Shown here: in pieces, positions 1 to 64,000 of the stretch | How positions within the stretch are numbered: the stretch's first letter is position 1 | How the letters are laid out: each line of letters begins with the position of its first letter | Assembly: GCF_000953825.1 (NCBI RefSeq) | Contig: NZ_BBUL01000097.1 | Coordinates: 62,001-126,000, forward strand | Length of the DNA: 64,000 nucleotides | Reading direction: 5' to 3' | Source of the DNA: Cellvibrio sp. OA-2007 | GTDB taxonomy: Bacteria > Pseudomonadota > Gammaproteobacteria > Pseudomonadales > Cellvibrionaceae | The notes under the pieces: model-generated | The model's database searches: none | Told to the model about the DNA's origin: nothing | What the model saw: the letters and a program-made list of their open reading frames with translations, nothing else | Made by a program: the position numbers and the translations under genes

Positions 1-130
1 AAAGGCGCTGAGAGCGATCCAATACAGGAGCAGGAGAATGAGAGGCGCAGGAAGTAACCAATAGCAAAGTGATCGATATTAAGAACACTCTTAATGATTT
101 AACCCGGTTATTAGATGACTCTTCCGACAT
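1..130 (-). CDS. nlpD: NlpD-type lipoprotein, N-terminal fragment (cut by left edge)
   Basis: Only the first 43 codons lie in the window. They start at ATG (128-130) and encode a short polar N-terminus, a hydrophobic stretch (VFLISITLLLV) and a lipobox VTSC at about residues 25-28, followed by SHSPAPVLDRSQRL. This is a lipoprotein signal sequence. The name rests on position: nlpD follows pcm in the conserved truD-surE-pcm-nlpD-rpoS order. NlpD is an outer-membrane LytM-family activator of the amidase AmiC; the LysM and LytM domains would lie outside the window. The start has only a weak ribosome binding site. The 235 bases between pcm and this gene are AT-rich and hold no other gene that I can see. 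Confidence 0.72.
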   Translation of the reverse strand, partial: MSEESSNNRVKSLRVFLISITLLLVTSCASHSPAPVLDRSQRL

Positions 131-365
131 GAAATCACTCAAGAGCTTAGGTTGTTTGTTGATCACCCTTATTCCATTTGGAACTTAATAATCGTAATTT
201 ATTTTAAAATTATCTAATATATTTATAAAAACGTGCACAAAAAAGGAATTCGCAAAACTAAAAAGCCGCGATAGTGAGTAAAAACGCACACTTTTAATTC
301 ATCACAACTCGCAAGTAACACTGCCACCTCAGCAAGCCTTTAAACTTTAGACTTCAGATTAAGAA

Positions 366-1040
366 TTAACGCGAAGTACCTGAAAGAAAAGGAACAAATT
401 TAACTGGCTCCAATATCTGCGTAATATAGTTTTCTGTTTCACCATCACGCAAAATCAAATGCAATTGTTGCTCTCTGCCGCCTATAGGAATAACCAGAAC
501 ACCTCCTGGCGCAAGCTGTTTTAACAACTCATCGGGAACGGCTTGCGGTGCTGCAGTACTTAGAATGGCATCGTAAGGACCCGCTTCCGGCCAGCCAAAC
601 CCGCCATCAGCGTGGCGCAACTGTACATTGCGCAACCCTAATTGGCGCAAGCGCTCGCGCGCCTTATCTTGTAGCGGCTTAATTCGCTCCACACTGTATA
701 CGTTCGGTACTAATTGGGCGAGAACACTAGTCTGATAGCCAGAACCAGTACCGACCTCCAGCACCTTATTGAGCCTACCACCCGCAGCCCCCAACAATAT
801 TTCCGTCATACGCGCGACAATATAAGGCTGGGAAATAGTTTGGCCGTGACCAATAGGCAGCGCAGTATCTTCATAGGCGCGATGAGAAAGTGCCTCATCC
901 AAAAAAATATGGCGCGGCGTATTCAGCAGCACATCCAACACCCGCATATTAGTTACACCTTGATCGCGCAAACGCTGAATAAGACGCTCACGGGTGCGTA
1001 GCGAGGTCATACCTACACCTTGCATCAATAAGTTAGTCAT
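366..1040 (-). CDS. pcm: Protein-L-isoaspartate O-methyltransferase
   Basis: Repairs age-damaged proteins by methylating L-isoaspartyl residues with S-adenosylmethionine in the cytoplasm. The 224-residue product has the PCMT signature [18 protein letters not shown] and the SAM-binding motif [14 protein letters not shown] place the start at ATG 1040 ([15 protein letters not shown]), with AGGAGA ten bases upstream; the frame stays open 28 codons further but those residues do not resemble Pcm. It lies 111 bases downstream of truD with no surE between them, which departs from the order in E. coli and Pseudomonas. The nlpD fragment follows, so the rest of the conserved cluster is intact. Confidence 0.95.
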
Positions 1041-1151
1041 CTCCAGATTCTCTCCTATATACACAGCTGTAATGCGAACAAAAAATGCGCCATTAACCAC
1101 TGGGACCGAAACACAAAGCAGCAACTATAGCATGGGTTATTATATTTCCCG

Positions 1152-2147
1152 CTAGACAGACGAAATTGTTGGTTCAAACGATTGATTCTGCAGCACAGCG
1201 AACTCATGCAAAATCGCTGTCGCAAATTCCCCCGCATCCAGTGAAAAATACAAAATAAGATCATCCCCCTCCCAGACCGAGCGAGCGTTGCGAGGTATTA
1301 ATTGCAAAGCACGTCGTTCCTGCGATAAGCCGGCATGCTCAAGACCATCACACCACGCGGCCCAGTCAGCCAATGCGTTTTGCTCCAACTCAAGCAATGC
1401 ACCTGACACCAGCGGCCGCCCTCTTCCCCATAATGGCCCAGATGGGTTGGGATTGATTTCACCGTCAATCTGATTAGCCCAGTTATTGGCGAGCACTCTC
1501 GCCGCCAATACCTGATTAAATAAATAGGAGCGCGCAGCGGATAACATCAGACCGCGCTTTTGTTTATCGCGATAACGCTTTCCACCAACAAGAATCGCTT
1601 CAGCTTCCTGCAAATTATTTCCACCTAAACCAAAACGTTGCTCACCAAAATAGTTGGGAACACCCTGTGTGAAAATACTATCGATTTTTTGTTGCAGCAG
1701 ACTTCGATCATCTGTTTGCACATTACGCAAACGGATCACAAAATTATTTTGTTGATGTTCACCACGCCGCAATTTTGTTTGATGTCTGGAAACCGATAAA
1801 AGTTGAATGGACTCTGTATTCAATAATGTCCAATCCGGCTCAGGCGCTTTAGGAAGATAGACACTAAACCACTGGGCAGTTACTGCGTGACGATCTTTGC
1901 GCCCGCAATAACCCACATCAGTTACATTGACACCAGCAAGCTCAGCAATTTTTCCGGCGACCCAGGCAGTGTTTTCGCCACGTTTACACACATGTAAAAA
2001 AACATGCTCCCCTGAACCAGAAGGAACATAGCCTAATTCTTCATCAACCTGAAAATCCTCTGGTTGCGCGCGAAAAATAGCTGTTGCCGTTAACGCACCA
2101 TGAGCGCGGGGAAATTCCAGTGAAAAATCAGTCACAGTACAACTCAC
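1152..2147 (-). CDS. truD: tRNA pseudouridine(13) synthase TruD
   Basis: Makes pseudouridine at position 13 of tRNA-Glu. The 331-residue protein carries the TruD catalytic signature GYCGRKDRHAVTAQ, with the expected nucleophile at Asp85, and an early PEDFQVDE motif typical of the family. The start is GTG at 2147; a second in-frame GTG lies four codons later. It is downstream of ispF by 64 bases, in the conserved ispD-ispF-truD order, and probably belongs to the ftsB-ispD-ispF-truD transcription unit. Confidence 0.96.
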   Translation of the reverse strand: MSCTVTDFSLEFPRAHGALTATAIFRAQPEDFQVDEELGYVPSGSGEHVFLHVCKRGENTAWVAGKIAELAGVNVTDVGYCGRKDRHAVTAQWFSVYLPKAPEPDWTLLNTESIQLLSVSRHQTKLRRGEHQQNNFVIRLRNVQTDDRSLLQQKIDSIFTQGVPNYFGEQRFGLGGNNLQEAEAILVGGKRYRDKQKRGLMLSAARSYLFNQVLAARVLANNWANQIDGEINPNPSGPLWGRGRPLVSGALLELEQNALADWAAWCDGLEHAGLSQERRALQLIPRNARSVWEGDDLILYFSLDAGEFATAILHEFAVLQNQSFEPTISSV

Positions 2148-2211
2148 AATATAAAATTTTTAAACGCACTGCCGAAAATCGACAATATATAAGTAAAATA
2201 TAAATGCAGGA

Positions 2212-2694
2212 TTAGCTACATTTTTCAAGCAAGACTACAGCATAACAAGCAATCCCTTCTTCCCGCCCAGTAAAACCCAAACGTTCAGTAGTTGTTGCTT
2301 TAACATTAACTTGAGTTAATTCACTCTGTAAGTCCGCAGCAATAGTTTCGACCATACGAGAAATATAATTCGCCATACGGGGCGCCTGTGCAACTATTGT
2401 CATATCCGCGTTAGCAAGCCGCCAACCCAACTGATTTACTTTTGCGTACACCATCCGCAACAAAGCGCGACTATCTGCATTGCGGTATTGCATATCCGTA
2501 TCGGGAAAATGTTTGCCTATATCACCCAATGCTGCAGCACCCAACAATGCATCACACAATGCATGCAACAGTACATCCCCGTCTGAGTGAGCCACTAAGC
2601 CATGGTGATGCGGAATAACAACACCACCAATAACAATTTTATCGCCGGGACCAAAAGCATGGACATCATAGCCATGACCAATTCGCATAGACAT
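2212..2694 (-). CDS. ispF: 2-C-methyl-D-erythritol 2,4-cyclodiphosphate synthase
   Basis: Fifth step of the MEP isoprenoid pathway: converts CDP-ME 2-phosphate to ME-cPP and CMP with a bound zinc ion. The 160-residue length is standard. The metal ligands are visible in GHGYDVHAF (Asp10, His12) and in the downstream [14 protein letters not shown] region. The C-terminal [18 protein letters not shown] segment is the family signature. It starts at ATG 2694; a second ATG two codons in is also possible. ispD lies 21 bases upstream, so the two consecutive-pathway enzymes are co-transcribed. Confidence 0.97.
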
Positions 2695-2715
2695 AGAGTA
2701 ATTCCGTAACTGTAC

Positions 2716-3444
2716 TTAACTATTAATAAGGTGGGCATGCTGCTGCAAAATTACAGCTGCTATTGCCAAATCTTCCGGGCGAGTAATTTTTATATTATCG
2801 CTGCGCCCCTGTACCATTAATGGTTGATGACCATACAACTCTAGTGCAGAAGACTCATCGGTAATTAATTGGCCTTCCGCCAATCCACGCTGCAAACACT
2901 CACGCAATAATCCAAAACGAAACATTTGCGGTGTTTGAGCCTGCCATAATAAGCGTCGATCAATTGTGGCATCGATAACTGAGCTATTAACTTGTTTTAA
3001 TGTGTCACTCACCGGCACACCTAAAATACCACCAACCGGATGATCACCTACCTGCTCGATCAAACGCAAAATACTCTGCGCATATACACAAGGGCGAGCT
3101 GCATCATGCACCAACACCCAATCATTAGGTGACGCTTTATCTTGCAACTGGTCAAGTGCATTTAATACTGAATTACAGCGCTCAGCACCGCCCACAACTC
3201 GGTGGATGTGATTATTTTTTGCGAGAGGCAATTCACCCCAATAACTATCACTTTCACCTAGCGCCAAATAAATACCTACAACATTCGGCAAGGTTAATAA
3301 GCGCTCCAGCGTATGCTCAATGACGGTCTTTCCCGCAAGCGATAGATATTGTTTTGGGCAATTCACTCCCATTCGCGCACCGACGCCGGCAGCAGGCACA
3401 ATAATCCAATAGGAAGAAGTTTGGGGGGATGACAAATTATTCAT
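2716..3444 (-). CDS. ispD: 2-C-methyl-D-erythritol 4-phosphate cytidylyltransferase
   Basis: Third step of the MEP pathway: transfers CMP from CTP to MEP. The CTP-binding motif PAAGVGARMG, the VLVHDAARPC motif and the C-terminal RSDNIKITRPEDLAIA block identify IspD. I place the start at ATG 3444 (MNNLSSPQ), giving 242 residues. The frame is open to ATG 3504, which would overlap ftsB by 14 bases and add 20 non-conserved residues. Neither start has a clear ribosome binding site, so translation may be coupled to ftsB. The start is therefore uncertain; the function is not. Confidence 0.95.
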   Translation of the reverse strand: MNNLSSPQTSSYWIIVPAAGVGARMGVNCPKQYLSLAGKTVIEHTLERLLTLPNVVGIYLALGESDSYWGELPLAKNNHIHRVVGGAERCNSVLNALDQLQDKASPNDWVLVHDAARPCVYAQSILRLIEQVGDHPVGGILGVPVSDTLKQVNSSVIDATIDRRLLWQAQTPQMFRFGLLRECLQRGLAEGQLITDESSALELYGHQPLMVQGRSDNIKITRPEDLAIAAVILQQHAHLINS

Positions 3445-3490
3445 GAGGGGACATCGAAATTGGATAGTTAATAAAATGTAGCTCTGGTAA

Positions 3491-3769
3491 CTACTGCTCT
3501 TCATCCAAAATCATAAAAAAAGTTTCGTCTTTTTTGATCAGGCCGATATCGTTACGCGCGCGCTCTTCGATAGTATCAAGGCCCGTTTTTAACTCTTCTA
3601 CTTCAACATCCAGAATGCGATTACGTTCACGCATACGATCATTTTCAGCTTGTTGCAGTTTAATATCGGCTTCCAAGCGGTGCGCTTGCGCCAAACTACC
3701 CTCGCCAATCCACAAACGATATTGCAGCCCGGCAAGTAATATTATCAATACACCCAGCAGCCATTTCAT
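3491..3769 (-). CDS. ftsB: Cell division protein FtsB
   Basis: Small bitopic inner-membrane protein of the divisome; FtsB pairs with FtsL and FtsQ. The 92 residues show one N-terminal membrane segment (WLLGVLIILLAGLQYRLWIG), then a coiled coil of charged residues (about 30-75) and the usual ERARNDIGLIKKDETFF ending. Its place between eno and ispD matches the conserved eno-ftsB-ispD order. Confidence 0.95.
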   Translation of the reverse strand: MKWLLGVLIILLAGLQYRLWIGEGSLAQAHRLEADIKLQQAENDRMRERNRILDVEVEELKTGLDTIEERARNDIGLIKKDETFFMILDEEQ

Positions 3770-3820
3770 AACATTGTGCGATCTTTATAAACGTTAATTG
3801 CGAATTGATTATTATTGAAC

Positions 3821-3853
3821 AAAACAAAGGCCGAATAACCGGCCTTTGTTTTT
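3821..3853 (-). terminator. Rho-independent terminator after eno
   Basis: A GC-rich inverted repeat (ACAAAGGCCG / CGGCCTTTGT, six-base loop) sits directly downstream of the eno stop. On the minus strand it is followed by a T-rich tail (TTTGTTC). It separates eno from the ftsB-isp unit, which would then need its own promoter. Confidence 0.85.
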
Positions 3854-3861
3854 TAATCAGC

Positions 3862-5222
<1,361 letters not shown>

Positions 5223-5231
5223 AATAGGGAG

Positions 5232-6157
<926 letters not shown>

Positions 6158-6161
6158 CAAA

Positions 6162-7862
<1,701 letters not shown>

Positions 7863-7998
7863 TTATCGTTCAGGACGGGGCGCCAGAGTAACAGAAAGGC
7901 CTTTTCGGCTCAATGAAAAGCTCGCCCAAGTATCAAACCTGAGTATTAATGAATGGATTGGGACAAATAAACGACAAAAAGCAAGGTAACTAAACTGC

Positions 7999-8475
7999 CT
8001 AAAAATCACCTTTTTCGCCTGGGCTCGCAACAAATACAGCCTGAATATGCCTAGAGGCAAAACCACGAGAATGTAAAAAACGCATCTGCTTGGCGCGCTC
8101 GCGGGCATCAGCAGGTGTGGCGCCACGAAATTTTCTACTCCAGACATCACGCGCAAGCTCAAACCACACATCGTCCGTATCATCGAGAAATTGGGCAATT
8201 AGCTCAGGCGAAACGCCCTTTTCGCGCAACTCTATTTTGATTACAACAGAGCCTTTGCCCTGCCGCTGGCGCATGGACACAAAGGCCTGACAGAAACGCT
8301 CATCTGATTGCAGGTTATGTTCAATCAACCCAGCAATCGCCTCATCAATCAGCTCAACAGATGAAAATTTGCGCCCCAACTTCTCTTTTAATTCTTTTGC
8401 AGAGTGTTCACGCAGTGCCAAAAAGTTCATGGCACTAAAGCGAATATCACTGAGTGTAAATGATGCTTGTTGCAT
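7999..8475 (-). CDS. recX: Regulatory protein RecX
   Basis: Modulates RecA by binding the filament and limiting its activity. The 158-residue, largely helical protein has the three-repeat RecX architecture: a first repeat (ALREHSAKELKEKLGRKF), a second (DERFCQAFVSMRQRQGKGS) and a third at the C-terminus with RGFASRHIQAVF. Unusually, it does not directly follow recA: a lipoprotein gene flanked by two terminators lies between them, so recA read-through cannot easily drive recX. Confidence 0.93.
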   Translation of the reverse strand: MQQASFTLSDIRFSAMNFLALREHSAKELKEKLGRKFSSVELIDEAIAGLIEHNLQSDERFCQAFVSMRQRQGKGSVVIKIELREKGVSPELIAQFLDDTDDVWFELARDVWSRKFRGATPADARERAKQMRFLHSRGFASRHIQAVFVASPGEKGDF

Positions 8476-8495
8476 AAGAATAACCGCCCCTCATA

Positions 8496-8520
8496 AAAAT
8501 GGCCGCAATCGCGGCCATTT
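8496..8520 (-). terminator. Terminator after the DUF4136 gene
   Basis: Perfect inverted repeat AAATGGCCGC / GCGGCCATTT with a four-base loop; on the minus strand it ends in ATTTTTA. It lies between the lipoprotein gene and recX. Confidence 0.85.
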
Positions 8521-8539
8521 AGATGAAGGCGCCCCCACC

Positions 8540-9109
8540 TTATTTAACTGGCGGAAATTGACCAATAACTTCAGTAACAGCACGACTCAACACTTCTCTC
8601 TGCTGCTGCGGAGCCATGCTACGACTTAAGCGCTTTTCTGAAACACCACGCCAAATAGGCTTTTCAGTTTTTGCATCGACAATATCAACAATCAAACTGC
8701 CCTGATTATAAACACGCAAACCTGAGCCTGGACCATGAAAAAACAAAGATGGATAGCGATAACCACGCCCATAGTAACCAAAACCATAAAGGTCGTCGTA
8801 ACTACGTGGATCTAGCTTTTCTTCGATAACCACATGATAACTCACAATAAAATCAGGATTAGCTGCGGTAGATACACCTTGGTAGCGCTTCACCAGCTCA
8901 GTCTCTAATGCGGAGTGAATATGACTTAAAGTAAACGGAGATATTAAAATATTTTCTTTGCTATCTTGTTTTGTCTCAGCAACAGCAAAGGTTTTAAGCG
9001 ATGAAAAATCGAAATCGGCCTGATGGTCAGTTTCTACACTAGGTCGTGTTGTGCAACCAGCAAACACCAAGGCGCTTAACACCACTAACAACTTACTCAA
9101 TTGCTTCAT
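8540..9109 (-). CDS. DUF4136-type lipoprotein
   Basis: Predicted outer-membrane lipoprotein of 189 residues. The N-terminus MKQLSKLLVVLSALVFAGC is a lipoprotein signal with lipobox FAGC. The body fits DUF4136 proteins: FDFSSLKTFAV, a TAANPDFIVSYHV segment, a glycine/tyrosine-rich middle (YGFGYYGRGYRYP) and a C-terminal GSLIVDIVDAKTEKPIWRGV strand. The biochemical role of this family is unknown to me. I chose ATG 9109; a GTG four codons earlier is possible. It is a monocistronic insertion between recA and recX, bounded by terminators on both sides. Confidence 0.85.
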   Translation of the reverse strand: MKQLSKLLVVLSALVFAGCTTRPSVETDHQADFDFSSLKTFAVAETKQDSKENILISPFTLSHIHSALETELVKRYQGVSTAANPDFIVSYHVVIEEKLDPRSYDDLYGFGYYGRGYRYPSLFFHGPGSGLRVYNQGSLIVDIVDAKTEKPIWRGVSEKRLSRSMAPQQQREVLSRAVTEVIGQFPPVK

Positions 9110-9256
9110 TACAAATCCCACCCTTTCGCCAACCTGATTACCGATTATTATCTAAACACCTGCAACTCTCACCTTGCCACTCACATTCACCACTTATGAG
9201 GATTGCACTACAGCATAGAGAGGGGCACCCGGGGATGCAAGCACAGTATTTAATAC

Positions 9257-9296
9257 AAAAAAACCTTCGCTGCACTCAAGCAAGCGAAGGTTTTTT
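9257..9296 (-). terminator. Terminator after recA
   Basis: Inverted repeat AAAAAACCTTCGCT / AGCGAAGGTTTTTT with an 11-base loop, 17 bases past the recA stop, ending in a run of six T on the minus strand. Confidence 0.88.
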
Positions 9297-9312
9297 AAAA
9301 CGTCACAGCAGC

Positions 9313-10356
9313 TTATGCTTCCGCATCTTCAGCCACTTCACCACCACCTGGGCTCAATGAGAGCGCAGGAGTAGCCAAAAGTTCCGTCCTGACTTTAAGC
9401 TCCAACTCTTTAGAAATAACTGGGTTTTCCTGCAAAAACTTCATTACATTGTTTTTGCCTTGGCCAATTTTATTGCCTTGATAGCTATACCAAGCACCAG
9501 CCTTGTCAATTAAGCCCAGCCTTACACCATAATCGACAATCTCCCCCATGCGATTAATTCCCGAGCCATAAAGAATTTGGAACTCTGCTTGCTTGAATGG
9601 CGGTGCAACTTTGTTTTTCACTACTTTCACACGAGTTTCAGAGCCGATAACTTCTTCGCCCTCTTTTACTGCGCCGATGCGACGAATATCCAAACGCACC
9701 GAAGCATAAAATTTAAGTGCATTACCACCCGTAGTAGTTTCAGGGTTGCCAAACATCACGCCGATTTTCATACGAATTTGGTTGATAAAGATCACTAAAC
9801 AGTTGGCATTTTTAATGTTACCGGTAATTTTACGCAAAGCTTGCGACATTAAACGTGCCTGCAGACCCACATGGTGATCACCCATTTCACCTTCAATTTC
9901 AGCCCGTGGGGTCAGTGCTGCTACCGAGTCTACAACCAACACATCCACTGCACCGGAACGCACCAGCATATCGGTTACTTCCAGCGCCTGCTCACCGGTA
10001 TCTGGTTGCGAGATGATCAAGTCCTCAACATTGACGCCAAGTTTGGAGGCATAAATAGGATCAAGCGCATGCTCCGCATCAATAAACGCACAAGTACCAC
10101 CGGCACGCTGAGCCTCAGCAATAACCTGCAGTGTCAGAGTAGTTTTACCAGAGGATTCAGGGCCATAAATTTCGATAATCCGCCCCTTAGGTAAGCCGCC
10201 GATTCCCAGAGCTACATCAAGACCAAGGGAACCGGTAGAAATTGCAGGAATAGCGACCTGTTCTTTGTCGCCCATACGCATCACAGTACCCTTACCAAAT
10301 TGACGCTCAATCTGACTCAGTGCGGCTTGCAACGCCTTCTCTTTGTTCGCATCCAT
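9313..10356 (-). CDS. recA: Recombinase RecA
   Basis: ATP-dependent strand-exchange protein and coprotease for LexA cleavage in the SOS response. The 347-residue protein has Walker [11 protein letters not shown], the [21 protein letters not shown] region, the L2 loop [17 protein letters not shown] and an acidic C-terminus ([11 protein letters not shown]). The start is ATG 10356 (MDANKEKAL), with GAGG six bases upstream; an earlier ATG five codons up is not family-like. A LexA box lies about 130 bases upstream and a strong terminator follows. Neither recX nor pncC is adjacent, unlike in most gammaproteobacteria. Confidence 0.98.
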
Positions 10357-10465
10357 CTGACACCTCAACATAATAAATAATGAAACACACGGTTATAACA
10401 CCTGATGCCCTACTCTTTGGCAGCAACTTATTATCAGGCAAGCTAAAAATCCTACCACTGGGTAT

Positions 10466-10497
10466 AGCATACAGCAAAAACCTGTACGTGCAAACAG
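10466..10497 (-). promoter_or_regulatory. recA promoter with overlapping LexA (SOS) box
   Basis: A perfect CTGT-N8-ACAG LexA half-site pair occupies 10482-10497. On the minus strand a -35-like TTGCAC (10488-10493) lies inside the box, and a -10-like TATGCT (10466-10471) follows after 16 bases. LexA bound here would block RNA polymerase. The start point would be about 100 bases upstream of the recA ATG. The box is seen directly; the promoter elements are an inference. Confidence 0.8.
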
Positions 10498-10645
10498 CAC
10501 TAGTGTTTTATACAGTATTTTTGAGCAACCTAGAGAGATACGGCACCTTTTACCCTAAAGAAACGTGGTGCAGCAAATATTTCAACCAACCCGAACACTA
10601 TGAGCTCTAGAAACCTCGCGGCTTTTCTTGAAATGCTGAACCGAA

Positions 10646-10676
10646 ACCGGCCACTGAAACAGTGGCCGGCTTTTTT
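10646..10676 (+). terminator. Plus-strand terminator with no assigned gene
   Basis: CCGGCCACTG / CAGTGGCCGG with a three-base loop, followed on the plus strand by C and TTTTTT. On the minus strand the hairpin is followed by GGTTTCGG, so it does not look like the terminator of the NHL gene at 10708. It implies a short plus-strand transcript starting within or upstream of the recA promoter region (10357-10645), where I see no convincing protein gene. Confidence 0.7.
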
Positions 10677-10707
10677 AGATCATTGTAGAGATTAAGTAGC
10701 TGATAAC

Positions 10708-11751
10708 TTAGTTGGCGCCGATTGTGATGCGTCGCACATCACCGGTATTAAAATCCAACACGTACAACGTTTTACCATCAGGGCCTACATCAATCGAATT
10801 AGGACGAGAAAAAGTGGCCTGTGTAGCAGTGCCATTTGCCGAACCTGAAACACCCAGCGTACCTGCAATCAATTCAATATTGCCATTTAAATCCATGCGA
10901 CGCACCACGTTGTCAAAAGGGTTCGGCATATAGATATATCCATTGAGATATCGCATATGATTCACTCGCGTGCCCGCCGTACCTATCTGCCGCACAACGC
11001 CACCAGTAATTTCAAAAATCTCTCCAGTTAAAAAGTTGGCCGCAAAATTTCTTCCCTGCCCATCACCCGTAATACCGACCACATTAGTAAGACCGCCGCC
11101 ACTGGCATAAGAGGTAATTTTCTTATCGGGTGTAATCTTCAGCACCTCAGCACCTGGACTAGAGTCGCCATAAAGACTAACAAGAAGATTATCTTGTTCA
11201 TCCACATAAATACCGGCTGGACCATTGAGCCCTGTGAAATACTCACTCACCACACCTTCAGGAGTAATTTTGTGAATGATATTGCCTGATTCATTAGCTA
11301 CAAATAAATTACCTTGCGAGTCAAAATCAGACCCATTAGCAGAGCCAGTCGCAAAAGTGGCGATAAGTGAAACCACTCCACCTGGTGTCACCTTATGAAC
11401 AGTCCGACCCTTTGAGGTTCCAACATAAACATTGCCGTTTTTATCTACTGATAAACCATCACCACTTTTAGCAGCAGCAGTAACAAACGTCGTCACCACA
11501 TAACTGGCAGAGTTCGCGCTTGAATTAGCACTAGAAACCACACTTGAATTAAGGCTGGAAATTGTACTTGAGCTTTGCACACTAATGCTTGACACAACAC
11601 TTGATTGACTGGCCACAACACTAGAGATACTACCGACCTGCGAACTTGCATTGGCATTTTTGATATTAGCGTCCGATGCACCACACCCAGTCAGCACAGA
11701 GGCAAACGCGATTGCACATAACGCAGGGGGTATTGTTTGAATTGATTTCAT
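10708..11751 (-). CDS. Surface lipoprotein with serine-rich linker and NHL-repeat beta-propeller
   Basis: Exported lipoprotein of 347 residues: signal with lipobox LTGC near residues 20-23, then a serine/valine/asparagine-rich linker to about residue 85 (many SSVVSS runs), then about five NHL-type repeats (DKNGNVYVGTSKGRTVHKVT, DSQGNLFVANESGNIIHKIT, DEQDNLLVSLYG) that predict a beta-propeller ending in GPDGKTLYVLDFNTGDVRRI. The linker style is typical of secreted proteins in Cellvibrio and related polysaccharide degraders. Start ATG 11751 has GGAG five bases upstream. It lies downstream of the LytTR regulator and may be its target or output. The ligand is unknown. Confidence 0.85.
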   Translation of the reverse strand: MKSIQTIPPALCAIAFASVLTGCGASDANIKNANASSQVGSISSVVASQSSVVSSISVQSSSTISSLNSSVVSSANSSANSASYVVTTFVTAAAKSGDGLSVDKNGNVYVGTSKGRTVHKVTPGGVVSLIATFATGSANGSDFDSQGNLFVANESGNIIHKITPEGVVSEYFTGLNGPAGIYVDEQDNLLVSLYGDSSPGAEVLKITPDKKITSYASGGGLTNVVGITGDGQGRNFAANFLTGEIFEITGGVVRQIGTAGTRVNHMRYLNGYIYMPNPFDNVVRRMDLNGNIELIAGTLGVSGSANGTATQATFSRPNSIDVGPDGKTLYVLDFNTGDVRRITIGAN

Positions 11752-11922
11752 AGTCACTCCGCCGTGAGGTTATTATTAACCCGGTCTTTATATAATCTAA
11801 AGACCGAATGCGAAGCGATACTAAATGCATCAACGGCAGAAACAAGCAAAGTGTGACCAATTGGCCAACCGGAGGTATGAAAACAGTAGTTGATGGGGCT
11901 AAATAATTATCAGAACACACAA

Positions 11923-12675
11923 TTACCGTTCAAATTTCAAAACACTTTCTTTATAGGTTTGACTTAACGAAGTAAAATTACCATTAGAGAGATAAATTCT
12001 ATGCTGCCCATCATCTAAAATTTTTACTTCTGTAATTGCCGTCAATCTAACGATAGCACTGCGATGACAGCGAATAAATTCTTTAGGGTTAAGATTCTCC
12101 TCCAAATAACTAATCGTAACCCGATGTAATTGGCTGGAATCAGCCAACATTACTTCAACATAGTTACCACTCCCCTTAAACCAGACAACATCTTTTATAT
12201 CAATAAGCTGAATACTACCGATTGAGCGAACAATTAACACCTTCAAATATGATTCATCCTGCCCAGCAACCAATTGTTGTGCAGCAATAGAATCGATTAC
12301 GTCTTTTCTTCCTACCAAACTATTTAATCTATTTATTGTTTGCGTAAAACGCTCATCGCTAAATGGCTTTAGCAAATAATCCAGTGCATAGAGTTCAAAC
12401 GCCTGTAAGGCATAATCACTATAAGCACTCACAAATACAATTAGCGGCGGATTCTTCAAATTTTTCAAACCAGCTGCCGCTAATAGCCCGTTCCTTTTGG
12501 GCATTCTAATATCTAAAAAAATAAGACTCGGCTGCAATTGCAACACATAGGTTTCAAGATCCTGTCCGCTCTCCAGCTCAAGTACGATTTTCCAATCGGT
12601 ATACTGCTCGATAAGCTGCCGCAAACCAATGCGCGCCAAAGGTTCATCATCGACAATCATGACGGTTTTAATCAT
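11923..12675 (-). CDS. LytTR-family response regulator
   Basis: DNA-binding response regulator of 250 residues. The receiver domain (1-120) has the acidic pair Asp9-Asp10, the phosphoacceptor Asp55 in FLDIRMP, and the YLLKPF lysine. The C-terminal LytTR domain (about 150-250) shows DVVWFKGSGNYVEV and EFIRCHRSAIVRL. It resembles AlgR/LytR-type regulators. It overlaps the kinase gene upstream by 8 bases, so the pair is translationally coupled. Confidence 0.93.
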   Translation of the reverse strand: MIKTVMIVDDEPLARIGLRQLIEQYTDWKIVLELESGQDLETYVLQLQPSLIFLDIRMPKRNGLLAAAGLKNLKNPPLIVFVSAYSDYALQAFELYALDYLLKPFSDERFTQTINRLNSLVGRKDVIDSIAAQQLVAGQDESYLKVLIVRSIGSIQLIDIKDVVWFKGSGNYVEVMLADSSQLHRVTISYLEENLNPKEFIRCHRSAIVRLTAITEVKILDDGQHRIYLSNGNFTSLSQTYKESVLKFER

Positions 12676-13798
12676 CTACTTGCCCCACAGAAAATAATAT
12701 CCGTACAACAAATTTATGTTCATCGGAGTAGGTGTCCAATCTGGCATCCGGCCCATAGAGCAAGACCAAACGCTCCCGTAAATTTTTTAACGAAGTGCCA
12801 GCTCCCTCATTGTCAGTAGGTATGACTGGCGAGTTTTCCACGCTGATTAAACAAGAAAAATTGGACTCTTCAATAGTTAAATTAATCGCAATCGGGTTAG
12901 CTTTAACCATTTCAGTATGAGCAAACACATTCTCAACCAAGGTCTGGATACAAAATGGTGGGCAGAACACAGAGGGGCTAAGCGAATTAGTATTACAGTT
13001 AAACGTAAAGCACCCATCAAAACGAACAGATTGCAGTGCTATATAGTCCTTAGTGAATTTAAGCTCTTCCGAAAGTAACACTTGTGTTTGTCTAGATCCC
13101 TCAATGGCATAGCGCAACAAATCAGCCAAGCTAGCCACAACCTTAACAATACGGGCACTCTCTTGATTACGCGCCATAGCGCTAATAGAGTTTAGTGAAT
13201 TGAATAAAAAATGGGGACTAAGTTGAGCTTGTAGCGCCTGTAATTGATAGCGAGAATTACGCTCCAATGCCTGCGCCGCCTCTCGCTGAAACCTTAGCGA
13301 ACTAAGCTTTTCCTCATGCATTCTCGTGTAAAAAAATATTCCTGCACACGCACAATAGGTCATGATCGTTTTAAAAAAATTAAACACATATAAAAACGGG
13401 GATTCATTAACAATAACCTTAACCAAGGAAATTGACCTTCCGCCCATAAAGTGCACGGTCAAAAAATCCCTAATGATAGGTACCATTAGCAGCCACACCA
13501 GTGAAACTAATATAAATTGCAGTACCCAAAATAAGTTGCCTTTAGCTGGAGGATGTTTTTCTATAAGGAAATAGAAAAAAGTCGTAAGTAACGACCAGGA
13601 AAAATAAGCAGAAATAAACATTGCCAAATAGTTGGCGGAAGGATAATTGAACTTGCCAGACTGAAATGCCTCTAGATTTAACGATCCCAAATGTAAAATT
13701 GCCATGCAAACCCAAAAAACACCCGAGTAAAACAATATCTTTATGTAGTGTTTTATTTTTTTATAATTTATGCCCAGCAAAATCAGCATTACTTTCAT
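12668..13798 (-). CDS. LytS/YehU-type sensor histidine kinase
   Basis: Membrane sensor kinase, partner of the LytTR regulator that overlaps its 3' end. It has an N-terminal region with about four membrane segments (roughly residues 15-150), a short coiled coil, then the His_kinase signature LSPHFLFNSLNSISAM with the phosphoacceptor His, and a C-terminal HATPase region (PPFCIQTLVENVFAHTE; GAGTSLKNLRERL). I chose ATG 13798 (MKVMLILLG); a GTG at 13822 with a GAGG just upstream is an alternative. No extracellular ligand domain is visible, so the membrane segments themselves probably sense the signal. Confidence 0.9.
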   Translation of the reverse strand: MKVMLILLGINYKKIKHYIKILFYSGVFWVCMAILHLGSLNLEAFQSGKFNYPSANYLAMFISAYFSWSLLTTFFYFLIEKHPPAKGNLFWVLQFILVSLVWLLMVPIIRDFLTVHFMGGRSISLVKVIVNESPFLYVFNFFKTIMTYCACAGIFFYTRMHEEKLSSLRFQREAAQALERNSRYQLQALQAQLSPHFLFNSLNSISAMARNQESARIVKVVASLADLLRYAIEGSRQTQVLLSEELKFTKDYIALQSVRFDGCFTFNCNTNSLSPSVFCPPFCIQTLVENVFAHTEMVKANPIAINLTIEESNFSCLISVENSPVIPTDNEGAGTSLKNLRERLVLLYGPDARLDTYSDEHKFVVRILFSVGQVDD

Positions 13799-13968
13799 CC
13801 TGTAACATTTCCAATGAGCCACCCTCGCCTACAACTAACGTATCTCTCCCGCGGACCACCCAATACCACCTCACAAACCTCAACATGGGTAAAGAATTAG
13901 CAGAGCGGAGATTTATCATTTATAATGATTATTCAGAAACCTCCCAAGCATACAAAAATGAAAAACAA

Positions 13969-13994
13969 ATGCCGGAACAAGATTGCTCCGGCAT
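13969..13994 (-). terminator. Terminator of the 14019-14600 gene
   Basis: A 10-base-pair stem with one mismatch (TGCCGGAGCAA / TTGTTCCGGCA), followed on the minus strand by ATTTGTTTTTCATTTTT. It isolates the hypothetical gene from the downstream sensor kinase, which therefore has its own promoter in 13799-13968. Confidence 0.8.
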
Positions 13995-14018
13995 TGCTAC
14001 ACTCAAACCATATCACTC

Positions 14019-14600
14019 CTATTTGACCTGTGGTGATACCCACTCCACCACATCTTTACTTAGATCCCTCAAGCATTTGCGCGTCGCTGAACAGACAGTC
14101 ACGCCATTCCCCAAATCCAATACGTTAGTCGATGGGGTAAACTCATTCAATGTCATGATGGCGCAGGTGTGTTTCGCAGTGACCATATCCTCCGCCCCCT
14201 TGATTAACGCAACAGTGACTTGCACCTTTGGTAGCGGATTGCTTTGCTTGGTACCAAATTGACGCTCCTCACTCCCCAAAACCAATTGCTCAATATCAAT
14301 AGCGACCACAGGTATAACACCATTGAGAATTTTGTCTGTAGTGCCAACAGGTTCAATCTGAATGCCATCCTGCTTGGCCTGCTCGACAATATTCTTAACC
14401 AATATCTTATCGATATTACAAGGGAACTCGGATTGCTTGTAGTTATAACCCTTCACATTAAAGCCAATATTTTTATTGATGTAGACCAGCGGCACCTTCT
14501 CATTCCTCGGCGCGGATTCAGGTGCAGCAACAGCAAACAGGGGGCATACAAACACAGACAGGAATAGAGAGCGTTTTATCAGTGATAATGAAAGTTTCAT
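14019..14600 (-). CDS. Exported protein of unknown function
   Basis: I do not recognise this 193-residue protein. It has a clear Sec signal peptide (MKLSLSLIKRSLFLSVFVCP ending near AVAA, residue 26). The mature part holds four cysteines, in EFPCNID, KHTCAIM and TVCSATRKCLRD, which suggests disulfides in the periplasm or outside the cell. The middle part alternates hydrophobic strands (VIPVVAIDIEQLVLG, VQVTVALIKGAED), reminiscent of small beta-rich lipoprotein-like folds. The start ATG 14600 has AAGG seven bases upstream. It has its own terminator and is divergent from the ToxR/CadC-like gene. Confidence 0.7.
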   Translation of the reverse strand: MKLSLSLIKRSLFLSVFVCPLFAVAAPESAPRNEKVPLVYINKNIGFNVKGYNYKQSEFPCNIDKILVKNIVEQAKQDGIQIEPVGTTDKILNGVIPVVAIDIEQLVLGSEERQFGTKQSNPLPKVQVTVALIKGAEDMVTAKHTCAIMTLNEFTPSTNVLDLGNGVTVCSATRKCLRDLSKDVVEWVSPQVK

Positions 14601-14913
14601 AACCTTACCTTTTGTAGTTACGATTAAGTAGTTGTGCGATTAATGAGGCACTCATCGATACGTCAGAGGATGTGTGTGAATTGAATATATTGCAAATGAC
14701 GATAAAAACACTGACCATACCAAAACCTCGCGCTTACCTTTTGCTTACCAACTTTTTTCAATTAAAAATCAATAAGTTAAAACAACCATAAAAACCCACA
14801 TTACTTGTATTTACACATTCATATCTTGCAAAATTACACCCATAGTCGCAGCTTACCGAATAGACTGCGAGCCAAACAAACCAATAAAAACACTGACCGG
14901 AAAAGGCTCAACT
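14601..14913. other. Divergent intergenic region between the exported protein and the CadC-like regulator
   Basis: AT-rich 5' regions of both divergent genes. I see no convincing consensus promoter, tRNA or repeat here; the only notable element is the ribosome binding site AAAAGG at 14901-14906, which serves the small leader frame described next. Confidence 0.5.
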
Positions 14914-14946
14914 ATGCTGACCGCAACAGGCTACACCCTGCAATGA
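14914..14946 (+). CDS. Possible 10-codon leader peptide coupled to the CadC-like gene
   Basis: ATG 14914 is preceded by AAAAGG at a seven-base spacing and encodes MLTATGYTLQ. Its stop TGA overlaps the ATG of the regulator gene as ATGA (14943-14946). The regulator ATG has no good ribosome binding site of its own, so this short frame may couple translation. No homology can be judged at this length; it could be chance. Confidence 0.35.
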   Translation: MLTATGYTLQ

Positions 14947-17063
14947 ACACCCAGCAAGAAAACAGTTTTATGTTAGGTGAGGTAAAGGTATCGCCATCAC
15001 ACAACACCCTTTGGGCACACAACCAAAGCGTCAAGCTGCAACCCAAAGCGATGGCCGTGCTGCACTACCTTGCCAGCAATCAAAGCAGAGTGATCAGTAA
15101 TGAAGAGCTGATTGAACGCTTATGGGAGGGCCGCGTCGTCACTCATGGTTCAGTGCAAAAAAGTATTAACGCACTGCGCACGGCATTAAATGAGTTAATT
15201 AGCGATCAGGAATGGATTGCGCATTATTCCAAACGCGGTTACCAACTCATGATCGAACCGCAATTTCTAGCACCGTCACCGTCCGGTACAACGAGCGAAC
15301 CCAACGCGGTTATACATCAGCCGAACAACACACCCAATCTGCACAGGTGGGGCATGATCAGCATGACGATATTGGTGCTGTTAGTGCTTGCAGTGACTTA
15401 TAAAACCGTCAACTGGTATACCCTTTACTTACCACACCATCACCAAACAGTTTTCACTACAACACAAGGCTACACCAACGAAACCGGGCATGAGCGCAGT
15501 GCGACACCACACCCTGACAATCAACATCTCGCCTATATTCGCGAAAAACGCATTTCCGATAAATCGAGCGAAAATGAAATCATTATTCGCAATAAAAGCG
15601 GTAAGGATTGGCGCATCGCCAACACTGACGGCAACTGGTTCAAACTAGCCTGGTCCCCTGCCGGTAATAATTTGGTGGCGATTGAAGTAAAACGCCGCGA
15701 CGGTTTGTCACTGGGCACACAATTTTACCAACCGCCTAATTATCTTTATTCCTTTCATATATTCAACTTGGATTTTACGCTGGAACGATTACTGGAAAAA
15801 CAACAGCTAAGCCAATGGCAAGGCCATATCTTCAGTGTCACTTGGTGGGATGAAAACACACTTGAAATTGTCGCCAAACAAGGGCCCAACTCCGGCAATG
15901 CACGCTATCGCTACTCCATTCTGGATCAACAATTAACGCTACTGGACGAATTCGAAGGCGCAACTAATCCAGTTGCCAGCACAGTTCTCAAACAAAAAAC
16001 AGCCATTGCCAGCACGCAAAAAAATCAACTCAACATTGATTTTCTAAACGCCCAACAAAAACGTATTAACCGTGTCAATTTGGATGTGAATTTAACCGAT
16101 ATGAGTTGGATTCCTGACGGCAGTGGCGTACTGGTATATGCCGAAGATGAGCGAAAACTAATCGCAGTCTATTTAGATGGAAAACAAACACTCATCCCGC
16201 TCGCCGATAGCAAAGATAAAATCTTTTCTCGCCCACACTATAGTGCGGACGGCAGCGGAATTTTTTACACAGAAGAAAAACGCAGCGCCAATATTGTACG
16301 AGTGGGACTGGACGGCACGAAAAAACAGCTGACTGAAAACAACGATTTAAATTATGCCGCAAGCTTTTCGCCGAACGGAAATAAAGTGGTATATGCCTCG
16401 GTGCGCAACAATCAAATACACTTGTGGTTAATAGAGAACGAGCAAGAACGCCAACTGACCCAACAACCAGTCCCCAAAAAAATCGATAGCATTATTTGGT
16501 CGGATGACGGCGAGCATATTGTTTTCAACGCCAACATTCAGCTCTTCCACCACGACTTTCTCACCAATGAAACAATCTTGTTAGTGACTAATAGCGATAA
16601 AATCGAACCAATCGCTTATTTCTCCACCAAAAACCGTCTTTTTGCCCTGAAGTATAGCGGCGACGTTAGAAACTTATGGCGTATTGAAGGCGAGCAACAA
16701 AAGCAACTCACCTTCGGTGCCGTCGGCTCAGCAGTAGAATACGGCGGCGATGTCTATTTTCAATACATCGGCGAAAACGGCCTTTGGGCGTTGCGCAGCA
16801 AAGATGACACGCTTGAACGTATAACACCCAACTTGGAACAATTCAGCAAATTACTGAAAGCCGACAGCAAAGGAATTTATTTTATAAATGGCGGTGTCTG
16901 CCAAGAATCCGATATTTACTATTTCGATTACGCAACAGCAAGCAAATCAACTTTTTTAATACAGAAAAATCATGCGGTATCAACCACATCATTTAATGTT
17001 GATAAAGGTCTATTGCAGACGGAGTGTTATTTGCCGGAGGCAAATATTGTGTTGTTGAATTAA
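14943..17063 (+). CDS. Membrane-bound ToxR/CadC-like transcriptional regulator with beta-propeller sensor
   Basis: One-component regulator of 706 residues. The N-terminus (about 9-100) is an OmpR-type winged helix (Trans_reg_C): VSPSHNTLWAHNQSVKLQPK, SNEELIERLWEGRVVTHGSV, and the terminal hairpin SKRGYQLM. A single membrane segment follows at about 137-158 (ISMTILVLLVLAV). The long periplasmic part has TolB/WD40-like repeats such as SWIPDGSGVLVYAED, HYSADGSGIFYTEE, SFSPNGNKVVYAS and IWSDDGEHIVFNA, predicting a beta-propeller. This layout fits regulators that bind DNA while anchored in the inner membrane. The frame is open to 14805, but residues before MNTQQENS are not conserved in kind. Target genes are unknown; the GT2 gene follows on the same strand. 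Confidence 0.88.
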   Translation: MNTQQENSFMLGEVKVSPSHNTLWAHNQSVKLQPKAMAVLHYLASNQSRVISNEELIERLWEGRVVTHGSVQKSINALRTALNELISDQEWIAHYSKRGYQLMIEPQFLAPSPSGTTSEPNAVIHQPNNTPNLHRWGMISMTILVLLVLAVTYKTVNWYTLYLPHHHQTVFTTTQGYTNETGHERSATPHPDNQHLAYIREKRISDKSSENEIIIRNKSGKDWRIANTDGNWFKLAWSPAGNNLVAIEVKRRDGLSLGTQFYQPPNYLYSFHIFNLDFTLERLLEKQQLSQWQGHIFSVTWWDENTLEIVAKQGPNSGNARYRYSILDQQLTLLDEFEGATNPVASTVLKQKTAIASTQKNQLNIDFLNAQQKRINRVNLDVNLTDMSWIPDGSGVLVYAEDERKLIAVYLDGKQTLIPLADSKDKIFSRPHYSADGSGIFYTEEKRSANIVRVGLDGTKKQLTENNDLNYAASFSPNGNKVVYASVRNNQIHLWLIENEQERQLTQQPVPKKIDSIIWSDDGEHIVFNANIQLFHHDFLTNETILLVTNSDKIEPIAYFSTKNRLFALKYSGDVRNLWRIEGEQQKQLTFGAVGSAVEYGGDVYFQYIGENGLWALRSKDDTLERITPNLEQFSKLLKADSKGIYFINGGVCQESDIYYFDYATASKSTFLIQKNHAVSTTSFNVDKGLLQTECYLPEANIVLLN

Positions 17064-17255
17064 TAAATAACTACTCCGCCAACACTACACATCTAAAAGC
17101 CCAGACTGATTTTCATCAGCAAAAAGGATATACTAACGATCATCCACTATCAGCAGCAAAAATAAATTTCGCTGCAATAGCTACACACACCAACTCACAT
17201 GCACTATTTTGTAGCAGCAAGTTTGGCATCAGCGAAAATTAGCAGGAGAGTTGAA

Positions 17256-18218
17256 TTGAACCCACCACCAGACGAAAATGGAGTACTCTCGCCACTGCTA
17301 AGCATTGTGATATGTACTTATAATAATTCTGAATCATTAGCCATTACCATACAGCAAATACTGTCGCAAAAAATTAGTAATCCTGAGCGAGTAGAATTAG
17401 TTGTCATTAACAACAATAGCTCTGACAACACAAATCAAGTATTAGAAAATATACAAAATACAAATTTTCCTTTTAGGCATTACTTTGAGTCTCGCCAAGG
17501 CATTTCCCATGCTAGAAATACGGGGTTCGAAAACTCACTTGGCGCGTATATTTTATATACTGATGATGATGCTGAAATACCTCAATATTGGTTAGAGAGG
17601 TATATCAACAGGATATTGGTCAGCAATCCAGATTGCATCTTCGGAAAGATTACTGTTATTTGGGATATGCCGTCGCCGTGGTGGTATGAAGATGAAAAAT
17701 ATCAAAGTTTTTTTGCTGCGATTGATTATGGAGATGAAGAGTTTCAAATAAGCGATAAGAGATACCCCTTTCTCTCAAAAAATGCCTGCATTAGAAAAAA
17801 CTGTCTTATCGAAATTGGTGGATTCGACCCAACCTTGGGGCGTAAAGGCGCGCTATTAGCTGGCGGAGAAGAAACTTTAGTATTTTATCGTCTTGTTGAA
17901 GCAGAAAAGACGATTTACTATTGCCCCGAATTGACAATCAGGCATAGATTAAAGCCGCGGGAATACAAAGAGGAAAACATAACCAATCAATATATGGCGT
18001 GCGCCAAACCCATATTAAGAATCGCAACACTGCAACCAGGAAAACGATTTCTAAACAAACCACTTGGCGTTTTAGAGAACCAAATAAAGGAAATAATATA
18101 CAGCCTTCCAATGCTATTAACCGCATACATCACTGGCAACAAAAAAGAATTTTTTTATCAAAGCCTTCGTTTTCGAAGAGCTTTTTTAATCACTTTACTT
18201 TGGTTCGGAAACTTCTGA
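17256..18218 (+). CDS. Family 2 glycosyltransferase
   Basis: GT-A fold glycosyltransferase of about 321 residues: LSIVICTYNNSESL at the N-terminus, the nucleotide-sugar binding VVINNNSSDNT and ARNTGFENSLGAYILYTDDD (DxD-type metal site), and an acceptor-side GGFDPTLGRKG. A hydrophobic C-terminal stretch could touch the membrane. The best start is TTG 17256, with AGGAGA six bases upstream; ATG 17199 lies in frame without a ribosome binding site. Its sugar substrate cannot be told. The gene is more AT-rich than its neighbours, a possible sign of transfer. Its last 24 bases overlap the convergent pncC gene. Confidence 0.85.
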   Translation: MNPPPDENGVLSPLLSIVICTYNNSESLAITIQQILSQKISNPERVELVVINNNSSDNTNQVLENIQNTNFPFRHYFESRQGISHARNTGFENSLGAYILYTDDDAEIPQYWLERYINRILVSNPDCIFGKITVIWDMPSPWWYEDEKYQSFFAAIDYGDEEFQISDKRYPFLSKNACIRKNCLIEIGGFDPTLGRKGALLAGGEETLVFYRLVEAEKTIYYCPELTIRHRLKPREYKEENITNQYMACAKPILRIATLQPGKRFLNKPLGVLENQIKEIIYSLPMLLTAYITGNKKEFFYQSLRFRRAFLITLLWFGNF

Positions 18219-18686
18219 TAGCTTTGTCACAGCAAAACTAATCGCCTGCCTTTGTATCGCTGCCCTATCCCCATCAAACCGCTTCAATTCAGTTTTAATT
18301 TCCCCTGTTCCAGTAGCCCAAGCAAACCAGACCGTACCAACCGGCTTCTCAACTGAGCCACCACTTGGCCCGGCAATACCGCTAATCGCAACCGCTATAT
18401 CAGCGCCCGATAGTGCCAGTACACCTCTCGCCATTTCGATGACCACGGCTTCGCTCACTGCACCTTCGCGTGCGAGAGTTTCGCTGGATACACCGAGTAG
18501 TTTTTCTTTTGCGGCATTGGCGTAGCTAACGATTCCGTATTCAAACCAAGCGGAGCTGCCAGGAATTGCCGTGATCGCCGCAGCGACGCCACCGCCAGTG
18601 CAAGATTCTGCGGTGGCGATACGCCAATTACGCTGCAGTAATTGCTCACCGAGACGTTGGCTCAGCTGGTGTAGATGATCATCCAT
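18195..18686 (-). CDS. pncC: Nicotinamide-nucleotide amidohydrolase (CinA C-terminal domain)
   Basis: Deamidates NMN to nicotinate mononucleotide in pyridine-nucleotide recycling. The 163-residue protein is the stand-alone CinA C-terminal domain, with TAESCTGGGVAAAIT, GSSAWFEYGIVSYANAAK and AISGIAGPSGGS as signatures. In E. coli and Pseudomonas this gene lies directly upstream of recA; here it is about 7.8 kb away on the same strand, with an accessory block between. Confidence 0.93.
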   Translation of the reverse strand: MDDHLHQLSQRLGEQLLQRNWRIATAESCTGGGVAAAITAIPGSSAWFEYGIVSYANAAKEKLLGVSSETLAREGAVSEAVVIEMARGVLALSGADIAVAISGIAGPSGGSVEKPVGTVWFAWATGTGEIKTELKRFDGDRAAIQRQAISFAVTKLSEVSEPK

Positions 18687-18825
18687 TGTGTGGAACCCGA
18701 TTACGCAAAAATAAGATGGCGATAGTGTGCCGCGAATTGGTTGTAGATGCCAGCACGGGAAACTTTTAAGCGGGTGCGATAAGGCGATCTATACTTGAAG
18801 CCATATAACTGGTGAGAGATTGCGC

Positions 18826-20403
18826 GTGCAGACAATTCCGGGGTATCACATTAAAACGCTGATTGGCGAAGGCGGTATGGCCAAGGTGTATTTGGCAGTA
18901 CAGAAATCCCTCGACCGGGCCGTTGCTATTAAAGTATTGGATGCAAGCCTGAACCAAGATCCGATCATTCAAGCGCAATTTGAACAAGAGTCCACATTGG
19001 TCGCGCGGTTAAGCCATCCGAATATTATTCAAATCATTGACAAAGGGATGAGTGAACAACAACTGCCCTATTTCGTTATGCCGTATGTGAAAAGTGTATC
19101 GCTCGAAACCATATTGCCGCGCACCGATATTAGCCTCACGCGCAAATTGAATATTCTTATCCAGCTGTGTAGCGCATTGGCTTATGCGCATCGCAACGGG
19201 GTTGTGCACCGCGATATCAAACCAGCCAATATTTTGGTGGATTATGATGGTCACGCCTACTTAGTGGATTTTGGTATCGCGGGTTACTTTACTGCGAATA
19301 AAGAAGCAACTGATCCCAATCAAGAAAGAATTATGGGAACCGGTGCTTACATGGCACCCGAGCAACACAGTGGCACATCGCACACTAATCAACTGAGTGA
19401 TATTTATTCTCTTGGCGTTTTGATGCACGAGTTAATTTTTGGTGTAGTGCCCATGCTCGCCAATGAGCACACTTACGCACAACAAACCAACGACAAATAC
19501 CAAATGGCCAATGCATTGCGGCCATTAATTAATCGCTGCATTGAAGCTGATCCCAAGCAACGCCCTAGCGGCGCTGATGAGGTTCGCCAGCAACTATTAT
19601 TAATTTCGCAGGGGCGACATTTACAAGGCAATCGCTGGGGCAACGAATCTACCCGCGATAATATTCCGCCGAACTACACCTTGCTCGATGTCTTAAAAGA
19701 AAATCCTTTCGGTGCAACTTATTTAGTGAACGATCCTAATCGCCAACGTTTTTTGGTGATAAAAAAACAAAACCTCGATCACCTCGGCAACGCGCCGCAA
19801 TACGCTGCCAAATTAACCCAGGTGCAACATCCCCATATAGTGCGCATCTTTGGTACAGGGAAAAATCCGCGGGTATTCATCAGCGCAATGGAGTATTTAC
19901 CCGGCGGAAGCTTACAAGAGCGACTGACTCAATCGCTCAGCCTAGGGCAGTGTTTAACGATTGCACAACAACTGTGTAACGCCCTCGCCTGCGCCCATTC
20001 CTACGGAATCGTGCACGGCAATTTACGCCCTAGCAATGTATTGTTTGCGAAAAAGAATCATTTAAAACTGAGTGACTTTGGCTTTCCTGCACACAGCTAT
20101 GGCGATGATGCTCACTGGTATCAACCTGCCAATGAAGCTGTATCTGCTGGTGCCGACGTCTATGCTTTGGGTGCAATGCTATTCCAATTATTTACCGGAA
20201 CCCTACCATCACCCAGCTTATGGGGATTAAAAAATCGCTGGCGGTTACGCAAAGCACCACCCAAAGTACGCCGCTTGATTTTGCGAATTATCCACACTAG
20301 CCCGCACAAACGTATTGCCAGTGCGGAATTGGCTGGCAGCGTATTTAGCCAGCTACAGGGCGAGCAAAAAACACAGATTCTGGAAAAAATGATTGGCAAT
20401 TAA
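18826..20403 (+). CDS. Ser/Thr protein kinase with a second, degenerate kinase domain
   Basis: The 525-residue protein carries two kinase-like domains. The first (about 5-265) is complete: glycine loop IGEGGMAKVY, Lys36 in VAIKVLD, catalytic HRD in VVHRDIKPANIL (128-130), DFG (148-150) and an APE motif in MAPEQ. The second (about 285-525) keeps a lysine (LVIKKQN) and DFG (417-419), but the glycine loop is replaced by KENPFGAT and HRD reads HGN (397-399, IVHGNLRPSN), so it is probably a pseudokinase. No membrane segment is visible, unlike PknB. The start is GTG 18826 with GAGAG seven bases upstream; TTG 18820 is the alternative. The gene converges on the zinc-finger/membrane gene, their stops overlapping. 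Confidence 0.9.
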   Translation: MQTIPGYHIKTLIGEGGMAKVYLAVQKSLDRAVAIKVLDASLNQDPIIQAQFEQESTLVARLSHPNIIQIIDKGMSEQQLPYFVMPYVKSVSLETILPRTDISLTRKLNILIQLCSALAYAHRNGVVHRDIKPANILVDYDGHAYLVDFGIAGYFTANKEATDPNQERIMGTGAYMAPEQHSGTSHTNQLSDIYSLGVLMHELIFGVVPMLANEHTYAQQTNDKYQMANALRPLINRCIEADPKQRPSGADEVRQQLLLISQGRHLQGNRWGNESTRDNIPPNYTLLDVLKENPFGATYLVNDPNRQRFLVIKKQNLDHLGNAPQYAAKLTQVQHPHIVRIFGTGKNPRVFISAMEYLPGGSLQERLTQSLSLGQCLTIAQQLCNALACAHSYGIVHGNLRPSNVLFAKKNHLKLSDFGFPAHSYGDDAHWYQPANEAVSAGADVYALGAMLFQLFTGTLPSPSLWGLKNRWRLRKAPPKVRRLILRIIHTSPHKRIASAELAGSVFSQLQGEQKTQILEKMIGN

Positions 20404-21929
20404 TCCGGTTTTTCAGCAACTGGCTCAAGTGGCACCAACTCCAAGGTAAGTCCGCTTATTGTAGTTCCAGATGGTGGGCCACCTTTACGCACCGCTTTCA
20501 CACCTGTCGGTTTATGGTGCGCCTGCGCTTCAGTCACGCGCTTTTGTTCTTGCTGCAATACCAACGCAGCCTGTCTTTCATCAGCCTTACGTTTTAACTG
20601 CACCGCCATTTGCCGGCATTTATCCGCTTGCAATTGCATGTTCGGTATTTCAGTCAAAATATCAGCCAATAAATTATACGCATCAGGCAAACCGGAAAAC
20701 TCGGGATACAATTTATGGATACCATTAAGCAACTTCACCGCTAACTTTGAATCCCCCTGCTGCTTCAACAAAGTAGCCAGTTGCACACGCATGATGGGTG
20801 AATCGGGAAGATAATCAGGTGCGACAAACAAGATCTGCTTAAACGTTGGCGTCAGTTTATCGAATCGTTTGCGACGATTGAGGAATTCCAAATAGGTCAG
20901 CCCGTAATCTTCCATCAAAGCCGTTTTTTTGCATGCGTAAAGTAAATCAAAAAACTTATCAAAAAATAGGGGTTCATTGGGGTATTGCTTAAACGCATGG
21001 TAATAAAGCTTTACTAGCTGTTCGTAATCCCCTTCTTTTAGCATGACTTCAATTTTTGCGCTAAGCCGCTCCTGTTCACTGCGCTGTGAACCTTCATCGT
21101 CTTCATCCGAACGTGCGCTGTAACCTAATTGTTCTTGATATTGGAACAACATGTAGCCCATCAAATGAAACATCACCACTGTGTAGTAATTTGAAACAAT
21201 CGACTGCAACAAATACGACATTGCCGGAAACACTGCACCGATCCACTCATGCAAAACACCGACCGAGGTCATCATGATTAACATAAACACGATTAGCAGT
21301 CCGTAAGGCAAACCGATTGCGGCCATAAGCGCAATGGCGGCAAAAGGATTCATAGCCTCTAGCATATTTTCCGTTTGCGCAAAACGAATCAAAATAGCTG
21401 GATAAGAAAACACGGCGATGAAACCCAATAAACCACCGAGCGCTGCGCCGAGATAATAATAAGCAGCCCCAACAAGTACAGTTAACACCACTGTCATTAG
21501 CACCAGTTGCAATAACAACTTGATCCCGCCGGAATAGGCATCCATCACATCCGGGGCTTTCATTTCACCCATCGCGGTGCGTTCAAGACAAGTAAAGCTG
21601 TACTTCATCAGTGAGCCGGCAGCGAACAAATACATCGCTAAGGATAGAATCCATAAAAACGGCATAAGCGCTGCGAGCACTGAAATGATCGCTGTGATGA
21701 CAATCAAACTCATCGAGTTAGCATTGACCGGATACTTAAACGCCTCTTTTAACCTGCGCCAAAATGGCTCTACCGTATTGGCAGAACCGAGACTTTCCAG
21801 CACTGCGCCGCAAACAAAACAATGCGCTGCCCTGTGTGCGTCATCAACACATTTATCACATTGCCGACTATTGCAGGCACGGCACGCATAGGTGGCGCCA
21901 TCCAGCGGATGATATTTACAGTAATCCAC
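20400..21929 (-). CDS. Multi-pass membrane protein with N-terminal B-box-like zinc finger and helical-repeat C-terminus
   Basis: Unnamed 509-residue protein in three parts. Residues 1-42 hold a cysteine/histidine cluster (C4, H7, C16, C19, C24, C27, H32, H36, C37, C40) with B-box spacing, predicting two zinc sites. Residues about 75-275 hold five or six membrane segments (SLIVITAIISVLAAL, LVLMTVVLTVLVGAAYYYLG). Residues about 285-460 are soluble and helical, resembling TPR repeats (DYEQLVKLYYHAFKQYPNEP, RVQLATLLKQQGDSKLAVKL). The tail is charged and glutamine-rich. It lies 3' of the rhomboid gene and overlaps it by 14 bases, so the two are coupled. I know no defined function. Confidence 0.8.
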   Translation of the reverse strand: MDYCKYHPLDGATYACRACNSRQCDKCVDDAHRAAHCFVCGAVLESLGSANTVEPFWRRLKEAFKYPVNANSMSLIVITAIISVLAALMPFLWILSLAMYLFAAGSLMKYSFTCLERTAMGEMKAPDVMDAYSGGIKLLLQLVLMTVVLTVLVGAAYYYLGAALGGLLGFIAVFSYPAILIRFAQTENMLEAMNPFAAIALMAAIGLPYGLLIVFMLIMMTSVGVLHEWIGAVFPAMSYLLQSIVSNYYTVVMFHLMGYMLFQYQEQLGYSARSDEDDEGSQRSEQERLSAKIEVMLKEGDYEQLVKLYYHAFKQYPNEPLFFDKFFDLLYACKKTALMEDYGLTYLEFLNRRKRFDKLTPTFKQILFVAPDYLPDSPIMRVQLATLLKQQGDSKLAVKLLNGIHKLYPEFSGLPDAYNLLADILTEIPNMQLQADKCRQMAVQLKRKADERQAALVLQQEQKRVTEAQAHHKPTGVKAVRKGGPPSGTTISGLTLELVPLEPVAEKPD

Positions 21930-23358
21930 GTTCAGCTCCTTGTGCGAGTTGTTGGGCTACAGCATCGTAATGGGATTTTTTCCCCGTATCGCGCAAGCGC
22001 AGAAAGGCTGCCGCTAATTTGCTCGCGTAAACCGAAAAGGCTGGATTGTTACAACCGCGCGCCTGTAGCTGCAAAAATAATTGCTCCGCCGATTGCGGGC
22101 TTTCCAACGCAGTAAATTGCATGCCCAGTTTTAATGCAGCTTGCTCGGATAACTGCATGTGCACATCAGGATTATCCTTCCACACCTTGTCCAACTTTTT
22201 CACCTCTTCCGGCGCTAGCAGCGGCACTGTTAATAAGTTTAACGTTGCTGGCAAATAGGCGTCGCCTCGCGAAATTTTTAGCAAATTGTAGCGAATCATC
22301 GCCACATCAAAGGTGAGCCCTTTTTCCTTGATCAGTGCATCTACCAACGCGAGCGCTTGTTCAAAACGATGTTTTTCAATTGCCGCATAGATATCGGCCA
22401 ATTGTTGTTGACGAGGATCTATAGTTTGGTCAGTTTCAATATATTGCGTATTAAACATTTTACGGTTGAGCAACCATGCGATACCAATCAGAAATACACC
22501 TGCTACAAAACCGCCCGCATGCGCCATAAACGCCACATTGGATTCACTATCGCTGTGATAACTGTAAATTTCTTTGCCAATATAAAATGGCAAAATCAAC
22601 AGTGCTGGGGCACGAAAATACCCGACAAAAAAGAAAAACCAGTAAAAAAATTCAATTTTTTTCAAGCGAAAGACGGCGAGATACATCGCCATCACGCCAG
22701 AGATGGCACCAGACGCTCCCACCAGCGGTGTAGTGCTGCTCCAATCAGACGCCACCTGTGCAAAGCCAGCAGCAACACCAGATAACAAATAGAATAATAA
22801 AAATCGCCAATGGCCAATTGCCGCCTCTACCGCAAAGCCACAGATAATTAAAAAGAACATATTGCCCAGCAAATGCATAATATCGCCATGCAAAAACTGA
22901 TGCGTAATAAACGTGGAGACGCGCATATCGCTCGCTCGCAAACCATTGGCGATGTAGCTAACAGATTGTAATTGCGCATGCAGGCGCGTCCGCTCAGGCG
23001 CCCATTCGGCGTAATAATCCGGGGTAAAATAGCTGCGGTAATTTTTCTGCAGATAGGCGTAGAAGGCTTCGTTCATCACCATATCGCCAATAATCAAGTC
23101 AACATCACCCTGCTGAAATTGTTGGCGATAATTCTTCAGCAGTGTGAGGTCCTGCTTTTCTTCCAGATACTTTTCAAATACCGGCCACTCTTGCGCAAAA
23201 TAATCTCTGGCTTGATAAGTAGTAATGGCCTCGATAATTTTTTTGGTATCGCCGCTCTGGTAGAAAAAAAACACCATCACGTTCATCAATACCAGTGCAC
23301 ACAGCACTAGCGGAGCATTGCGCCAATCCAGTTGTTTTTCAGTCGGGACTATAATCAT
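21916..23358 (-). CDS. Rhomboid-family intramembrane serine protease
   Basis: The 480-residue protein has the rhomboid catalytic set: His162 and Asn166 in HLLGN, the nucleophile Ser216 in GASGAISG, and His280 in MAHAGGF. Two features differ from GlpG-type rhomboids: about 105 soluble residues (34-140) between the first membrane helix and the catalytic core, and a 170-residue helical C-terminal extension (about 310-480). It is the first gene of a two-gene unit with the zinc-finger membrane protein. Its substrate is unknown; the partner is one candidate. Confidence 0.92.
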   Translation of the reverse strand: MIIVPTEKQLDWRNAPLVLCALVLMNVMVFFFYQSGDTKKIIEAITTYQARDYFAQEWPVFEKYLEEKQDLTLLKNYRQQFQQGDVDLIIGDMVMNEAFYAYLQKNYRSYFTPDYYAEWAPERTRLHAQLQSVSYIANGLRASDMRVSTFITHQFLHGDIMHLLGNMFFLIICGFAVEAAIGHWRFLLFYLLSGVAAGFAQVASDWSSTTPLVGASGAISGVMAMYLAVFRLKKIEFFYWFFFFVGYFRAPALLILPFYIGKEIYSYHSDSESNVAFMAHAGGFVAGVFLIGIAWLLNRKMFNTQYIETDQTIDPRQQQLADIYAAIEKHRFEQALALVDALIKEKGLTFDVAMIRYNLLKISRGDAYLPATLNLLTVPLLAPEEVKKLDKVWKDNPDVHMQLSEQAALKLGMQFTALESPQSAEQLFLQLQARGCNNPAFSVYASKLAAAFLRLRDTGKKSHYDAVAQQLAQGAERGLL

Positions 23359-23563
23359 TTTTTATTCTCTATTCCTTTTGGGTAACACATTTCATCAAAA
23401 CAGTCGGCCTCACAGCTGACCAACGCCACGCCACTATGAATTCTACCCAACCTTTGCCGCCACACCTAATGCGGATTTAACCTAACCTCAATACGGCAGT
23501 GACTCCCATCAGCAAATCACTCCCCCCAAAGTTGACTATATATGAAGGCAGCCCACTTTCCTC

Positions 23564-23591
23564 TTGACACTTTTTCACTGATCGGTAATAT
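23564..23591 (+). promoter_or_regulatory. Sigma-70 promoter of the TonB-receptor gene
   Basis: TTGACA (23564-23569), 16-base spacer, TAATAT (23586-23591). It predicts a start near 23598 and a leader of about 40 bases ending in the ribosome binding site GAGAGGA. The rest of 23359-23639 holds nothing else that I recognise. Confidence 0.75.
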
Positions 23592-23639
23592 TAGCCTATA
23601 AATATGATATATATAACAATCGATAAATGAGAGGAAGCC

Positions 23640-26351
23640 ATGAGATACACCGCATCAACCCGTTTTGCACACTCCAGCCTGTTTTTGGCCATTAGCCTGT
23701 TCGCTTCTTTGGCCAATGCGCAAAGTGCGGCTAAAGATGATCTGGTCGAAGAGGTACTGGTTACCGGCAAGTTCTTGAAAAGCCTGCAATCTGCCGCAGA
23801 GATCAAACGTAACTCCGCCAGTGTAGTAGAAGCTATCTCGGCCGAGGATATCGGCCAACTGCCCGATGTATCCATCAGCGACTCTTTAAAGCGTCTCCCC
23901 GGCTTGGCACAGGATCGCGACCGTGGCAATGGCAGCCAAATTTCTATTCGCGGCATGGGCGGCATGCTCGGCTTCACGACGCTGAACGGCCGGGAAGTAG
24001 CGATTCTGGAAGAAACGCGCAATATCCGATACGACCAATTTCCATCGGAATTAATCAATGCTGCGCAGGTTTACAAAACACCTCAAGCATGGATTCCAGA
24101 AGGCGGGGTGTCAGGCACCGTCAACTTGGATACGATCAAGCCACTCGATTACGATTCGACCAAAGTGGTAGTGGACCTGCGCGCAACTTTATCCGAACTA
24201 GGGAAGGATATAGATGATGCCGCCAACGATGGCATGGGCCAACGCATCAGCATTTCTTATATCGATCAATTCCTAGATGACACACTCGGTGTTGCCATCG
24301 GCTATTCAGGCCGCTCTGAAGCTATTGCCACACAGCGCGCAGAAATTTGGAATTATGGTGATACCTGGCACAACACCCAATGGAATAACCAACTGGGCGC
24401 AAATGTGATCGCACCATGGGGCGGCTCTGCTCTGGTGCGTGGCGGCGAAGATGAGCGCCAAGGTGTAATGGGCGCAATTCAATGGCAACCCAATGACAAT
24501 TTGGAAATCAGCTATGACGGCTTTTGGTCATCTTTTGATATACGCGAGAATCAGCGCGGCTTTGATTTTCAAATCAGCAACAATTTTGATAACCAATGGA
24601 ATTTAATCGAGACAGCGCCCACCGCATACACCAACAGCGATCTCGGCGCGGGCGCAGTGGATTTACTTTCCGGCACAGTTAACCTCAGCTCGCTACGTAA
24701 TCTGAATGAGGAATATGTGCAAGATGATGAGCTCTCCAGCCACGGAGTGAACGTAAAGTGGACGCAAGATTTATGGACCATTGCAGCTGACGCGGGCGTA
24801 TCGGAAACCAGCCGCAACAAGCGCTGGGCAACTGTGCGTACCGAAAATAGCGCACCTGGCCGCGCAACCTTCGGGGCAACAACTGATGGCCGCATGACGT
24901 TCAAATTGCTCGATGCATCACTCACTAACACTAACAGCAATCAGGTCGCGAATATTCAGGTTCAGCCCCAAGCAGAAGGCGGCGATGAACTCAGCTCATT
25001 TAAACTGGATTTCACTCGCGAAATTGATACAGGTTTATTGCAAGCAGTTAAGTTCGGTGCCGCCATTTCCAGCCGCGATAAATTTGAACACGGACAAATC
25101 TGGTCGCAGACCGTTACACAAAATGCCGGTTCAGCGATTCCTGCAAGCGCTATTATCGATGCAAAAAGTGATAGCTATTGGAGCGACCTGCCCGACTATT
25201 TAGCGGTAAATCGCGCTGCCGTGATTAACAACTACTTCGGCGGTTTAAAAAATCCAACTCCAGGTGATGCCGATGATTTAATTTCCAGCTGGGATGTGAG
25301 TGAAGATATAAGCGCACAATACATTCAGTTGGATATGGGCACAGAAGTGTTTGGTCTGGCGCTAACCGGTAACCTCGGTGTACGCAGTGTTGAAACCGAA
25401 ACCACCTCTAGCGGCTACCAACAAGGTGAAGATGTTTGGGTAGAAGTAACTCCCGGCAACTGGCAGCCTCAACAAGTGGTAGAAGCTATTTCTGTTGATC
25501 ATGACTACAGTGATGTATTGCCGAGCACCAACTGGACATTACATTTAAACGATGAGCAGCTGCTACGTTTTGCCGCTGCTAAAACCATGGCACGAGCGCC
25601 AGTGAATATGATGAGCCCAAGCCTGAATCTCAATCAGGATTTATGGGGCTCCAACCCGGGTGAATCGACGTCTGGCAATCCCAAGCTAGATCCATTCCGC
25701 GCCGATCAAGCCGACCTGTCTTACGAATGGTATTACGCAGAAGGCTCGCAATTTGCTGCAACACTTTTCTATAAAGATTTGGAAAGTTTTATCGCTCGCG
25801 CCGCCGATGCAGAAACGGTGGTGAATAATGGCAAAGAGTACACGGTATCGCGCCCAATTAATGGCAGCGGCGGTTATATTCGCGGTTACGAATTATTGTG
25901 GCAGCAATCGTTTGATTTTTTGCCCGCGCCGTTTAATGGCCTGGGTATTTATACCAACTACTCGCACAACGAATCGAACGTTGAACAATTTGTACCGCTT
26001 AACAGCGATTACAAAGCGGGTCTGACGGGCTTGTCGGAAGATGTTGCCAACTTTACCCTCTGGTACTATCTGAATGGGTTTGAAGCGCGCACCTCATACA
26101 GCTATCGCAGTGCATTCCAACGCGACATTAATTTGGTGATGGGCGAAGAAGGCATGAACGATGCGGAAGGTTATTGGGATTTAAGCCTTTCTTACGAATT
26201 TAATGATCACTATAAAGTTTATTTCCAAGTACAAAACCTCACCGACGAGCCCTACAAAACCTATGGTTTGGAATCTAACAATCCAAACCATATCAACAAA
26301 TATGAAGAGTTTGGTACACGCTATTCCGTCGGTTTGAATTGGAAGCTGTAA
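23640..26351 (+). CDS. TonB-dependent outer-membrane receptor, probably for galactan oligosaccharides
   Basis: Outer-membrane active transporter of 903 residues. A signal peptide ends near ASLANA-QS (residue 28). It is followed by a TonB-box-like stretch (EEVLVTGKFL) and a plug domain (AEDIGQLPDVSISDSLKRLP; ISIRGM), then a 22-strand-type barrel with the terminal motif EFGTRYSVGLNWKL. The sequence resembles the large Caulobacter/Xanthomonas-type receptors used for plant oligosaccharides. Followed by GH53 and GH2 genes on the same strand, it most likely takes up beta-1,4-galacto-oligosaccharides; the ligand is inferred from context. A hairpin with a T-run ends the gene 34 bases before the GH53 start. 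Confidence 0.9.
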   Translation: MRYTASTRFAHSSLFLAISLFASLANAQSAAKDDLVEEVLVTGKFLKSLQSAAEIKRNSASVVEAISAEDIGQLPDVSISDSLKRLPGLAQDRDRGNGSQISIRGMGGMLGFTTLNGREVAILEETRNIRYDQFPSELINAAQVYKTPQAWIPEGGVSGTVNLDTIKPLDYDSTKVVVDLRATLSELGKDIDDAANDGMGQRISISYIDQFLDDTLGVAIGYSGRSEAIATQRAEIWNYGDTWHNTQWNNQLGANVIAPWGGSALVRGGEDERQGVMGAIQWQPNDNLEISYDGFWSSFDIRENQRGFDFQISNNFDNQWNLIETAPTAYTNSDLGAGAVDLLSGTVNLSSLRNLNEEYVQDDELSSHGVNVKWTQDLWTIAADAGVSETSRNKRWATVRTENSAPGRATFGATTDGRMTFKLLDASLTNTNSNQVANIQVQPQAEGGDELSSFKLDFTREIDTGLLQAVKFGAAISSRDKFEHGQIWSQTVTQNAGSAIPASAIIDAKSDSYWSDLPDYLAVNRAAVINNYFGGLKNPTPGDADDLISSWDVSEDISAQYIQLDMGTEVFGLALTGNLGVRSVETETTSSGYQQGEDVWVEVTPGNWQPQQVVEAISVDHDYSDVLPSTNWTLHLNDEQLLRFAAAKTMARAPVNMMSPSLNLNQDLWGSNPGESTSGNPKLDPFRADQADLSYEWYYAEGSQFAATLFYKDLESFIARAADAETVVNNGKEYTVSRPINGSGGYIRGYELLWQQSFDFLPAPFNGLGIYTNYSHNESNVEQFVPLNSDYKAGLTGLSEDVANFTLWYYLNGFEARTSYSYRSAFQRDINLVMGEEGMNDAEGYWDLSLSYEFNDHYKVYFQVQNLTDEPYKTYGLESNNPNHINKYEEFGTRYSVGLNWKL

Positions 26352-26392
26352 TAAGCATACGTGTGTAAGTTGTAAATGGAATCCTCCCTTAT

Positions 26393-26420
26393 TGCGGCTG
26401 CTTCGGCAGCCGATTTTTTT
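26393..26420 (+). terminator. UUCG-loop terminator between the receptor and GH53 genes
   Basis: CGGCTGC (26395-26401), TTCG loop, GCAGCCG (26406-26412), then a seven-base T-run. It would end most receptor transcripts and lower expression of the enzymes behind it, or the GH53 gene has its own start within about 30 bases. Confidence 0.88.
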
Positions 26421-26445
26421 GGCCTTTTGCTAGCGTGACACTGTT

Positions 26446-27567
26446 ATGAAATTTTCGCTAAAAACGTTAATCGTCACTCTTGGTAGTTTACTTACAAGTT
26501 TATGCCTGTACAGCTGGGCCGAAAAACCCTTTTATGTGGGCGCTGATTTATCCTATGTCAATGAAATGGAAGACTGTGGTGCAACCTATCGCGATAAAGG
26601 AAAAAAAGTTGACCCATTTACCTTGTTTGCCAACAACGGCGCAGACATTGTGCGTGTACGTATTTGGCACAACGCTGAATGGACAAAATATTCGGATTAC
26701 TATGATGTAGAAAAAACACTACAGCGCGCGAAAGACAACAAGATGAAAACCCTGCTGGATTTTCACTATTCCGATACCTGGACTGACCCGGAAAAACAAT
26801 TTATCCCAAAAGCCTGGGCGCATATCACTGACACTAATGAATTAGCCAAAGCGCTTTACGATTACACCACTGAAACCCTTCGCAAACTCGATGAAAAAAA
26901 CCTGTTGCCGGATATGGTTCAAGTCGGCAATGAAACCAATATCGAAATACTGCAACAAGAAAAATCCATCGTACATGGCATTCCCAACTGGCCACGCAAT
27001 GCACAACTATTAAATAGCGGAATTAAAGCCGTGCGCGATTACAGCAAAGCGTCAAACAAATCCATTCAAATAGTGCTGCACATAGCGCAACCGGAAAATG
27101 CACTTTGGTGGTTTAAACAAGCTAGCGAAAATGGCATTAAAGATTACGATATTATCGGTCTCTCCTACTACCCGCAGTGGTCTACCTATAAGCTGCCGGA
27201 TTTGCCGGACGCCATTAAAACATTAAAAAACACCTATCAAAAAGAAGTGATGATTGTTGAAACTGCCTACCCTTGGACATTAAAAAACTTTGACCAAGCA
27301 GGCAATGTACTGGGTGAAAAAGCAATACAACCGGAGTACCCAGCCACCGTAAAAGGTCAATTGTTTTATCTGCTAGCATTAACCCAATTTGTGAAAGCCG
27401 CAGGTGGATTAGGGGTAATCTATTGGGAGCCGGCGTGGGTCAGCAACCGCTGCAAAACTCTGTGGGGCCGCGGCTCACACTGGGAAAATGCCAGTTTTTT
27501 TGATGCAACGCGCCGTAACAACGCTCTGCCCGCCTTTTTATTCTTTTCGGCAGAGTACACCGAATAA
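26446..27567 (+). CDS. GH53 endo-beta-1,4-galactanase (first copy)
   Basis: Cleaves beta-1,4-galactan, the side chain of rhamnogalacturonan I. The 373-residue protein starts with a signal peptide ending near YSWA-EK (residue 25). GH53 hallmarks are VGADLSYVNEMED, VRVRIWHN, LLDFHYSDTWTDP, acid/base Glu163 in VGNETN, and nucleophile Glu272 in MIVETAYPW. The C-terminal GRGSHWENASFFD is also typical. It differs clearly from the second GH53 at 32873-33880. It sits between the TonB receptor and the GH2 gene, so periplasmic or surface hydrolysis of the same substrate is likely. Confidence 0.94.
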   Translation: MKFSLKTLIVTLGSLLTSLCLYSWAEKPFYVGADLSYVNEMEDCGATYRDKGKKVDPFTLFANNGADIVRVRIWHNAEWTKYSDYYDVEKTLQRAKDNKMKTLLDFHYSDTWTDPEKQFIPKAWAHITDTNELAKALYDYTTETLRKLDEKNLLPDMVQVGNETNIEILQQEKSIVHGIPNWPRNAQLLNSGIKAVRDYSKASNKSIQIVLHIAQPENALWWFKQASENGIKDYDIIGLSYYPQWSTYKLPDLPDAIKTLKNTYQKEVMIVETAYPWTLKNFDQAGNVLGEKAIQPEYPATVKGQLFYLLALTQFVKAAGGLGVIYWEPAWVSNRCKTLWGRGSHWENASFFDATRRNNALPAFLFFSAEYTE

Positions 27568-27611
27568 TTAAACTCCCCCTGTAATTTAAAAGAAAACGAG
27601 TGAGAGACATT

Positions 27612-29975
27612 ATGATAAATACCAAATTTTTCAACCGGGGCAAATTTTACATGTACAGCCTTGCGCTCTGCAGCCTTATCACCGGCTGCTCGCCCAGCGC
27701 ACAAAATACAGCCCCGATTGCAGACATGCTCTATGACAAAGACTGGCAATTTTTCCGCAGCGACAGTGCGCTCGATTTAGCCGCAGCACAGCAATACAAA
27801 AACTGGGAAACGGTGCAAATTCCCCACACACCCAAAATTGAACCACTGGTTGTTAACGAACAATTTCAAGGCGATGCATGGTATAAAAAAATAATTACAA
27901 TGCAGGAAAGCTGGCAGGAAAAACAAATCTCACTGAAATTTGAAGCAGCTATGAACGTGGCCGAGGTATGGCTCAACAGCGAAAAACTGGCAACTCATGT
28001 GGGCGGCTATTTACCTTTTACTGTCAACCTCACTAAAAGATTAAAATGGGATGCGCCTAATGAATTAATGGTACGCCTGGATAACCGCGACAACCCTGTC
28101 ACCGGTCCGAAGCCATTAAAGGATTTGGATTTTAATACCTACGGCGGCATTTATCGTCATGTGTATTTGCAGATCAATAATGACCTGCACATTACTGATG
28201 CAGTCGCAGCAGGCAAAACTGCCAGTGGTGGAATTTTTGTAAGCTATCCACAGGTTACAGAAAAACAAGCCACTATCAGGATAAAAACACATGTCGCCAA
28301 TACCCATATTGATCCAAAACAATTCCGTGTGGAGCAAACATTATTAGCAGGCGACAAAGTAATCGTTAATCAAACCGGCGAACTGCAAACCGTAAATGGA
28401 AATACCGACGCGGAAAATACTATTGATTTAGTACTTGCCAATCCACAACTCTGGTCGCCGAAAAAACCTAACCTCTACAACCTGGTTACTCGCGTTTATG
28501 AAGGCGATTCACTGGTTGACGAGCAAACCACTCGAATTGGTATCCGCGAATTTAAATGGGTCAAAAATCAGCTCTTGATCAACGGTCAGCCAATCTTTTT
28601 ACGCGGTGTAAATCGTCATCAGGAATATCCGTATGTGGGTTATGCAACGTCTGACGCCGCAGATTATCGCGACGCTGTAAAAATAAAATCCGCTGGATTC
28701 GATTACGTGCGCCTATCACATTACCCACATTCGCCCGCGTTTATGGCCGCTGCCGATGAATTGGGGCTGGTCTTGCTGGATTCGATTTTAGGCTGGCAAT
28801 ATTTTTCTGAAGACCCGGCATTTCAAGCCCAGATTCAACAAACCTGTCGCGATTTAATTCGCCGCGACCGCAACCATCCATCCGTAATGGCCTGGGAGTG
28901 CTCGTTAAACGAATCCTGGATGACCGAATCTTTTATAGATTCACTTACTCAAATTATCGATGAAGAATATCCAGGGGCTATGTCTGCTGGCTGGCAGGAA
29001 TATGGTTACGACATTTACTTACAGGCACGCCAACACCGATTGGAACATTACAAAAAACCAACGAAACCTTACATCGTCAGCGAATACGGTGATTGGGAAT
29101 ACTACGCCATGAATGCCGGTTTAAACCAAACCGCTTGGGCAAATTTATTGCAAGCTGACCGCTCCAGCCGCCAATTGTTAAGCGATGGCGAAACACGTTT
29201 ATTGCAACAAGCCGCTAATATTCAGGAAGCGCACAACGATAACTTCAACACACCCGCATTTGCTGACGGCTACTGGGTAATGTTTGATTACAACCGTGGT
29301 TACGCTCCAGACCTGGAGGCATCAGGCATTATGAGCATCGACCGCCTACCTAAATACAGCTACTACTTCTACCAAAGTCAACGCGACGCCAATGAAGTTT
29401 CCGAAAAATTTAGTTCAGGCCCTATGGTATTTATCGCCAGTGAATGGAACGAAAAATCTGATACCAATGTGCGCGTATTCAGTAATGCGGATGAAGTAGA
29501 ACTGTTGCTTAACGGAAAAATTATTGCCAAACAAACACCGGACCAAAACGGCAACAGCAACAATTTGCCACACCCACCGTTCACCTTTGCATTGGAAAAA
29601 TTTGAAGCAGGTGAATTAAAAGCCATTGCGTACATCAATGGCAAAGCCGTCGCCGAACATCGTCAGGTTACCGCAGGTGCCGCAAAAAGTTTGCGACTAA
29701 CCTTAGACACCAGCGGCAAAGCTGCACAAGCAGGCGTTAAGGATGCAATATTTGTATACGCGCAATTAGTAGATAGTGATGGCAATCCAACGTACAGCAA
29801 TAATGTCCCTGTCTCCTTCAGTGTGAAAGGCAGTGCAAAACTAATCAGCCCTGTAGAAGTGAACACCAGCGGAGGTATTGCCAGTGCGTTAATTGAGATT
29901 GGTGATTCAATCGAAGGAGTTAGCCTTAGTGCAAACAGTGGGGAACTTGCTCCAGCCAACATCAATTTCCAATAA
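27612..29975 (+). CDS. GH2 beta-galactosidase-like lipoprotein
   Basis: Probable exo-beta-galactosidase releasing galactose from galacto-oligosaccharides. The 787-residue product begins with a lipoprotein signal (lipobox ITGC), then a GH2 sugar-binding domain (VAEVWLNSEKLATHVGGYLPF), an immunoglobulin-like domain, and the GH2 TIM barrel (GQPIFLRGVNRHQEYPYVG) with acid/base Glu434 (SLNESW) and nucleophile Glu491 (VSEYGDWE). The C-terminus has a DUF4982-like domain (FSNADEVELLLNGK) and a bacterial Ig-like domain (NVPVSFSVKG). ATG 27612 has GAGAG five bases upstream; a GTG four codons earlier also exists. Other GH2 activities cannot be excluded, but the GH53 neighbour favours galactose release. 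Confidence 0.9.
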   Translation: MINTKFFNRGKFYMYSLALCSLITGCSPSAQNTAPIADMLYDKDWQFFRSDSALDLAAAQQYKNWETVQIPHTPKIEPLVVNEQFQGDAWYKKIITMQESWQEKQISLKFEAAMNVAEVWLNSEKLATHVGGYLPFTVNLTKRLKWDAPNELMVRLDNRDNPVTGPKPLKDLDFNTYGGIYRHVYLQINNDLHITDAVAAGKTASGGIFVSYPQVTEKQATIRIKTHVANTHIDPKQFRVEQTLLAGDKVIVNQTGELQTVNGNTDAENTIDLVLANPQLWSPKKPNLYNLVTRVYEGDSLVDEQTTRIGIREFKWVKNQLLINGQPIFLRGVNRHQEYPYVGYATSDAADYRDAVKIKSAGFDYVRLSHYPHSPAFMAAADELGLVLLDSILGWQYFSEDPAFQAQIQQTCRDLIRRDRNHPSVMAWECSLNESWMTESFIDSLTQIIDEEYPGAMSAGWQEYGYDIYLQARQHRLEHYKKPTKPYIVSEYGDWEYYAMNAGLNQTAWANLLQADRSSRQLLSDGETRLLQQAANIQEAHNDNFNTPAFADGYWVMFDYNRGYAPDLEASGIMSIDRLPKYSYYFYQSQRDANEVSEKFSSGPMVFIASEWNEKSDTNVRVFSNADEVELLLNGKIIAKQTPDQNGNSNNLPHPPFTFALEKFEAGELKAIAYINGKAVAEHRQVTAGAAKSLRLTLDTSGKAAQAGVKDAIFVYAQLVDSDGNPTYSNNVPVSFSVKGSAKLISPVEVNTSGGIASALIEIGDSIEGVSLSANSGELAPANINFQ

Positions 29976-29992
29976 CATTTTTAAGAGAGCAG

Positions 29993-30019
29993 AAAAGCCG
30001 TTAAAGGCACGGCTTTTTT
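29993..30019 (+). terminator. Terminator after the GH2 gene
   Basis: AAAAGCCG / CGGCTTTT with a nine-base loop followed by TTTTTT, 18 bases past the stop. It ends the galactan operon. Confidence 0.85.
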
Positions 30020-30113
30020 GGTTTCTTCAACAAACGGGTTGCCTGGAGCTGACAGCTGAGATCAATATAAAAATACAGTCCAGTATTATTTTACGTAGTT
30101 TTAGATAAAAACA

Positions 30114-30998
30114 TTAAAAATTAGATGAGCAGTGACGCAGTGCATTTAATATTGCTAACATAAAAAAAGCAGCCTGTAATAGACTTACAACCAGCCCCCT
30201 ATAATCACGCACTTTGGTTTCAGTTGGGCGGGCCGATGCTGTTCCGTGACCGCGAACCAAAACTCCACCGCGCAACCCCTGCAAAGGTGACTGAAGCACT
30301 AAGGGCTCATCGATTCTTGTCAGTAGAGCGCGGCACAATCCTTCGCCAAATTCACTTTCCAAATAATATGCATTCTCTCGCCAAGCAAACAATTGATCAA
30401 AATAATGCGCTAGCCCATATGGCAGACTTTTATAGCGATATCTACCGCCTGAGCCTCGCACGCGCTGCTGCTCGTACTCAGCACACATCTTAAAAATCTG
30501 CTTGCCAAGATGCCAGTTAAAATGATCTTCGAGTATGTAAGGACTAGCAGAGATAAAATGCCACTGTTTCAAATCCTCTCTTAACACCTTGCCACCTAAA
30601 AGCGACTCCACCCGCGCGATAAGCTCCTCATATTCTTTGCGCCGCATCTCAGCCGCTTCGTTTAAATCCTTTTCATGCGAATCAGACTCCACAAATTGAT
30701 TTACGCCAATCGATGGCGGCGCAGAACCTTCAGGTGATTGAACTGATTCAGCAACAAGCAACCGAGATGAATCCACGGCATCTTCTGTATGATCTTTTTC
30801 CCCCTCTTCACTTACCTCCGCATCACAAACATCTGAGTTAGCAGCATGATACAAGGCACTTCTGTAAGCCTCATGCAATAACTGAAACTCTGCCGGTTTT
30901 TCGTCCGGCTTGGTAAGTTTTAATCTTTTGGCATAAGCACGCTTAATTTCTCTTACGTCTATAGTCGCAGATAATCCAAGTGTTTCCCAAGGGCTCAT
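30114..30998 (-). CDS. J-domain protein partner of HscC, with KPD in place of HPD
   Basis: The 294-residue protein opens with a J-domain-like segment (WETLGLSATIDVREIKRAYA ... FQLLHEAYRSAL). At the position of the invariant HPD motif it reads KPD (30-32, LTKPDEKP). A long acidic linker follows, then a helical region, and one C-terminal membrane segment (about 268-289) before the end. Its ATG overlaps the hscC stop (TAATG), so the two are translationally coupled; E. coli likewise pairs HscC with the J proteins DjlB and DjlC. Probably a membrane-anchored cochaperone. Whether KPD still stimulates the Hsp70 ATPase is unknown. Confidence 0.85.
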   Translation of the reverse strand: MSPWETLGLSATIDVREIKRAYAKRLKLTKPDEKPAEFQLLHEAYRSALYHAANSDVCDAEVSEEGEKDHTEDAVDSSRLLVAESVQSPEGSAPPSIGVNQFVESDSHEKDLNEAAEMRRKEYEELIARVESLLGGKVLREDLKQWHFISASPYILEDHFNWHLGKQIFKMCAEYEQQRVRGSGGRYRYKSLPYGLAHYFDQLFAWRENAYYLESEFGEGLCRALLTRIDEPLVLQSPLQGLRGGVLVRGHGTASARPTETKVRDYRGLVVSLLQAAFFMLAILNALRHCSSNF

Positions 30999-32689
30999 TA
31001 TAACCAGTCCTCGCTATCCAAGCTTTCCAATAACTCTTTAACTTGTAACTGTGCTTTTTTTATTTCATTAACGTTCTGCCGATCTAAAATGGCATCAAAC
31101 TGACTTAGAATCGCAGCAATTTTCTCCCGCTTATCGCCCAGGCTTGCCTCATACAGACGCTCACCTTTTGCAATAAGCGCGCGATTTACTTCACTCTCTC
31201 GCGGATGAAATTTTAGCGCTGCCATTTTTTTCAATGATGCCTCTTTTTCTTTTTCCGACATAACGCCGGGGTTACGCTGAATGAGTTTTGAATAGGTTTT
31301 ATTTTGAGACACTACAGTCACATCCACTTCCAGCAAACCGTTCATGTCGTAGGTGTAGCGAACATCAATCTCCTCTTTACCTCGTGGTGCTTTAGGAATT
31401 TTTATATTTAGCTGGCCAAGAAAAATATTCTTTTTCACCAACCGGTTTTCACCCTGATAAATTTCCAGTTGTAGCTCAGTCTGATTGTCCGCCGCAGTAG
31501 CAAGCCTGCGCACCACACTGACGGGGACGGTAGAGTTGCGCTCAATGATTGGCAAAAAATACAGACCTTGCTGGGGGCTATCCTCATTAACCACACCAGT
31601 ACCCAAGGTGTAAGGGCAAACATCGGTAAGCACCATATCATCCAACGCGGAATTTTTTGACAGCAACGCCGCCTGCACGGCTGCCCCCAAGGCGACTACA
31701 GTATCCGGGTCGATATGAGTTGACGGTAGACGTCCGAATATACGCCCCACGGTCGAGCGAAATAACGCAAGACGTGTTGAACCGCCAACCAGTACGATAT
31801 CGTCAATTTGTGCTGGCGATAAATTTGCATCGCTCATCGCTCTTTCGATGGGCCTTTTGCTGCGTAAAATAAGTGGCGTTGCGACACGTGAAAACCAATC
31901 GCGTGTTAGCGACCAGCGAATTTTTTCGCCACCAAAATCCAGTAAGATCTCTTGTGTATCCATTTGACTAACACGGCGCTTCGCAGACTCCATTTGCATA
32001 TAAAGTGTTTGCAATAAACGCACATCCAACGAGGATTTTTCTATCTGCAATTCGTTAAGCAGTGCATCTACCATCGCTTCAACAAAATCTTCACCACCAA
32101 GAAAGTTATCGCCGGCGCTAGCATGCACTTCCATTACACCATCAAAAAACTCAAGGATAGAAACATCAAAAGTGCCACCACCCATATCCAGAATCAGAAA
32201 TGTACCTTCTTGCTTTTGATGCAAACCATACGCAATAGCAGCTGCGGTAGGCTCATTAATCAAACGATCAACTTTCAACCCAGCAAGCTCCCCCGCAAGT
32301 TTGGTTGCATGGCGCTGATTATCATCAAAATACGCAGGGACACTAATGACAGCTTCAGTCACTGGCTCCCCCAAAAATGCTTCGGCGTCCTCTTTCAATG
32401 AACGCAACACCAAAGCTGATAATTCAGGGGCACTAAAGAGTTTTTTATTCAACATAATTTTATGATCAGAGCCCATCAAGCGTTTGAAAGCTGCGACGGT
32501 AGAACCACTGTGATCAATTAAACGTTCTTTTGCTGCCTTGCCTACAATCACTGCTCCCGCTTCATCCAGCCCTACAACCGACGGCGTCAACAACTCACCG
32601 AGCCGGTTGGGTATCAACTTGGGGCCATCCTCAGTCCAATATCCGCAGGCACTATTGGTAGTTCCCAGATCAATTCCTATTACTGTCAT
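30998..32689 (-). CDS. hscC: Hsp70-family chaperone HscC
   Basis: ATP-dependent chaperone of the HscC (Hsc62) subfamily, 563 residues, shorter than DnaK (about 640) because the substrate-binding lid is reduced. The nucleotide-binding domain has [43 protein letters not shown] and [12 protein letters not shown]. The substrate-binding part has [11 protein letters not shown] and ERNSTVPVS. It is followed without a gap by its J-domain partner. Its clients are unknown; the gene pair interrupts the galactan locus, although a direct link is not evident. Confidence 0.93.
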
Positions 32690-32801
32690 ATTCTTATCTT
32701 TCCTGTATCCATTTTTTGTTACGCAGCACAGCCTGCATCATGAAAGGACAAGAATATTATCAGTTAAATTTAGCGTGCAGTAAGCCTAAAACAACCAGAA
32801 T

Positions 32802-32835
32802 AAAAAAACCGCACAGAGAAGTTCTGCGCGGTTTT
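32802..32835 (-). terminator. Terminator of the second GH53 gene
   Basis: AAAACCGCGCAGAA / TTCTCTGTGCGGTTTT-type stem around a short loop; on the minus strand it ends in TTTTTTT. It begins about 37 bases beyond the stop. Confidence 0.85.
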
Positions 32836-32872
32836 CGTTTTTGATGATTAAAGATAGTTACGCTATTGGGAT

Positions 32873-33880
32873 TTACTTAAACGCGTCCCACACTGCAGTC
32901 GCTTTACCGTTGTTATCCATAGCGCCCAGGGTATAACCTTTCCAACCCGGGCGGGCCTCTGGCTCCCAGTAGAAAATCGCCAAGCCTTTACCACCGTTCA
33001 CTTGCCCTAGTTTGGTGATCATATCTTTTACGATAGTTTGCGCTTGGGAGTTATCCCAAGGCACACCGATTTCAGAAATCATTACCGGCACAGCGTAGCG
33101 CGCGACCATATCGTTCAAATTATTTAAACAAGCGGTGTTTGCATTTTGCCAGGTGTAACCCGATGCGTTAGTGGGATAAGACGATGCGCCAATAACATCA
33201 AATTTTCCGCCATTTGCTTTCAGCCCATCAAAAATCCAGCGGAAATTGGCGCTGTCATGGCAATTGGCAAGATGCACAACGACTTTGCTGCTGGGGTAAA
33301 TAGATTTAGCGGCGTTGTAACCCGTCGTGGTGAGCCAGGCATAATTTTTCATGTTGACCGATGCTTTTCCGTCACCCCATAACATGCCGTTGTTGGTTTC
33401 ATTTCCGACTTGAACCCAGTCCACGGTAACGCCAGCATCTTTTACAGCTTGTAATGTATAAATCGTTGAATTCCACACCGCATCCATCAATTGTTGAAAG
33501 GTATAGTTTTTCCACGCAGCGGGTTTGGTTTGCTGACCTGGGTCGGCCCAGCTATCGCTGTAGTGAAAATCAATCATTACTTTCATGCCCGCCGCCTTGG
33601 CACGCTTGGCTTTAGCGACCACATCTTGCGTGCCGCTATACCAGCCATCGGCAGGGTTAACCCATACACGCAAACGCACCGCAGTCATGCCCTGCTCTTT
33701 CATAATCGCCAAAATATCTTTCTTAACACCGCTGCGGTTATAGAAGCTAATGCCATTGGCTTCAATTTCCGACATCCAGCTAACATCGGCTCCTTTTAAA
33801 GGTGCAGCAAAACTGGAGGCGACGGGAAATGTTAATGCTGTCGCAATGCAGGCGGATAACGCCCATTTCGTTAGTTTCAT
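32873..33880 (-). CDS. GH53 arabinogalactan endo-beta-1,4-galactanase (second copy)
   Basis: Secreted endo-galactanase of 335 residues, the compact single-domain GH53 form. It has a signal peptide ending near SSFA-AP (residue 26), then LKGADVSWMSEIEANG, VRLRVWVNP, MIDFHYSDSWADPGQQ, acid/base Glu161 (VGNETNNG) and nucleophile Glu270 (MISEIGVPW). No carbohydrate-binding module is present. ATG 33880 has GGTGA five bases upstream; residues upstream of it are not signal-like. It is transcribed alone and opposite to the TonB-receptor operon. This copy is close in plan to the characterised Cellvibrio and fungal galactanases, whereas the 26446 copy is more divergent. Confidence 0.95.
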   Translation of the reverse strand: MKLTKWALSACIATALTFPVASSFAAPLKGADVSWMSEIEANGISFYNRSGVKKDILAIMKEQGMTAVRLRVWVNPADGWYSGTQDVVAKAKRAKAAGMKVMIDFHYSDSWADPGQQTKPAAWKNYTFQQLMDAVWNSTIYTLQAVKDAGVTVDWVQVGNETNNGMLWGDGKASVNMKNYAWLTTTGYNAAKSIYPSSKVVVHLANCHDSANFRWIFDGLKANGGKFDVIGASSYPTNASGYTWQNANTACLNNLNDMVARYAVPVMISEIGVPWDNSQAQTIVKDMITKLGQVNGGKGLAIFYWEPEARPGWKGYTLGAMDNNGKATAVWDAFK

Positions 33881-34059
33881 GATATTCACCATTATTGTTA
33901 TTAAGCGTTTTCTCAACTATCCCGCTCAACACATGCGGAGATAGCCACCATGCGAGAGAACTGCATCTCACATCTTATTTATATTATATATATTAATTTA
34001 ATGCAAGAGAGCTTAAAATGAGATGATGAAGGGGACCGACCAGAAATAAGGCAATAGCC

Positions 34060-34815
34060 TTAGAGAAGTGGAATTTCAGCCTGTGAGGTTGAACGGGAAT
34101 TGGGTTTTGGTGGGTTATCGCCGCTACGATAGGTAAATACCATGGAGAATTTAGTCTTATCGGTAATGTTGCGCCCCGCGGCGTGAAATAAATTACTGTG
34201 AAATAACAATAGATCGCCCTGTTTTAATGGCACTGGCGTTGTCTGATCAAGCAATGAAGTATTTTTAGCGAGATCGGCACGTAAAAATTGACGCTCATCT
34301 AGCTGATCTGCCGCAATTGCCCAGTGATGGGAACCAGGCAAAACCAAAAGACAACCATTTTCTTTTTGCTCATCGCCCAGCGCCAACCAGGCTGAAATTA
34401 GATCGGGACGCGCAAAATTCCAATAGCGGCTATCGCGGTGCCAACCCGTTACGCTCGAAAAAGCTGGCTGCTTGGTCATGATGCAATTGTGATGCGCTTG
34501 GGACAACAAAACATCAGTGCCAAGTAACTGATGCAGGATTCCCTTGAGGGGATCAGCGGTCGCCCAATCAAGCAGTATCGGATGGCGCTGCGATGCCATC
34601 AACAACCGCCGCGCCGTTGCACCGCCCTCAGCAGTACGCGATAGCGGCGCGCCGGGGTATTGGGTATCCGCCTCAAATTCAATCGGCATGGCTTGCCGTT
34701 GCAGTTCACTTTTTGCCAAAGCCACAACACTTTCACAAAATGATTCACCGGAGAAACCGGGCAACACCAGATAACCCTTTTCTTTGAACTCGCGTATTTG
34801 TTCAGATTTAAGCAT
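34060..34815 (-). CDS. PhyH-family Fe(II)/2-oxoglutarate dioxygenase
   Basis: Predicted non-haem iron oxygenase of 251 residues in the phytanoyl-CoA dioxygenase family. The double-stranded beta-helix has the HxD iron ligands in GWHRDSRYWN and the distal His in FHSNLFHAAGRN; a downstream Arg in VFTYRSGDN probably binds 2-oxoglutarate. The N-terminus MLKSEQIREFKEKGYLVLPG is the usual opening of the family, which is why I choose ATG 34815 over the longer frame. Substrate unknown. It is monocistronic, with no partner gene nearby. Confidence 0.85.
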   Translation of the reverse strand: MLKSEQIREFKEKGYLVLPGFSGESFCESVVALAKSELQRQAMPIEFEADTQYPGAPLSRTAEGGATARRLLMASQRHPILLDWATADPLKGILHQLLGTDVLLSQAHHNCIMTKQPAFSSVTGWHRDSRYWNFARPDLISAWLALGDEQKENGCLLVLPGSHHWAIAADQLDERQFLRADLAKNTSLLDQTTPVPLKQGDLLLFHSNLFHAAGRNITDKTKFSMVFTYRSGDNPPKPNSRSTSQAEIPLL

Positions 34816-34977
34816 CGCAATAACTAACTCAAGAATGTAACCACTAAATATGCCCTTACAGCGCGGGCGGATTATATAGCAGGGCAAGTTAAGTACCTAT
34901 CGATACCCACTAGTTTAATACTCCAAACAAAATGCATTTTTCAGCACATTAATCCAGTCGCGAAGAACATATTTGTC

Positions 34978-35589
34978 TTATTGCCTACTCTTTTGAGTCC
35001 ACTCAAACTCCATCTGCCGTGCGGTAGCTTCAGCCAAAGGCATTCCGGCAGTACGCGAAACCAAATGTAAACTCATATCGATGCCCGCTGAAATTCCTGC
35101 TGATGTTACCACTGTGCCTTCATCAACCCAGCGCACATTATTCAATACATCGAGCGAGGGAAATGCAGTTTGGAGGCCAGCAATATCTTCCCAATGAGTG
35201 GTTACTTTTTGCGAGGTGATCACAGTAGATTTCGCCAACAAAAAAGCTCCTGTACAGACAGAAGCAGTAATTTTTGCTGAGGCTGCAGTGTGTTTAATCC
35301 AATCGATGACCGATAATTTTTCCATTTCAGCATTCACAACACCACCTGGGATAATTAAAACATCGACTGTAGGGTGCTGAGCAAAGGTGAAATCAGGTAC
35401 AAACTTTAGCCCGGCCCTTGCTGTAACCGGAGCCACAGTTTCAGCGATTGAAAATACTGAAAACGCCTTCGGTGATTCAGAATGCAGGCGCGCGGCAACA
35501 CGAGCGGCTATAGCAAACACCTCATAGGGGCCGGCGAAATCCAACACTTCCACTTCGGAAAATAGAAAAATACCTACATTAATTGTCAT
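34978..35589 (-). CDS. DJ-1/PfpI-family protein
   Basis: The 203-residue protein has a class I glutamine-amidotransferase-like fold. The nucleophile elbow is ASVCTGAFLLA, an acidic residue lies in FAGPYEVF, and TTHWEDIAG follows. This pattern is shared with GlxA-type regulators and isonitrile hydratase-like enzymes, but the C-terminal AraC DNA-binding domain of GlxA is absent, so it is probably an enzyme. The exact reaction cannot be told. A GGAG ribosome binding site precedes the start at 35589. Confidence 0.85.
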   Translation of the reverse strand: MTINVGIFLFSEVEVLDFAGPYEVFAIAARVAARLHSESPKAFSVFSIAETVAPVTARAGLKFVPDFTFAQHPTVDVLIIPGGVVNAEMEKLSVIDWIKHTAASAKITASVCTGAFLLAKSTVITSQKVTTHWEDIAGLQTAFPSLDVLNNVRWVDEGTVVTSAGISAGIDMSLHLVSRTAGMPLAEATARQMEFEWTQKSRQ

Positions 35590-35624
35590 CGCAATCTCCT
35601 TGAAAAATGAAAACGCTCAGGCAA

Positions 35625-35653
35625 TAAAAAACCCGCAAATTTGCGGGTTTTTT
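35625..35653 (-). terminator. Terminator of ffh (usable in both directions)
   Basis: AAAAAACCCGC / GCGGGTTTTTT with a six-base loop. It lies just past the ffh stop, has A-runs and T-runs on both sides, and also separates ffh from the DJ-1/PfpI gene. Confidence 0.9.
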
Positions 35654-35670
35654 ATTAACGAATGGCAAGC

Positions 35671-37059
35671 TTATTTACGAAAGCCTGGTGGTAACGCGCC
35701 GCCAGGAGGCATCCCGCCCGGCATCATACCACCGATACCACGCATCATTTTTTGCATGCCGCCGCCTTTCATTTTGCCCATCATTTTTGCCATTTGTTTG
35801 TGTTGCTTTAACAAACGATTAAGGTCTTGTATTTGGGTGCCTGAACCTGCGGTGATACGACGCTTGCGCGAACCACTCAGGTCATCCGGGTTGCGACGCT
35901 CTTCTGGAGTCATGGAATTAATAATGGCTTCCATGGTTTTAAATTGTTTGCCCATGTTGGCGCTCTGCGCCATTTGCGCCACATTGCCAAGGCCGGGCAA
36001 CTTATCCAGCATGGAGGTTAAACCGCCCATGTTTTGCATTTGCAGTAACTGATCGCGCAAATCTTCCAAATCAAATTTTTGACCTTTGGTTACTTTCTTG
36101 ATCAGTTTTTCTGCTTTTTCTTTATCGACGGTGCGCTCAACCTGCTCGATCAGCGAGAGCACATCACCCATACCCAAAATGCGCGAGGCAATACGATCAG
36201 GATGGAAAGGCTCAAGTGCATCCACTTTCTCGCCCATGCCCAAAAACTTGATGGGTTTACCCGTAATATGACGCACAGAAAGTGCCGCACCGCCGCGCGC
36301 ATCGCCGTCGGCTTTGGTGAGAATGACACCGGTTAATGGCAGTGCATCGTTAAACGCTTTAGCGGTATTGACCGCATCCTGACCGATCATGGCATCGATC
36401 ACAAACAAGGTTTCAATCGGGTTGATCGCCGCGTGAATATCCTTGATTTCGGTCATCAAATCTTGATCGATATGCAAACGGCCAGCGGTATCGACAATCA
36501 ACACATCAAAAAATTGTTTTCTGGCATGGTCGATAGCATTACGTGCAATATCGAGTGGTTTTTGCTCACCGGTTGATGGGTAACACTCAACGCCCACTTC
36601 CGCCGCCAATGTTTGCAACTGCTGAATAGCAGCCGGACGATAAACGTCCGCACTGACGACCAATACTTTTTTCTTTTCACGCTCTTTTAAAAAACGCGCA
36701 AGTTTAGCCACCGACGTTGTTTTACCCGCACCTTGCAGACCGGCCATTAATACTATGGCCGGTGGCTGCTGCGCCAGGTTCAGCGATTCATTCGCCTGCC
36801 CCATGGTGGCAATCAATTCTGCTTCAACAATCTTGATAAATTGCTGGCCAGGATTCAGCGCCTTGCTAATTTGTTGACCCAAGGCACGGCTGCGCACCTG
36901 ATCGATAAAGGCTTTAACAACTGGCAGCGCCACATCCGCTTCCAGCAATGCTTTACGCACATCGCGCAACGCATCTTTAATATTGTCTTCACTGAGGCGC
37001 GCCTTACCGGTAATACTGCGCAGCGTGTGGGATAAACGGTCGGTTAGATTCTCAAACAT
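35671..37059 (-). CDS. ffh: Signal recognition particle protein Ffh
   Basis: GTPase that, with 4.5S RNA, targets inner-membrane proteins to FtsY and the translocon. The 462-residue protein has the N domain, the G domain (GLQGAGKTTS, DTAGRLHID, TKADGDARGG) and the methionine-rich M domain with the RNA-binding GSGT motif, ending in a long glycine/methionine/proline-rich tail. The start is ATG 37059 (MFENLTDRL), the family N-terminus; the longer frame adds 13 unrelated residues. The divergent ypjD neighbour is conserved in E. coli. Confidence 0.97.
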   Translation of the reverse strand: MFENLTDRLSHTLRSITGKARLSEDNIKDALRDVRKALLEADVALPVVKAFIDQVRSRALGQQISKALNPGQQFIKIVEAELIATMGQANESLNLAQQPPAIVLMAGLQGAGKTTSVAKLARFLKEREKKKVLVVSADVYRPAAIQQLQTLAAEVGVECYPSTGEQKPLDIARNAIDHARKQFFDVLIVDTAGRLHIDQDLMTEIKDIHAAINPIETLFVIDAMIGQDAVNTAKAFNDALPLTGVILTKADGDARGGAALSVRHITGKPIKFLGMGEKVDALEPFHPDRIASRILGMGDVLSLIEQVERTVDKEKAEKLIKKVTKGQKFDLEDLRDQLLQMQNMGGLTSMLDKLPGLGNVAQMAQSANMGKQFKTMEAIINSMTPEERRNPDDLSGSRKRRITAGSGTQIQDLNRLLKQHKQMAKMMGKMKGGGMQKMMRGIGGMMPGGMPPGGALPPGFRK

Positions 37060-37314
37060 AGCCTGTCTCAAACAAACGGTTGATTCGCGGCGGGCCAACC
37101 ACGATGGATTACTCCAAGGTCAGCCCATAAAAAGTGGCGGCAATTATACCCCCAAAGCCGGTGCAAAGGGTGCAATCTCCCGCAGAATCCCTCTGAAACC
37201 ATAATCTTGTTAATAAGGATACTTCTCATCTACCCTTCTCTTTAAGGGTACCTTGTGACACACTTGCGGCCTTGGTTTAGCCCATGAAAACACCTACGGA
37301 CCAGCCCTATCAGC

Positions 37315-38115
37315 ATGATGACCCTAAGCGCCAACCTAATTGCCATTTTTATTTACACCACTGCTGCTATTTATTTTGGCAGCCAATTTGCGCGCCAAAA
37401 ATCCTTCCAACCTTCACAAATACTCGGCACTGCCGCACTGGGACTGCTTGTACATGGCATAGGTGTTTATGGTATTAGCATGGATGGCAGCAGCTTGAAC
37501 TTCAGCTTATTCTCTGCCTCGTCGCTCATTTTTTGGGTCATCAACGCGATTGTATTAGTTAGCAGCCTGAAAAAAGAATTACACAATTTATTCTTATTAT
37601 TATTCCCACTGTCGGCGATTTCGGTTATCGCATCCATCAGCGCAACCAATCCCGAGTGGCAACACTCACTTAGCTACACCATTGCTGCACACGTTATTCT
37701 CTCGATACTTGCCTACAGTCTACTCACCATTGCCAGTTTGCAAGCCTTGATCTTGGCTTACCAAAACCACGCACTCAAAAACAAAAGCCGTATTGCAAAT
37801 GCACGCCTTTTGCCGCCTTTGCAGACAATGGAATCGCTTTTATTTGAATTACTCTGGGTTGGAGAAATATTACTGACACTGGCGATTATGTCAGGGTTTT
37901 ATTTCTTGGAAGATATGTTCGCGCAACACTTGGTACACAAAACTGTGTTTGCTTTAATTGCCTGGTTTATTTATGCCCTGCTGTTGTGGGGGCGCCACCA
38001 AATGGGTTGGCGCGGCAACAAAGCAATTCGCTGGGCACTAGCGGGTTTTATCTGTTTGATGCTCGCCTATTTTGGTAGCAAGCTCGTACTTGAAATTATT
38101 TTGAATCGCACATAA
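37315..38115 (+). CDS. ypjD: Inner-membrane protein YpjD (CcsA/cytochrome c assembly family)
   Basis: A 266-residue multi-pass protein with about eight predicted membrane segments. It carries the CcsA/CcmF-like core (FALIAWFIYALLLWGRHQMGWRG), including the WGRH-type motif of haem-handling proteins. Its position divergent from ffh is the standard location of ypjD. Its exact role is not established. The start may be either of two adjacent ATG codons at 37315 and 37318. Confidence 0.9.
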   Translation: MMTLSANLIAIFIYTTAAIYFGSQFARQKSFQPSQILGTAALGLLVHGIGVYGISMDGSSLNFSLFSASSLIFWVINAIVLVSSLKKELHNLFLLLFPLSAISVIASISATNPEWQHSLSYTIAAHVILSILAYSLLTIASLQALILAYQNHALKNKSRIANARLLPPLQTMESLLFELLWVGEILLTLAIMSGFYFLEDMFAQHLVHKTVFALIAWFIYALLLWGRHQMGWRGNKAIRWALAGFICLMLAYFGSKLVLEIILNRT

Positions 38116-38134
38116 AAAGTAAATGCAAACGGAC

Positions 38135-38425
38135 TTACTTTTGCTCTTTTGATTCTGCTTCCGTTATTTCACTTTCATTTGCCGCCGCTTGTTTATTGAA
38201 ACGATCAATTGGCATCTCGCTACGCACTCTCAATTTATGCAATATCCAACCGCATAATGCTGCCACACCGATCAAACCACCGAGCAACACCACAAGCGCC
38301 AGCAAATACCCGCCCAGCTCTTGCCAACTCAACCCCCAACCATTCACCAGCAGTAAAATAAAACAGGCACCGGCGATAAGATTCAGTCCAAGGCCGCGAC
38401 TTTTAAGTAGTTTGCGAAGAATCAT
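38135..38425 (-). CDS. Small membrane protein of unknown function
   Basis: Ninety-six residues with two predicted membrane helices (LNLIAGACFILLLVNGWG and LGGYLLALVVLLGGLIGVAA) and a charged, glutamate-rich C-terminal tail. I do not recognise the family. It lies 32 bases downstream of the Cof-type phosphatase gene and converges with ypjD. Codon use and a clean start (ATG 38425) suggest a real gene. Confidence 0.6.
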   Translation of the reverse strand: MILRKLLKSRGLGLNLIAGACFILLLVNGWGLSWQELGGYLLALVVLLGGLIGVAALCGWILHKLRVRSEMPIDRFNKQAAANESEITEAESKEQK

Positions 38426-38457
38426 TCAATGCCTCGAAATTAATGCCTCAATAAAAC

Positions 38458-39303
38458 CTATGCCAAGCACAATTGCTCTAGCGCATAAGCAACACCCGCT
38501 TCATCCGCCGATTTAGTCACCCAATCGGCAACTGCTTTCACATTTTCATTGGCATTACCCATAGCCACACCTATACCGGCCATTTGTAAGAAATCCATAT
38601 CCGATTCCGCATCACCAAACGCAATTACCTGATGCGCCGCCAGTTGATGGTGATTCAGCAAAAAATCAAATGCTCGCTGTTTGGTTGCAGCGCCGGCGAT
38701 AACACTGGCGAATTGCCAGTCTGGATAAGCCGCTAAATAAGCACGCGCAAAAATCAATTGTGGAAACTGCTGTTCCAAGAGCGAAATCTTATCGCCCTGG
38801 GCGACACGATTTACACCCACCAATAATTTGGACACATTATTGTGCATCACTACCGATGTTAAATCGCTCAATTCAGGATTCACCCGCAAATGCGCTGCAT
38901 GCACTCGGCTAATTTCCGTGTGTTGCGCCAAATAAAAACCAGTTGGAGTGTAGACTTCCGCATACAAATCGAGGCGCTGTGCAGCCTGCACTACCGCCAA
39001 AGCATCTGCACTTGGCAGCGGCACATCCAGTAGCGTCTGTTGCGAACGAGGATCAAATAAATGCGCGCCGGTATAAAACATACCGGCATCACTAATTCCC
39101 AATTCATCCACTAAAAAACGCGCGGCAAAATAAGGGCGCCCCGAGGCAATCGCTGTTTTAATTCCTTTTGATTTGAGATGCGCAATTGCAGAATAAAGCT
39201 GAGGATGAATTTGGCCGCGAGAATCGAGCAGCGTGCCATCAATATCAAAAAATGCCAGCCGGATATCAGCTGCCGCAGCTCGTAAACCTGCAGAGCGTTG
39301 CAT
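38458..39303 (-). CDS. Cof-type HAD-IIB phosphatase
   Basis: A 281-residue haloacid-dehalogenase-like hydrolase with motif I FFDIDGTLLDS (nucleophile Asp), motif II TAIASGRP, a C2 cap domain in the middle, and motif IV IAFGDAESDMDFLQ. The IIB class usually acts on sugar phosphates or flavin nucleotides; the substrate cannot be read from sequence. It follows the cysS-linked small membrane gene by four bases and is probably co-transcribed with it. Confidence 0.9.
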   Translation of the reverse strand: MQRSAGLRAAAADIRLAFFDIDGTLLDSRGQIHPQLYSAIAHLKSKGIKTAIASGRPYFAARFLVDELGISDAGMFYTGAHLFDPRSQQTLLDVPLPSADALAVVQAAQRLDLYAEVYTPTGFYLAQHTEISRVHAAHLRVNPELSDLTSVVMHNNVSKLLVGVNRVAQGDKISLLEQQFPQLIFARAYLAAYPDWQFASVIAGAATKQRAFDFLLNHHQLAAHQVIAFGDAESDMDFLQMAGIGVAMGNANENVKAVADWVTKSADEAGVAYALEQLCLA

Positions 39304-39307
39304 GCCC

Positions 39308-39508
39308 CTAGCCAGCCACTACTTGCACAAATACATAAGTCAACGCAAACGCGCTAATCGCGATCAATTTTACCAGCAAACTTTTTTGAATAGCCGATAA
39401 AAACTGAAAGCGAGAATGTTTGCTCACCAGTAATTGCGCCAACACATAGACAACTAAAAACCCGCCCGCCCAATAAAGTGCGTATTGATTAAATAATTCT
39501 ACTTTCAT
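39308..39508 (-). CDS. Small membrane protein between cysS and the phosphatase gene
   Basis: A 66-residue protein with two predicted membrane helices (ALYWAGGFLVVYVLAQLLVS and LLVKLIAISAFALTYVFVQV). It sits 10 bases behind cysS and four bases before the Cof-type gene, in a tight three-gene run. The start is ATG 39508 (MKVELFNQ) with GAGTG upstream. I do not recognise the family. Confidence 0.6.
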   Translation of the reverse strand: MKVELFNQYALYWAGGFLVVYVLAQLLVSKHSRFQFLSAIQKSLLVKLIAISAFALTYVFVQVVAG

Positions 39509-39518
39509 GATCACTCAC

Positions 39519-40919
39519 TCAGGTCGACTCGCGACGCCATTGGGTAGTGCCATCACGCGAGTCTTCCAGCACCACACCGGCAGCGAGTAATTCTTTGCGA
39601 ATTTCATCTGCACGGGCATATTGTTTGTCTTGTTTAGCTTGAATGCGCTCGGCAATTAACTGCTCAACCGTTTCAGCTGCAATTTGATCTGAACCACCTG
39701 CCTGCAAAAACACTTCCGGACCTTCTTGTAACACGCCCAGAATTAGCCCTAACGCTTTTAACTGACCAGCAAGATTTCTCGCCAGCTCAGGGTTACTTTT
39801 TGCATTATTTAATTCGCGCACCAAATCAAACATGCCTGCTAATGCCACGCGCGTATTAAAGTCATCATTCATGGCTTCAACAAAAGCCAAATAATAGGCG
39901 CTGGACTGCATTTCACTTAATGGCAAGGGTGCAACATCGGCATAATCACGCAAACCACCGTAAAAACGCTCAAGGCCGCTGCGCGCCTCAATCAAATTAT
40001 CTTCCGCATAATTAATCGGGCTGCGATAGTGGCTGCTGATCAATAAAAAGCGCACCACTTCTGGGTGATATTTCTCCAACACATCACGAATAGTGAAAAA
40101 ATTGCCGAGCGATTTCGACATTTTTTCGCCATCAACTCGTACCGCACCTGCATGCATCCAATAGTTTACGTACTTGCAACCATTTGCTGCCTCGCTCTGT
40201 GCGATTTCATTTTCATGATGTGGGAATGGTAAATCAGGGCCGCCGCCATGAATATCAAAGGTTTCACCGCAGCAATTTTTGCTCATCGCTGAACATTCAA
40301 TATGCCAGCCAGGGCGACCATTACCCCAGGGGGATTTCCATGCAGGCTCACCTGTTTTGGCGGCTTTCCACAATACAAAATCACGCGGATCTTCTTTTAC
40401 TTCGTCAACTTCGATGCGAGCACCGACCAATAATTCATCTACATTTTTATTGGTAAGTTTGCCGTAATCGGCAAAGCGCGTAACACGGTAATAAACATCG
40501 CCATTGGTTGCTGCATAAGCAAAACCTTTATCAATCAAGGTTTTGTTCATATCCACGATTTGATCGATATAAGCTGTTGCGCGCGGCTCAATGTCCGGGC
40601 GGGAAATTCCCAAACGAGCTTCATCTTCATGCATATAATCGATAAAGCGTTTGGTCAGCGCATCAAACTCCTCGCCATTTTCATTTGCGCGCTTGATAAT
40701 TTTATCGTCGATATCGGTAATATTGCGCACATAACTCACATCCCAATTCTGACTACGCAAAAATTTGGTAATGACATCAAACGCAACTAATACACGCGCA
40801 TGCCCAATATGGCAATAGTCATACACGGTAATACCGCAGACATACATAGAAATCTTGCCCGGATTAATCGGTTTAAAAATTTCTTTTTGACGTGTGAGTG
40901 TGTTGTATATCTGCAGCAT
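39519..40919 (-). CDS. cysS: Cysteinyl-tRNA synthetase
   Basis: Class I aminoacyl-tRNA synthetase, 466 residues. The zinc-binding and HIGH region is CGITVYDYCHIGHARV. Further blocks are GWHIECSAMSK, the zinc ligands in PFPHHENEIAQSEA, and the KMSKS motif EKMSKSLGN. The C-terminal anticodon-binding domain is complete. It begins one base after the glnS stop, so glnS-cysS form a unit. Confidence 0.98.
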   Translation of the reverse strand: MLQIYNTLTRQKEIFKPINPGKISMYVCGITVYDYCHIGHARVLVAFDVITKFLRSQNWDVSYVRNITDIDDKIIKRANENGEEFDALTKRFIDYMHEDEARLGISRPDIEPRATAYIDQIVDMNKTLIDKGFAYAATNGDVYYRVTRFADYGKLTNKNVDELLVGARIEVDEVKEDPRDFVLWKAAKTGEPAWKSPWGNGRPGWHIECSAMSKNCCGETFDIHGGGPDLPFPHHENEIAQSEAANGCKYVNYWMHAGAVRVDGEKMSKSLGNFFTIRDVLEKYHPEVVRFLLISSHYRSPINYAEDNLIEARSGLERFYGGLRDYADVAPLPLSEMQSSAYYLAFVEAMNDDFNTRVALAGMFDLVRELNNAKSNPELARNLAGQLKALGLILGVLQEGPEVFLQAGGSDQIAAETVEQLIAERIQAKQDKQYARADEIRKELLAAGVVLEDSRDGTTQWRREST

Positions 40920-40920
40920 G

Positions 40921-42642
40921 TTATTCCTGATCTTCCGTTTTGCCGAAGCTGTCTTTTAAACTAATGGTGCGATTGAAAACCGGTTTTTCGGTTGTGCTGT
41001 ATTTGCTATCCAAGCAGAAGTAACCCTGCCGTTCAAATTGATAGCTATTCCCAACCGAAGCAGTCGCCAAACTAAGCTCCGCCTTACAACCTTGTAGAAC
41101 CTCCAAGCTGTCGGGATTGATACAATCGAGGAAGTTTTTACCGCCTGCATCAGGCGCTTCATCGATAAATAAACGGTTATACAAACGCACTTCACAATCG
41201 AGATTCTGTGTAGCCGAAACCCAGTGAATAACCCCCTTGGGTTTCACTCCATCTGCAGGATCTTTACCCAAGGTGCCCTCAATAATACGTGCACGCACTT
41301 CAATAATATTGCCCGCAGCATCTTTAATCGCTTCATCCGCTTCGATCACATAAGCACCGCGCAAACGCACACGCTTGCCGGTCACCAAACGCTTATATTT
41401 TTTATTCGCTTCTTCACGGAAATCTTCTTGTTCGATAAATACTGTTTGTGTAAACGGCAAAGTGCGATCACCCAAATCAGCACGATTGGGATGATTATGA
41501 ACCGTTAAAGTTTCCACTTGATCGGCCGGACAATTAGTGAGCGTCACCTTCAAAGGTTTTAACACACACATGGCGCGCGGTGCGTTTTTATCCAGATCAT
41601 CGCGCACACAAAATTCCAGCACACCCACATCGACGATGCCATCTGAACGGGTCACACCAATGCGCTCACAAAATTCGCGCAGCGCCGCTGGAGTAAACCC
41701 GCGGCGGCGCATACCGGAAATGGTGGGCATACGCGGATCATTCCACCCATCAACATGGTGCTCGTCCACAAGTTGTTTAAGTTTGCGTTTGCTGGTTACC
41801 GAATAATTAATATTTAAACGCGCAAATTCATATTGGCGCGGAATTGCGGGCACTGGCAGGTTTTGAATAAACCAATCGTATAGTGGTTTGTGATCTTCAA
41901 ATTCCAGCGTACAAATCGAGTGAGTGATACCTTCAATCGCATCACTTTGACCGTGAGCAAAATCGTAAGAAGGATAAATGCACCATTTGTCACCGGTTTG
42001 ATGATGGTGGGCTTTTTTAATGCGGTAGATAATCGGATCGCGCAAATTAATATTGGGCGATGACATATCAATTTTTGCACGCAGAGAGCACGCGCCCTCT
42101 TCAAATTCACCCGCGCGCATTTTTTCAAACAGCGCAAGATTTTCTTCCACACTGCGCTCACGAAAGGGGCTATTTTTACCCGGCTCGACCAAAGTGCCAC
42201 GATATTCACGCATTTGCTCTGCATTTAAATCACAGACAAATGCCAAGCCCTTATTAATCAAATCAATCGCCCAAGCATGCAGCTGATCAAAATAATCGGA
42301 GGTGTAACGCACTGCGCCATCCCACTTAAACCCTAACCACTCCACATCTTGTTTAATGGCATTAACGAATTCTTCGTTTTCTTTTTCGGGGTTGGTATCG
42401 TCAAAACGCAAGTTACATGCGCCACCAAACTCATCTGCCATGCCAAAATTCAAACAGATAGATTTCGCATGACCAATGTGCAAATAGCCATTAGGTTCCG
42501 GTGGAAAACGGGTAACGATTTTTTTATGCAGCCCTTGCTCCAGATCTTTGCGGATAATCTGTTGAATAAAATGCAAAGGTTTGGTTTTTACTTCAGTGCT
42601 GCCAGTATCGGCAGCACTCATCGCTGAATGATTGTCGCTCAT
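40921..42642 (-). CDS. glnS: Glutaminyl-tRNA synthetase
   Basis: Class I synthetase, 573 residues, that charges tRNA-Gln directly. HIGH is seen in [15 protein letters not shown]; the catalytic [22 protein letters not shown] and the KMSKS region [12 protein letters not shown] follow. The Thr in place of Met in that last motif also occurs in Pseudomonas-type enzymes, so it is not a defect. The two-barrel anticodon domain is complete. The N-terminal extension of about 25 residues is normal for proteobacterial GlnS. Confidence 0.97.
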
Positions 42643-42763
42643 GGGATAAAAAATCCGTTAGGTGTGATCGTAAATCTGGGGTGAACTTGATAATGGCGCT
42701 ATTGTACTGAGTCGAGATCGCTTTTCATACCGAGAAAAAGAATGCGCAGCGAGCAAAAAACAC

Positions 42764-43828
42764 TCAATTACCCGATGCTGGCGGTGGTGCGGCACGATAA
42801 TCGCTGCGCCGATTTAATTGATAGCGCCTGACCGCTTGATTGTGCATCTCAAGACTGTCGGAGAACTCGCTGGTGCCATCGCCCTTGGCGACGAAATAAA
42901 GCGCTTTGCCCGATGCCGGATTGAGCGCAGCCTTAATCGACGCAGCACTGGGAAGAGATATAGGTGTAGGAGGCAGCCCTTCTATAACATAGGTGTTATA
43001 AGCGGTTGCCTCCTGAAGGTTTTTGCGCGTAATGCGCCCTTTGTAGTTATTACCCATGCCATAAATGACTGTCGGATCAGTCTGTAATTTCATACCCTGC
43101 TGCAAACGACGCACAAACACGCCCGCAATCTGATCTCGCTCACTGTGATGCCCCGTTTCGCGCTCGACGATTGAAGCCATAATCAAGGCTTCATAGGGTG
43201 TTTTGTAAGGTAGATTAGGGGCACGCTTTTCCCACTCCGCAGCTAACAATGCCTGCATTTTGTGATAGGCGTTTTGTAGGATTTCTACATCTGAAGTATT
43301 ACGACTAAAACTATAGGTATCCGGGAAAATCCAACCCTCCAGTTCTTTTATGGGTAGCGCCAATAAAGCCAATTGCTCTGCGCTAGATTTGCCCGAAAGC
43401 TGATGATCAATAGCATCCATTTTTTCCAAAGCAGTCAGCGCCTGCTTCAACGTCCAACCTTCAACAAAAGTGACCTGATACAAAATTACATCGCCTTTCA
43501 TAAGCTTTTGTAACAAACTTTTAGGCGTTGTGCCCTGCGCAAAAAAATACTCCCCTGCATGCACTTTATTTGCATTGTTAAAACGCGCATAAAGCCGCAG
43601 TAGACGCGGGTGATGCAATATTCCCGCACTGCCCAAATCATTCGCCAAAAACCCTAAAGATTGACCTTGTTTTAGCTCATAGGTATAGCCCGATTCATCG
43701 ATTTGCAACGGCGTATCCAACCAATTTTGCACGTAAAACCATAGCGCCAAAACAGCCAAACTTGCAGCAAAAAAAATACCTGCCACTAGGGCAAATAACT
43801 TCAGCATCAAAGAGGATTTTTTACTCAT
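42764..43828 (-). CDS. mltG: Endolytic peptidoglycan transglycosylase MltG
   Basis: Inner-membrane lytic transglycosylase of 354 residues that cuts nascent glycan strands. One N-terminal membrane helix (LKLFALVAGIFFAASLAVLAL), a LysM-like subdomain, then the YceG domain with the catalytic Glu in ASIVERETGH and the LQTDPTVIYGMG block. It follows pabC by 13 bases, as in E. coli and Pseudomonas. The next genes there (tmk, holB) are absent here; glnS follows instead. Confidence 0.95.
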   Translation of the reverse strand: MSKKSSLMLKLFALVAGIFFAASLAVLALWFYVQNWLDTPLQIDESGYTYELKQGQSLGFLANDLGSAGILHHPRLLRLYARFNNANKVHAGEYFFAQGTTPKSLLQKLMKGDVILYQVTFVEGWTLKQALTALEKMDAIDHQLSGKSSAEQLALLALPIKELEGWIFPDTYSFSRNTSDVEILQNAYHKMQALLAAEWEKRAPNLPYKTPYEALIMASIVERETGHHSERDQIAGVFVRRLQQGMKLQTDPTVIYGMGNNYKGRITRKNLQEATAYNTYVIEGLPPTPISLPSAASIKAALNPASGKALYFVAKGDGTSEFSDSLEMHNQAVRRYQLNRRSDYRAAPPPASGN

Positions 43829-43841
43829 AATAAATTCGTTG

Positions 43842-44714
43842 TTATTCGCCCATTAAGCGCGCGAGCTGTTGCTGTAATGCTCGGGTGATTTGATCGTCAG
43901 TATAGCTTTGTTGGTTTACAACAGTGCTTTGACGCTCATCAACCAAGGTGTTTACCGGCCAAATACCATAGACACTATTACACAGAAACATTTCATCGGC
44001 TGCACGCAAAAAATTCAAATCCATATCCACAACATGACAAACCAAGCCCAATGCGGGTGCCAATTTTTCAAGAATTGTTTGGCGCATAATGCCTGCCACA
44101 CCTGCAGCAGATAGATCCGGTGTATACAGCTGATTATTTTTTACTGCGAACAGATTGCTAACCGTTGCTTCAATCACTCTGCCCTGTGTATCAAGTAGCA
44201 GCCCTTCAGCAAATTCATCGCGCCACTCTGCACGCGCCAAAATATGCTCCAGCCGATTTAAATGCTTCATTCCCGCCAGCGCCGGTGCTTGCGCTAAACG
44301 TAAATCGCAAATACGTACATTAACGCCGTTGCGATACTGTTCAGTTTGCAGCTCACTGCCAGAAAAAACACCAACACAATAAGTAGGCTCTATCTGATCT
44401 AGTAACCGATATCCGCGCCCACCAATACCGCGAGTTAAAGTGATTTTTACTACAGCCGATGAAACATTCGCATCACTTAGCTGCACCATCATGGACGCGA
44501 GATATTGATTTAATAAATGTTCGTTGAGCGGAATTTTTAGTCGCGCGGCACTGCGCATCAAACGCTCGCGATGACACTGCCAGAGGGGGATAGAGCCATT
44601 GGTATAACGGCAGGTTTCAAATACGCCGTCGCCATAAGCGAAGCCGCGATCCAGCGGCGAGATGGTCGCACCCAGAACACCGTTGACACTGATAAGAGGG
44701 AAATTGATTGGCAT
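43842..44714 (-). CDS. pabC: Aminodeoxychorismate lyase
   Basis: PLP-dependent enzyme (fold type IV, 290 residues) that converts 4-amino-4-deoxychorismate to p-aminobenzoate and pyruvate for folate synthesis. The PLP lysine is expected in GMKHLNRLEHIL; SPLDRGFAYGDGVFET and EATVSNLFAV are family signatures. The start is ATG 44714 (MPINFPLIS); the frame extends six codons further. A hairpin separates it from fabF, in the conserved acpP-fabF-pabC-mltG order. Confidence 0.94.
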   Translation of the reverse strand: MPINFPLISVNGVLGATISPLDRGFAYGDGVFETCRYTNGSIPLWQCHRERLMRSAARLKIPLNEHLLNQYLASMMVQLSDANVSSAVVKITLTRGIGGRGYRLLDQIEPTYCVGVFSGSELQTEQYRNGVNVRICDLRLAQAPALAGMKHLNRLEHILARAEWRDEFAEGLLLDTQGRVIEATVSNLFAVKNNQLYTPDLSAAGVAGIMRQTILEKLAPALGLVCHVVDMDLNFLRAADEMFLCNSVYGIWPVNTLVDERQSTVVNQQSYTDDQITRALQQQLARLMGE

Positions 44715-44730
44715 AAACGGGAGTCTATAC

Positions 44731-44760
44731 AAAAACGCCGGACTGTCTCCAGTCCGGCGT
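44731..44760 (-). terminator. Terminator after fabF
   Basis: An 11-base-pair perfect stem (ACGCCGGACTG / CAGTCCGGCGT) with a four-base loop, followed on the minus strand by TTTTTG. It lies just upstream of the pabC ribosome binding site and would limit read-through from fabF. Confidence 0.87.
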
Positions 44761-44786
44761 CATTTTTAACTCAAAATAAACAGTAT

Positions 44787-46028
44787 TTAGAGCTTACGGA
44801 AAACCAAAGAGCCGTTAGTGCCGCCAAAACCAAAGGAGTTAGACAGTACCGCTTCAATTTTTCGCTCTTGCGCTGTGTGTGGCACCAGATTGAGATCGGC
44901 GCAAGACTCTTCTGGGTTATCCAAATTGATGGTGGGCGGCGCCACTTGATCGCGAATAGACAGCACGCTGAAGATTGCCTCAACGGCGCCCGCAGCACCC
45001 AGCAAGTGGCCGATCATGGATTTAGTTGAGCTTACGGCAACCTGCGCTGCAGCCGCACCCATAACCGATTTAACCGCCTCACACTCAGCCTTATCGCCAG
45101 CTGGCGTAGACGTTCCGTGAGCGTTAATGTAGTGAATCAATTCTGGGGATATACCTGCATCCAAAATTGCATTGCGCATGGATGCCGCAGCACCTGAACC
45201 ATCTTCCGGCGGAGAAGTCATGTGATAGGCATCACCGCTCATACCAAAACCAATCAGTTCAGCGTAAATTTTTGCACCGCGCTTTTTGGCGTGTTCGTAT
45301 TCTTCCAGCACCAATACACCGGCACCATCACCCAACACAAAGCCATCGCGATCTTTATCCCAAGGGCGGCTCGCTGCTTGCGGATTATCATTGCGGGTTG
45401 ATAGCGCACGCGCGGCCGCAAAACCGCCCAAGCCTAATGGTGTAGTGGCCATCTCGGCTCCACCAGCTACCATCACATCGGCATCACCGTACTGGATCAT
45501 ACGTGCAGCAAAACCAATACTGTGCGTACCTGTGGTACAAGCGGTGGTAATGGCAATATTCGGGCCGCGCAAACCAAACATGATCGACAAGTTGCCCGAA
45601 ATCATATTAATAATGGCACTGGGTACGAAAAATGGGGAGATACGACGCGGCCCTTTATGTTCAAGTGTCGAGGATCCCTCTTCAATGGTTCCAATACCAC
45701 CGATACCTGAACCAATCGAGACGCCAATTCGCCCTGCATTTTGCTCCGTAATTTCCAGCCCGGAATCGCGAATCGCTTGAATGCCAGCAACCATTCCGTA
45801 CTGGATAAACGGATCCATTTTGCGCGCTTCTTTGCCGGGGAAATAATCATCCACCACCAAACCTTTCACCGACGCACTAAATTGCGTGGTAAAAGCCGAT
45901 GCATCAAAGTGGGTAATTGTTGCCACACCACTTTTTCCATTGACAATGCCATGCCAAGTATCTGCAACGGTATTACCCAGTGAACTGATCATACCAAGAC
46001 CAGTAACTACAACTCTTTTACGCGACAC
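44787..46028 (-). CDS. fabF: 3-oxoacyl-[acyl-carrier-protein] synthase II
   Basis: Elongating condensing enzyme of fatty-acid synthesis, 413 residues. The catalytic Cys lies in [14 protein letters not shown]; the two His are in [13 protein letters not shown] and [14 protein letters not shown]. The start is GTG 46028 ([12 protein letters not shown]), with AGGAG ten bases upstream; the longer frame adds 12 residues unlike FabF. A terminator hairpin separates it from acpP. Confidence 0.96.
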
Positions 46029-46136
46029 GATTGCGGTTCTCCTGCGAAAGACAATTAAGCGCAATCAAAACGCCCAATCACCTTGGTGATTCGTAAGAAA
46101 TCGGAAAGTACAATTAAACCTGCCTTACGGCAAAAG

Positions 46137-46171
46137 AAAAAGCCGTACTATTTTGCAATAATACGGCTTTT
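46137..46171 (-). terminator. Attenuator-like terminator between acpP and fabF
   Basis: AAAAGCCGTA and TACGGCTTTT arms with an inner TATT/AATA pairing and a TTGC loop. On the minus strand it ends in TTTTTCTTTT. It would let the small acpP message be made in excess over fabF. Confidence 0.87.
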
Positions 46172-46217
46172 CAAAAACAGGTATCAGCTGCCAGTCAAAT
46201 CACAACAAGCAGGCGAA

Positions 46218-46454
46218 TTATGCCAAGTTGGCATTAATGTAATCGATAGCTAATTGAACAGTGGTGATTTTCTCGGCTTCTTCATCCGGAATCTCAGTTT
46301 CGAATTCTTCTTCGAGAGCCATTACCAACTCTACGGTATCCAAAGAATCAGCGCCCAGATCTTCGACGAAAGAAGCTTCATTTTTAACTTCGTCTTCTTT
46401 CACACCCAGTTGCTCAGCAACGATCTTTTTTACGCGTTCTTCAATGCTACTCAT
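46218..46454 (-). CDS. acpP: Acyl carrier protein
   Basis: Acidic 78-residue carrier. The 4'-phosphopantetheine site is the Ser of [10 protein letters not shown]. It has its own strong promoter and a following terminator, which fits its need for high expression. It lies between fabG and fabF as expected. AGGAG precedes the start at a 12-base distance. Confidence 0.99.
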
Positions 46455-46509
46455 GATGTTATGTAACTCCTAGTGGTTATATGTTCGAAACACCTGACGG
46501 TTCAAGCTA

Positions 46510-46538
46510 AAATTAGCTGGGCCAAGCGTTCCGGTCAA
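46510..46538 (-). promoter_or_regulatory. Promoter of acpP
   Basis: On the minus strand, TTGACC (46533-46538), 17-base spacer, TAATTT (46510-46515). It predicts a start about 50 bases upstream of the acpP ATG. Confidence 0.68.
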
Positions 46539-46647
46539 AATCGTCGCGCATTTTACATCGATTTTCAGGATGTTGTAATGCCAACAGGCAAAATTCTTTA
46601 ACTTTTAGAACATAACCCATAAAAATCAATGAGTTATATCTTAAAAA

Positions 46648-47394
46648 TTACGCCATATACATCCCGCCATTGACGTGAATTGTCTCCCCGCTAATGTAAG
46701 CACCCGCATCACTGGCAAGGAAAACCACAACCGACGCAATCTCTTCGGGTGCACCGAGACGCCCTAAAGGTATGCGGGATAACAACTGTTGTTTTTGCTC
46801 TTCTGGCAAAACCTTGGTCATGTCAGTGTCAATAAAACCCGGCGCAACCGTGTTAACGGTAATATTGCGCGAGCCTACTTCTGCAGCCAGCGAGCGCGCA
46901 AAACCAGCAACACCGGCCTTGGTCGCAGCATAGTTGGATTGCCCTGGATTACCCATAGCACCCACAACAGAGCTGATATTGATGATGCGGCCCCAACGGG
47001 CTTTCATCATGCCGCGCAACACACCCTTGCTCAAACGGTAAATAGCACTCAGATTAGTATTGATAACATCAAACCACTCTTCATCGCTCATACGCATCAA
47101 TAAATTATCTTTAGTGATGCCCGCATTGTTTACCAAAATTGCCGGAGCACCGAACTCATCGCCAACATCTTTTAACAAAGCGACAACCGAATCCGCATCA
47201 GTCACGTTTAAAACTTTGCCGGCTCCACGAATACCCAGCTCAGCAAAGCGTGTCGAAATTTTTTCCGCACCTGCGGTACTTGTTGCCGTACCGATAACAA
47301 TCGCGCCCGCCTTACCCAATTGCTCGGCAATAGCTGCACCAATACCGCGACTAGCACCAGTAACCAATGCCACTTTATCGTTAAGGTTCATCAT
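46648..47394 (-). CDS. fabG: 3-oxoacyl-[acyl-carrier-protein] reductase
   Basis: NADPH-dependent short-chain dehydrogenase, 248 residues. The Rossmann motif TGASRGIGAAIAEQLG, the NNAGITKDNLL motif, catalytic Ser in NISSVVGAMGNPGQSNYAATKAG (with Tyr and Lys), and the C-terminal YISGETIHVNGGMYM are all present. The start may be ATG 47394 or the adjacent 47391; AAGGG lies eight bases upstream of the former. Confidence 0.97.
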   Translation of the reverse strand: MMNLNDKVALVTGASRGIGAAIAEQLGKAGAIVIGTATSTAGAEKISTRFAELGIRGAGKVLNVTDADSVVALLKDVGDEFGAPAILVNNAGITKDNLLMRMSDEEWFDVINTNLSAIYRLSKGVLRGMMKARWGRIINISSVVGAMGNPGQSNYAATKAGVAGFARSLAAEVGSRNITVNTVAPGFIDTDMTKVLPEEQKQQLLSRIPLGRLGAPEEIASVVVFLASDAGAYISGETIHVNGGMYMA

Positions 47395-47447
47395 TGATCT
47401 TTCCCTTATAAAAAACTAACTAGTAGAAAACTAAAAAACAAAATTCG

Positions 47448-48389
47448 TTATGCCAAGCTCGTTAACGCAGCCTGTAATTCTTCTGGTTTCTCAACCGACA
47501 TCACAACCAATTCCGCATTAATGCGCTTATTCAAACCCGAAAGTACTTTGCCTGGACCACACTCGATCGTAGTAGTAATTCCAGCTTTCGCCATAGTATT
47601 AACGCACTCAACCCAGCGAACTGGGCTGTAAATTTGCTCAATCATTAAGGCTTTAATTTTTTCTGGGTTGGATTCCACTTCTGCAGTCACATTGTGCACC
47701 ACAGGAGTTTTAGGAAAAGAAAAAACAGTCGCTGTGATTTGCTCCGCCAAACGCTCTGCTGCCGGACGCATCAACTCCGTATGAAAAGGCGCACTTACCG
47801 GCAAAGGCAAAGCACGCTTCGCCCCAGCTTCTTTACATAACGCACTAGCACGCTCAACTGCTGCTGCAGTACCCGCAATAACAACCTGCCCGGGAGAGTT
47901 AAAATTAACCGCCGCAACCACTTCGCCCTGCTCTGCTCTTTTACATGCGTCTAGAATTAACGCATCATCAAGGCCAATAATCGCCGCCATGGCACCCTGC
48001 CCAGCAGGAACAGCCTCTTGCATAAACTTTCCGCGCTGTTGTACCAACTTCACAGCGTCCTTAAATGCAACTACGCCCGCGCACACTAACGCAGACCACT
48101 CGCCAAGACTATGCCCTGCCATAAGCGCAGGCTGCGCGCCATTTTTTTCCTGCCATGCACGCCATACCGCAACACTTGCAGCCAACAATAACGGCTGGGT
48201 ACGCTCAGTTAAATTAATTTCGTCTTGCGCACCAGCTTGCACCAGTGCCCACAAATCGTAACCCAAAACCTCAGACGCTTCAGCAAAGGTTTTCTCTACA
48301 ATCGGAAACTCAGTCGCCAACTCGGCTAACATGCCAATTTTTTGCGAACCCTGACCCGGAAATACAAAAGCAAGATGTTGACTAGTCAT
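47448..48389 (-). CDS. fabD: Malonyl-CoA:ACP transacylase
   Basis: Loads malonyl groups onto ACP; 313 residues. FVFPGQGSQKIGM and the active-site serine motif MAGHSLGEWSALV identify it, with the catalytic His in SAPFHTELM. It follows plsX directly, with no fabH between, which is the Pseudomonas-type rather than the E. coli-type order. Confidence 0.97.
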   Translation of the reverse strand: MTSQHLAFVFPGQGSQKIGMLAELATEFPIVEKTFAEASEVLGYDLWALVQAGAQDEINLTERTQPLLLAASVAVWRAWQEKNGAQPALMAGHSLGEWSALVCAGVVAFKDAVKLVQQRGKFMQEAVPAGQGAMAAIIGLDDALILDACKRAEQGEVVAAVNFNSPGQVVIAGTAAAVERASALCKEAGAKRALPLPVSAPFHTELMRPAAERLAEQITATVFSFPKTPVVHNVTAEVESNPEKIKALMIEQIYSPVRWVECVNTMAKAGITTTIECGPGKVLSGLNKRINAELVVMSVEKPEELQAALTSLA

Positions 48390-48420
48390 AATGAATAAAC
48401 ACTTCTCTTTTTACGAAAAT

Positions 48421-49425
48421 TTAATGTTGTGACAATGCCTGCTGAATTCGCAGTGGCACCTGTTGAATCACCTGCTCACGCGCCACCATCAATGCATGCA
48501 TAAACGCTTTTTCATCGGCACTGCCATGGCTTTTGATGACTGTTTTTTGCAGCCCAAGAAAACTGGCGCCATTATATAACGACGGATCTAACTCATGCTG
48601 CAAACGCTTCAGTAAAGGCAACAACAGTAGACACAACACCCGATTTAATACATTTTTCTTTATAAGTTTTGCAATTCTATTTGCAATAAATCGCGCAACG
48701 CCTTCGCTGGCTTTCAATGCAATATTGCCATGAAAGCCGTCGCACACAATCACATCGGCAGCACCAGTAAATATGTTGTTCGCCTCAACAAAACCGGCAT
48801 AGTTAATTCGCTCATCACTCTGCAGAAGCAACTGCGCAGCCTTTAAAATATCAGTTCCTTTTTGTTGCTCGGTACCTATATTTAATAGCGCAACACGCGG
48901 GGCCATTTCAGCTGAAGCACTCGCAAGGACACTGCCCATCAATGCAAATTGATGAAGATGTTCTGGAGCGCAATTGATATTAGCACCCAAATCCAGCAAG
49001 TAAGTTGCGCCAGCATCAACAGGCATAGATTTACATATGGCCGGGCGATCAATCGCAGAGAAGGTTTTGATTAGATGTTTTGCTATAGCCAACAATGCGC
49101 CCGTATTACCAGCGCTAACGCATGCATCAGCCGAATCATTACGCAACAGATCCAGCGCCATCCACATAGATGAGCCTTTTTTATGGCGCAGTGCAAACAG
49201 AGGATCATCATGCATACTCACCACATCGGAAGCATGCACAAGAGTAATTCGCTCATGTAATTTTTTAACTGGAGGGAGCAGAGAAAGAAGCTGGGGTTCA
49301 TTGCCGACCAGCAGCAAATCCACATCTGGAAATTGAGTTACAAATTTTTGCGAGGCTGAAATAGCAACGCGGGGACCTAAGTCCCCGCTCATAGCGTCAA
49401 CCGCTATTCGAATTCTTGCCGACAA
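48421..49425 (-). CDS. plsX: Phosphate acyltransferase PlsX
   Basis: Makes acyl-phosphate from acyl-ACP for phospholipid synthesis; 334 residues. IAVDAMSGDLGP, VDAGATYLLDLGAN and the GFHGNIALKASEG motif are family signatures. The start is TTG 49425 (MSARIRIAVDA); no ATG or GTG is available upstream, and the ribosome binding site is weak, so coupling to rpmF (24 bases upstream) is possible. Confidence 0.95.
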   Translation of the reverse strand: MSARIRIAVDAMSGDLGPRVAISASQKFVTQFPDVDLLLVGNEPQLLSLLPPVKKLHERITLVHASDVVSMHDDPLFALRHKKGSSMWMALDLLRNDSADACVSAGNTGALLAIAKHLIKTFSAIDRPAICKSMPVDAGATYLLDLGANINCAPEHLHQFALMGSVLASASAEMAPRVALLNIGTEQQKGTDILKAAQLLLQSDERINYAGFVEANNIFTGAADVIVCDGFHGNIALKASEGVARFIANRIAKLIKKNVLNRVLCLLLLPLLKRLQHELDPSLYNGASFLGLQKTVIKSHGSADEKAFMHALMVAREQVIQQVPLRIQQALSQH

Positions 49426-49449
49426 GGTTCAGTGTTCTTGAGTAAAAAA

Positions 49450-49632
49450 TTACTCGTCACTGCCTTTATCAATCACTTTACGACCGCGATAGAAACCATC
49501 AGCAGTCACATGGTGACGGATGTGCTTCTCACCGCTAGTAGCGTCAACTGACAAGGTTGGGCCAGTCAGGGCATCGTGTGAACGACGCATGTCACGCTTG
49601 GAACGAGATTTTTTGTTTTGTTGAACTGCCAT
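49450..49632 (-). CDS. rpmF: 50S ribosomal protein bL32
   Basis: Small basic ribosomal protein, 60 residues: [20 protein letters not shown]. It lies in the conserved yceD-rpmF-plsX arrangement. The zinc-binding cysteines of some L32 proteins are absent, as in E. coli. Confidence 0.98.
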
Positions 49633-49672
49633 GATTTACTCCTATTTACTTACTCATTGGAACCGAGGCGCC

Positions 49673-50206
49673 TCAGGATTTCGGCGAGCTCTTTAGTTGT
49701 TCCAACACCTGAAATGGGTTTCTCTCTTTTTTTACCTCGACTGGCTTACCACTTGAATAGAGTTTGCTGTCGATGCAAAGCTCTTCGTGATAAGCAACCG
49801 CAGGTAAACTTAACAGCAGCTCTTCTTCGATCATATCGTAAAGATCTGCCATTCCCTCTCCCGAAATCCAGGGCTCAAAGTGCGGTGGCAATTTATTTGC
49901 CCCCTCTTCGTCCCACACAATACCGAGCGAGATGTTACTTTCAACAGGTACAGTTACTGGCTCTAAACAGCGTTGACATATTAACAACAGGTCAGCACTT
50001 GCAGTTCCAACAACAACCTTTTTCTTTTCCTCACTAATCTTAAATTCAAGCCTTACCTGAACTTCTCCACCTGAATTTTCTGCTACCTCAGCAATGCGAG
50101 GCAAATCAGAAGTAGCAATGCAACCCTCTAAAACAACGCCGTGTTGAGCGAATTTTCGGGGGTCACCCTGCCGAGGCAGAACTTTATTAGAAGGGGTCTT
50201 AAACAT
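49673..50206 (-). CDS. yceD: 23S rRNA accumulation protein YceD (DUF177)
   Basis: A 177-residue DUF177 protein. The conserved zinc-knuckle-like CQRCLEPV motif and the C-terminal DLYDMIEEELLLSLPAVAYH and NPFQVLEQLK segments identify it. Linked to 23S rRNA accumulation in E. coli and plants. It heads the rpmF-plsX-fab cluster and is divergent from maf. Confidence 0.92.
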   Translation of the reverse strand: MFKTPSNKVLPRQGDPRKFAQHGVVLEGCIATSDLPRIAEVAENSGGEVQVRLEFKISEEKKKVVVGTASADLLLICQRCLEPVTVPVESNISLGIVWDEEGANKLPPHFEPWISGEGMADLYDMIEEELLLSLPAVAYHEELCIDSKLYSSGKPVEVKKERNPFQVLEQLKSSPKS

Positions 50207-50336
50207 AAGCGCGCCATAATAGGGATATCACCCCAGAGTGTCAAAGAAAAACTCGCCAAATAGCGCTATTTAGTGGCTTAGGAGTAAAATCACCACCCTA
50301 TTTAGCGTTCACCCACCCAAAAAGCGCGACTCTTTT

Positions 50337-50954
50337 ATGAAAAAACCCAAAATATTACTCGCTTCAAGCTCATCTTATCGCCGCGAATTACTACAAAAAC
50401 TGGGACTGACCTTTAATTGGGATAGCCCAAACATAGATGAAAGCCACAGATCAAACGAGAGCCCCACCGCACTTGCACTCAGACTAGCCGAGAGCAAGGC
50501 TCGCCATCTTGCAAACACCTACCCCAACCACCTAATTATCGGCTCCGACCAAGTCGCAACAATCGACAACCAAATCATTGGCAAACCACACACCCATGCA
50601 GCAGCCTTTTCCCAGCTCGCGAGTTTTCGCCAGCGCGAGGTCACATTTATAACAGGGTTATGTTTATTGAATTCAGCAACCAATCGCATTCAACTTAGCG
50701 CTGAAACCTACAAGGTCAAATTTCGCCAGTTCACAGACACACAAATAGAGAACTATTTGCAGCGCGAGCAACCCTATGACTGCGCAGGCAGTTTTAAATC
50801 GGAAGGGTTGGGTATTTGTCTATTCGAAAAATTTGAGGGAGATGACCCCAATACACTAATAGGTCTACCACTGATTGCACTCACTCGAATGCTGATCAAT
50901 GAAGAGGTAGACCCACTGGATCAACCCACCAGCTTTTCCCATGAAAGCAGCTGA
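50337..50954 (+). CDS. maf: Maf/YceF-type nucleoside triphosphate pyrophosphatase
   Basis: House-cleaning pyrophosphatase of 205 residues. LASSSSYRRELLQKLG, the catalytic acidic block IIGSDQVAT, and PYDCAGSFKSEGLG are Maf signatures. The YceF subgroup hydrolyses 7-methyl-GTP; the position divergent from yceD matches E. coli yceF. Its last 34 bases overlap the convergent HAD gene. Confidence 0.93.
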   Translation: MKKPKILLASSSSYRRELLQKLGLTFNWDSPNIDESHRSNESPTALALRLAESKARHLANTYPNHLIIGSDQVATIDNQIIGKPHTHAAAFSQLASFRQREVTFITGLCLLNSATNRIQLSAETYKVKFRQFTDTQIENYLQREQPYDCAGSFKSEGLGICLFEKFEGDDPNTLIGLPLIALTRMLINEEVDPLDQPTSFSHESS

Positions 50955-51568
50955 TCGAATTGATCCAAACATAATTCAGGCTGGTAAGAATACAGGCGAT
51001 CAACGTGATGGGCACCATAACTCACCGCAATTCGCGGCATATTGATTCGCCGCGCCATCTCCATATCGTATTCGGTATCACCGATCATTACTGCCTGATC
51101 CGGAGCAACACCAAATTCATTTAGCAACTCTTCTAACATTAATGGATCCGGCTTGGATGCGGTTTCATCCGCACAGCGAGTCGCGTGAAAAAAATCAGCC
51201 ACACCCAAAACACTCAATATACGATCCAAGCCTTTACGGCTCTTGCCGGTAGCAATAGTTAACGCATGCCCATTTGCCTTTAGGCGATCTAAAGTATCGA
51301 TCACACCCGGGAAAAAATCAGAGGGGCGAGTCTCATCTAGCGATAAAAAACGGCTCGCATAAGCATCTCGCAAACATTGACGACCAGACAAATCCGTATC
51401 GGGATACAACTGATGGATAGCCTCCGGCAAACCCAAGCCAATAATGTTGTGGATAAGATAGTCCTCTAACGGGCTCCAGCCTATATCTTGCGCAGCAAGC
51501 TGCATGGCTGTGGTGATCTTGGCTTTTGAGTCGCTCAGGGTGCCATCCCAATCAAAAATAAACAGCAA
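50921..51568 (-). CDS. HAD-IA family hydrolase, phosphoglycolate phosphatase-like
   Basis: A 215-residue HAD hydrolase with motif I FIFDWDGTLSDS, an alpha-helical cap, the TIATGKSRKGLDRIL motif II region, and GDTEYDMEMA (motif IV). It follows rluC by 13 bases, an arrangement also seen in Pseudomonas. The exact substrate is uncertain; phosphoglycolate is possible. Confidence 0.9.
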   Translation of the reverse strand: MLFIFDWDGTLSDSKAKITTAMQLAAQDIGWSPLEDYLIHNIIGLGLPEAIHQLYPDTDLSGRQCLRDAYASRFLSLDETRPSDFFPGVIDTLDRLKANGHALTIATGKSRKGLDRILSVLGVADFFHATRCADETASKPDPLMLEELLNEFGVAPDQAVMIGDTEYDMEMARRINMPRIAVSYGAHHVDRLYSYQPELCLDQFDQLLSWEKLVG

Positions 51569-51581
51569 TTACACACTCCAA

Positions 51582-52580
51582 CTAAATAGCAGACAGCTTA
51601 CCTAACGGAATTGATAGATCGGGGAGCAGCGGAGCTTCAACATGCGTAAGCTCTTCAGATTCCGGTAAATAAAAAGAAAGCGCAGAGGCATGTAGAAACA
51701 ATCGCTTAACACCCTTCTCGCGCATCACCGCATTAATCTCATCGTTGCCGTATTTTTCATCGCCAACAAGGCAGCAACCCGCATATTGGGCATGCACACG
51801 AATTTGATGCGTTCGACCAGTGATAGGGCGCGCCTCAATCAAGCTGAAACCATCAAAGCGCTGCAACACCTTAAACTCAGTCAAACTTGGCTTACCTTCT
51901 GGATGAACCCGCACCACTCGCTCACCGCCAGCCACCTCTGTTTTTAATAAAGGTGCATTAACCTGATGAATCCGCCTTGGCCAATCCCCAACAACCAAGG
52001 CTTGATAGACCTTGGTAATGCCGCCCGCTCCAGCCGACTTTTCACGCAAAGCAGCCTGTAAATGCCGCAAATAACTGCGCTTTTTAGCCACCATAATGCA
52101 GCCGGAAGTGTCGCGATCAAGCCGATGAACCAACTCCAAATGGCGCGCTTCGGGGCGCACCTGACGCAAAGTTTCAATCAGACCAAGAGTGATGCCACTG
52201 CCACCATGCACAGCAAGACCCGGAGGCTTATTGATCACCAACAGACCATCATCTTCAAATAAGATCGACTTAGCCAGCAACGACATCATTTGATGGCTCG
52301 CTTTCGCCTCTGTACCCGCCTCCGCCGTTCTAATGGGCGGAACCCGCACAGAATCCCCCTCCACCAGTTTATACTCCGGTTTAATCCTTCCTTTATTGAC
52401 GCGCACTTCGCCCTTGCGAATAACGTTATAAATTTTCGATTTGGGAACACCTTTGAGGCGCGCAATCAGAAAGTTATCGAGCCGCTGGCCAGCTTGATCC
52501 GCGTCGATAGAGAGAATCGTCACCTGAACAAGCGATGAGTCACCCGTAGTTTGTGCAGTTTTTTCAGAGAGTATTTTCAT
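51582..52580 (-). CDS. rluC: 23S rRNA pseudouridine synthase RluC
   Basis: Makes pseudouridine at 23S rRNA positions 955, 2504 and 2580 (E. coli numbering). The 332-residue protein has an N-terminal S4 RNA-binding domain (GQRLDNFLIARLKGVPKSKI) and the RluA-type catalytic domain with the Asp in HRLDRDTSG and the GRTHQIRVH motif. It is divergent from rne, the usual arrangement in gammaproteobacteria. Confidence 0.95.
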   Translation of the reverse strand: MKILSEKTAQTTGDSSLVQVTILSIDADQAGQRLDNFLIARLKGVPKSKIYNVIRKGEVRVNKGRIKPEYKLVEGDSVRVPPIRTAEAGTEAKASHQMMSLLAKSILFEDDGLLVINKPPGLAVHGGSGITLGLIETLRQVRPEARHLELVHRLDRDTSGCIMVAKKRSYLRHLQAALREKSAGAGGITKVYQALVVGDWPRRIHQVNAPLLKTEVAGGERVVRVHPEGKPSLTEFKVLQRFDGFSLIEARPITGRTHQIRVHAQYAGCCLVGDEKYGNDEINAVMREKGVKRLFLHASALSFYLPESEELTHVEAPLLPDLSIPLGKLSAI

Positions 52581-53427
52581 GGCGCCATGATACTCGATAC
52601 TGCTGAACTACCACACCCGTCACAACCTAAGCATCACCAAAAAGACAGGTAAATCACTGATTTAATTGCCGCATATCTAGAGAGCTGCTATATTCAGACG
52701 GCTGATACAGGCTGGTTTCCGGGTCGCGCGCAAAAGACAGGCGCATCATTAGGAAATACCGCTGACAGCAAGAGCGCCAGCTTCAATACACAATGAATGT
52801 ATAAAGCTCCCGCTCTTGATGAAACTGACAACGGTAGAAGCTGAGCTGCGCTCTGCAACTACCCTAACAATTGCGTCAACCAACGTTGCACTCATTGTTA
52901 ACACTGTTTTTGTTTTGTTGAGCTCAAGAAAGCTCTATTTGTAAATTCCGGATGAGAGCATCGCATGCGATGCAGCAGCTTATCCGATGCTAATTTTGCA
53001 GGTTGCAAATTTAATCTTGTGGTTGAACCATTAACACCAACCATTTGATTGAGAAGCCGATTTGAAGATCGATTATCTTCACGACTGACACTCAATCAAT
53101 CAAGATGAATGAATGCATAACCCGGTCGCAACAGGATGGAATACCGCCTTGACCGAGCACCACTAGTAAGCACCACAAATAGAAATGCCGGACACTCCGG
53201 TATAAATGAATGAGCCAAATGGGCCATCTGGTTATTAAAGGCAAGATATTGCAGTCGCTGCAAAGCGATCACACTGCGCAAGCCAACAGGTAAACCCCAC
53301 CAACCGCTAATGCGAGCCCACCATCAACCGGGTAGCGCATTAGTCCACTAGGTTGCGCAGAACAGCACAGTGTTAACCCTGATTGTTACGTGAGTTAGAC
53401 GCTCCCAGACAAACAATTAGGTAACAC
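52581..53427 (+). promoter_or_regulatory. Long structured upstream region of rne
   Basis: An 847-base gap between rluC and rne with no convincing gene. It contains several strong inverted repeats: GATTGAG (53047-53053) with CTCAATC (53091-53097), enclosing the hairpin GAAGAT / ATCTTC (53064-53080); CCGGA / TCCGG (53188-53200); and CTAATGCG (53307-53314) with CGCATTAG (53336-53343). In E. coli the rne leader forms hairpins through which RNase E controls its own message; this region probably does the same. The exact transcript start is not clear. Confidence 0.65.
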
Positions 53428-56268
53428 ATGAAAAGAATGCTCATCAATGCAACTCAACCAGAAGAGTTGCGCGTAGCGCTAGTCGATGGACAATGGCTGT
53501 ACGATCTAGACATTGAAAACCGCAATCGCGAACAGAAAAAATCCAACATTTACAAAGGCCGTATCACCCGCGTTGAACCTAGCCTCGAAGCCGCATTTGT
53601 TGACTATGGCGCCGAGCGTCACGGCTTCCTTCCATTAAAAGAAATCTCTCGCGAATACTTCAGCAAACATTCTGGCGAATCTGATGGCCGCATCAAAATC
53701 AAAGATGTGCTGAAAGAAGGCACAGAAGTAATTGTACAAATCGATAAAGAAGAGCGCGGCAACAAAGGTGCCGCCCTAACCACCTTTATCAGTCTTGCTG
53801 GCCGCTACCTTGTATTGATGCCCAACAACCCGAGAGCAGGCGGAATTTCTCGCCGCATTGAAGGTGAAGATCGCGCCGAACTGAAAGACGCCCTGGGTGA
53901 AGTTGAAGTCCCAAATGGCATGGGCGTTATCATCCGCACCGCCGGCGTTGGTCGCAGCTCTGAAGAACTGCAGTGGGATCTTAACTATCTGCTACAACTC
54001 TGGGAATCCATAGCAACAGCAGCCAAAACCTCCCCTGCACCAGCATTTTTATTCCAGGAAAGTAACGTTATTATTCGCGCGATCCGCGATTACTTACGCC
54101 AAGACGTGGGCGAAGTGATCGTTGATAACCAAGAAGCCTTTGACCTTGCAGCAGGATTTATCCAGCAGGTAATGCCGAATTACCGCAGCAAAGTAAAACT
54201 GTATAAAGACGACATCCCGTTATTTAATCGCTACCAAATCGAGTCTCAAATCGAGACCGCATTCCAACGCGAAGTGAAATTGCCTTCCGGCGGCTCAATT
54301 GTAATCGATGCAACCGAGGCCTTGGTTGCTATCGACATCAACTCTTCACGCGCCACCAAAGGCGGCGATATTGAAGAAACTGCACTGCAAACCAACCTTG
54401 AAGCAGCGGATGAAATCGCTCGTCAATTGCGCCTGCGCGATATGGGCGGCCTGATTGTTATTGATTTTATTGACATGCAGCCAGTACGCAATCAACGCGA
54501 AGTTGAAAACCGTGTGCGCGACGCACTTATGATGGACAGAGCGCGCGTACAAATTGGCCGCATCTCCCGTTTTGGCCTGATGGAAATGTCTCGCCAACGC
54601 TTGCGCCCATCTTTAGGGGAAACCCACTCAAAAATCTGCCCGCGCTGCGATGGTGTTGGCAACATTCGCGGCACACGCTCCTTGGCTCTTTCCATCCTTC
54701 GCTTGGTTGAAGACGAAGCACAAAAAGAGCGCAGTGCTGAAATTCGCGCGATCTGCCCAGTATCTGTGGCCACATACCTGCTGAACGAAAAACGCAAAAC
54801 TATTTCCAGCATTGAACTGCGCAACAATACCCGCGTGGTCATTGTTCCCAGCGCAGAATTAATGACCCCGCACTTTGAAGTTCAGCGCTTACGCGATGAT
54901 GACGAAGGCACATTGGAAACCAGCTACAAAATCGTTGCTCATGTTGACGAAACCAAGACTGACGAAGAAGATTTTAAAGCCAAGCCCATTAACTTGCCCA
55001 AACCGCTGGTTCAACCAAGCAGCCCAAGCCAACCAGCACCTGAGCCAGCCAAGAAGCCCGGCCTGCTGTCACGCCTACTCGGTTCATTAAGCAGTATTTT
55101 TAGCGGTGAAAAGAGCGAAGAAGCTAAAGGTAAGCGCGAACACAAACGCGATAGTCGCCGCAACTCCGGCCGCAATAACCGTCGCGACGGCCGCAACAAT
55201 CGCCGCGACAAAGATCGTAAAGAGGATCGCGAAATTCTCGACAACCTCGATCATCGCCCAGCTGGTGAAACAAAACCCTCACGCGATCTGGATAAGCGTG
55301 ACGGCAGAGATAGCGAAAAACGCGAGAGTTTTTCACGCGACTCACGCGATAACGAACAACGCCGGTCACGCAACAACCGAGATCAACAACGCGAACAGCC
55401 ACCGCGCGATGTACAAACAGGTGATGATGAACCACGCCAGCAGCGCAACCGCAATCAGCGCAATGAACGCGACAACAGTCGTCGTCAAGCACCAAAAGAA
55501 GAACATGCAATACTGGCAGCTGACACCAGCGTCAATGAAGCAGTAGCGCAGGATGAAAGCGATGAACAACGCCCATCCAAGCGCCCTGCTGGACGCCGCA
55601 CTCGCTCACAACAACGTCGCCGCAGTCGCCACGAGGGCAGCGAGAATGAGACGCAGCCAGTAAGCGCTGAAGAAAAAAATGCGATGCAACCAAGTGCATC
55701 AGATGAACCCAAAGTGCTGAGTGAATCAGCCCAATTGGCACAACAAATTTCTGCAGCCATAGCCGAACATGCGCAACAAGCTCAAGCTACTAAGCCTGAG
55801 CCTATCGCGAGCGCTGAAACATCAGCGCAGTCGACAGAGACGGCAACGAGCATACACAATACCGAAACAGTAATTGAGGTAGCTGCGACGCCAGTTGAAG
55901 TACAAACAGAAAAACCACTTGGTAGCAGCAACGAAACAGATTTGACACCTGAAATCATCAAAGCTGCTGAACCAATCACCAATGAGGCACCTGCAACTAC
56001 AACTGCAACAACTCCTGAAGTGGAAATTGAAACGCCCGAAAGAAAAATAGTAACTGAGATCAATCTTGCACCTCCAGCAAGAGCGAGCAATGATCCACGC
56101 AAAGCACCAAAACCGGTAAGCAACGTGAGCATCATTACTGAAACAATTGAAGCGCACGCTTCGCGCGCGCTGGACACCAGCTTGCCACCTAGCGTCGATC
56201 ACAACCCGCGCCCGCTCTCAAGGCCGTCAAATGATCCTCGCCGAAACAAGCACAACATCAGCGAGTAA
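53428..56268 (+). CDS. rne: Ribonuclease E
   Basis: Essential endoribonuclease and degradosome scaffold, 946 residues. The S1 domain (about 37-120) begins [20 protein letters not shown]. The catalytic domain has [15 protein letters not shown] and LIVIDFIDM (the two metal-binding Asp), and the zinc link CPRCDG (about 404-409). The C-terminal half is disordered: an arginine/asparagine/aspartate-rich stretch (residues about 560-740, with repeated NNRRD) for RNA binding, then an alanine/glutamate/threonine-rich region. The 5' region is long and structured, suggesting autoregulation. A terminator follows. Confidence 0.97.
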
Positions 56269-56291
56269 AATCGAGCAATAAAAACAAAATG

Positions 56292-56319
56292 GCCGAATTG
56301 GAAACAATTCGGCTTTTTT
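56292..56319 (+). terminator. Terminator of rne
   Basis: GCCGAATTG / CAATTCGGC with a GAAA loop followed by TTTTTT, about 24 bases past the stop. Confidence 0.9.
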
Positions 56320-56385
56320 ATGCTCAACAGTTAAGGTTGTTAAAAAATTAACTCGATATTTGGCTATAAAAATAGTATTTTTCTC

Positions 56386-56413
56386 TTGCCCAATAAAAAA
56401 AGCTATGTATAAT
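56386..56413 (+). promoter_or_regulatory. Promoter of tRNA-Ser
   Basis: TTGCCC (56386-56391), 16-base spacer, TATAAT (56408-56413), followed by a GC-rich discriminator (GCCGC), typical of stable-RNA promoters under stringent control. Confidence 0.8.
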
Positions 56414-56424
56414 TTGCCGCACTC

Positions 56425-56514
56425 GGAAGGGTGGCAGAGTGGTTTAATGCACCGGTCTTGAAAACCGGCGTAGGTGCGAGCCTACCCAGGGTTCAAATCC
56501 CTGCCCTTCCGCCA
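56425..56514 (+). tRNA. tRNA-Ser (anticodon UGA)
   Basis: Ninety bases with encoded CCA end. Acceptor stem GGAAGGG / CCCTTCC, D arm with GGTTTAAT, anticodon stem CCGGT / ACCGG with loop CTTGAAA (anticodon TGA at 56459-56461), a long variable arm (GTAGGTGCGAGCCTACC) diagnostic of class II tRNA-Ser, and T arm GGGTTCAAATCCC. Confidence 0.97.
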
Positions 56515-56518
56515 TATC

Positions 56519-56552
56519 AAAAAAGGCGCTAGATTTTTCTAGCGCCTTTTTT
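56519..56552 (+). terminator. Terminator of tRNA-Ser
   Basis: AAAAAAGGCGCTAG / CTAGCGCCTTTTTT with a short T-rich loop, directly after the CCA end. Confidence 0.9.
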
Positions 56553-56749
56553 ATTTGTTGCTCATTCGCGCCGTCAATAGTAATGAAACCCCCATCATTT
56601 TTTCTGGTCAAAAATCACATCATCGCACCCAACCCAGCATGTGCTGACATTAAGTAAATTCGTAATAGCTTGGCTTTGTAGTTGCTTATTTGTATTATCG
56701 CCCCAAGCTTCTTATATGTTGTTTCAGTAATTATTTGATGGAGGGTTTT

Positions 56750-57433
56750 ATGCAAGAACTTTATAACGTTCAAACAGCTCAAACACTGAGCCAAACAGAA
56801 ACCAGCAAAGTACTGCGCAACACCTACATGCTGCTGGGCCTGACACTGGCATTCAGTGCCCTTGCTGCAGGGGCATCCATGGCGGCGGGCTTGGGACATG
56901 GCGCAGGCTTAATCATGAGCCTTATTGCTATGGCACTCATTTGGTTTGTGCTACCACGCACAGCCAATTCGGCTACCGGCCTGCTGGTTGTGTTTGCCTT
57001 CACCGGCCTAATTGGTGCTGGCCTTGGCCCAATCATTAACCGCTACCTCAGCATGGCGAATGGCTCCGCCATCATCATGCAAGCATTAGGCGGAACCGCA
57101 ATCGTTTTTGTCGGCCTCTCGGCCTATGTACTCACGACACGCAAAAACTTCAATTTCCTCGGCGGATTTGTCGCTGTAGGTATGATGGTCATGCTCGCGG
57201 TCATGGTGTTTTTATTGGGCGCGTCATTCTTTGGCTACCAATTTTCCGGCCTTCAATTAGCATTTTCGGCTGGTATTGTTCTGCTGATGTCGGCATTGAT
57301 TCTTTATCAGACCAGTGAAATTATTCACGGCGGTGAAACCAACTATATAATGGCCACCACAAGCCTGTTCCTTTCTATAGTCAACCTGTTTACCAGCTTA
57401 CTGCATTTGCTCGGTGTTGCCAGCGACGACTAA
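56750..57433 (+). CDS. yccA: Bax inhibitor-1/YccA family inner-membrane protein
   Basis: A 227-residue protein with seven predicted membrane helices and the family's C-terminal block (LILYQTSEIIHGGETNYIMATTSLFLSIVNLFTSLL). E. coli YccA is a substrate and modulator of the FtsH protease. The start is ATG 56750 (MQELYNVQT), with GGAGGG four bases upstream. It lies next to the tus genes, as in Pseudomonas. Confidence 0.94.
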   Translation: MQELYNVQTAQTLSQTETSKVLRNTYMLLGLTLAFSALAAGASMAAGLGHGAGLIMSLIAMALIWFVLPRTANSATGLLVVFAFTGLIGAGLGPIINRYLSMANGSAIIMQALGGTAIVFVGLSAYVLTTRKNFNFLGGFVAVGMMVMLAVMVFLLGASFFGYQFSGLQLAFSAGIVLLMSALILYQTSEIIHGGETNYIMATTSLFLSIVNLFTSLLHLLGVASDD

Positions 57434-57453
57434 TATTCTTAAAGTGTTCACTC

Positions 57454-57482
57454 AAGGCTCCCTTGTGGAGCCTTATTTTTTG
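57454..57482 (+). terminator. Terminator between yccA and tusD
   Basis: AAGGCTCC / GGAGCCTT with a five-base loop, then ATTTTTTT. It lies 17 bases before the tusD ATG, so tusD needs a nearby promoter or partial read-through. Confidence 0.85.
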
Positions 57483-57498
57483 GGTTTCGCCTTAAATC

Positions 57499-57888
57499 AT
57501 GATTTTTTCATTAGCCGTTTACGCTGCCCCTTATTCATCCCAGGCAAGCTACAGTGCCTACAAGTTTGCAATGGCGACATTGGAGCAAGGACACAAGCTA
57601 CACCGCATATTTTTTTATCAAGATGGTGCACACAACGCTACAAACCTGGCCTCACCACCACAGGATGAGTTTAATCTGCAGCAAGCATGGCAATCATTAG
57701 CTAAAGATCACAACCTCGATCTTGTAGTATGTATAGCCGCTGCCTTACGTCGCGGTGTACTTAATGAGAGCGAAGCCAAACGCTACAACAAGCCTTCGCA
57801 CAATCTCGCAGATGAATTCACCATTAGCGGCCTTGGGCAATTAGTTGAGGCAGCCGTTGTATCAGACAGATTAATTAGTTTTGGTTAA
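57499..57888 (+). CDS. tusD: Sulfurtransferase complex subunit TusD
   Basis: DsrE-family protein of 129 residues in the TusBCD relay that passes sulfur to TusE for 2-thiouridine in tRNA. The persulfide-carrying Cys is in LVVCIAAALRRG, followed by a DEFTISGLGQLVEA segment. First gene of tusD-tusC-tusB-tusE. Confidence 0.94.
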   Translation: MIFSLAVYAAPYSSQASYSAYKFAMATLEQGHKLHRIFFYQDGAHNATNLASPPQDEFNLQQAWQSLAKDHNLDLVVCIAAALRRGVLNESEAKRYNKPSHNLADEFTISGLGQLVEAAVVSDRLISFG

Positions 57889-57893
57889 CCGGA

Positions 57894-58256
57894 ATGAGCA
57901 AAAAAATATTATTAATAAGCCGACAAGCACCTTACGGCAAGAGCACCGCGAGAGAGGCAATTGACATTGCACTAGCAGCGTCGGTTTACGATCAGGATAT
58001 AGGGATTTTATTTATGGATGACGGTGTGTTCCAATTACTCAAAAATCAACAAAGCAATCAGATTGATCAAAAAAATATTGCTTCCATACTTCCAGCACTC
58101 GCCCTGTATGGAATAGAAAATATTTATGCGCACCAAGAATCATTAAATGCACGAGCTATAAGAGCGGATGAACTTATTCTCGACAATCTACAATTGCTAA
58201 ATAATAAGGACGTAGGAAGCTTACTAAACCAACAGGATCATCTCCTGAGTTTTTAA
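57894..58256 (+). CDS. tusC: Sulfurtransferase complex subunit TusC
   Basis: DsrF-like subunit, 120 residues: ISRQAPYGKSTAREAIDIAL and GILFMDDGVFQLLKNQQ are typical. It has no catalytic Cys, as usual for TusC. Five bases separate it from tusD. Confidence 0.93.
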   Translation: MSKKILLISRQAPYGKSTAREAIDIALAASVYDQDIGILFMDDGVFQLLKNQQSNQIDQKNIASILPALALYGIENIYAHQESLNARAIRADELILDNLQLLNNKDVGSLLNQQDHLLSF

Positions 58257-58258
58257 AT

Positions 58259-58567
58259 ATGAGCACACTACACACAATTAATAAATCACCTTATTCACAC
58301 AACACTCTCACCTCCTGCTTAGCAGTATGCTCGGAGAATGATGGCATTTTATTACTGGAAGACGGTGTATTTGGCGCTATTACCTCTGCACCAGTAGCAG
58401 ATGAACTGCAGAAACTGATTCAAAATGGGATTAGTGTGTTTGCATTGATCAGCGATATCAAAGCGCGCGGACTGGAAGATAAGCTGGCCCCGAACATCAA
58501 GCTAGTTGATTACAATATTTTCGTTCAATTAACTATTAATCATCGATCAGTGCAAAGCTGGTATTAA
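58259..58567 (+). CDS. tusB: Sulfurtransferase complex subunit TusB
   Basis: DsrH-like subunit, 102 residues, with ENDGILLLEDGVFGA and the C-terminal LVDYNIFVQLTINHRSVQSW. It completes the TusBCD hexamer and follows tusC by two bases. Confidence 0.92.
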   Translation: MSTLHTINKSPYSHNTLTSCLAVCSENDGILLLEDGVFGAITSAPVADELQKLIQNGISVFALISDIKARGLEDKLAPNIKLVDYNIFVQLTINHRSVQSWY

Positions 58568-58568
58568 T

Positions 58569-58901
58569 ATGCAGCTCCACATACATGGGCGCGATATTGC
58601 GCTAGACAAGGACGGCTACCTTATCAACCTTGAAGATTGGGACAAAGAAATCGCCAACACAATTGCCGCACAAGAAAATATTTTGCTAACGCCCGCCCAC
58701 TGGGAGATTATCGCTCTTTTACAAGAGTTTTATCGCGAGTTTGAATTGTCCCCAGCAATGCGCGCACTGGTAAAATATACCGAGAAAAAACTCGGCACAG
58801 AGAAAGGACACAGCATTTATTTGTTAGAGCTTTTCCCACCTAGCCCAGCGAGAATTGCAAGCAAAATAGCAGGGCTACCGCGCCCCACTAATTGTTTATA
58901 A
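58569..58901 (+). CDS. tusE: Sulfur-relay protein TusE (DsrC family)
   Basis: Accepts sulfur from TusBCD and hands it to MnmA. The 110-residue protein has the DsrC features LDKDGYLINLEDWDKEIA, LTPAHWEIIALLQEFY and the penultimate catalytic Cys (NCL at the C-terminus). It is the last gene of the tus unit. Confidence 0.95.
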   Translation: MQLHIHGRDIALDKDGYLINLEDWDKEIANTIAAQENILLTPAHWEIIALLQEFYREFELSPAMRALVKYTEKKLGTEKGHSIYLLELFPPSPARIASKIAGLPRPTNCL

Positions 58902-58909
58902 ATATACCC

Positions 58910-58945
58910 AACTAAAGATTATTTTTATCAAAATAATCTTTAGTT
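58910..58945. terminator. 14-base inverted repeat overlapping the stop codon of the AGCS gene
   Basis: Perfect arms AACTAAAGATTATT (58910-58923) and AATAATCTTTAGTT (58932-58945) around an eight-base loop, followed on the plus strand by AATTTTAG. It can end tusE transcripts and includes the last codons and stop of the convergent symporter gene. AT-rich for a terminator. Confidence 0.6.
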
Positions 58946-60261
58946 AATTTTAGTACCACAGGGCTCAACAACAACAATGCAATCAAATTTGGGATCGCCA
59001 TAAGCGCATTTAGCGTATCAGCCAGCAACCATACAAAATCCAATTGAAAAACAGCGCCACCAAATACAGCCAACACCCAAAGCACACGGAAAGGTAATAC
59101 TGCTTTACGGCCAGCCAGATAAATCCAGCATCGCTCCCCAAAGTAACTCCACCCTAGAATTGTGGTGAATGTAAAAATCAACAGTGCGATCGCCAGAAAA
59201 TAGCCGCCCACACCAGGCAACGCAGACTCAAAAGCCGCCGCCGATAAACTGGCACCTTTTTCGCCACTCGTCCACACACCCGAACAGATAATAGTTAAGC
59301 CAGTCATGCTGCAAATAATAATGGTATCGATAAAAGTACCTATCATACCAATCAATCCAGAGCGAACCGGGCTATTGGTTGTGCCAGCCGCTTGGGCAAT
59401 GCCACCCGTACCCAAACCTGCCTCATTGGAAAAAATCCCACGCGCAACGCCGTATTGAATTGCCATCATCACTGCAGCACCAGCAAATCCGCCAGTAGCC
59501 GCCGACGGGGTAAATGCATGAGTAAAAATCAAGCCAAATGCTGCGGGAATGCGATCAGCATAGATTGCTAAAATAATAGCTGATGCAATGACATACCCAA
59601 CACACATAAAGGGCACCAATGAACTGGAAACTTTGGCAATACGTTTGATCCCACCCAATATCACCAATGCAACAATGATCGTAACAACCGAACCCGTAAT
59701 CCATCGCTCAATATGAAAGGTAGACTCCAACACATCAGCCATACTATTGGACTGCACCATATTGCCAATGCCAAATCCAGCAAGCCCGCCAAAAATAGCA
59801 AATGCAAACCCCAGCCATGCCCAAGATTTACCCAGCCCATTTTTAATCGCATACATCGGGCCGCCACAATACTCCCCGCGCTCATCTTTTTCGCGATATT
59901 GCACAGCCAACACAATTTCCGAATACTTAGTCGCCATACCAACCAAAGCAGTACACCACATCCAGAATAACGCGCCTGGCCCTCCCAAAAAAATAGCGGT
60001 CGCTACGCCCACGATATTTCCCGTACCTACCGTAGCTGAAAGACAGGTCATCAATGCCTGAAATGGGCTCACATCGCCAGTAGCTGGGTCACCCTTAGCC
60101 CTTCCACCCCACATTAACCGGAAGCCCATTAAAACCTGAAAAATGGGCATTCCCTTTAAAGCCACCATCAAAAACAACCCAGTACCCAGAATTAGGATAA
60201 GCATAGGTGCGCCCCAAACTATGCCGTTTAACCAGGCCACACACTGATGAATTAGCTCCAT
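58912..60261 (-). CDS. Sodium/alanine (glycine) symporter, AGCS family
   Basis: Inner-membrane transporter of 449 residues with about ten membrane segments. The AGCS signatures SATVGTGNIVGVATAIFLGG and GGPMYAIKNGLG, and the YGVARGIFSNEAGLGTGGIAQAA block (seen in two parts) are clear. Likely substrates are alanine or glycine with Na+. The start ATG 60261 has GGAG five bases upstream. Confidence 0.93.
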   Translation of the reverse strand: MELIHQCVAWLNGIVWGAPMLILILGTGLFLMVALKGMPIFQVLMGFRLMWGGRAKGDPATGDVSPFQALMTCLSATVGTGNIVGVATAIFLGGPGALFWMWCTALVGMATKYSEIVLAVQYREKDERGEYCGGPMYAIKNGLGKSWAWLGFAFAIFGGLAGFGIGNMVQSNSMADVLESTFHIERWITGSVVTIIVALVILGGIKRIAKVSSSLVPFMCVGYVIASAIILAIYADRIPAAFGLIFTHAFTPSAATGGFAGAAVMMAIQYGVARGIFSNEAGLGTGGIAQAAGTTNSPVRSGLIGMIGTFIDTIIICSMTGLTIICSGVWTSGEKGASLSAAAFESALPGVGGYFLAIALLIFTFTTILGWSYFGERCWIYLAGRKAVLPFRVLWVLAVFGGAVFQLDFVWLLADTLNALMAIPNLIALLLLSPVVLKLTKDYFDKNNL

Positions 60262-60302
60262 AAGAACTCCAGAGAAATGCGAAAGATGGTAATCAGAACA
60301 AT

Positions 60303-60325
60303 AAAAAAGGGGCCTAAGCCCCCTT
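60303..60325 (-). terminator. Terminator of yajC
   Basis: GGGG/CCCC-type stem with a short CTTAG loop, followed on the minus strand by TTTTTTAT. It separates yajC from the symporter gene. Confidence 0.75.
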
Positions 60326-60340
60326 TCCAGTTTTTAACGT

Positions 60341-60685
60341 TTAAGCCGCATCAATGGACTTGATTGTGCCTTTTGGCAGAACAGCGTGAACTGCCACTTT
60401 TTGAAATTTAAGCTCCACGTTATTACCAGTTTCGATGACGACATAAGCATCATCAACTTTAAGAATCTTGCCTAACATACCGCTGGTCATGATGACCTCA
60501 TCACCTTTAGCCAAGGCAGATACCAGATTCTGGTGCTCTTTTTGGCGCTTGCGCTGGGGACGAATAATCAGCAGATACATGAACAGGAACATGCCACCAA
60601 ACATTAATAAAGTAATCATTGGATTACTTTGCGGTGCTGGCGCTGTTTGAGCCTGAGCCATTGCGGATGCTATAAAGAAACTCAT
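60341..60685 (-). CDS. yajC: Preprotein translocase subunit YajC
   Basis: Accessory subunit of the Sec holotranslocon, 114 residues. One membrane helix (MITLLMFGGMFLFMYLLIIRP) followed by RKRQKEHQNLVSALAKGDEV and ITSG-like MTSGMLGKI. It normally lies in the tgt-yajC-secD-secF cluster; here it stands alone with its own terminator. Confidence 0.93.
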   Translation of the reverse strand: MSFFIASAMAQAQTAPAPQSNPMITLLMFGGMFLFMYLLIIRPQRKRQKEHQNLVSALAKGDEVIMTSGMLGKILKVDDAYVVIETGNNVELKFQKVAVHAVLPKGTIKSIDAA

Positions 60686-60790
60686 GAAACTAACCTCGTA
60701 GAATAAAGAGCGCTAACTCTACCTCTTTTGAAAGGTACAGGCAATTAGCGATCTTTAATCAAACAAGACTGTCAAAAAGAGGGATATAAA

Positions 60791-61234
60791 CTAAGCGTAA
60801 TCACGGAATAGCTTTCTAAATACACTAGGAGAAAGACTTGTCCAACGTTTGAAAGCATTCGTAAAACTAGTGCGATCCGAAAAATCCAATGCTTTGGACA
60901 CAGTATCAACACTCATGTGTTCATCAATGAGGTATTTAATCGCATAATGAAAACGCAAAATGTCGCGCAGTTGGGCAAAGTTTGCACTTTGCTGTTGTAA
61001 GCGACGCTGAAGGGTTCTTTTTGAAAGCTTCAAATCTTCTGCAATTCGATCAATAGAGAGGTCGTCCCGCCCAACTCTTTGCTTTAAAGCATCTATGACA
61101 CGTGCCGAGACACCTTCAAACTTAGGAATGTCGGCCATAGCTAAATACTCTTCATAAGATCTAACGTCAGATCCCTCAAAAGAGTTTTCAGAATAATGCT
61201 CACTATTGCGGTAAATTCGTTGTAATTGGATCAT
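60791..61234 (-). CDS. AraC-type regulator lacking a sensor domain
   Basis: A 147-residue protein whose C-terminal 100 residues form an AraC-type double helix-turn-helix (SIDRIAEDLKLSKRTLQRRL and VSKALDFSDRTSFTNAFKRW). The N-terminal 45 residues are short and polar, with no ligand-binding domain. It could respond to protein level or a partner rather than to a small molecule. The 226-base gap upstream (61235-61460) holds nothing that I recognise. Targets unknown. Confidence 0.85.
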   Translation of the reverse strand: MIQLQRIYRNSEHYSENSFEGSDVRSYEEYLAMADIPKFEGVSARVIDALKQRVGRDDLSIDRIAEDLKLSKRTLQRRLQQQSANFAQLRDILRFHYAIKYLIDEHMSVDTVSKALDFSDRTSFTNAFKRWTSLSPSVFRKLFRDYA

Positions 61235-61460
61235 CCAGGCGTCTCCTTTGCCAATTAAGGGCGTTTATGAAATCGAGCAGGAGTGTTTTTTATTGGTAGC
61301 CTAAAAATACTACCGTATTATTAAGCACCATCCGTGAAGCACTCAAACAACTCTCAGTACCAGTGATTATAGACGAACTTTTTTTGAATCAAAGTGAAAT
61401 GCGTATAAATTCTATTCAAAGCACGTGCTTTTTATCACAAGTAATTATATGAAAGCCACT

Positions 61461-61934
61461 TTAAATGCCATTACGTAAAACATTGAGCACTTCTTGATTA
61501 TGCGTCTTGGTATTCACCTTATCAATAATATGCTTCAATCGACCATCTTTATCGATAATAAAACTGGTACGCAATATTCCCATAAACTCACGACCCATAA
61601 ATTTTTTGAGCCCCCATACACCGTATTTTTCCGCAATCGCATGCTCTTCATCAGCCAGCAAATCGAAATTCAAATTGTACTTGTCGATAAATTTTTGCAG
61701 CTTAGTCGGTGCGTCAGGACTCACGCCGAGCACAACCGTGTCAAGCGCTTCAAACTCGGCAAGAGTGTCTCTGATACCACAAGCCTGAACCGTGCAGCCC
61801 GGCGTTGAGGCTTTAGGGTAGAAATACAACACAACATTTTTTTTGCCTTTGAACTGCTTTAATGCAACTTCGATTCCGGCTTGATTTTTAAGTGCGAATA
61901 CTGGAGCGAGATTACCAATTTTGGGAAACGACAT
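61461..61934 (-). CDS. bcp: Thiol peroxidase of the BCP/PrxQ family
   Basis: Reduces hydrogen peroxide and alkyl hydroperoxides using thioredoxin. The 157-residue peroxiredoxin has the peroxidatic Cys47 (STPGCTVQ) and the resolving Cys52 five residues on (ACGIRD), the PrxQ pattern. The fold is complete to IDKVNTKTHNQEVL. Confidence 0.95.
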   Translation of the reverse strand: MSFPKIGNLAPVFALKNQAGIEVALKQFKGKKNVVLYFYPKASTPGCTVQACGIRDTLAEFEALDTVVLGVSPDAPTKLQKFIDKYNLNFDLLADEEHAIAEKYGVWGLKKFMGREFMGILRTSFIIDKDGRLKHIIDKVNTKTHNQEVLNVLRNGI

Positions 61935-62028
61935 TAACTTATCAACCTTAAAGAATAATTTGTAAGATACGCCAAAATAATACGTATGAAACTATTGCAG
62001 TAGATAACAACATGAGCAGAAAAAGGAT

Positions 62029-62724
62029 TTACTTGTCAGAACCAAACACACCAAACAGCGCATCCTTTTCTTCCGTGGTAACGGTCGTACTCACATCGGC
62101 AGGTTCAACAACAGGGCTTTTTACGCAATTGCGCCCCGCATGTTTCGCTTGATACAGCCATGTATCAACACGCTCGATGAAGCCTTCCGGGCTATCACTG
62201 TGGTTACCGCGATATTCATCAACTCCTAAACTTGCTGTGATAACAATCGACTCCTGCTCATGCTCCAAAGGGGAGATAGCAATAATTTCACGCAACCGTT
62301 CGGCGACATTGACGGCCTGCCTCAAATCAGTATTTGGCAGCAAAATAACAAACTCTTCACCGCCAAAACGACAAGCAAAATCCAATTTGCGAATGGTCAA
62401 TGCGATTAATTGTGCAATATGAGCCAAGGCGCGATTGCCTAATTCGTGCCCCCAGCGATCATTAAATCCTTTGAAATGATCAATATCCAAAACAATCAGC
62501 GATAGCGGCTGAAAGGAACGGCTCGCACGCTCCATTTCCAGGGGCAGTGCATCGGAAAAAAAGCGAAAATTATATAGCCCGGTTAGTGCATCAGTACGGA
62601 CCTGTTCTTTTAATAGATCCACCTCTTGCCGCAGAGTTTGCAGCTCCTGCAGAAATTGGCAGGGAGCGTCGCCAAGCGGACAGGAAAGCGCAACAACATC
62701 AGGAGGGGATGCAGAAGAATCCAT
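62029..62724 (-). CDS. Diguanylate cyclase with a short cysteine-containing N-terminus
   Basis: Makes the second messenger cyclic di-GMP. The GGDEF domain (about 55-215) has an active GGEEF signature in FACRFGGEEFVILLPN, with the DIDHFKGFNDRWGH block. The N-terminal 55 residues have no known sensor domain: a CPLGDAPC pair, then a helical segment (ELQTLRQEVDLLKEQV) that probably forms a dimeric coiled coil. The start ATG 62724 is two codons inside the open frame. No soluble I-site RxxD is obvious five residues upstream of GGEEF. A C-terminal tail of about 25 residues follows. Confidence 0.92.
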   Translation of the reverse strand: MDSSASPPDVVALSCPLGDAPCQFLQELQTLRQEVDLLKEQVRTDALTGLYNFRFFSDALPLEMERASRSFQPLSLIVLDIDHFKGFNDRWGHELGNRALAHIAQLIALTIRKLDFACRFGGEEFVILLPNTDLRQAVNVAERLREIIAISPLEHEQESIVITASLGVDEYRGNHSDSPEGFIERVDTWLYQAKHAGRNCVKSPVVEPADVSTTVTTEEKDALFGVFGSDK

Positions 62725-62823
62725 AATCAATATTGCTTCTTTTTCAAGGTGTTAAGTTAATTTCCTGCACCAAGTCTAGACGAAATAACTCACCCTAACC
62801 AGAAACTATTTTCCGAAAAAATC

Positions 62824-62858
62824 AGTAAAAAAGCCGTGCAGAACACGGCTTTTTTACT
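62824..62858 (-). terminator. Terminator of the aguA-aguB unit
   Basis: AGTAAAAAAGCCGTG / CACGGCTTTTTTACT with a five-base loop, directly after the aguB stop. Symmetric enough to work in both directions. Confidence 0.88.
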
Positions 62859-62860
62859 GA

Positions 62861-63757
62861 TCAATCCCGATAAATTTTTATCAACTCACCGTAATGGTCT
62901 ATGCGGCGATCGCGCAGATAGGGCCACATGCGGCGCACTTGCTCACTACGCTGCAAATCAACAGTAACCACTTTGGTCTCTTCCTGATCGACACTCGCAC
63001 TGAACAAAAACTCGCCTTGCGGACCAGTGACAAAACTACTTCCCCAAAAATCCAACCCCACTCCACCTGCCGGGTCTGCTTCATGGCCAACACGGTTGAC
63101 GCTAATTACCGGTAAGCCATTTGCAATCGCATGGGCGCGCTGCACCGTAACCCAGGCATCACGCTGACGCACCTTCTCATCGGCATCTTCATCCGGAGCC
63201 CAACCAATTGCGGTTGGATAAATTAACAGCTCGGCTCCGGCCATAGCCATCAGGCGCGCGGCTTCAGGAAACCATTGATCCCAACAAACGAGAATCCCTA
63301 ACTTTCCGACCGATGTTTGAATGGGCTGAAAGCCTAAATCGCCCGGCGTAAAATAAAATTTCTCGTAATAGCCAGGATCATCCGGGATATGCATTTTGCG
63401 ATATTTGCCCGCGATAGTGCCGTCGCACTCGATAACCACAGCGGTATTATGGTGCAAACCCACTGCGCGCTTCTCAAATAGAGAGGCAACAATAACAATA
63501 TCCAACTCCTGTGCAAGCGCTCCCAACACTTGGGTGCTTGGCCCTGGAATTGTTTCTGCCAAATCAAAGTGTTCAGCCATTTCCTGCTGGCAAAAATATA
63601 GACCGCGATGCAATTCCTGCAACACCACCAACTTCGCCCCCTGTTGCGCGGCGATACGAATTTGCGCAATTGATTTGGCGAGATTAGCAGCGAGATCCGC
63701 GGTACAGGATTGCTGCACTAGACCCACCTGCAATGTTTTTACAACAGAGTTCAACAT
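62861..63757 (-). CDS. aguB: N-carbamoylputrescine amidohydrolase
   Basis: Nitrilase-family enzyme of 298 residues that hydrolyses N-carbamoylputrescine to putrescine, CO2 and ammonia. The catalytic triad is seen as Glu in LVVLQELHRG, Lys in GKYRKMHIPD, and Cys in GILVCWDQWFPEA. Its ATG overlaps the aguA stop (TAATG), so the two steps of agmatine use are coupled. Confidence 0.96.
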   Translation of the reverse strand: MLNSVVKTLQVGLVQQSCTADLAANLAKSIAQIRIAAQQGAKLVVLQELHRGLYFCQQEMAEHFDLAETIPGPSTQVLGALAQELDIVIVASLFEKRAVGLHHNTAVVIECDGTIAGKYRKMHIPDDPGYYEKFYFTPGDLGFQPIQTSVGKLGILVCWDQWFPEAARLMAMAGAELLIYPTAIGWAPDEDADEKVRQRDAWVTVQRAHAIANGLPVISVNRVGHEADPAGGVGLDFWGSSFVTGPQGEFLFSASVDQEETKVVTVDLQRSEQVRRMWPYLRDRRIDHYGELIKIYRD

Positions 63758-64000
63758 TAGATTCGCTCCCTTACACCTTCAGGAATTTGCATAGTAATGC
63801 AATGTAAACTTCCGCCCTGCTCGATCAACGACAAACAGGGAATGCCAAAAATTTCGTAGCCCGGAAATGCTTGAGAAATAACTTCCAACGCATCTTCATC
63901 CATTGGCAAGCCATAAATGGGAACCAAAACAGCTTCATTGATAATTAAAAAGTTGGCGTAGGTCGATGGCAAACGTGCATCGCTTTCATCACCCAATACT
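63757..64000 (-). CDS. aguA: Agmatine deiminase, C-terminal fragment (cut by right edge)
   Basis: The last 80 or so codons of agmatine deiminase, which converts agmatine to N-carbamoylputrescine. The catalytic Cys lies in GGSLHCITMQIP, the PPAD-family signature, preceded by LPSTYANFLIINEAVLVP. The start lies outside the window. Placement with aguB is the usual aguA-aguB pair. Confidence 0.92.
   Translation of the reverse strand, partial: VLGDESDARLPSTYANFLIINEAVLVPIYGLPMDEDALEVISQAFPGYEIFGIPCLSLIEQGGSLHCITMQIPEGVRERI

Follow-up and report, generated by a model that had tools for sequence, protein, structure and literature searches.

A rhomboid protease gene and a gene for a six-helix membrane protein with a zinc finger and a TPR domain form a conserved pair in Gammaproteobacteria

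In 2011, Burroughs and colleagues reportedly linked the B-box, AN1 and LIM domains of prokaryotes to membrane peptidases, as their partners. The association of these domains with membrane peptidases is echoed in another paper (PMC4506424). Among the rhomboids, zinc-finger forms are described for Actinobacteria, with families A and B in Streptomyces (PMC4467639). YqgP (GluP) of Bacillus subtilis works with a partner protein, the protease FtsH, in membrane-protein quality control (PMC7231995), and GlpG and Rhom7 of Shigella act in quality control of orphan subunits (PMC7232013). The functions of bacterial rhomboids are nevertheless called largely elusive in the YqgP paper (PMC7231995).

The locus studied here lies in the window, i.e. 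the whole 64,000-nucleotide stretch of Cellvibrio sp. OA-2007 DNA that was analyzed, and its features are listed in Table 1. An ORF check bore out the three reading frames of the initial annotation, with their positions and convergent layout: a kinase ORF on the plus strand converges on a minus-strand unit composed of a rhomboid gene and a second gene, hereafter the partner. The stops of kinase and partner do overlap as claimed, the two ORFs sharing positions 20400-20403. The partner and rhomboid ORFs overlap by 14 nt, and the partner starts with GTG, six bases downstream of an AAGGAG motif located within the rhomboid gene. The rhomboid and partner genes are probably one operon here, with coupled translation.

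Table 1. Features of the locus, in positions of the window.
Feature	Positions	Strand	Basis or remark
Kinase-pseudokinase gene	18826-20403	+	First listed start 18820; convergent neighbour, judged outside the unit
Partner gene (finger/6-TM/TPR, 509 aa)	20400-21929	-	TPR_14, structure model, adjacency
Partner TPR domain, residues 285-470	20520-21077	-	Pfam TPR_14 and PDB TPR matches
Partner six-TM membrane domain, residues 70-263	21141-21722	-	Model helices; conservation and charge by side
Partner zinc finger, residues 1-47	21789-21929	-	Probable ligands C4, H7, C16, C19, C24, C27, C37, C40
Rhomboid intramembrane serine protease gene (480 aa)	21916-23358	-	PF01694, model and GlpG fold match
Rhomboid C-terminal helical domain, residues 304-479, TPR-like	21922-22449	-	hhalign and fold matches
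Partner-gene ribosome-binding site AAGGAG	21936-21941	-	Sequence; inside rhomboid gene
Catalytic His280 codon (AHAGG)	22519-22521	-	Invariant in A2 and A5
Catalytic Ser216 codon (GASG)	22711-22713	-	Invariant in A2 (30 rows) and A5 (57 rows)
Helical insert, TM1-TM2 loop, residues 37-138	22945-23250	-	Model helices, conservation, acidic composition

The rhomboid matched PF01694 with an E-value of 4.9e-27 (95.3 bits, cut-off 22.6), as did 57/57 rhomboid members of alignment A5. Its structure model (pLDDT 85.4, below 50 at residues 1-5 and 238-248) contains TM1, a helical insert in loop 1, TM2-6 and a C-terminal helical domain predicted to be cytosolic, and matched GlpG with Z 17.5 (169 aligned, rmsd 3.3). 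S216 of the GASG motif, H280, H157, H162 and N166 are invariant in the 57 rows of A5, and Ser216 and His280 were each kept in 30 of 31 rows when the divergent G105 protein was aligned too. Judged by its domain and conserved catalytic residues, the window protein is a rhomboid protease, with predicted proteolytic activity. Against the NCBIfam models it stayed under the cut-offs, with 38.7 bits for rhombosortase (TIGR03902, equivalog cut-off 84) and 20.5/250 and 23.6/335 bits for the GlpG models TIGR04239 and NF008155, respectively. The loop-1 insert has an acidic composition, keeps W119 and R123 in every row of A5 and is predicted to be extracytoplasmic; hhalign found no similarity between it and the C-terminal domains.

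The partner combines an N-terminal Cys/His finger, six TM helices and a C-terminal TPR domain (model pLDDT 89.4). Its membrane domain has very short outer turns and a conserved cytosolic side, conservation being higher in the cytosolic than in the periplasmic half. The helices carry conserved polar residues, and P177 and A178 of TM4 are invariant in 34/34 and 58/58 rows. A weak similarity to DUF4013 (PF13197) was found in 12/58 partner members at E ≤0.05, the window protein being unmatched. TPR_14 scored 32.6 bits (cut-off 23.5) and was present in 54/58 members; TPR chains also occupied the match list of a fold search, which bears on the TPR part and hardly on the six-TM bundle. Weak Pfam matches to HEPN_SAV2148, Rer1 and STING_TM were judged to be due to chance. 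No partner copy was found at E 1e-3 among 72,556 plasmid records.

The initial annotation described the finger as B-box-like. This likeness stands, although the window finger scored 14.5 bits against the B-box family PF00643, below the Pfam cut-off of 24.1; 40/58 partner members matched this family at E ≤0.05 (best 1.5e-6). The finger does not end in HxxH: its last conserved ligands form a CxxC, and H32 and H36 are not conserved. All eight probable ligands are invariant in the 58 partner rows of A4; in wider partner sets, H7, C24 and, once, C27 vary. The finger has two possible ligand sets, one of them varying, with a putative pairing of ligands. Its layout, C-x2-H-x8-C-x2-C-x4-C-x2-C-x9-C-x2-C, is common to the window partner and to the rhomboids L334 (Nonomuraea) and L336 (Arthrobacter). 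With the last spacing left free (6-18), this layout occurs in 58/58 A4 rows and 23/34 A1 rows; with a spacing of exactly 9, in 4/58 and 5/34, respectively. With a profile of the finger, L334 gave a weak match of 13.6 bits, higher than any of 600 shuffled copies, and L336 was not picked up. The L335 rhomboid (Streptantibioticus) has no finger. Partners of six class genomes lack the finger, and a rhomboid adjoins all six. The constant part of the partner is the six-TM and TPR body.

We then compared the distribution of the two genes. Among 116 related genomes (up to 12 candidates scored per genome), 37 had both, three the partner only (G054, G062 and G071), none the long rhomboid only and 76 neither (Fisher p 3.6e-27); the long rhomboid lay within about 1.1 kb of the partner in all 37, and G023 holds an extra orphan partner. 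A class-level sample of 274 genomes (up to five candidates per genome, one search keeping matches at E ≤1e-40 only) gave 21 with both, the window's own included, five with partner-like matches only, one with the rhomboid only and 247 with neither (p 1e-25). There, the partner was found in 20/20 other genomes with a strong long rhomboid, within a 1.5-kb flank in 18 and on separate contigs in the remaining two. The single exception, G357, has a divergent long rhomboid and no clear partner, and in G235, G105, G294, G146 and G280, where two of the partner-like matches are partial, a long rhomboid over the threshold is missing. Eighty named loci were compared, the 80 best among 128 relatives picked up with a single peptide pattern. 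In 72 of them, a rhomboid lay at ≤2.5 kb from the partner (39 in tandem and 33 in convergent order); the distance was near 2.7 kb in a further four and 8.6 kb in another locus. The covered DNA of L183 and L189 contains none, and L210 was not scored. The linkage is kept through rearrangement, in tandem, convergent and partner-first orders and in many genera. The finger protein and the rhomboid, seen as a two-gene unit in the initial annotation, are a true pair and a strong unit. The conservation pattern of the pair fits several roles. Of the 65 locus groups that contain the partner, 61 also have a rhomboid, and no other family approaches this number, the next most frequent being present in 14; the latter resembles ABC exporters and may reflect family size, and a wider conserved neighbourhood was therefore rejected.

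Both coupled proteins have the helical C-terminal region that had been read as helical repeats, and the two regions resemble each other. Aligned with hhalign, they gave a probability of 96.6-98 over 157-162 columns and a score of 65-84, versus 23-57 for either domain against the TPRs of PilW or YbgF. By these profiles, each domain matches the other better than it matches the two control TPR families. TPR domains are, however, generally alike, and the control comparison of PilW with YbgF gave a score of 66, about equal to the lower score of the pair. TPR-type rows were among the fold matches of the rhomboid domain, and Pfam TPR_14 was detected in 6/57 rhomboid members. Our main reading, to which we give a probability of about one half, is that the two proteins together make up a single unit for membrane proteolysis, either as its two subunits or as an enzyme with a dedicated cofactor. 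In its favor are the co-occurrence and adjacency of the genes, the conserved catalytic residues, the matching C-terminal domains, the finger spacing known from actinobacterial rhomboids and the more conserved cytosolic half of the membrane domain; against it are the orphan partners, the rhomboid of G357, the finger-less partners and the general likeness of TPR domains. In the inner membrane, the partner would be located next to the rhomboid, with both C-terminal domains and the finger facing the cytosol. From that side it may capture or sense client membrane proteins, contacting them through its TPR arm and, where present, the finger, and the rhomboid would then cut the client within the membrane, for quality control or for regulation. 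In such a two-subunit rhomboid protease, the partner may recruit membrane-protein clients or regulate cleavage.

An unlikely alternative makes the partner a dedicated substrate of the rhomboid, a cut in one of its TM helices releasing or destroying the cytosolic TPR/finger part as a signal. The one-to-one co-occurrence and the operon fit this idea, as does TM4, which has a predicted outside-to-inside orientation and an invariant Pro177-Ala178. It is also in line with reports that Shigella substrates, where tested, were cleaved only if a conserved proline was present in the TM segment (PMC7232013) and that YqgP cuts a polytopic protein (PMC7231995). However, rhomboids usually cut on the periplasmic half, whereas the partner membrane domain is more conserved on its cytosolic half, P177 is in the inner half, the outer part of TM4 has no invariant small residue in A1, and orphan partners persist without a rhomboid. 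Less probable still is a role of the partner in regulation or assembly, in which it would keep the rhomboid inactive or position it while the finger senses zinc or the redox state. The possible varying ligand set of the finger would suit such a role, and parallels come from the metal-binding N-terminal domain that controls cleavage by YqgP (PMC7231995) and from the similar finger fused in cis to actinobacterial rhomboids (PMC4467639). Yet since the six finger-less partners all adjoin a rhomboid, finger sensing cannot be the general role. We consider it improbable that the two proteins act separately in one membrane process (e.g. lipid or transport homeostasis) and are linked by shared regulation only. 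The weak DUF4013 similarity, the conserved polar residues of the partner helices and the fact that the partner can exist alone would agree with this, but the C-terminal domains match, the start is coupled in tandem loci, and the pair persists in loci where the genes converge and a common promoter is impossible.

Highly improbable is the single signalling module of kinase, finger protein and rhomboid put forward in the initial annotation, which has in its favor an adjacency confined to the window's genus (the window genome, G004, G010, G013 and G014) and is contradicted by the distribution of the kinase. The double-domain kinase itself was recovered, with two Pkinase stretches (E 4.6e-75). Of its 28 matches, 25 were aligned with the window kinase; in these 26 sequences, K38, D132 and DFG of domain 1 are present in 26/26, and domain 2 looks like a pseudokinase because HGN replaces HRD in 25/26. 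Over the 116 genomes, kinase and pair were not significantly associated (p 0.17): 12 had both, 16 the kinase only, 25 the pair only and 63 neither. For the genus alone, these numbers were eight, eight, four and one (p 0.34). Hence, 16 of 28 kinase-bearing genomes lack the pair. The kinase was also found elsewhere while the pair stays together, an outcome that the initial annotation had itself named as refuting the module: it lies at about 112 kb in G026 and 1.2 Mb in G048, and the pair-bearing genomes G007 and G017 have no close kinase homologue. In G008, pair and kinase are split over two contigs and followed by eut-type genes and a permease gene, respectively, and G001 has the kinase and eut genes with no pair. 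On the grounds of co-occurrence, distance and the eut-type genes at the site in sister species, the kinase was rejected as a third member; its gene adjoins the pair by chance. A plausible three-gene story is thus corrected by the finding of a pair.

As the partner is almost never missing where the long rhomboid is present, it gives a direct handle on rhomboid function and clients, and the pair would allow a test of the idea that intramembrane proteases of bacteria select their clients by means of dedicated membrane subunits. The earlier statement that no such system is described was partly wrong, and what stands of it concerns the two-gene pair: a rhomboid with a finger/6-TM/TPR protein has no published description among the matches listed in the open-licence literature. 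As in the prokaryotic B-box systems, a B-box-like finger goes with a membrane peptidase and not with ubiquitin. The modelled catalytic core has the same fold as GlpG, and GlpG and Rhom7 of Shigella are a likely parallel in membrane quality control; glpG, however, is described in an operon with the sulphur-donor gene glpE (PMC7232013), whereas the window rhomboid lies with a membrane TPR protein. Rhombosortase, which goes with GlyGly-CTERM (PMC3237569), belongs to the same rhomboid family, and the TIGR03902 score separates the window protein from it. YqgP ends in a TPR domain, where the window rhomboid has a TPR-like one, and, like the window pair, it includes a metal-binding domain in the cytosol (PMC7231995). 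It differs in that the rhomboid itself carries this N-terminal metal-binding domain, while the window rhomboid, whose TM1 begins at residue 17 of the model, has none and the finger is on the second protein; moreover, the YqgP TPR domain is described as extracellular and its partner is the FtsH protease (PMC7231995). The window C-terminal domains are predicted to be cytosolic. The actinobacterial zinc-finger rhomboids L334 and L336 share the finger layout of the window partner, but their finger is fused in cis and the fused protein includes neither a six-TM nor a TPR partner, unlike the window rhomboid, whose finger is carried by a separate partner. We tentatively propose, as a possible though rather doubtful generalization, that Gammaproteobacteria have a class of two-subunit rhomboid proteases in which the catalytic subunit and a six-TM partner that is nearly obligate carry sister cytosolic TPR domains and would form a heteromeric client-gripping clamp, the in-cis fingers of Actinobacteria being a compact version of this design and the finger a removable accessory.

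The three open reading frames (ORFs) lie as the initial annotation described them, the kinase gene standing tail to tail with that of a finger/six-transmembrane (TM)/TPR protein, here called the partner, with nucleotides 20400-20403 common to both. The partner ORF overlaps the rhomboid ORF by 14 nt, and its start, preceded by AAGGAG, is located within the rhomboid gene, so that translation of the two is, judging from sequence, probably coupled.

Features of the rhomboid region and its surroundings
Feature	Position	Strand	Remarks
DNA-binding-domain protein	14805-17063		N-terminal OmpR-type DNA-binding domain; beta-propeller-like region
CinA-family gene	18195-18686		Divergent to kinase gene
Kinase gene	18820 or 18826 to 20403	+	ORF
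Partner gene	20400-21929	-	ORF, GTG start
Rhomboid gene	21916-23358	-	ORF
Rhomboid loop-1 insert	22945-23250		Helical, acidic, predicted extracytoplasmic domain
Probable galactan-use locus	23640-29975		TonB receptor, GH53 enzyme, GH2 glycosidase (Pfam; substrate inferred)

The rhomboid and the partner belong together, a link that is well supported, whereas their function is inferred. Partner, rhomboid and kinase were each searched in the same 116 genomes, including the window's own (G000). With a long rhomboid called when the match began at residue 1-16 and covered more than 300 aa, the partner was found in 40 genomes and the long rhomboid in 37, all among the 40. The two genes lay within ~1.1 kb of each other in 37/37, which bears out the proposal that finger protein and rhomboid form a unit; three genomes (G054, G062, G071) had the partner without a long rhomboid. 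Among 274 genomes sampled at class level, the partner was present in all 20 genomes with a strong long rhomboid (E under 1e-70, window's genome not counted), 19 at E under 1e-60 and G335 at 3.6e-18, the genes being adjacent in 18 and on separate contigs in two. Genome G357 of this sample had a divergent long rhomboid and no clear partner. Partner-like matches (E under 1e-10; partial in G146 and G280) occurred in G235, G105, G294, G146, and G280, where no long rhomboid passed the 1e-40 threshold; G105 has a weak rhomboid near the partner-like gene. Genomes G012 and G016 carried a distant version of both genes together (27-36% identity to the window's). Three orphan partner genes (loci L100, L101, L102) stand beside panB-like, deoxynucleoside-kinase-like, folK-like, and pcnB-like genes (named by reading protein starts), surroundings shared by locus L094 of G016. 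Because both genes remain at L094, the three orphan loci have probably lost the rhomboid. At locus L225 (genome G349), two partner-like genes in tandem adjoin one rhomboid.

Named loci were the best 80 of 128 relatives retrieved with the partner profile alone, spanning Cellvibrio (the closest, 89% identity), Saccharospirillum, Kangiellaceae, Neptuniibacter, Thalassolituus, Reinekea, Marinobacter, and others. The Cellvibrio match makes Cellvibrio the probable source of the window and Gammaproteobacteria the probable class. By script count over these loci, which are non-independent, with roughly half coming from Marinobacter, a rhomboid lies within 2.5 kb of the partner in 39 tandem and 33 convergent cases, with four more convergent near 2.7 kb and one at 8.6 kb. 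Within the sequence covered, no rhomboid was found at L183, where the contig ends, or at L189; L210 fell outside the count because the script did not pick its partner ORF. In a quick tree built from 76 partner rows, tandem loci form a single clade (52 rows), and four label changes are enough overall, at least one of them a rhomboid loss; the order is partner-first in genomes G089 and G331. The linkage thus outlived at least two rearrangements, and one shared promoter cannot account for it in convergent loci.

The kinase had been proposed as the third member of one module. Its first domain looks active (K38, D132, and DFG in 26/26 aligned sequences, window's included) and its second is degenerate, HGN replacing HRD in 25/26. 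Counted at E up to 1e-60, the kinase was present in 28 of the 116 genomes, the pair in 37 and both in 12, not significantly above independence (p 0.17); within the genus, 8 genomes had both, 8 the kinase only, 4 the pair only, and 1 neither (p 0.34). The two adjoin in five genomes of a single genus (G000, G004, G010, G013, and G014); their separation is ~6.4 kb, ~112 kb, and 1.2 Mb in G015, G026, and G048, respectively. Given the lack of significant co-occurrence and adjacency confined to one genus, we rejected the kinase as a member. Genome G001 has a row without the pair: kinase, permease, eutB, eutC, and a TonB-receptor-like gene (Pfam names for the middle three), in which permease, eutB and eutC (ethanolamine ammonia-lyase) are consecutive (locus L128, 2727-6363). 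Genes resembling eutC and eutB follow the pair in G008 (locus L135, 3758-5967), and the kinase, on another contig, is followed by a gene like the G001 permease, both likenesses being judged by reading; the eut genes therefore probably separate kinase from pair there. Permease, eutB and eutC are absent from the corresponding place in the window. The divergent CinA gene beside the kinase is kept in G001, G004, G014, and G015 and was not labelled near it in G003, G005, G009, G048, or G050; in G017, which has no close kinase homologue, the partner gene adjoins CinA.

The rhomboid model (pLDDT 85.4) comprises TM1, the loop-1 insert, TM2-6 and a C-terminal helical domain, with a core that aligns to GlpG over 169 residues (Z 17.5, rmsd 3.3). 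All 57 rhomboid rows carry Ser216, His280, His157, His162, and Asn166; Ser216 and His280 are found in 30/31 once the divergent G105 protein is added. The insert, modelled as six helices and a short seventh, has no similarity to the C-terminal domains of either protein. By hhalign, these two domains align over 157-162 columns with a probability of 96.6-98 and a score of 65-84; either domain scores 23-57 with control TPR families (29 PilW, 26 YbgF sequences). Common ancestry is suggested, not proven, since PilW against YbgF also scored 66.

The partner model (pLDDT 89.4) consists of the finger, the TPR domain and, between them, six TM helices joined on the outer side by very short turns. Charges lie in the predicted cytosolic loops, with few in the outer turns. 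With halves set by predicted topology, the cytosolic half of the TM region is more conserved than the outer (2.42 vs 1.72 in the 34-row alignment A1, 2.75 vs 1.95 in the 58-row A4; none of 20,000 permutations as large). Finger residues C4, H7, C16, C19, C24, C27, C37, and C40 are invariant in 58 partner rows; H7 and C24 vary in a wider set, and the last finger spacing varies among partners. The window's layout, C-x2-H-x8-C-x2-C-x4-C-x2-C-x9-C-x2-C, recurs on two rhomboids, L334 from Nonomuraea and L336 from Arthrobacter, and is not that of L335. L334 and L336 match zf-B_box in Pfam below its cut-off; the partner finger profile gives 13.6 bits on L334, a weak sequence similarity, and does not pick up L336. 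Six class-level partners beside a rhomboid (L228, L229, L230, L232, L233, L236) have no finger. The finger is therefore an accessory, and what stays constant in the partner is its six-TM and TPR body. According to Burroughs and colleagues in 2011, prokaryotic B-boxes reportedly serve membrane peptidases. The association is echoed in PMC4506424; fingers on rhomboids are already in print for Streptomyces (PMC4467639), and a table lists the B-box among extra domains of mycobacterial rhomboids (PMC2989971).

The partner is most likely a dedicated membrane cofactor of the rhomboid: its cytosolic TPR domain, plus the finger where present, would bind either clients or some additional factor, leaving cleavage to the rhomboid. 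The chief rival, that the partner is the rhomboid's substrate, draws on an invariant Pro-Ala in partner TM4, a conserved TM proline being needed in Shigella substrates (PMC7232013). We rate it below the cofactor reading because conservation in the partner favours the cytosolic side and because orphan partners survive without a rhomboid. No description of the two-gene pair was found in the literature searched. The proposed mode of action would resemble that of YqgP, which combines a rhomboid with TPRs and a metal-binding domain and works alongside FtsH in quality control (PMC7231995), except that here the parts are divided between two proteins.
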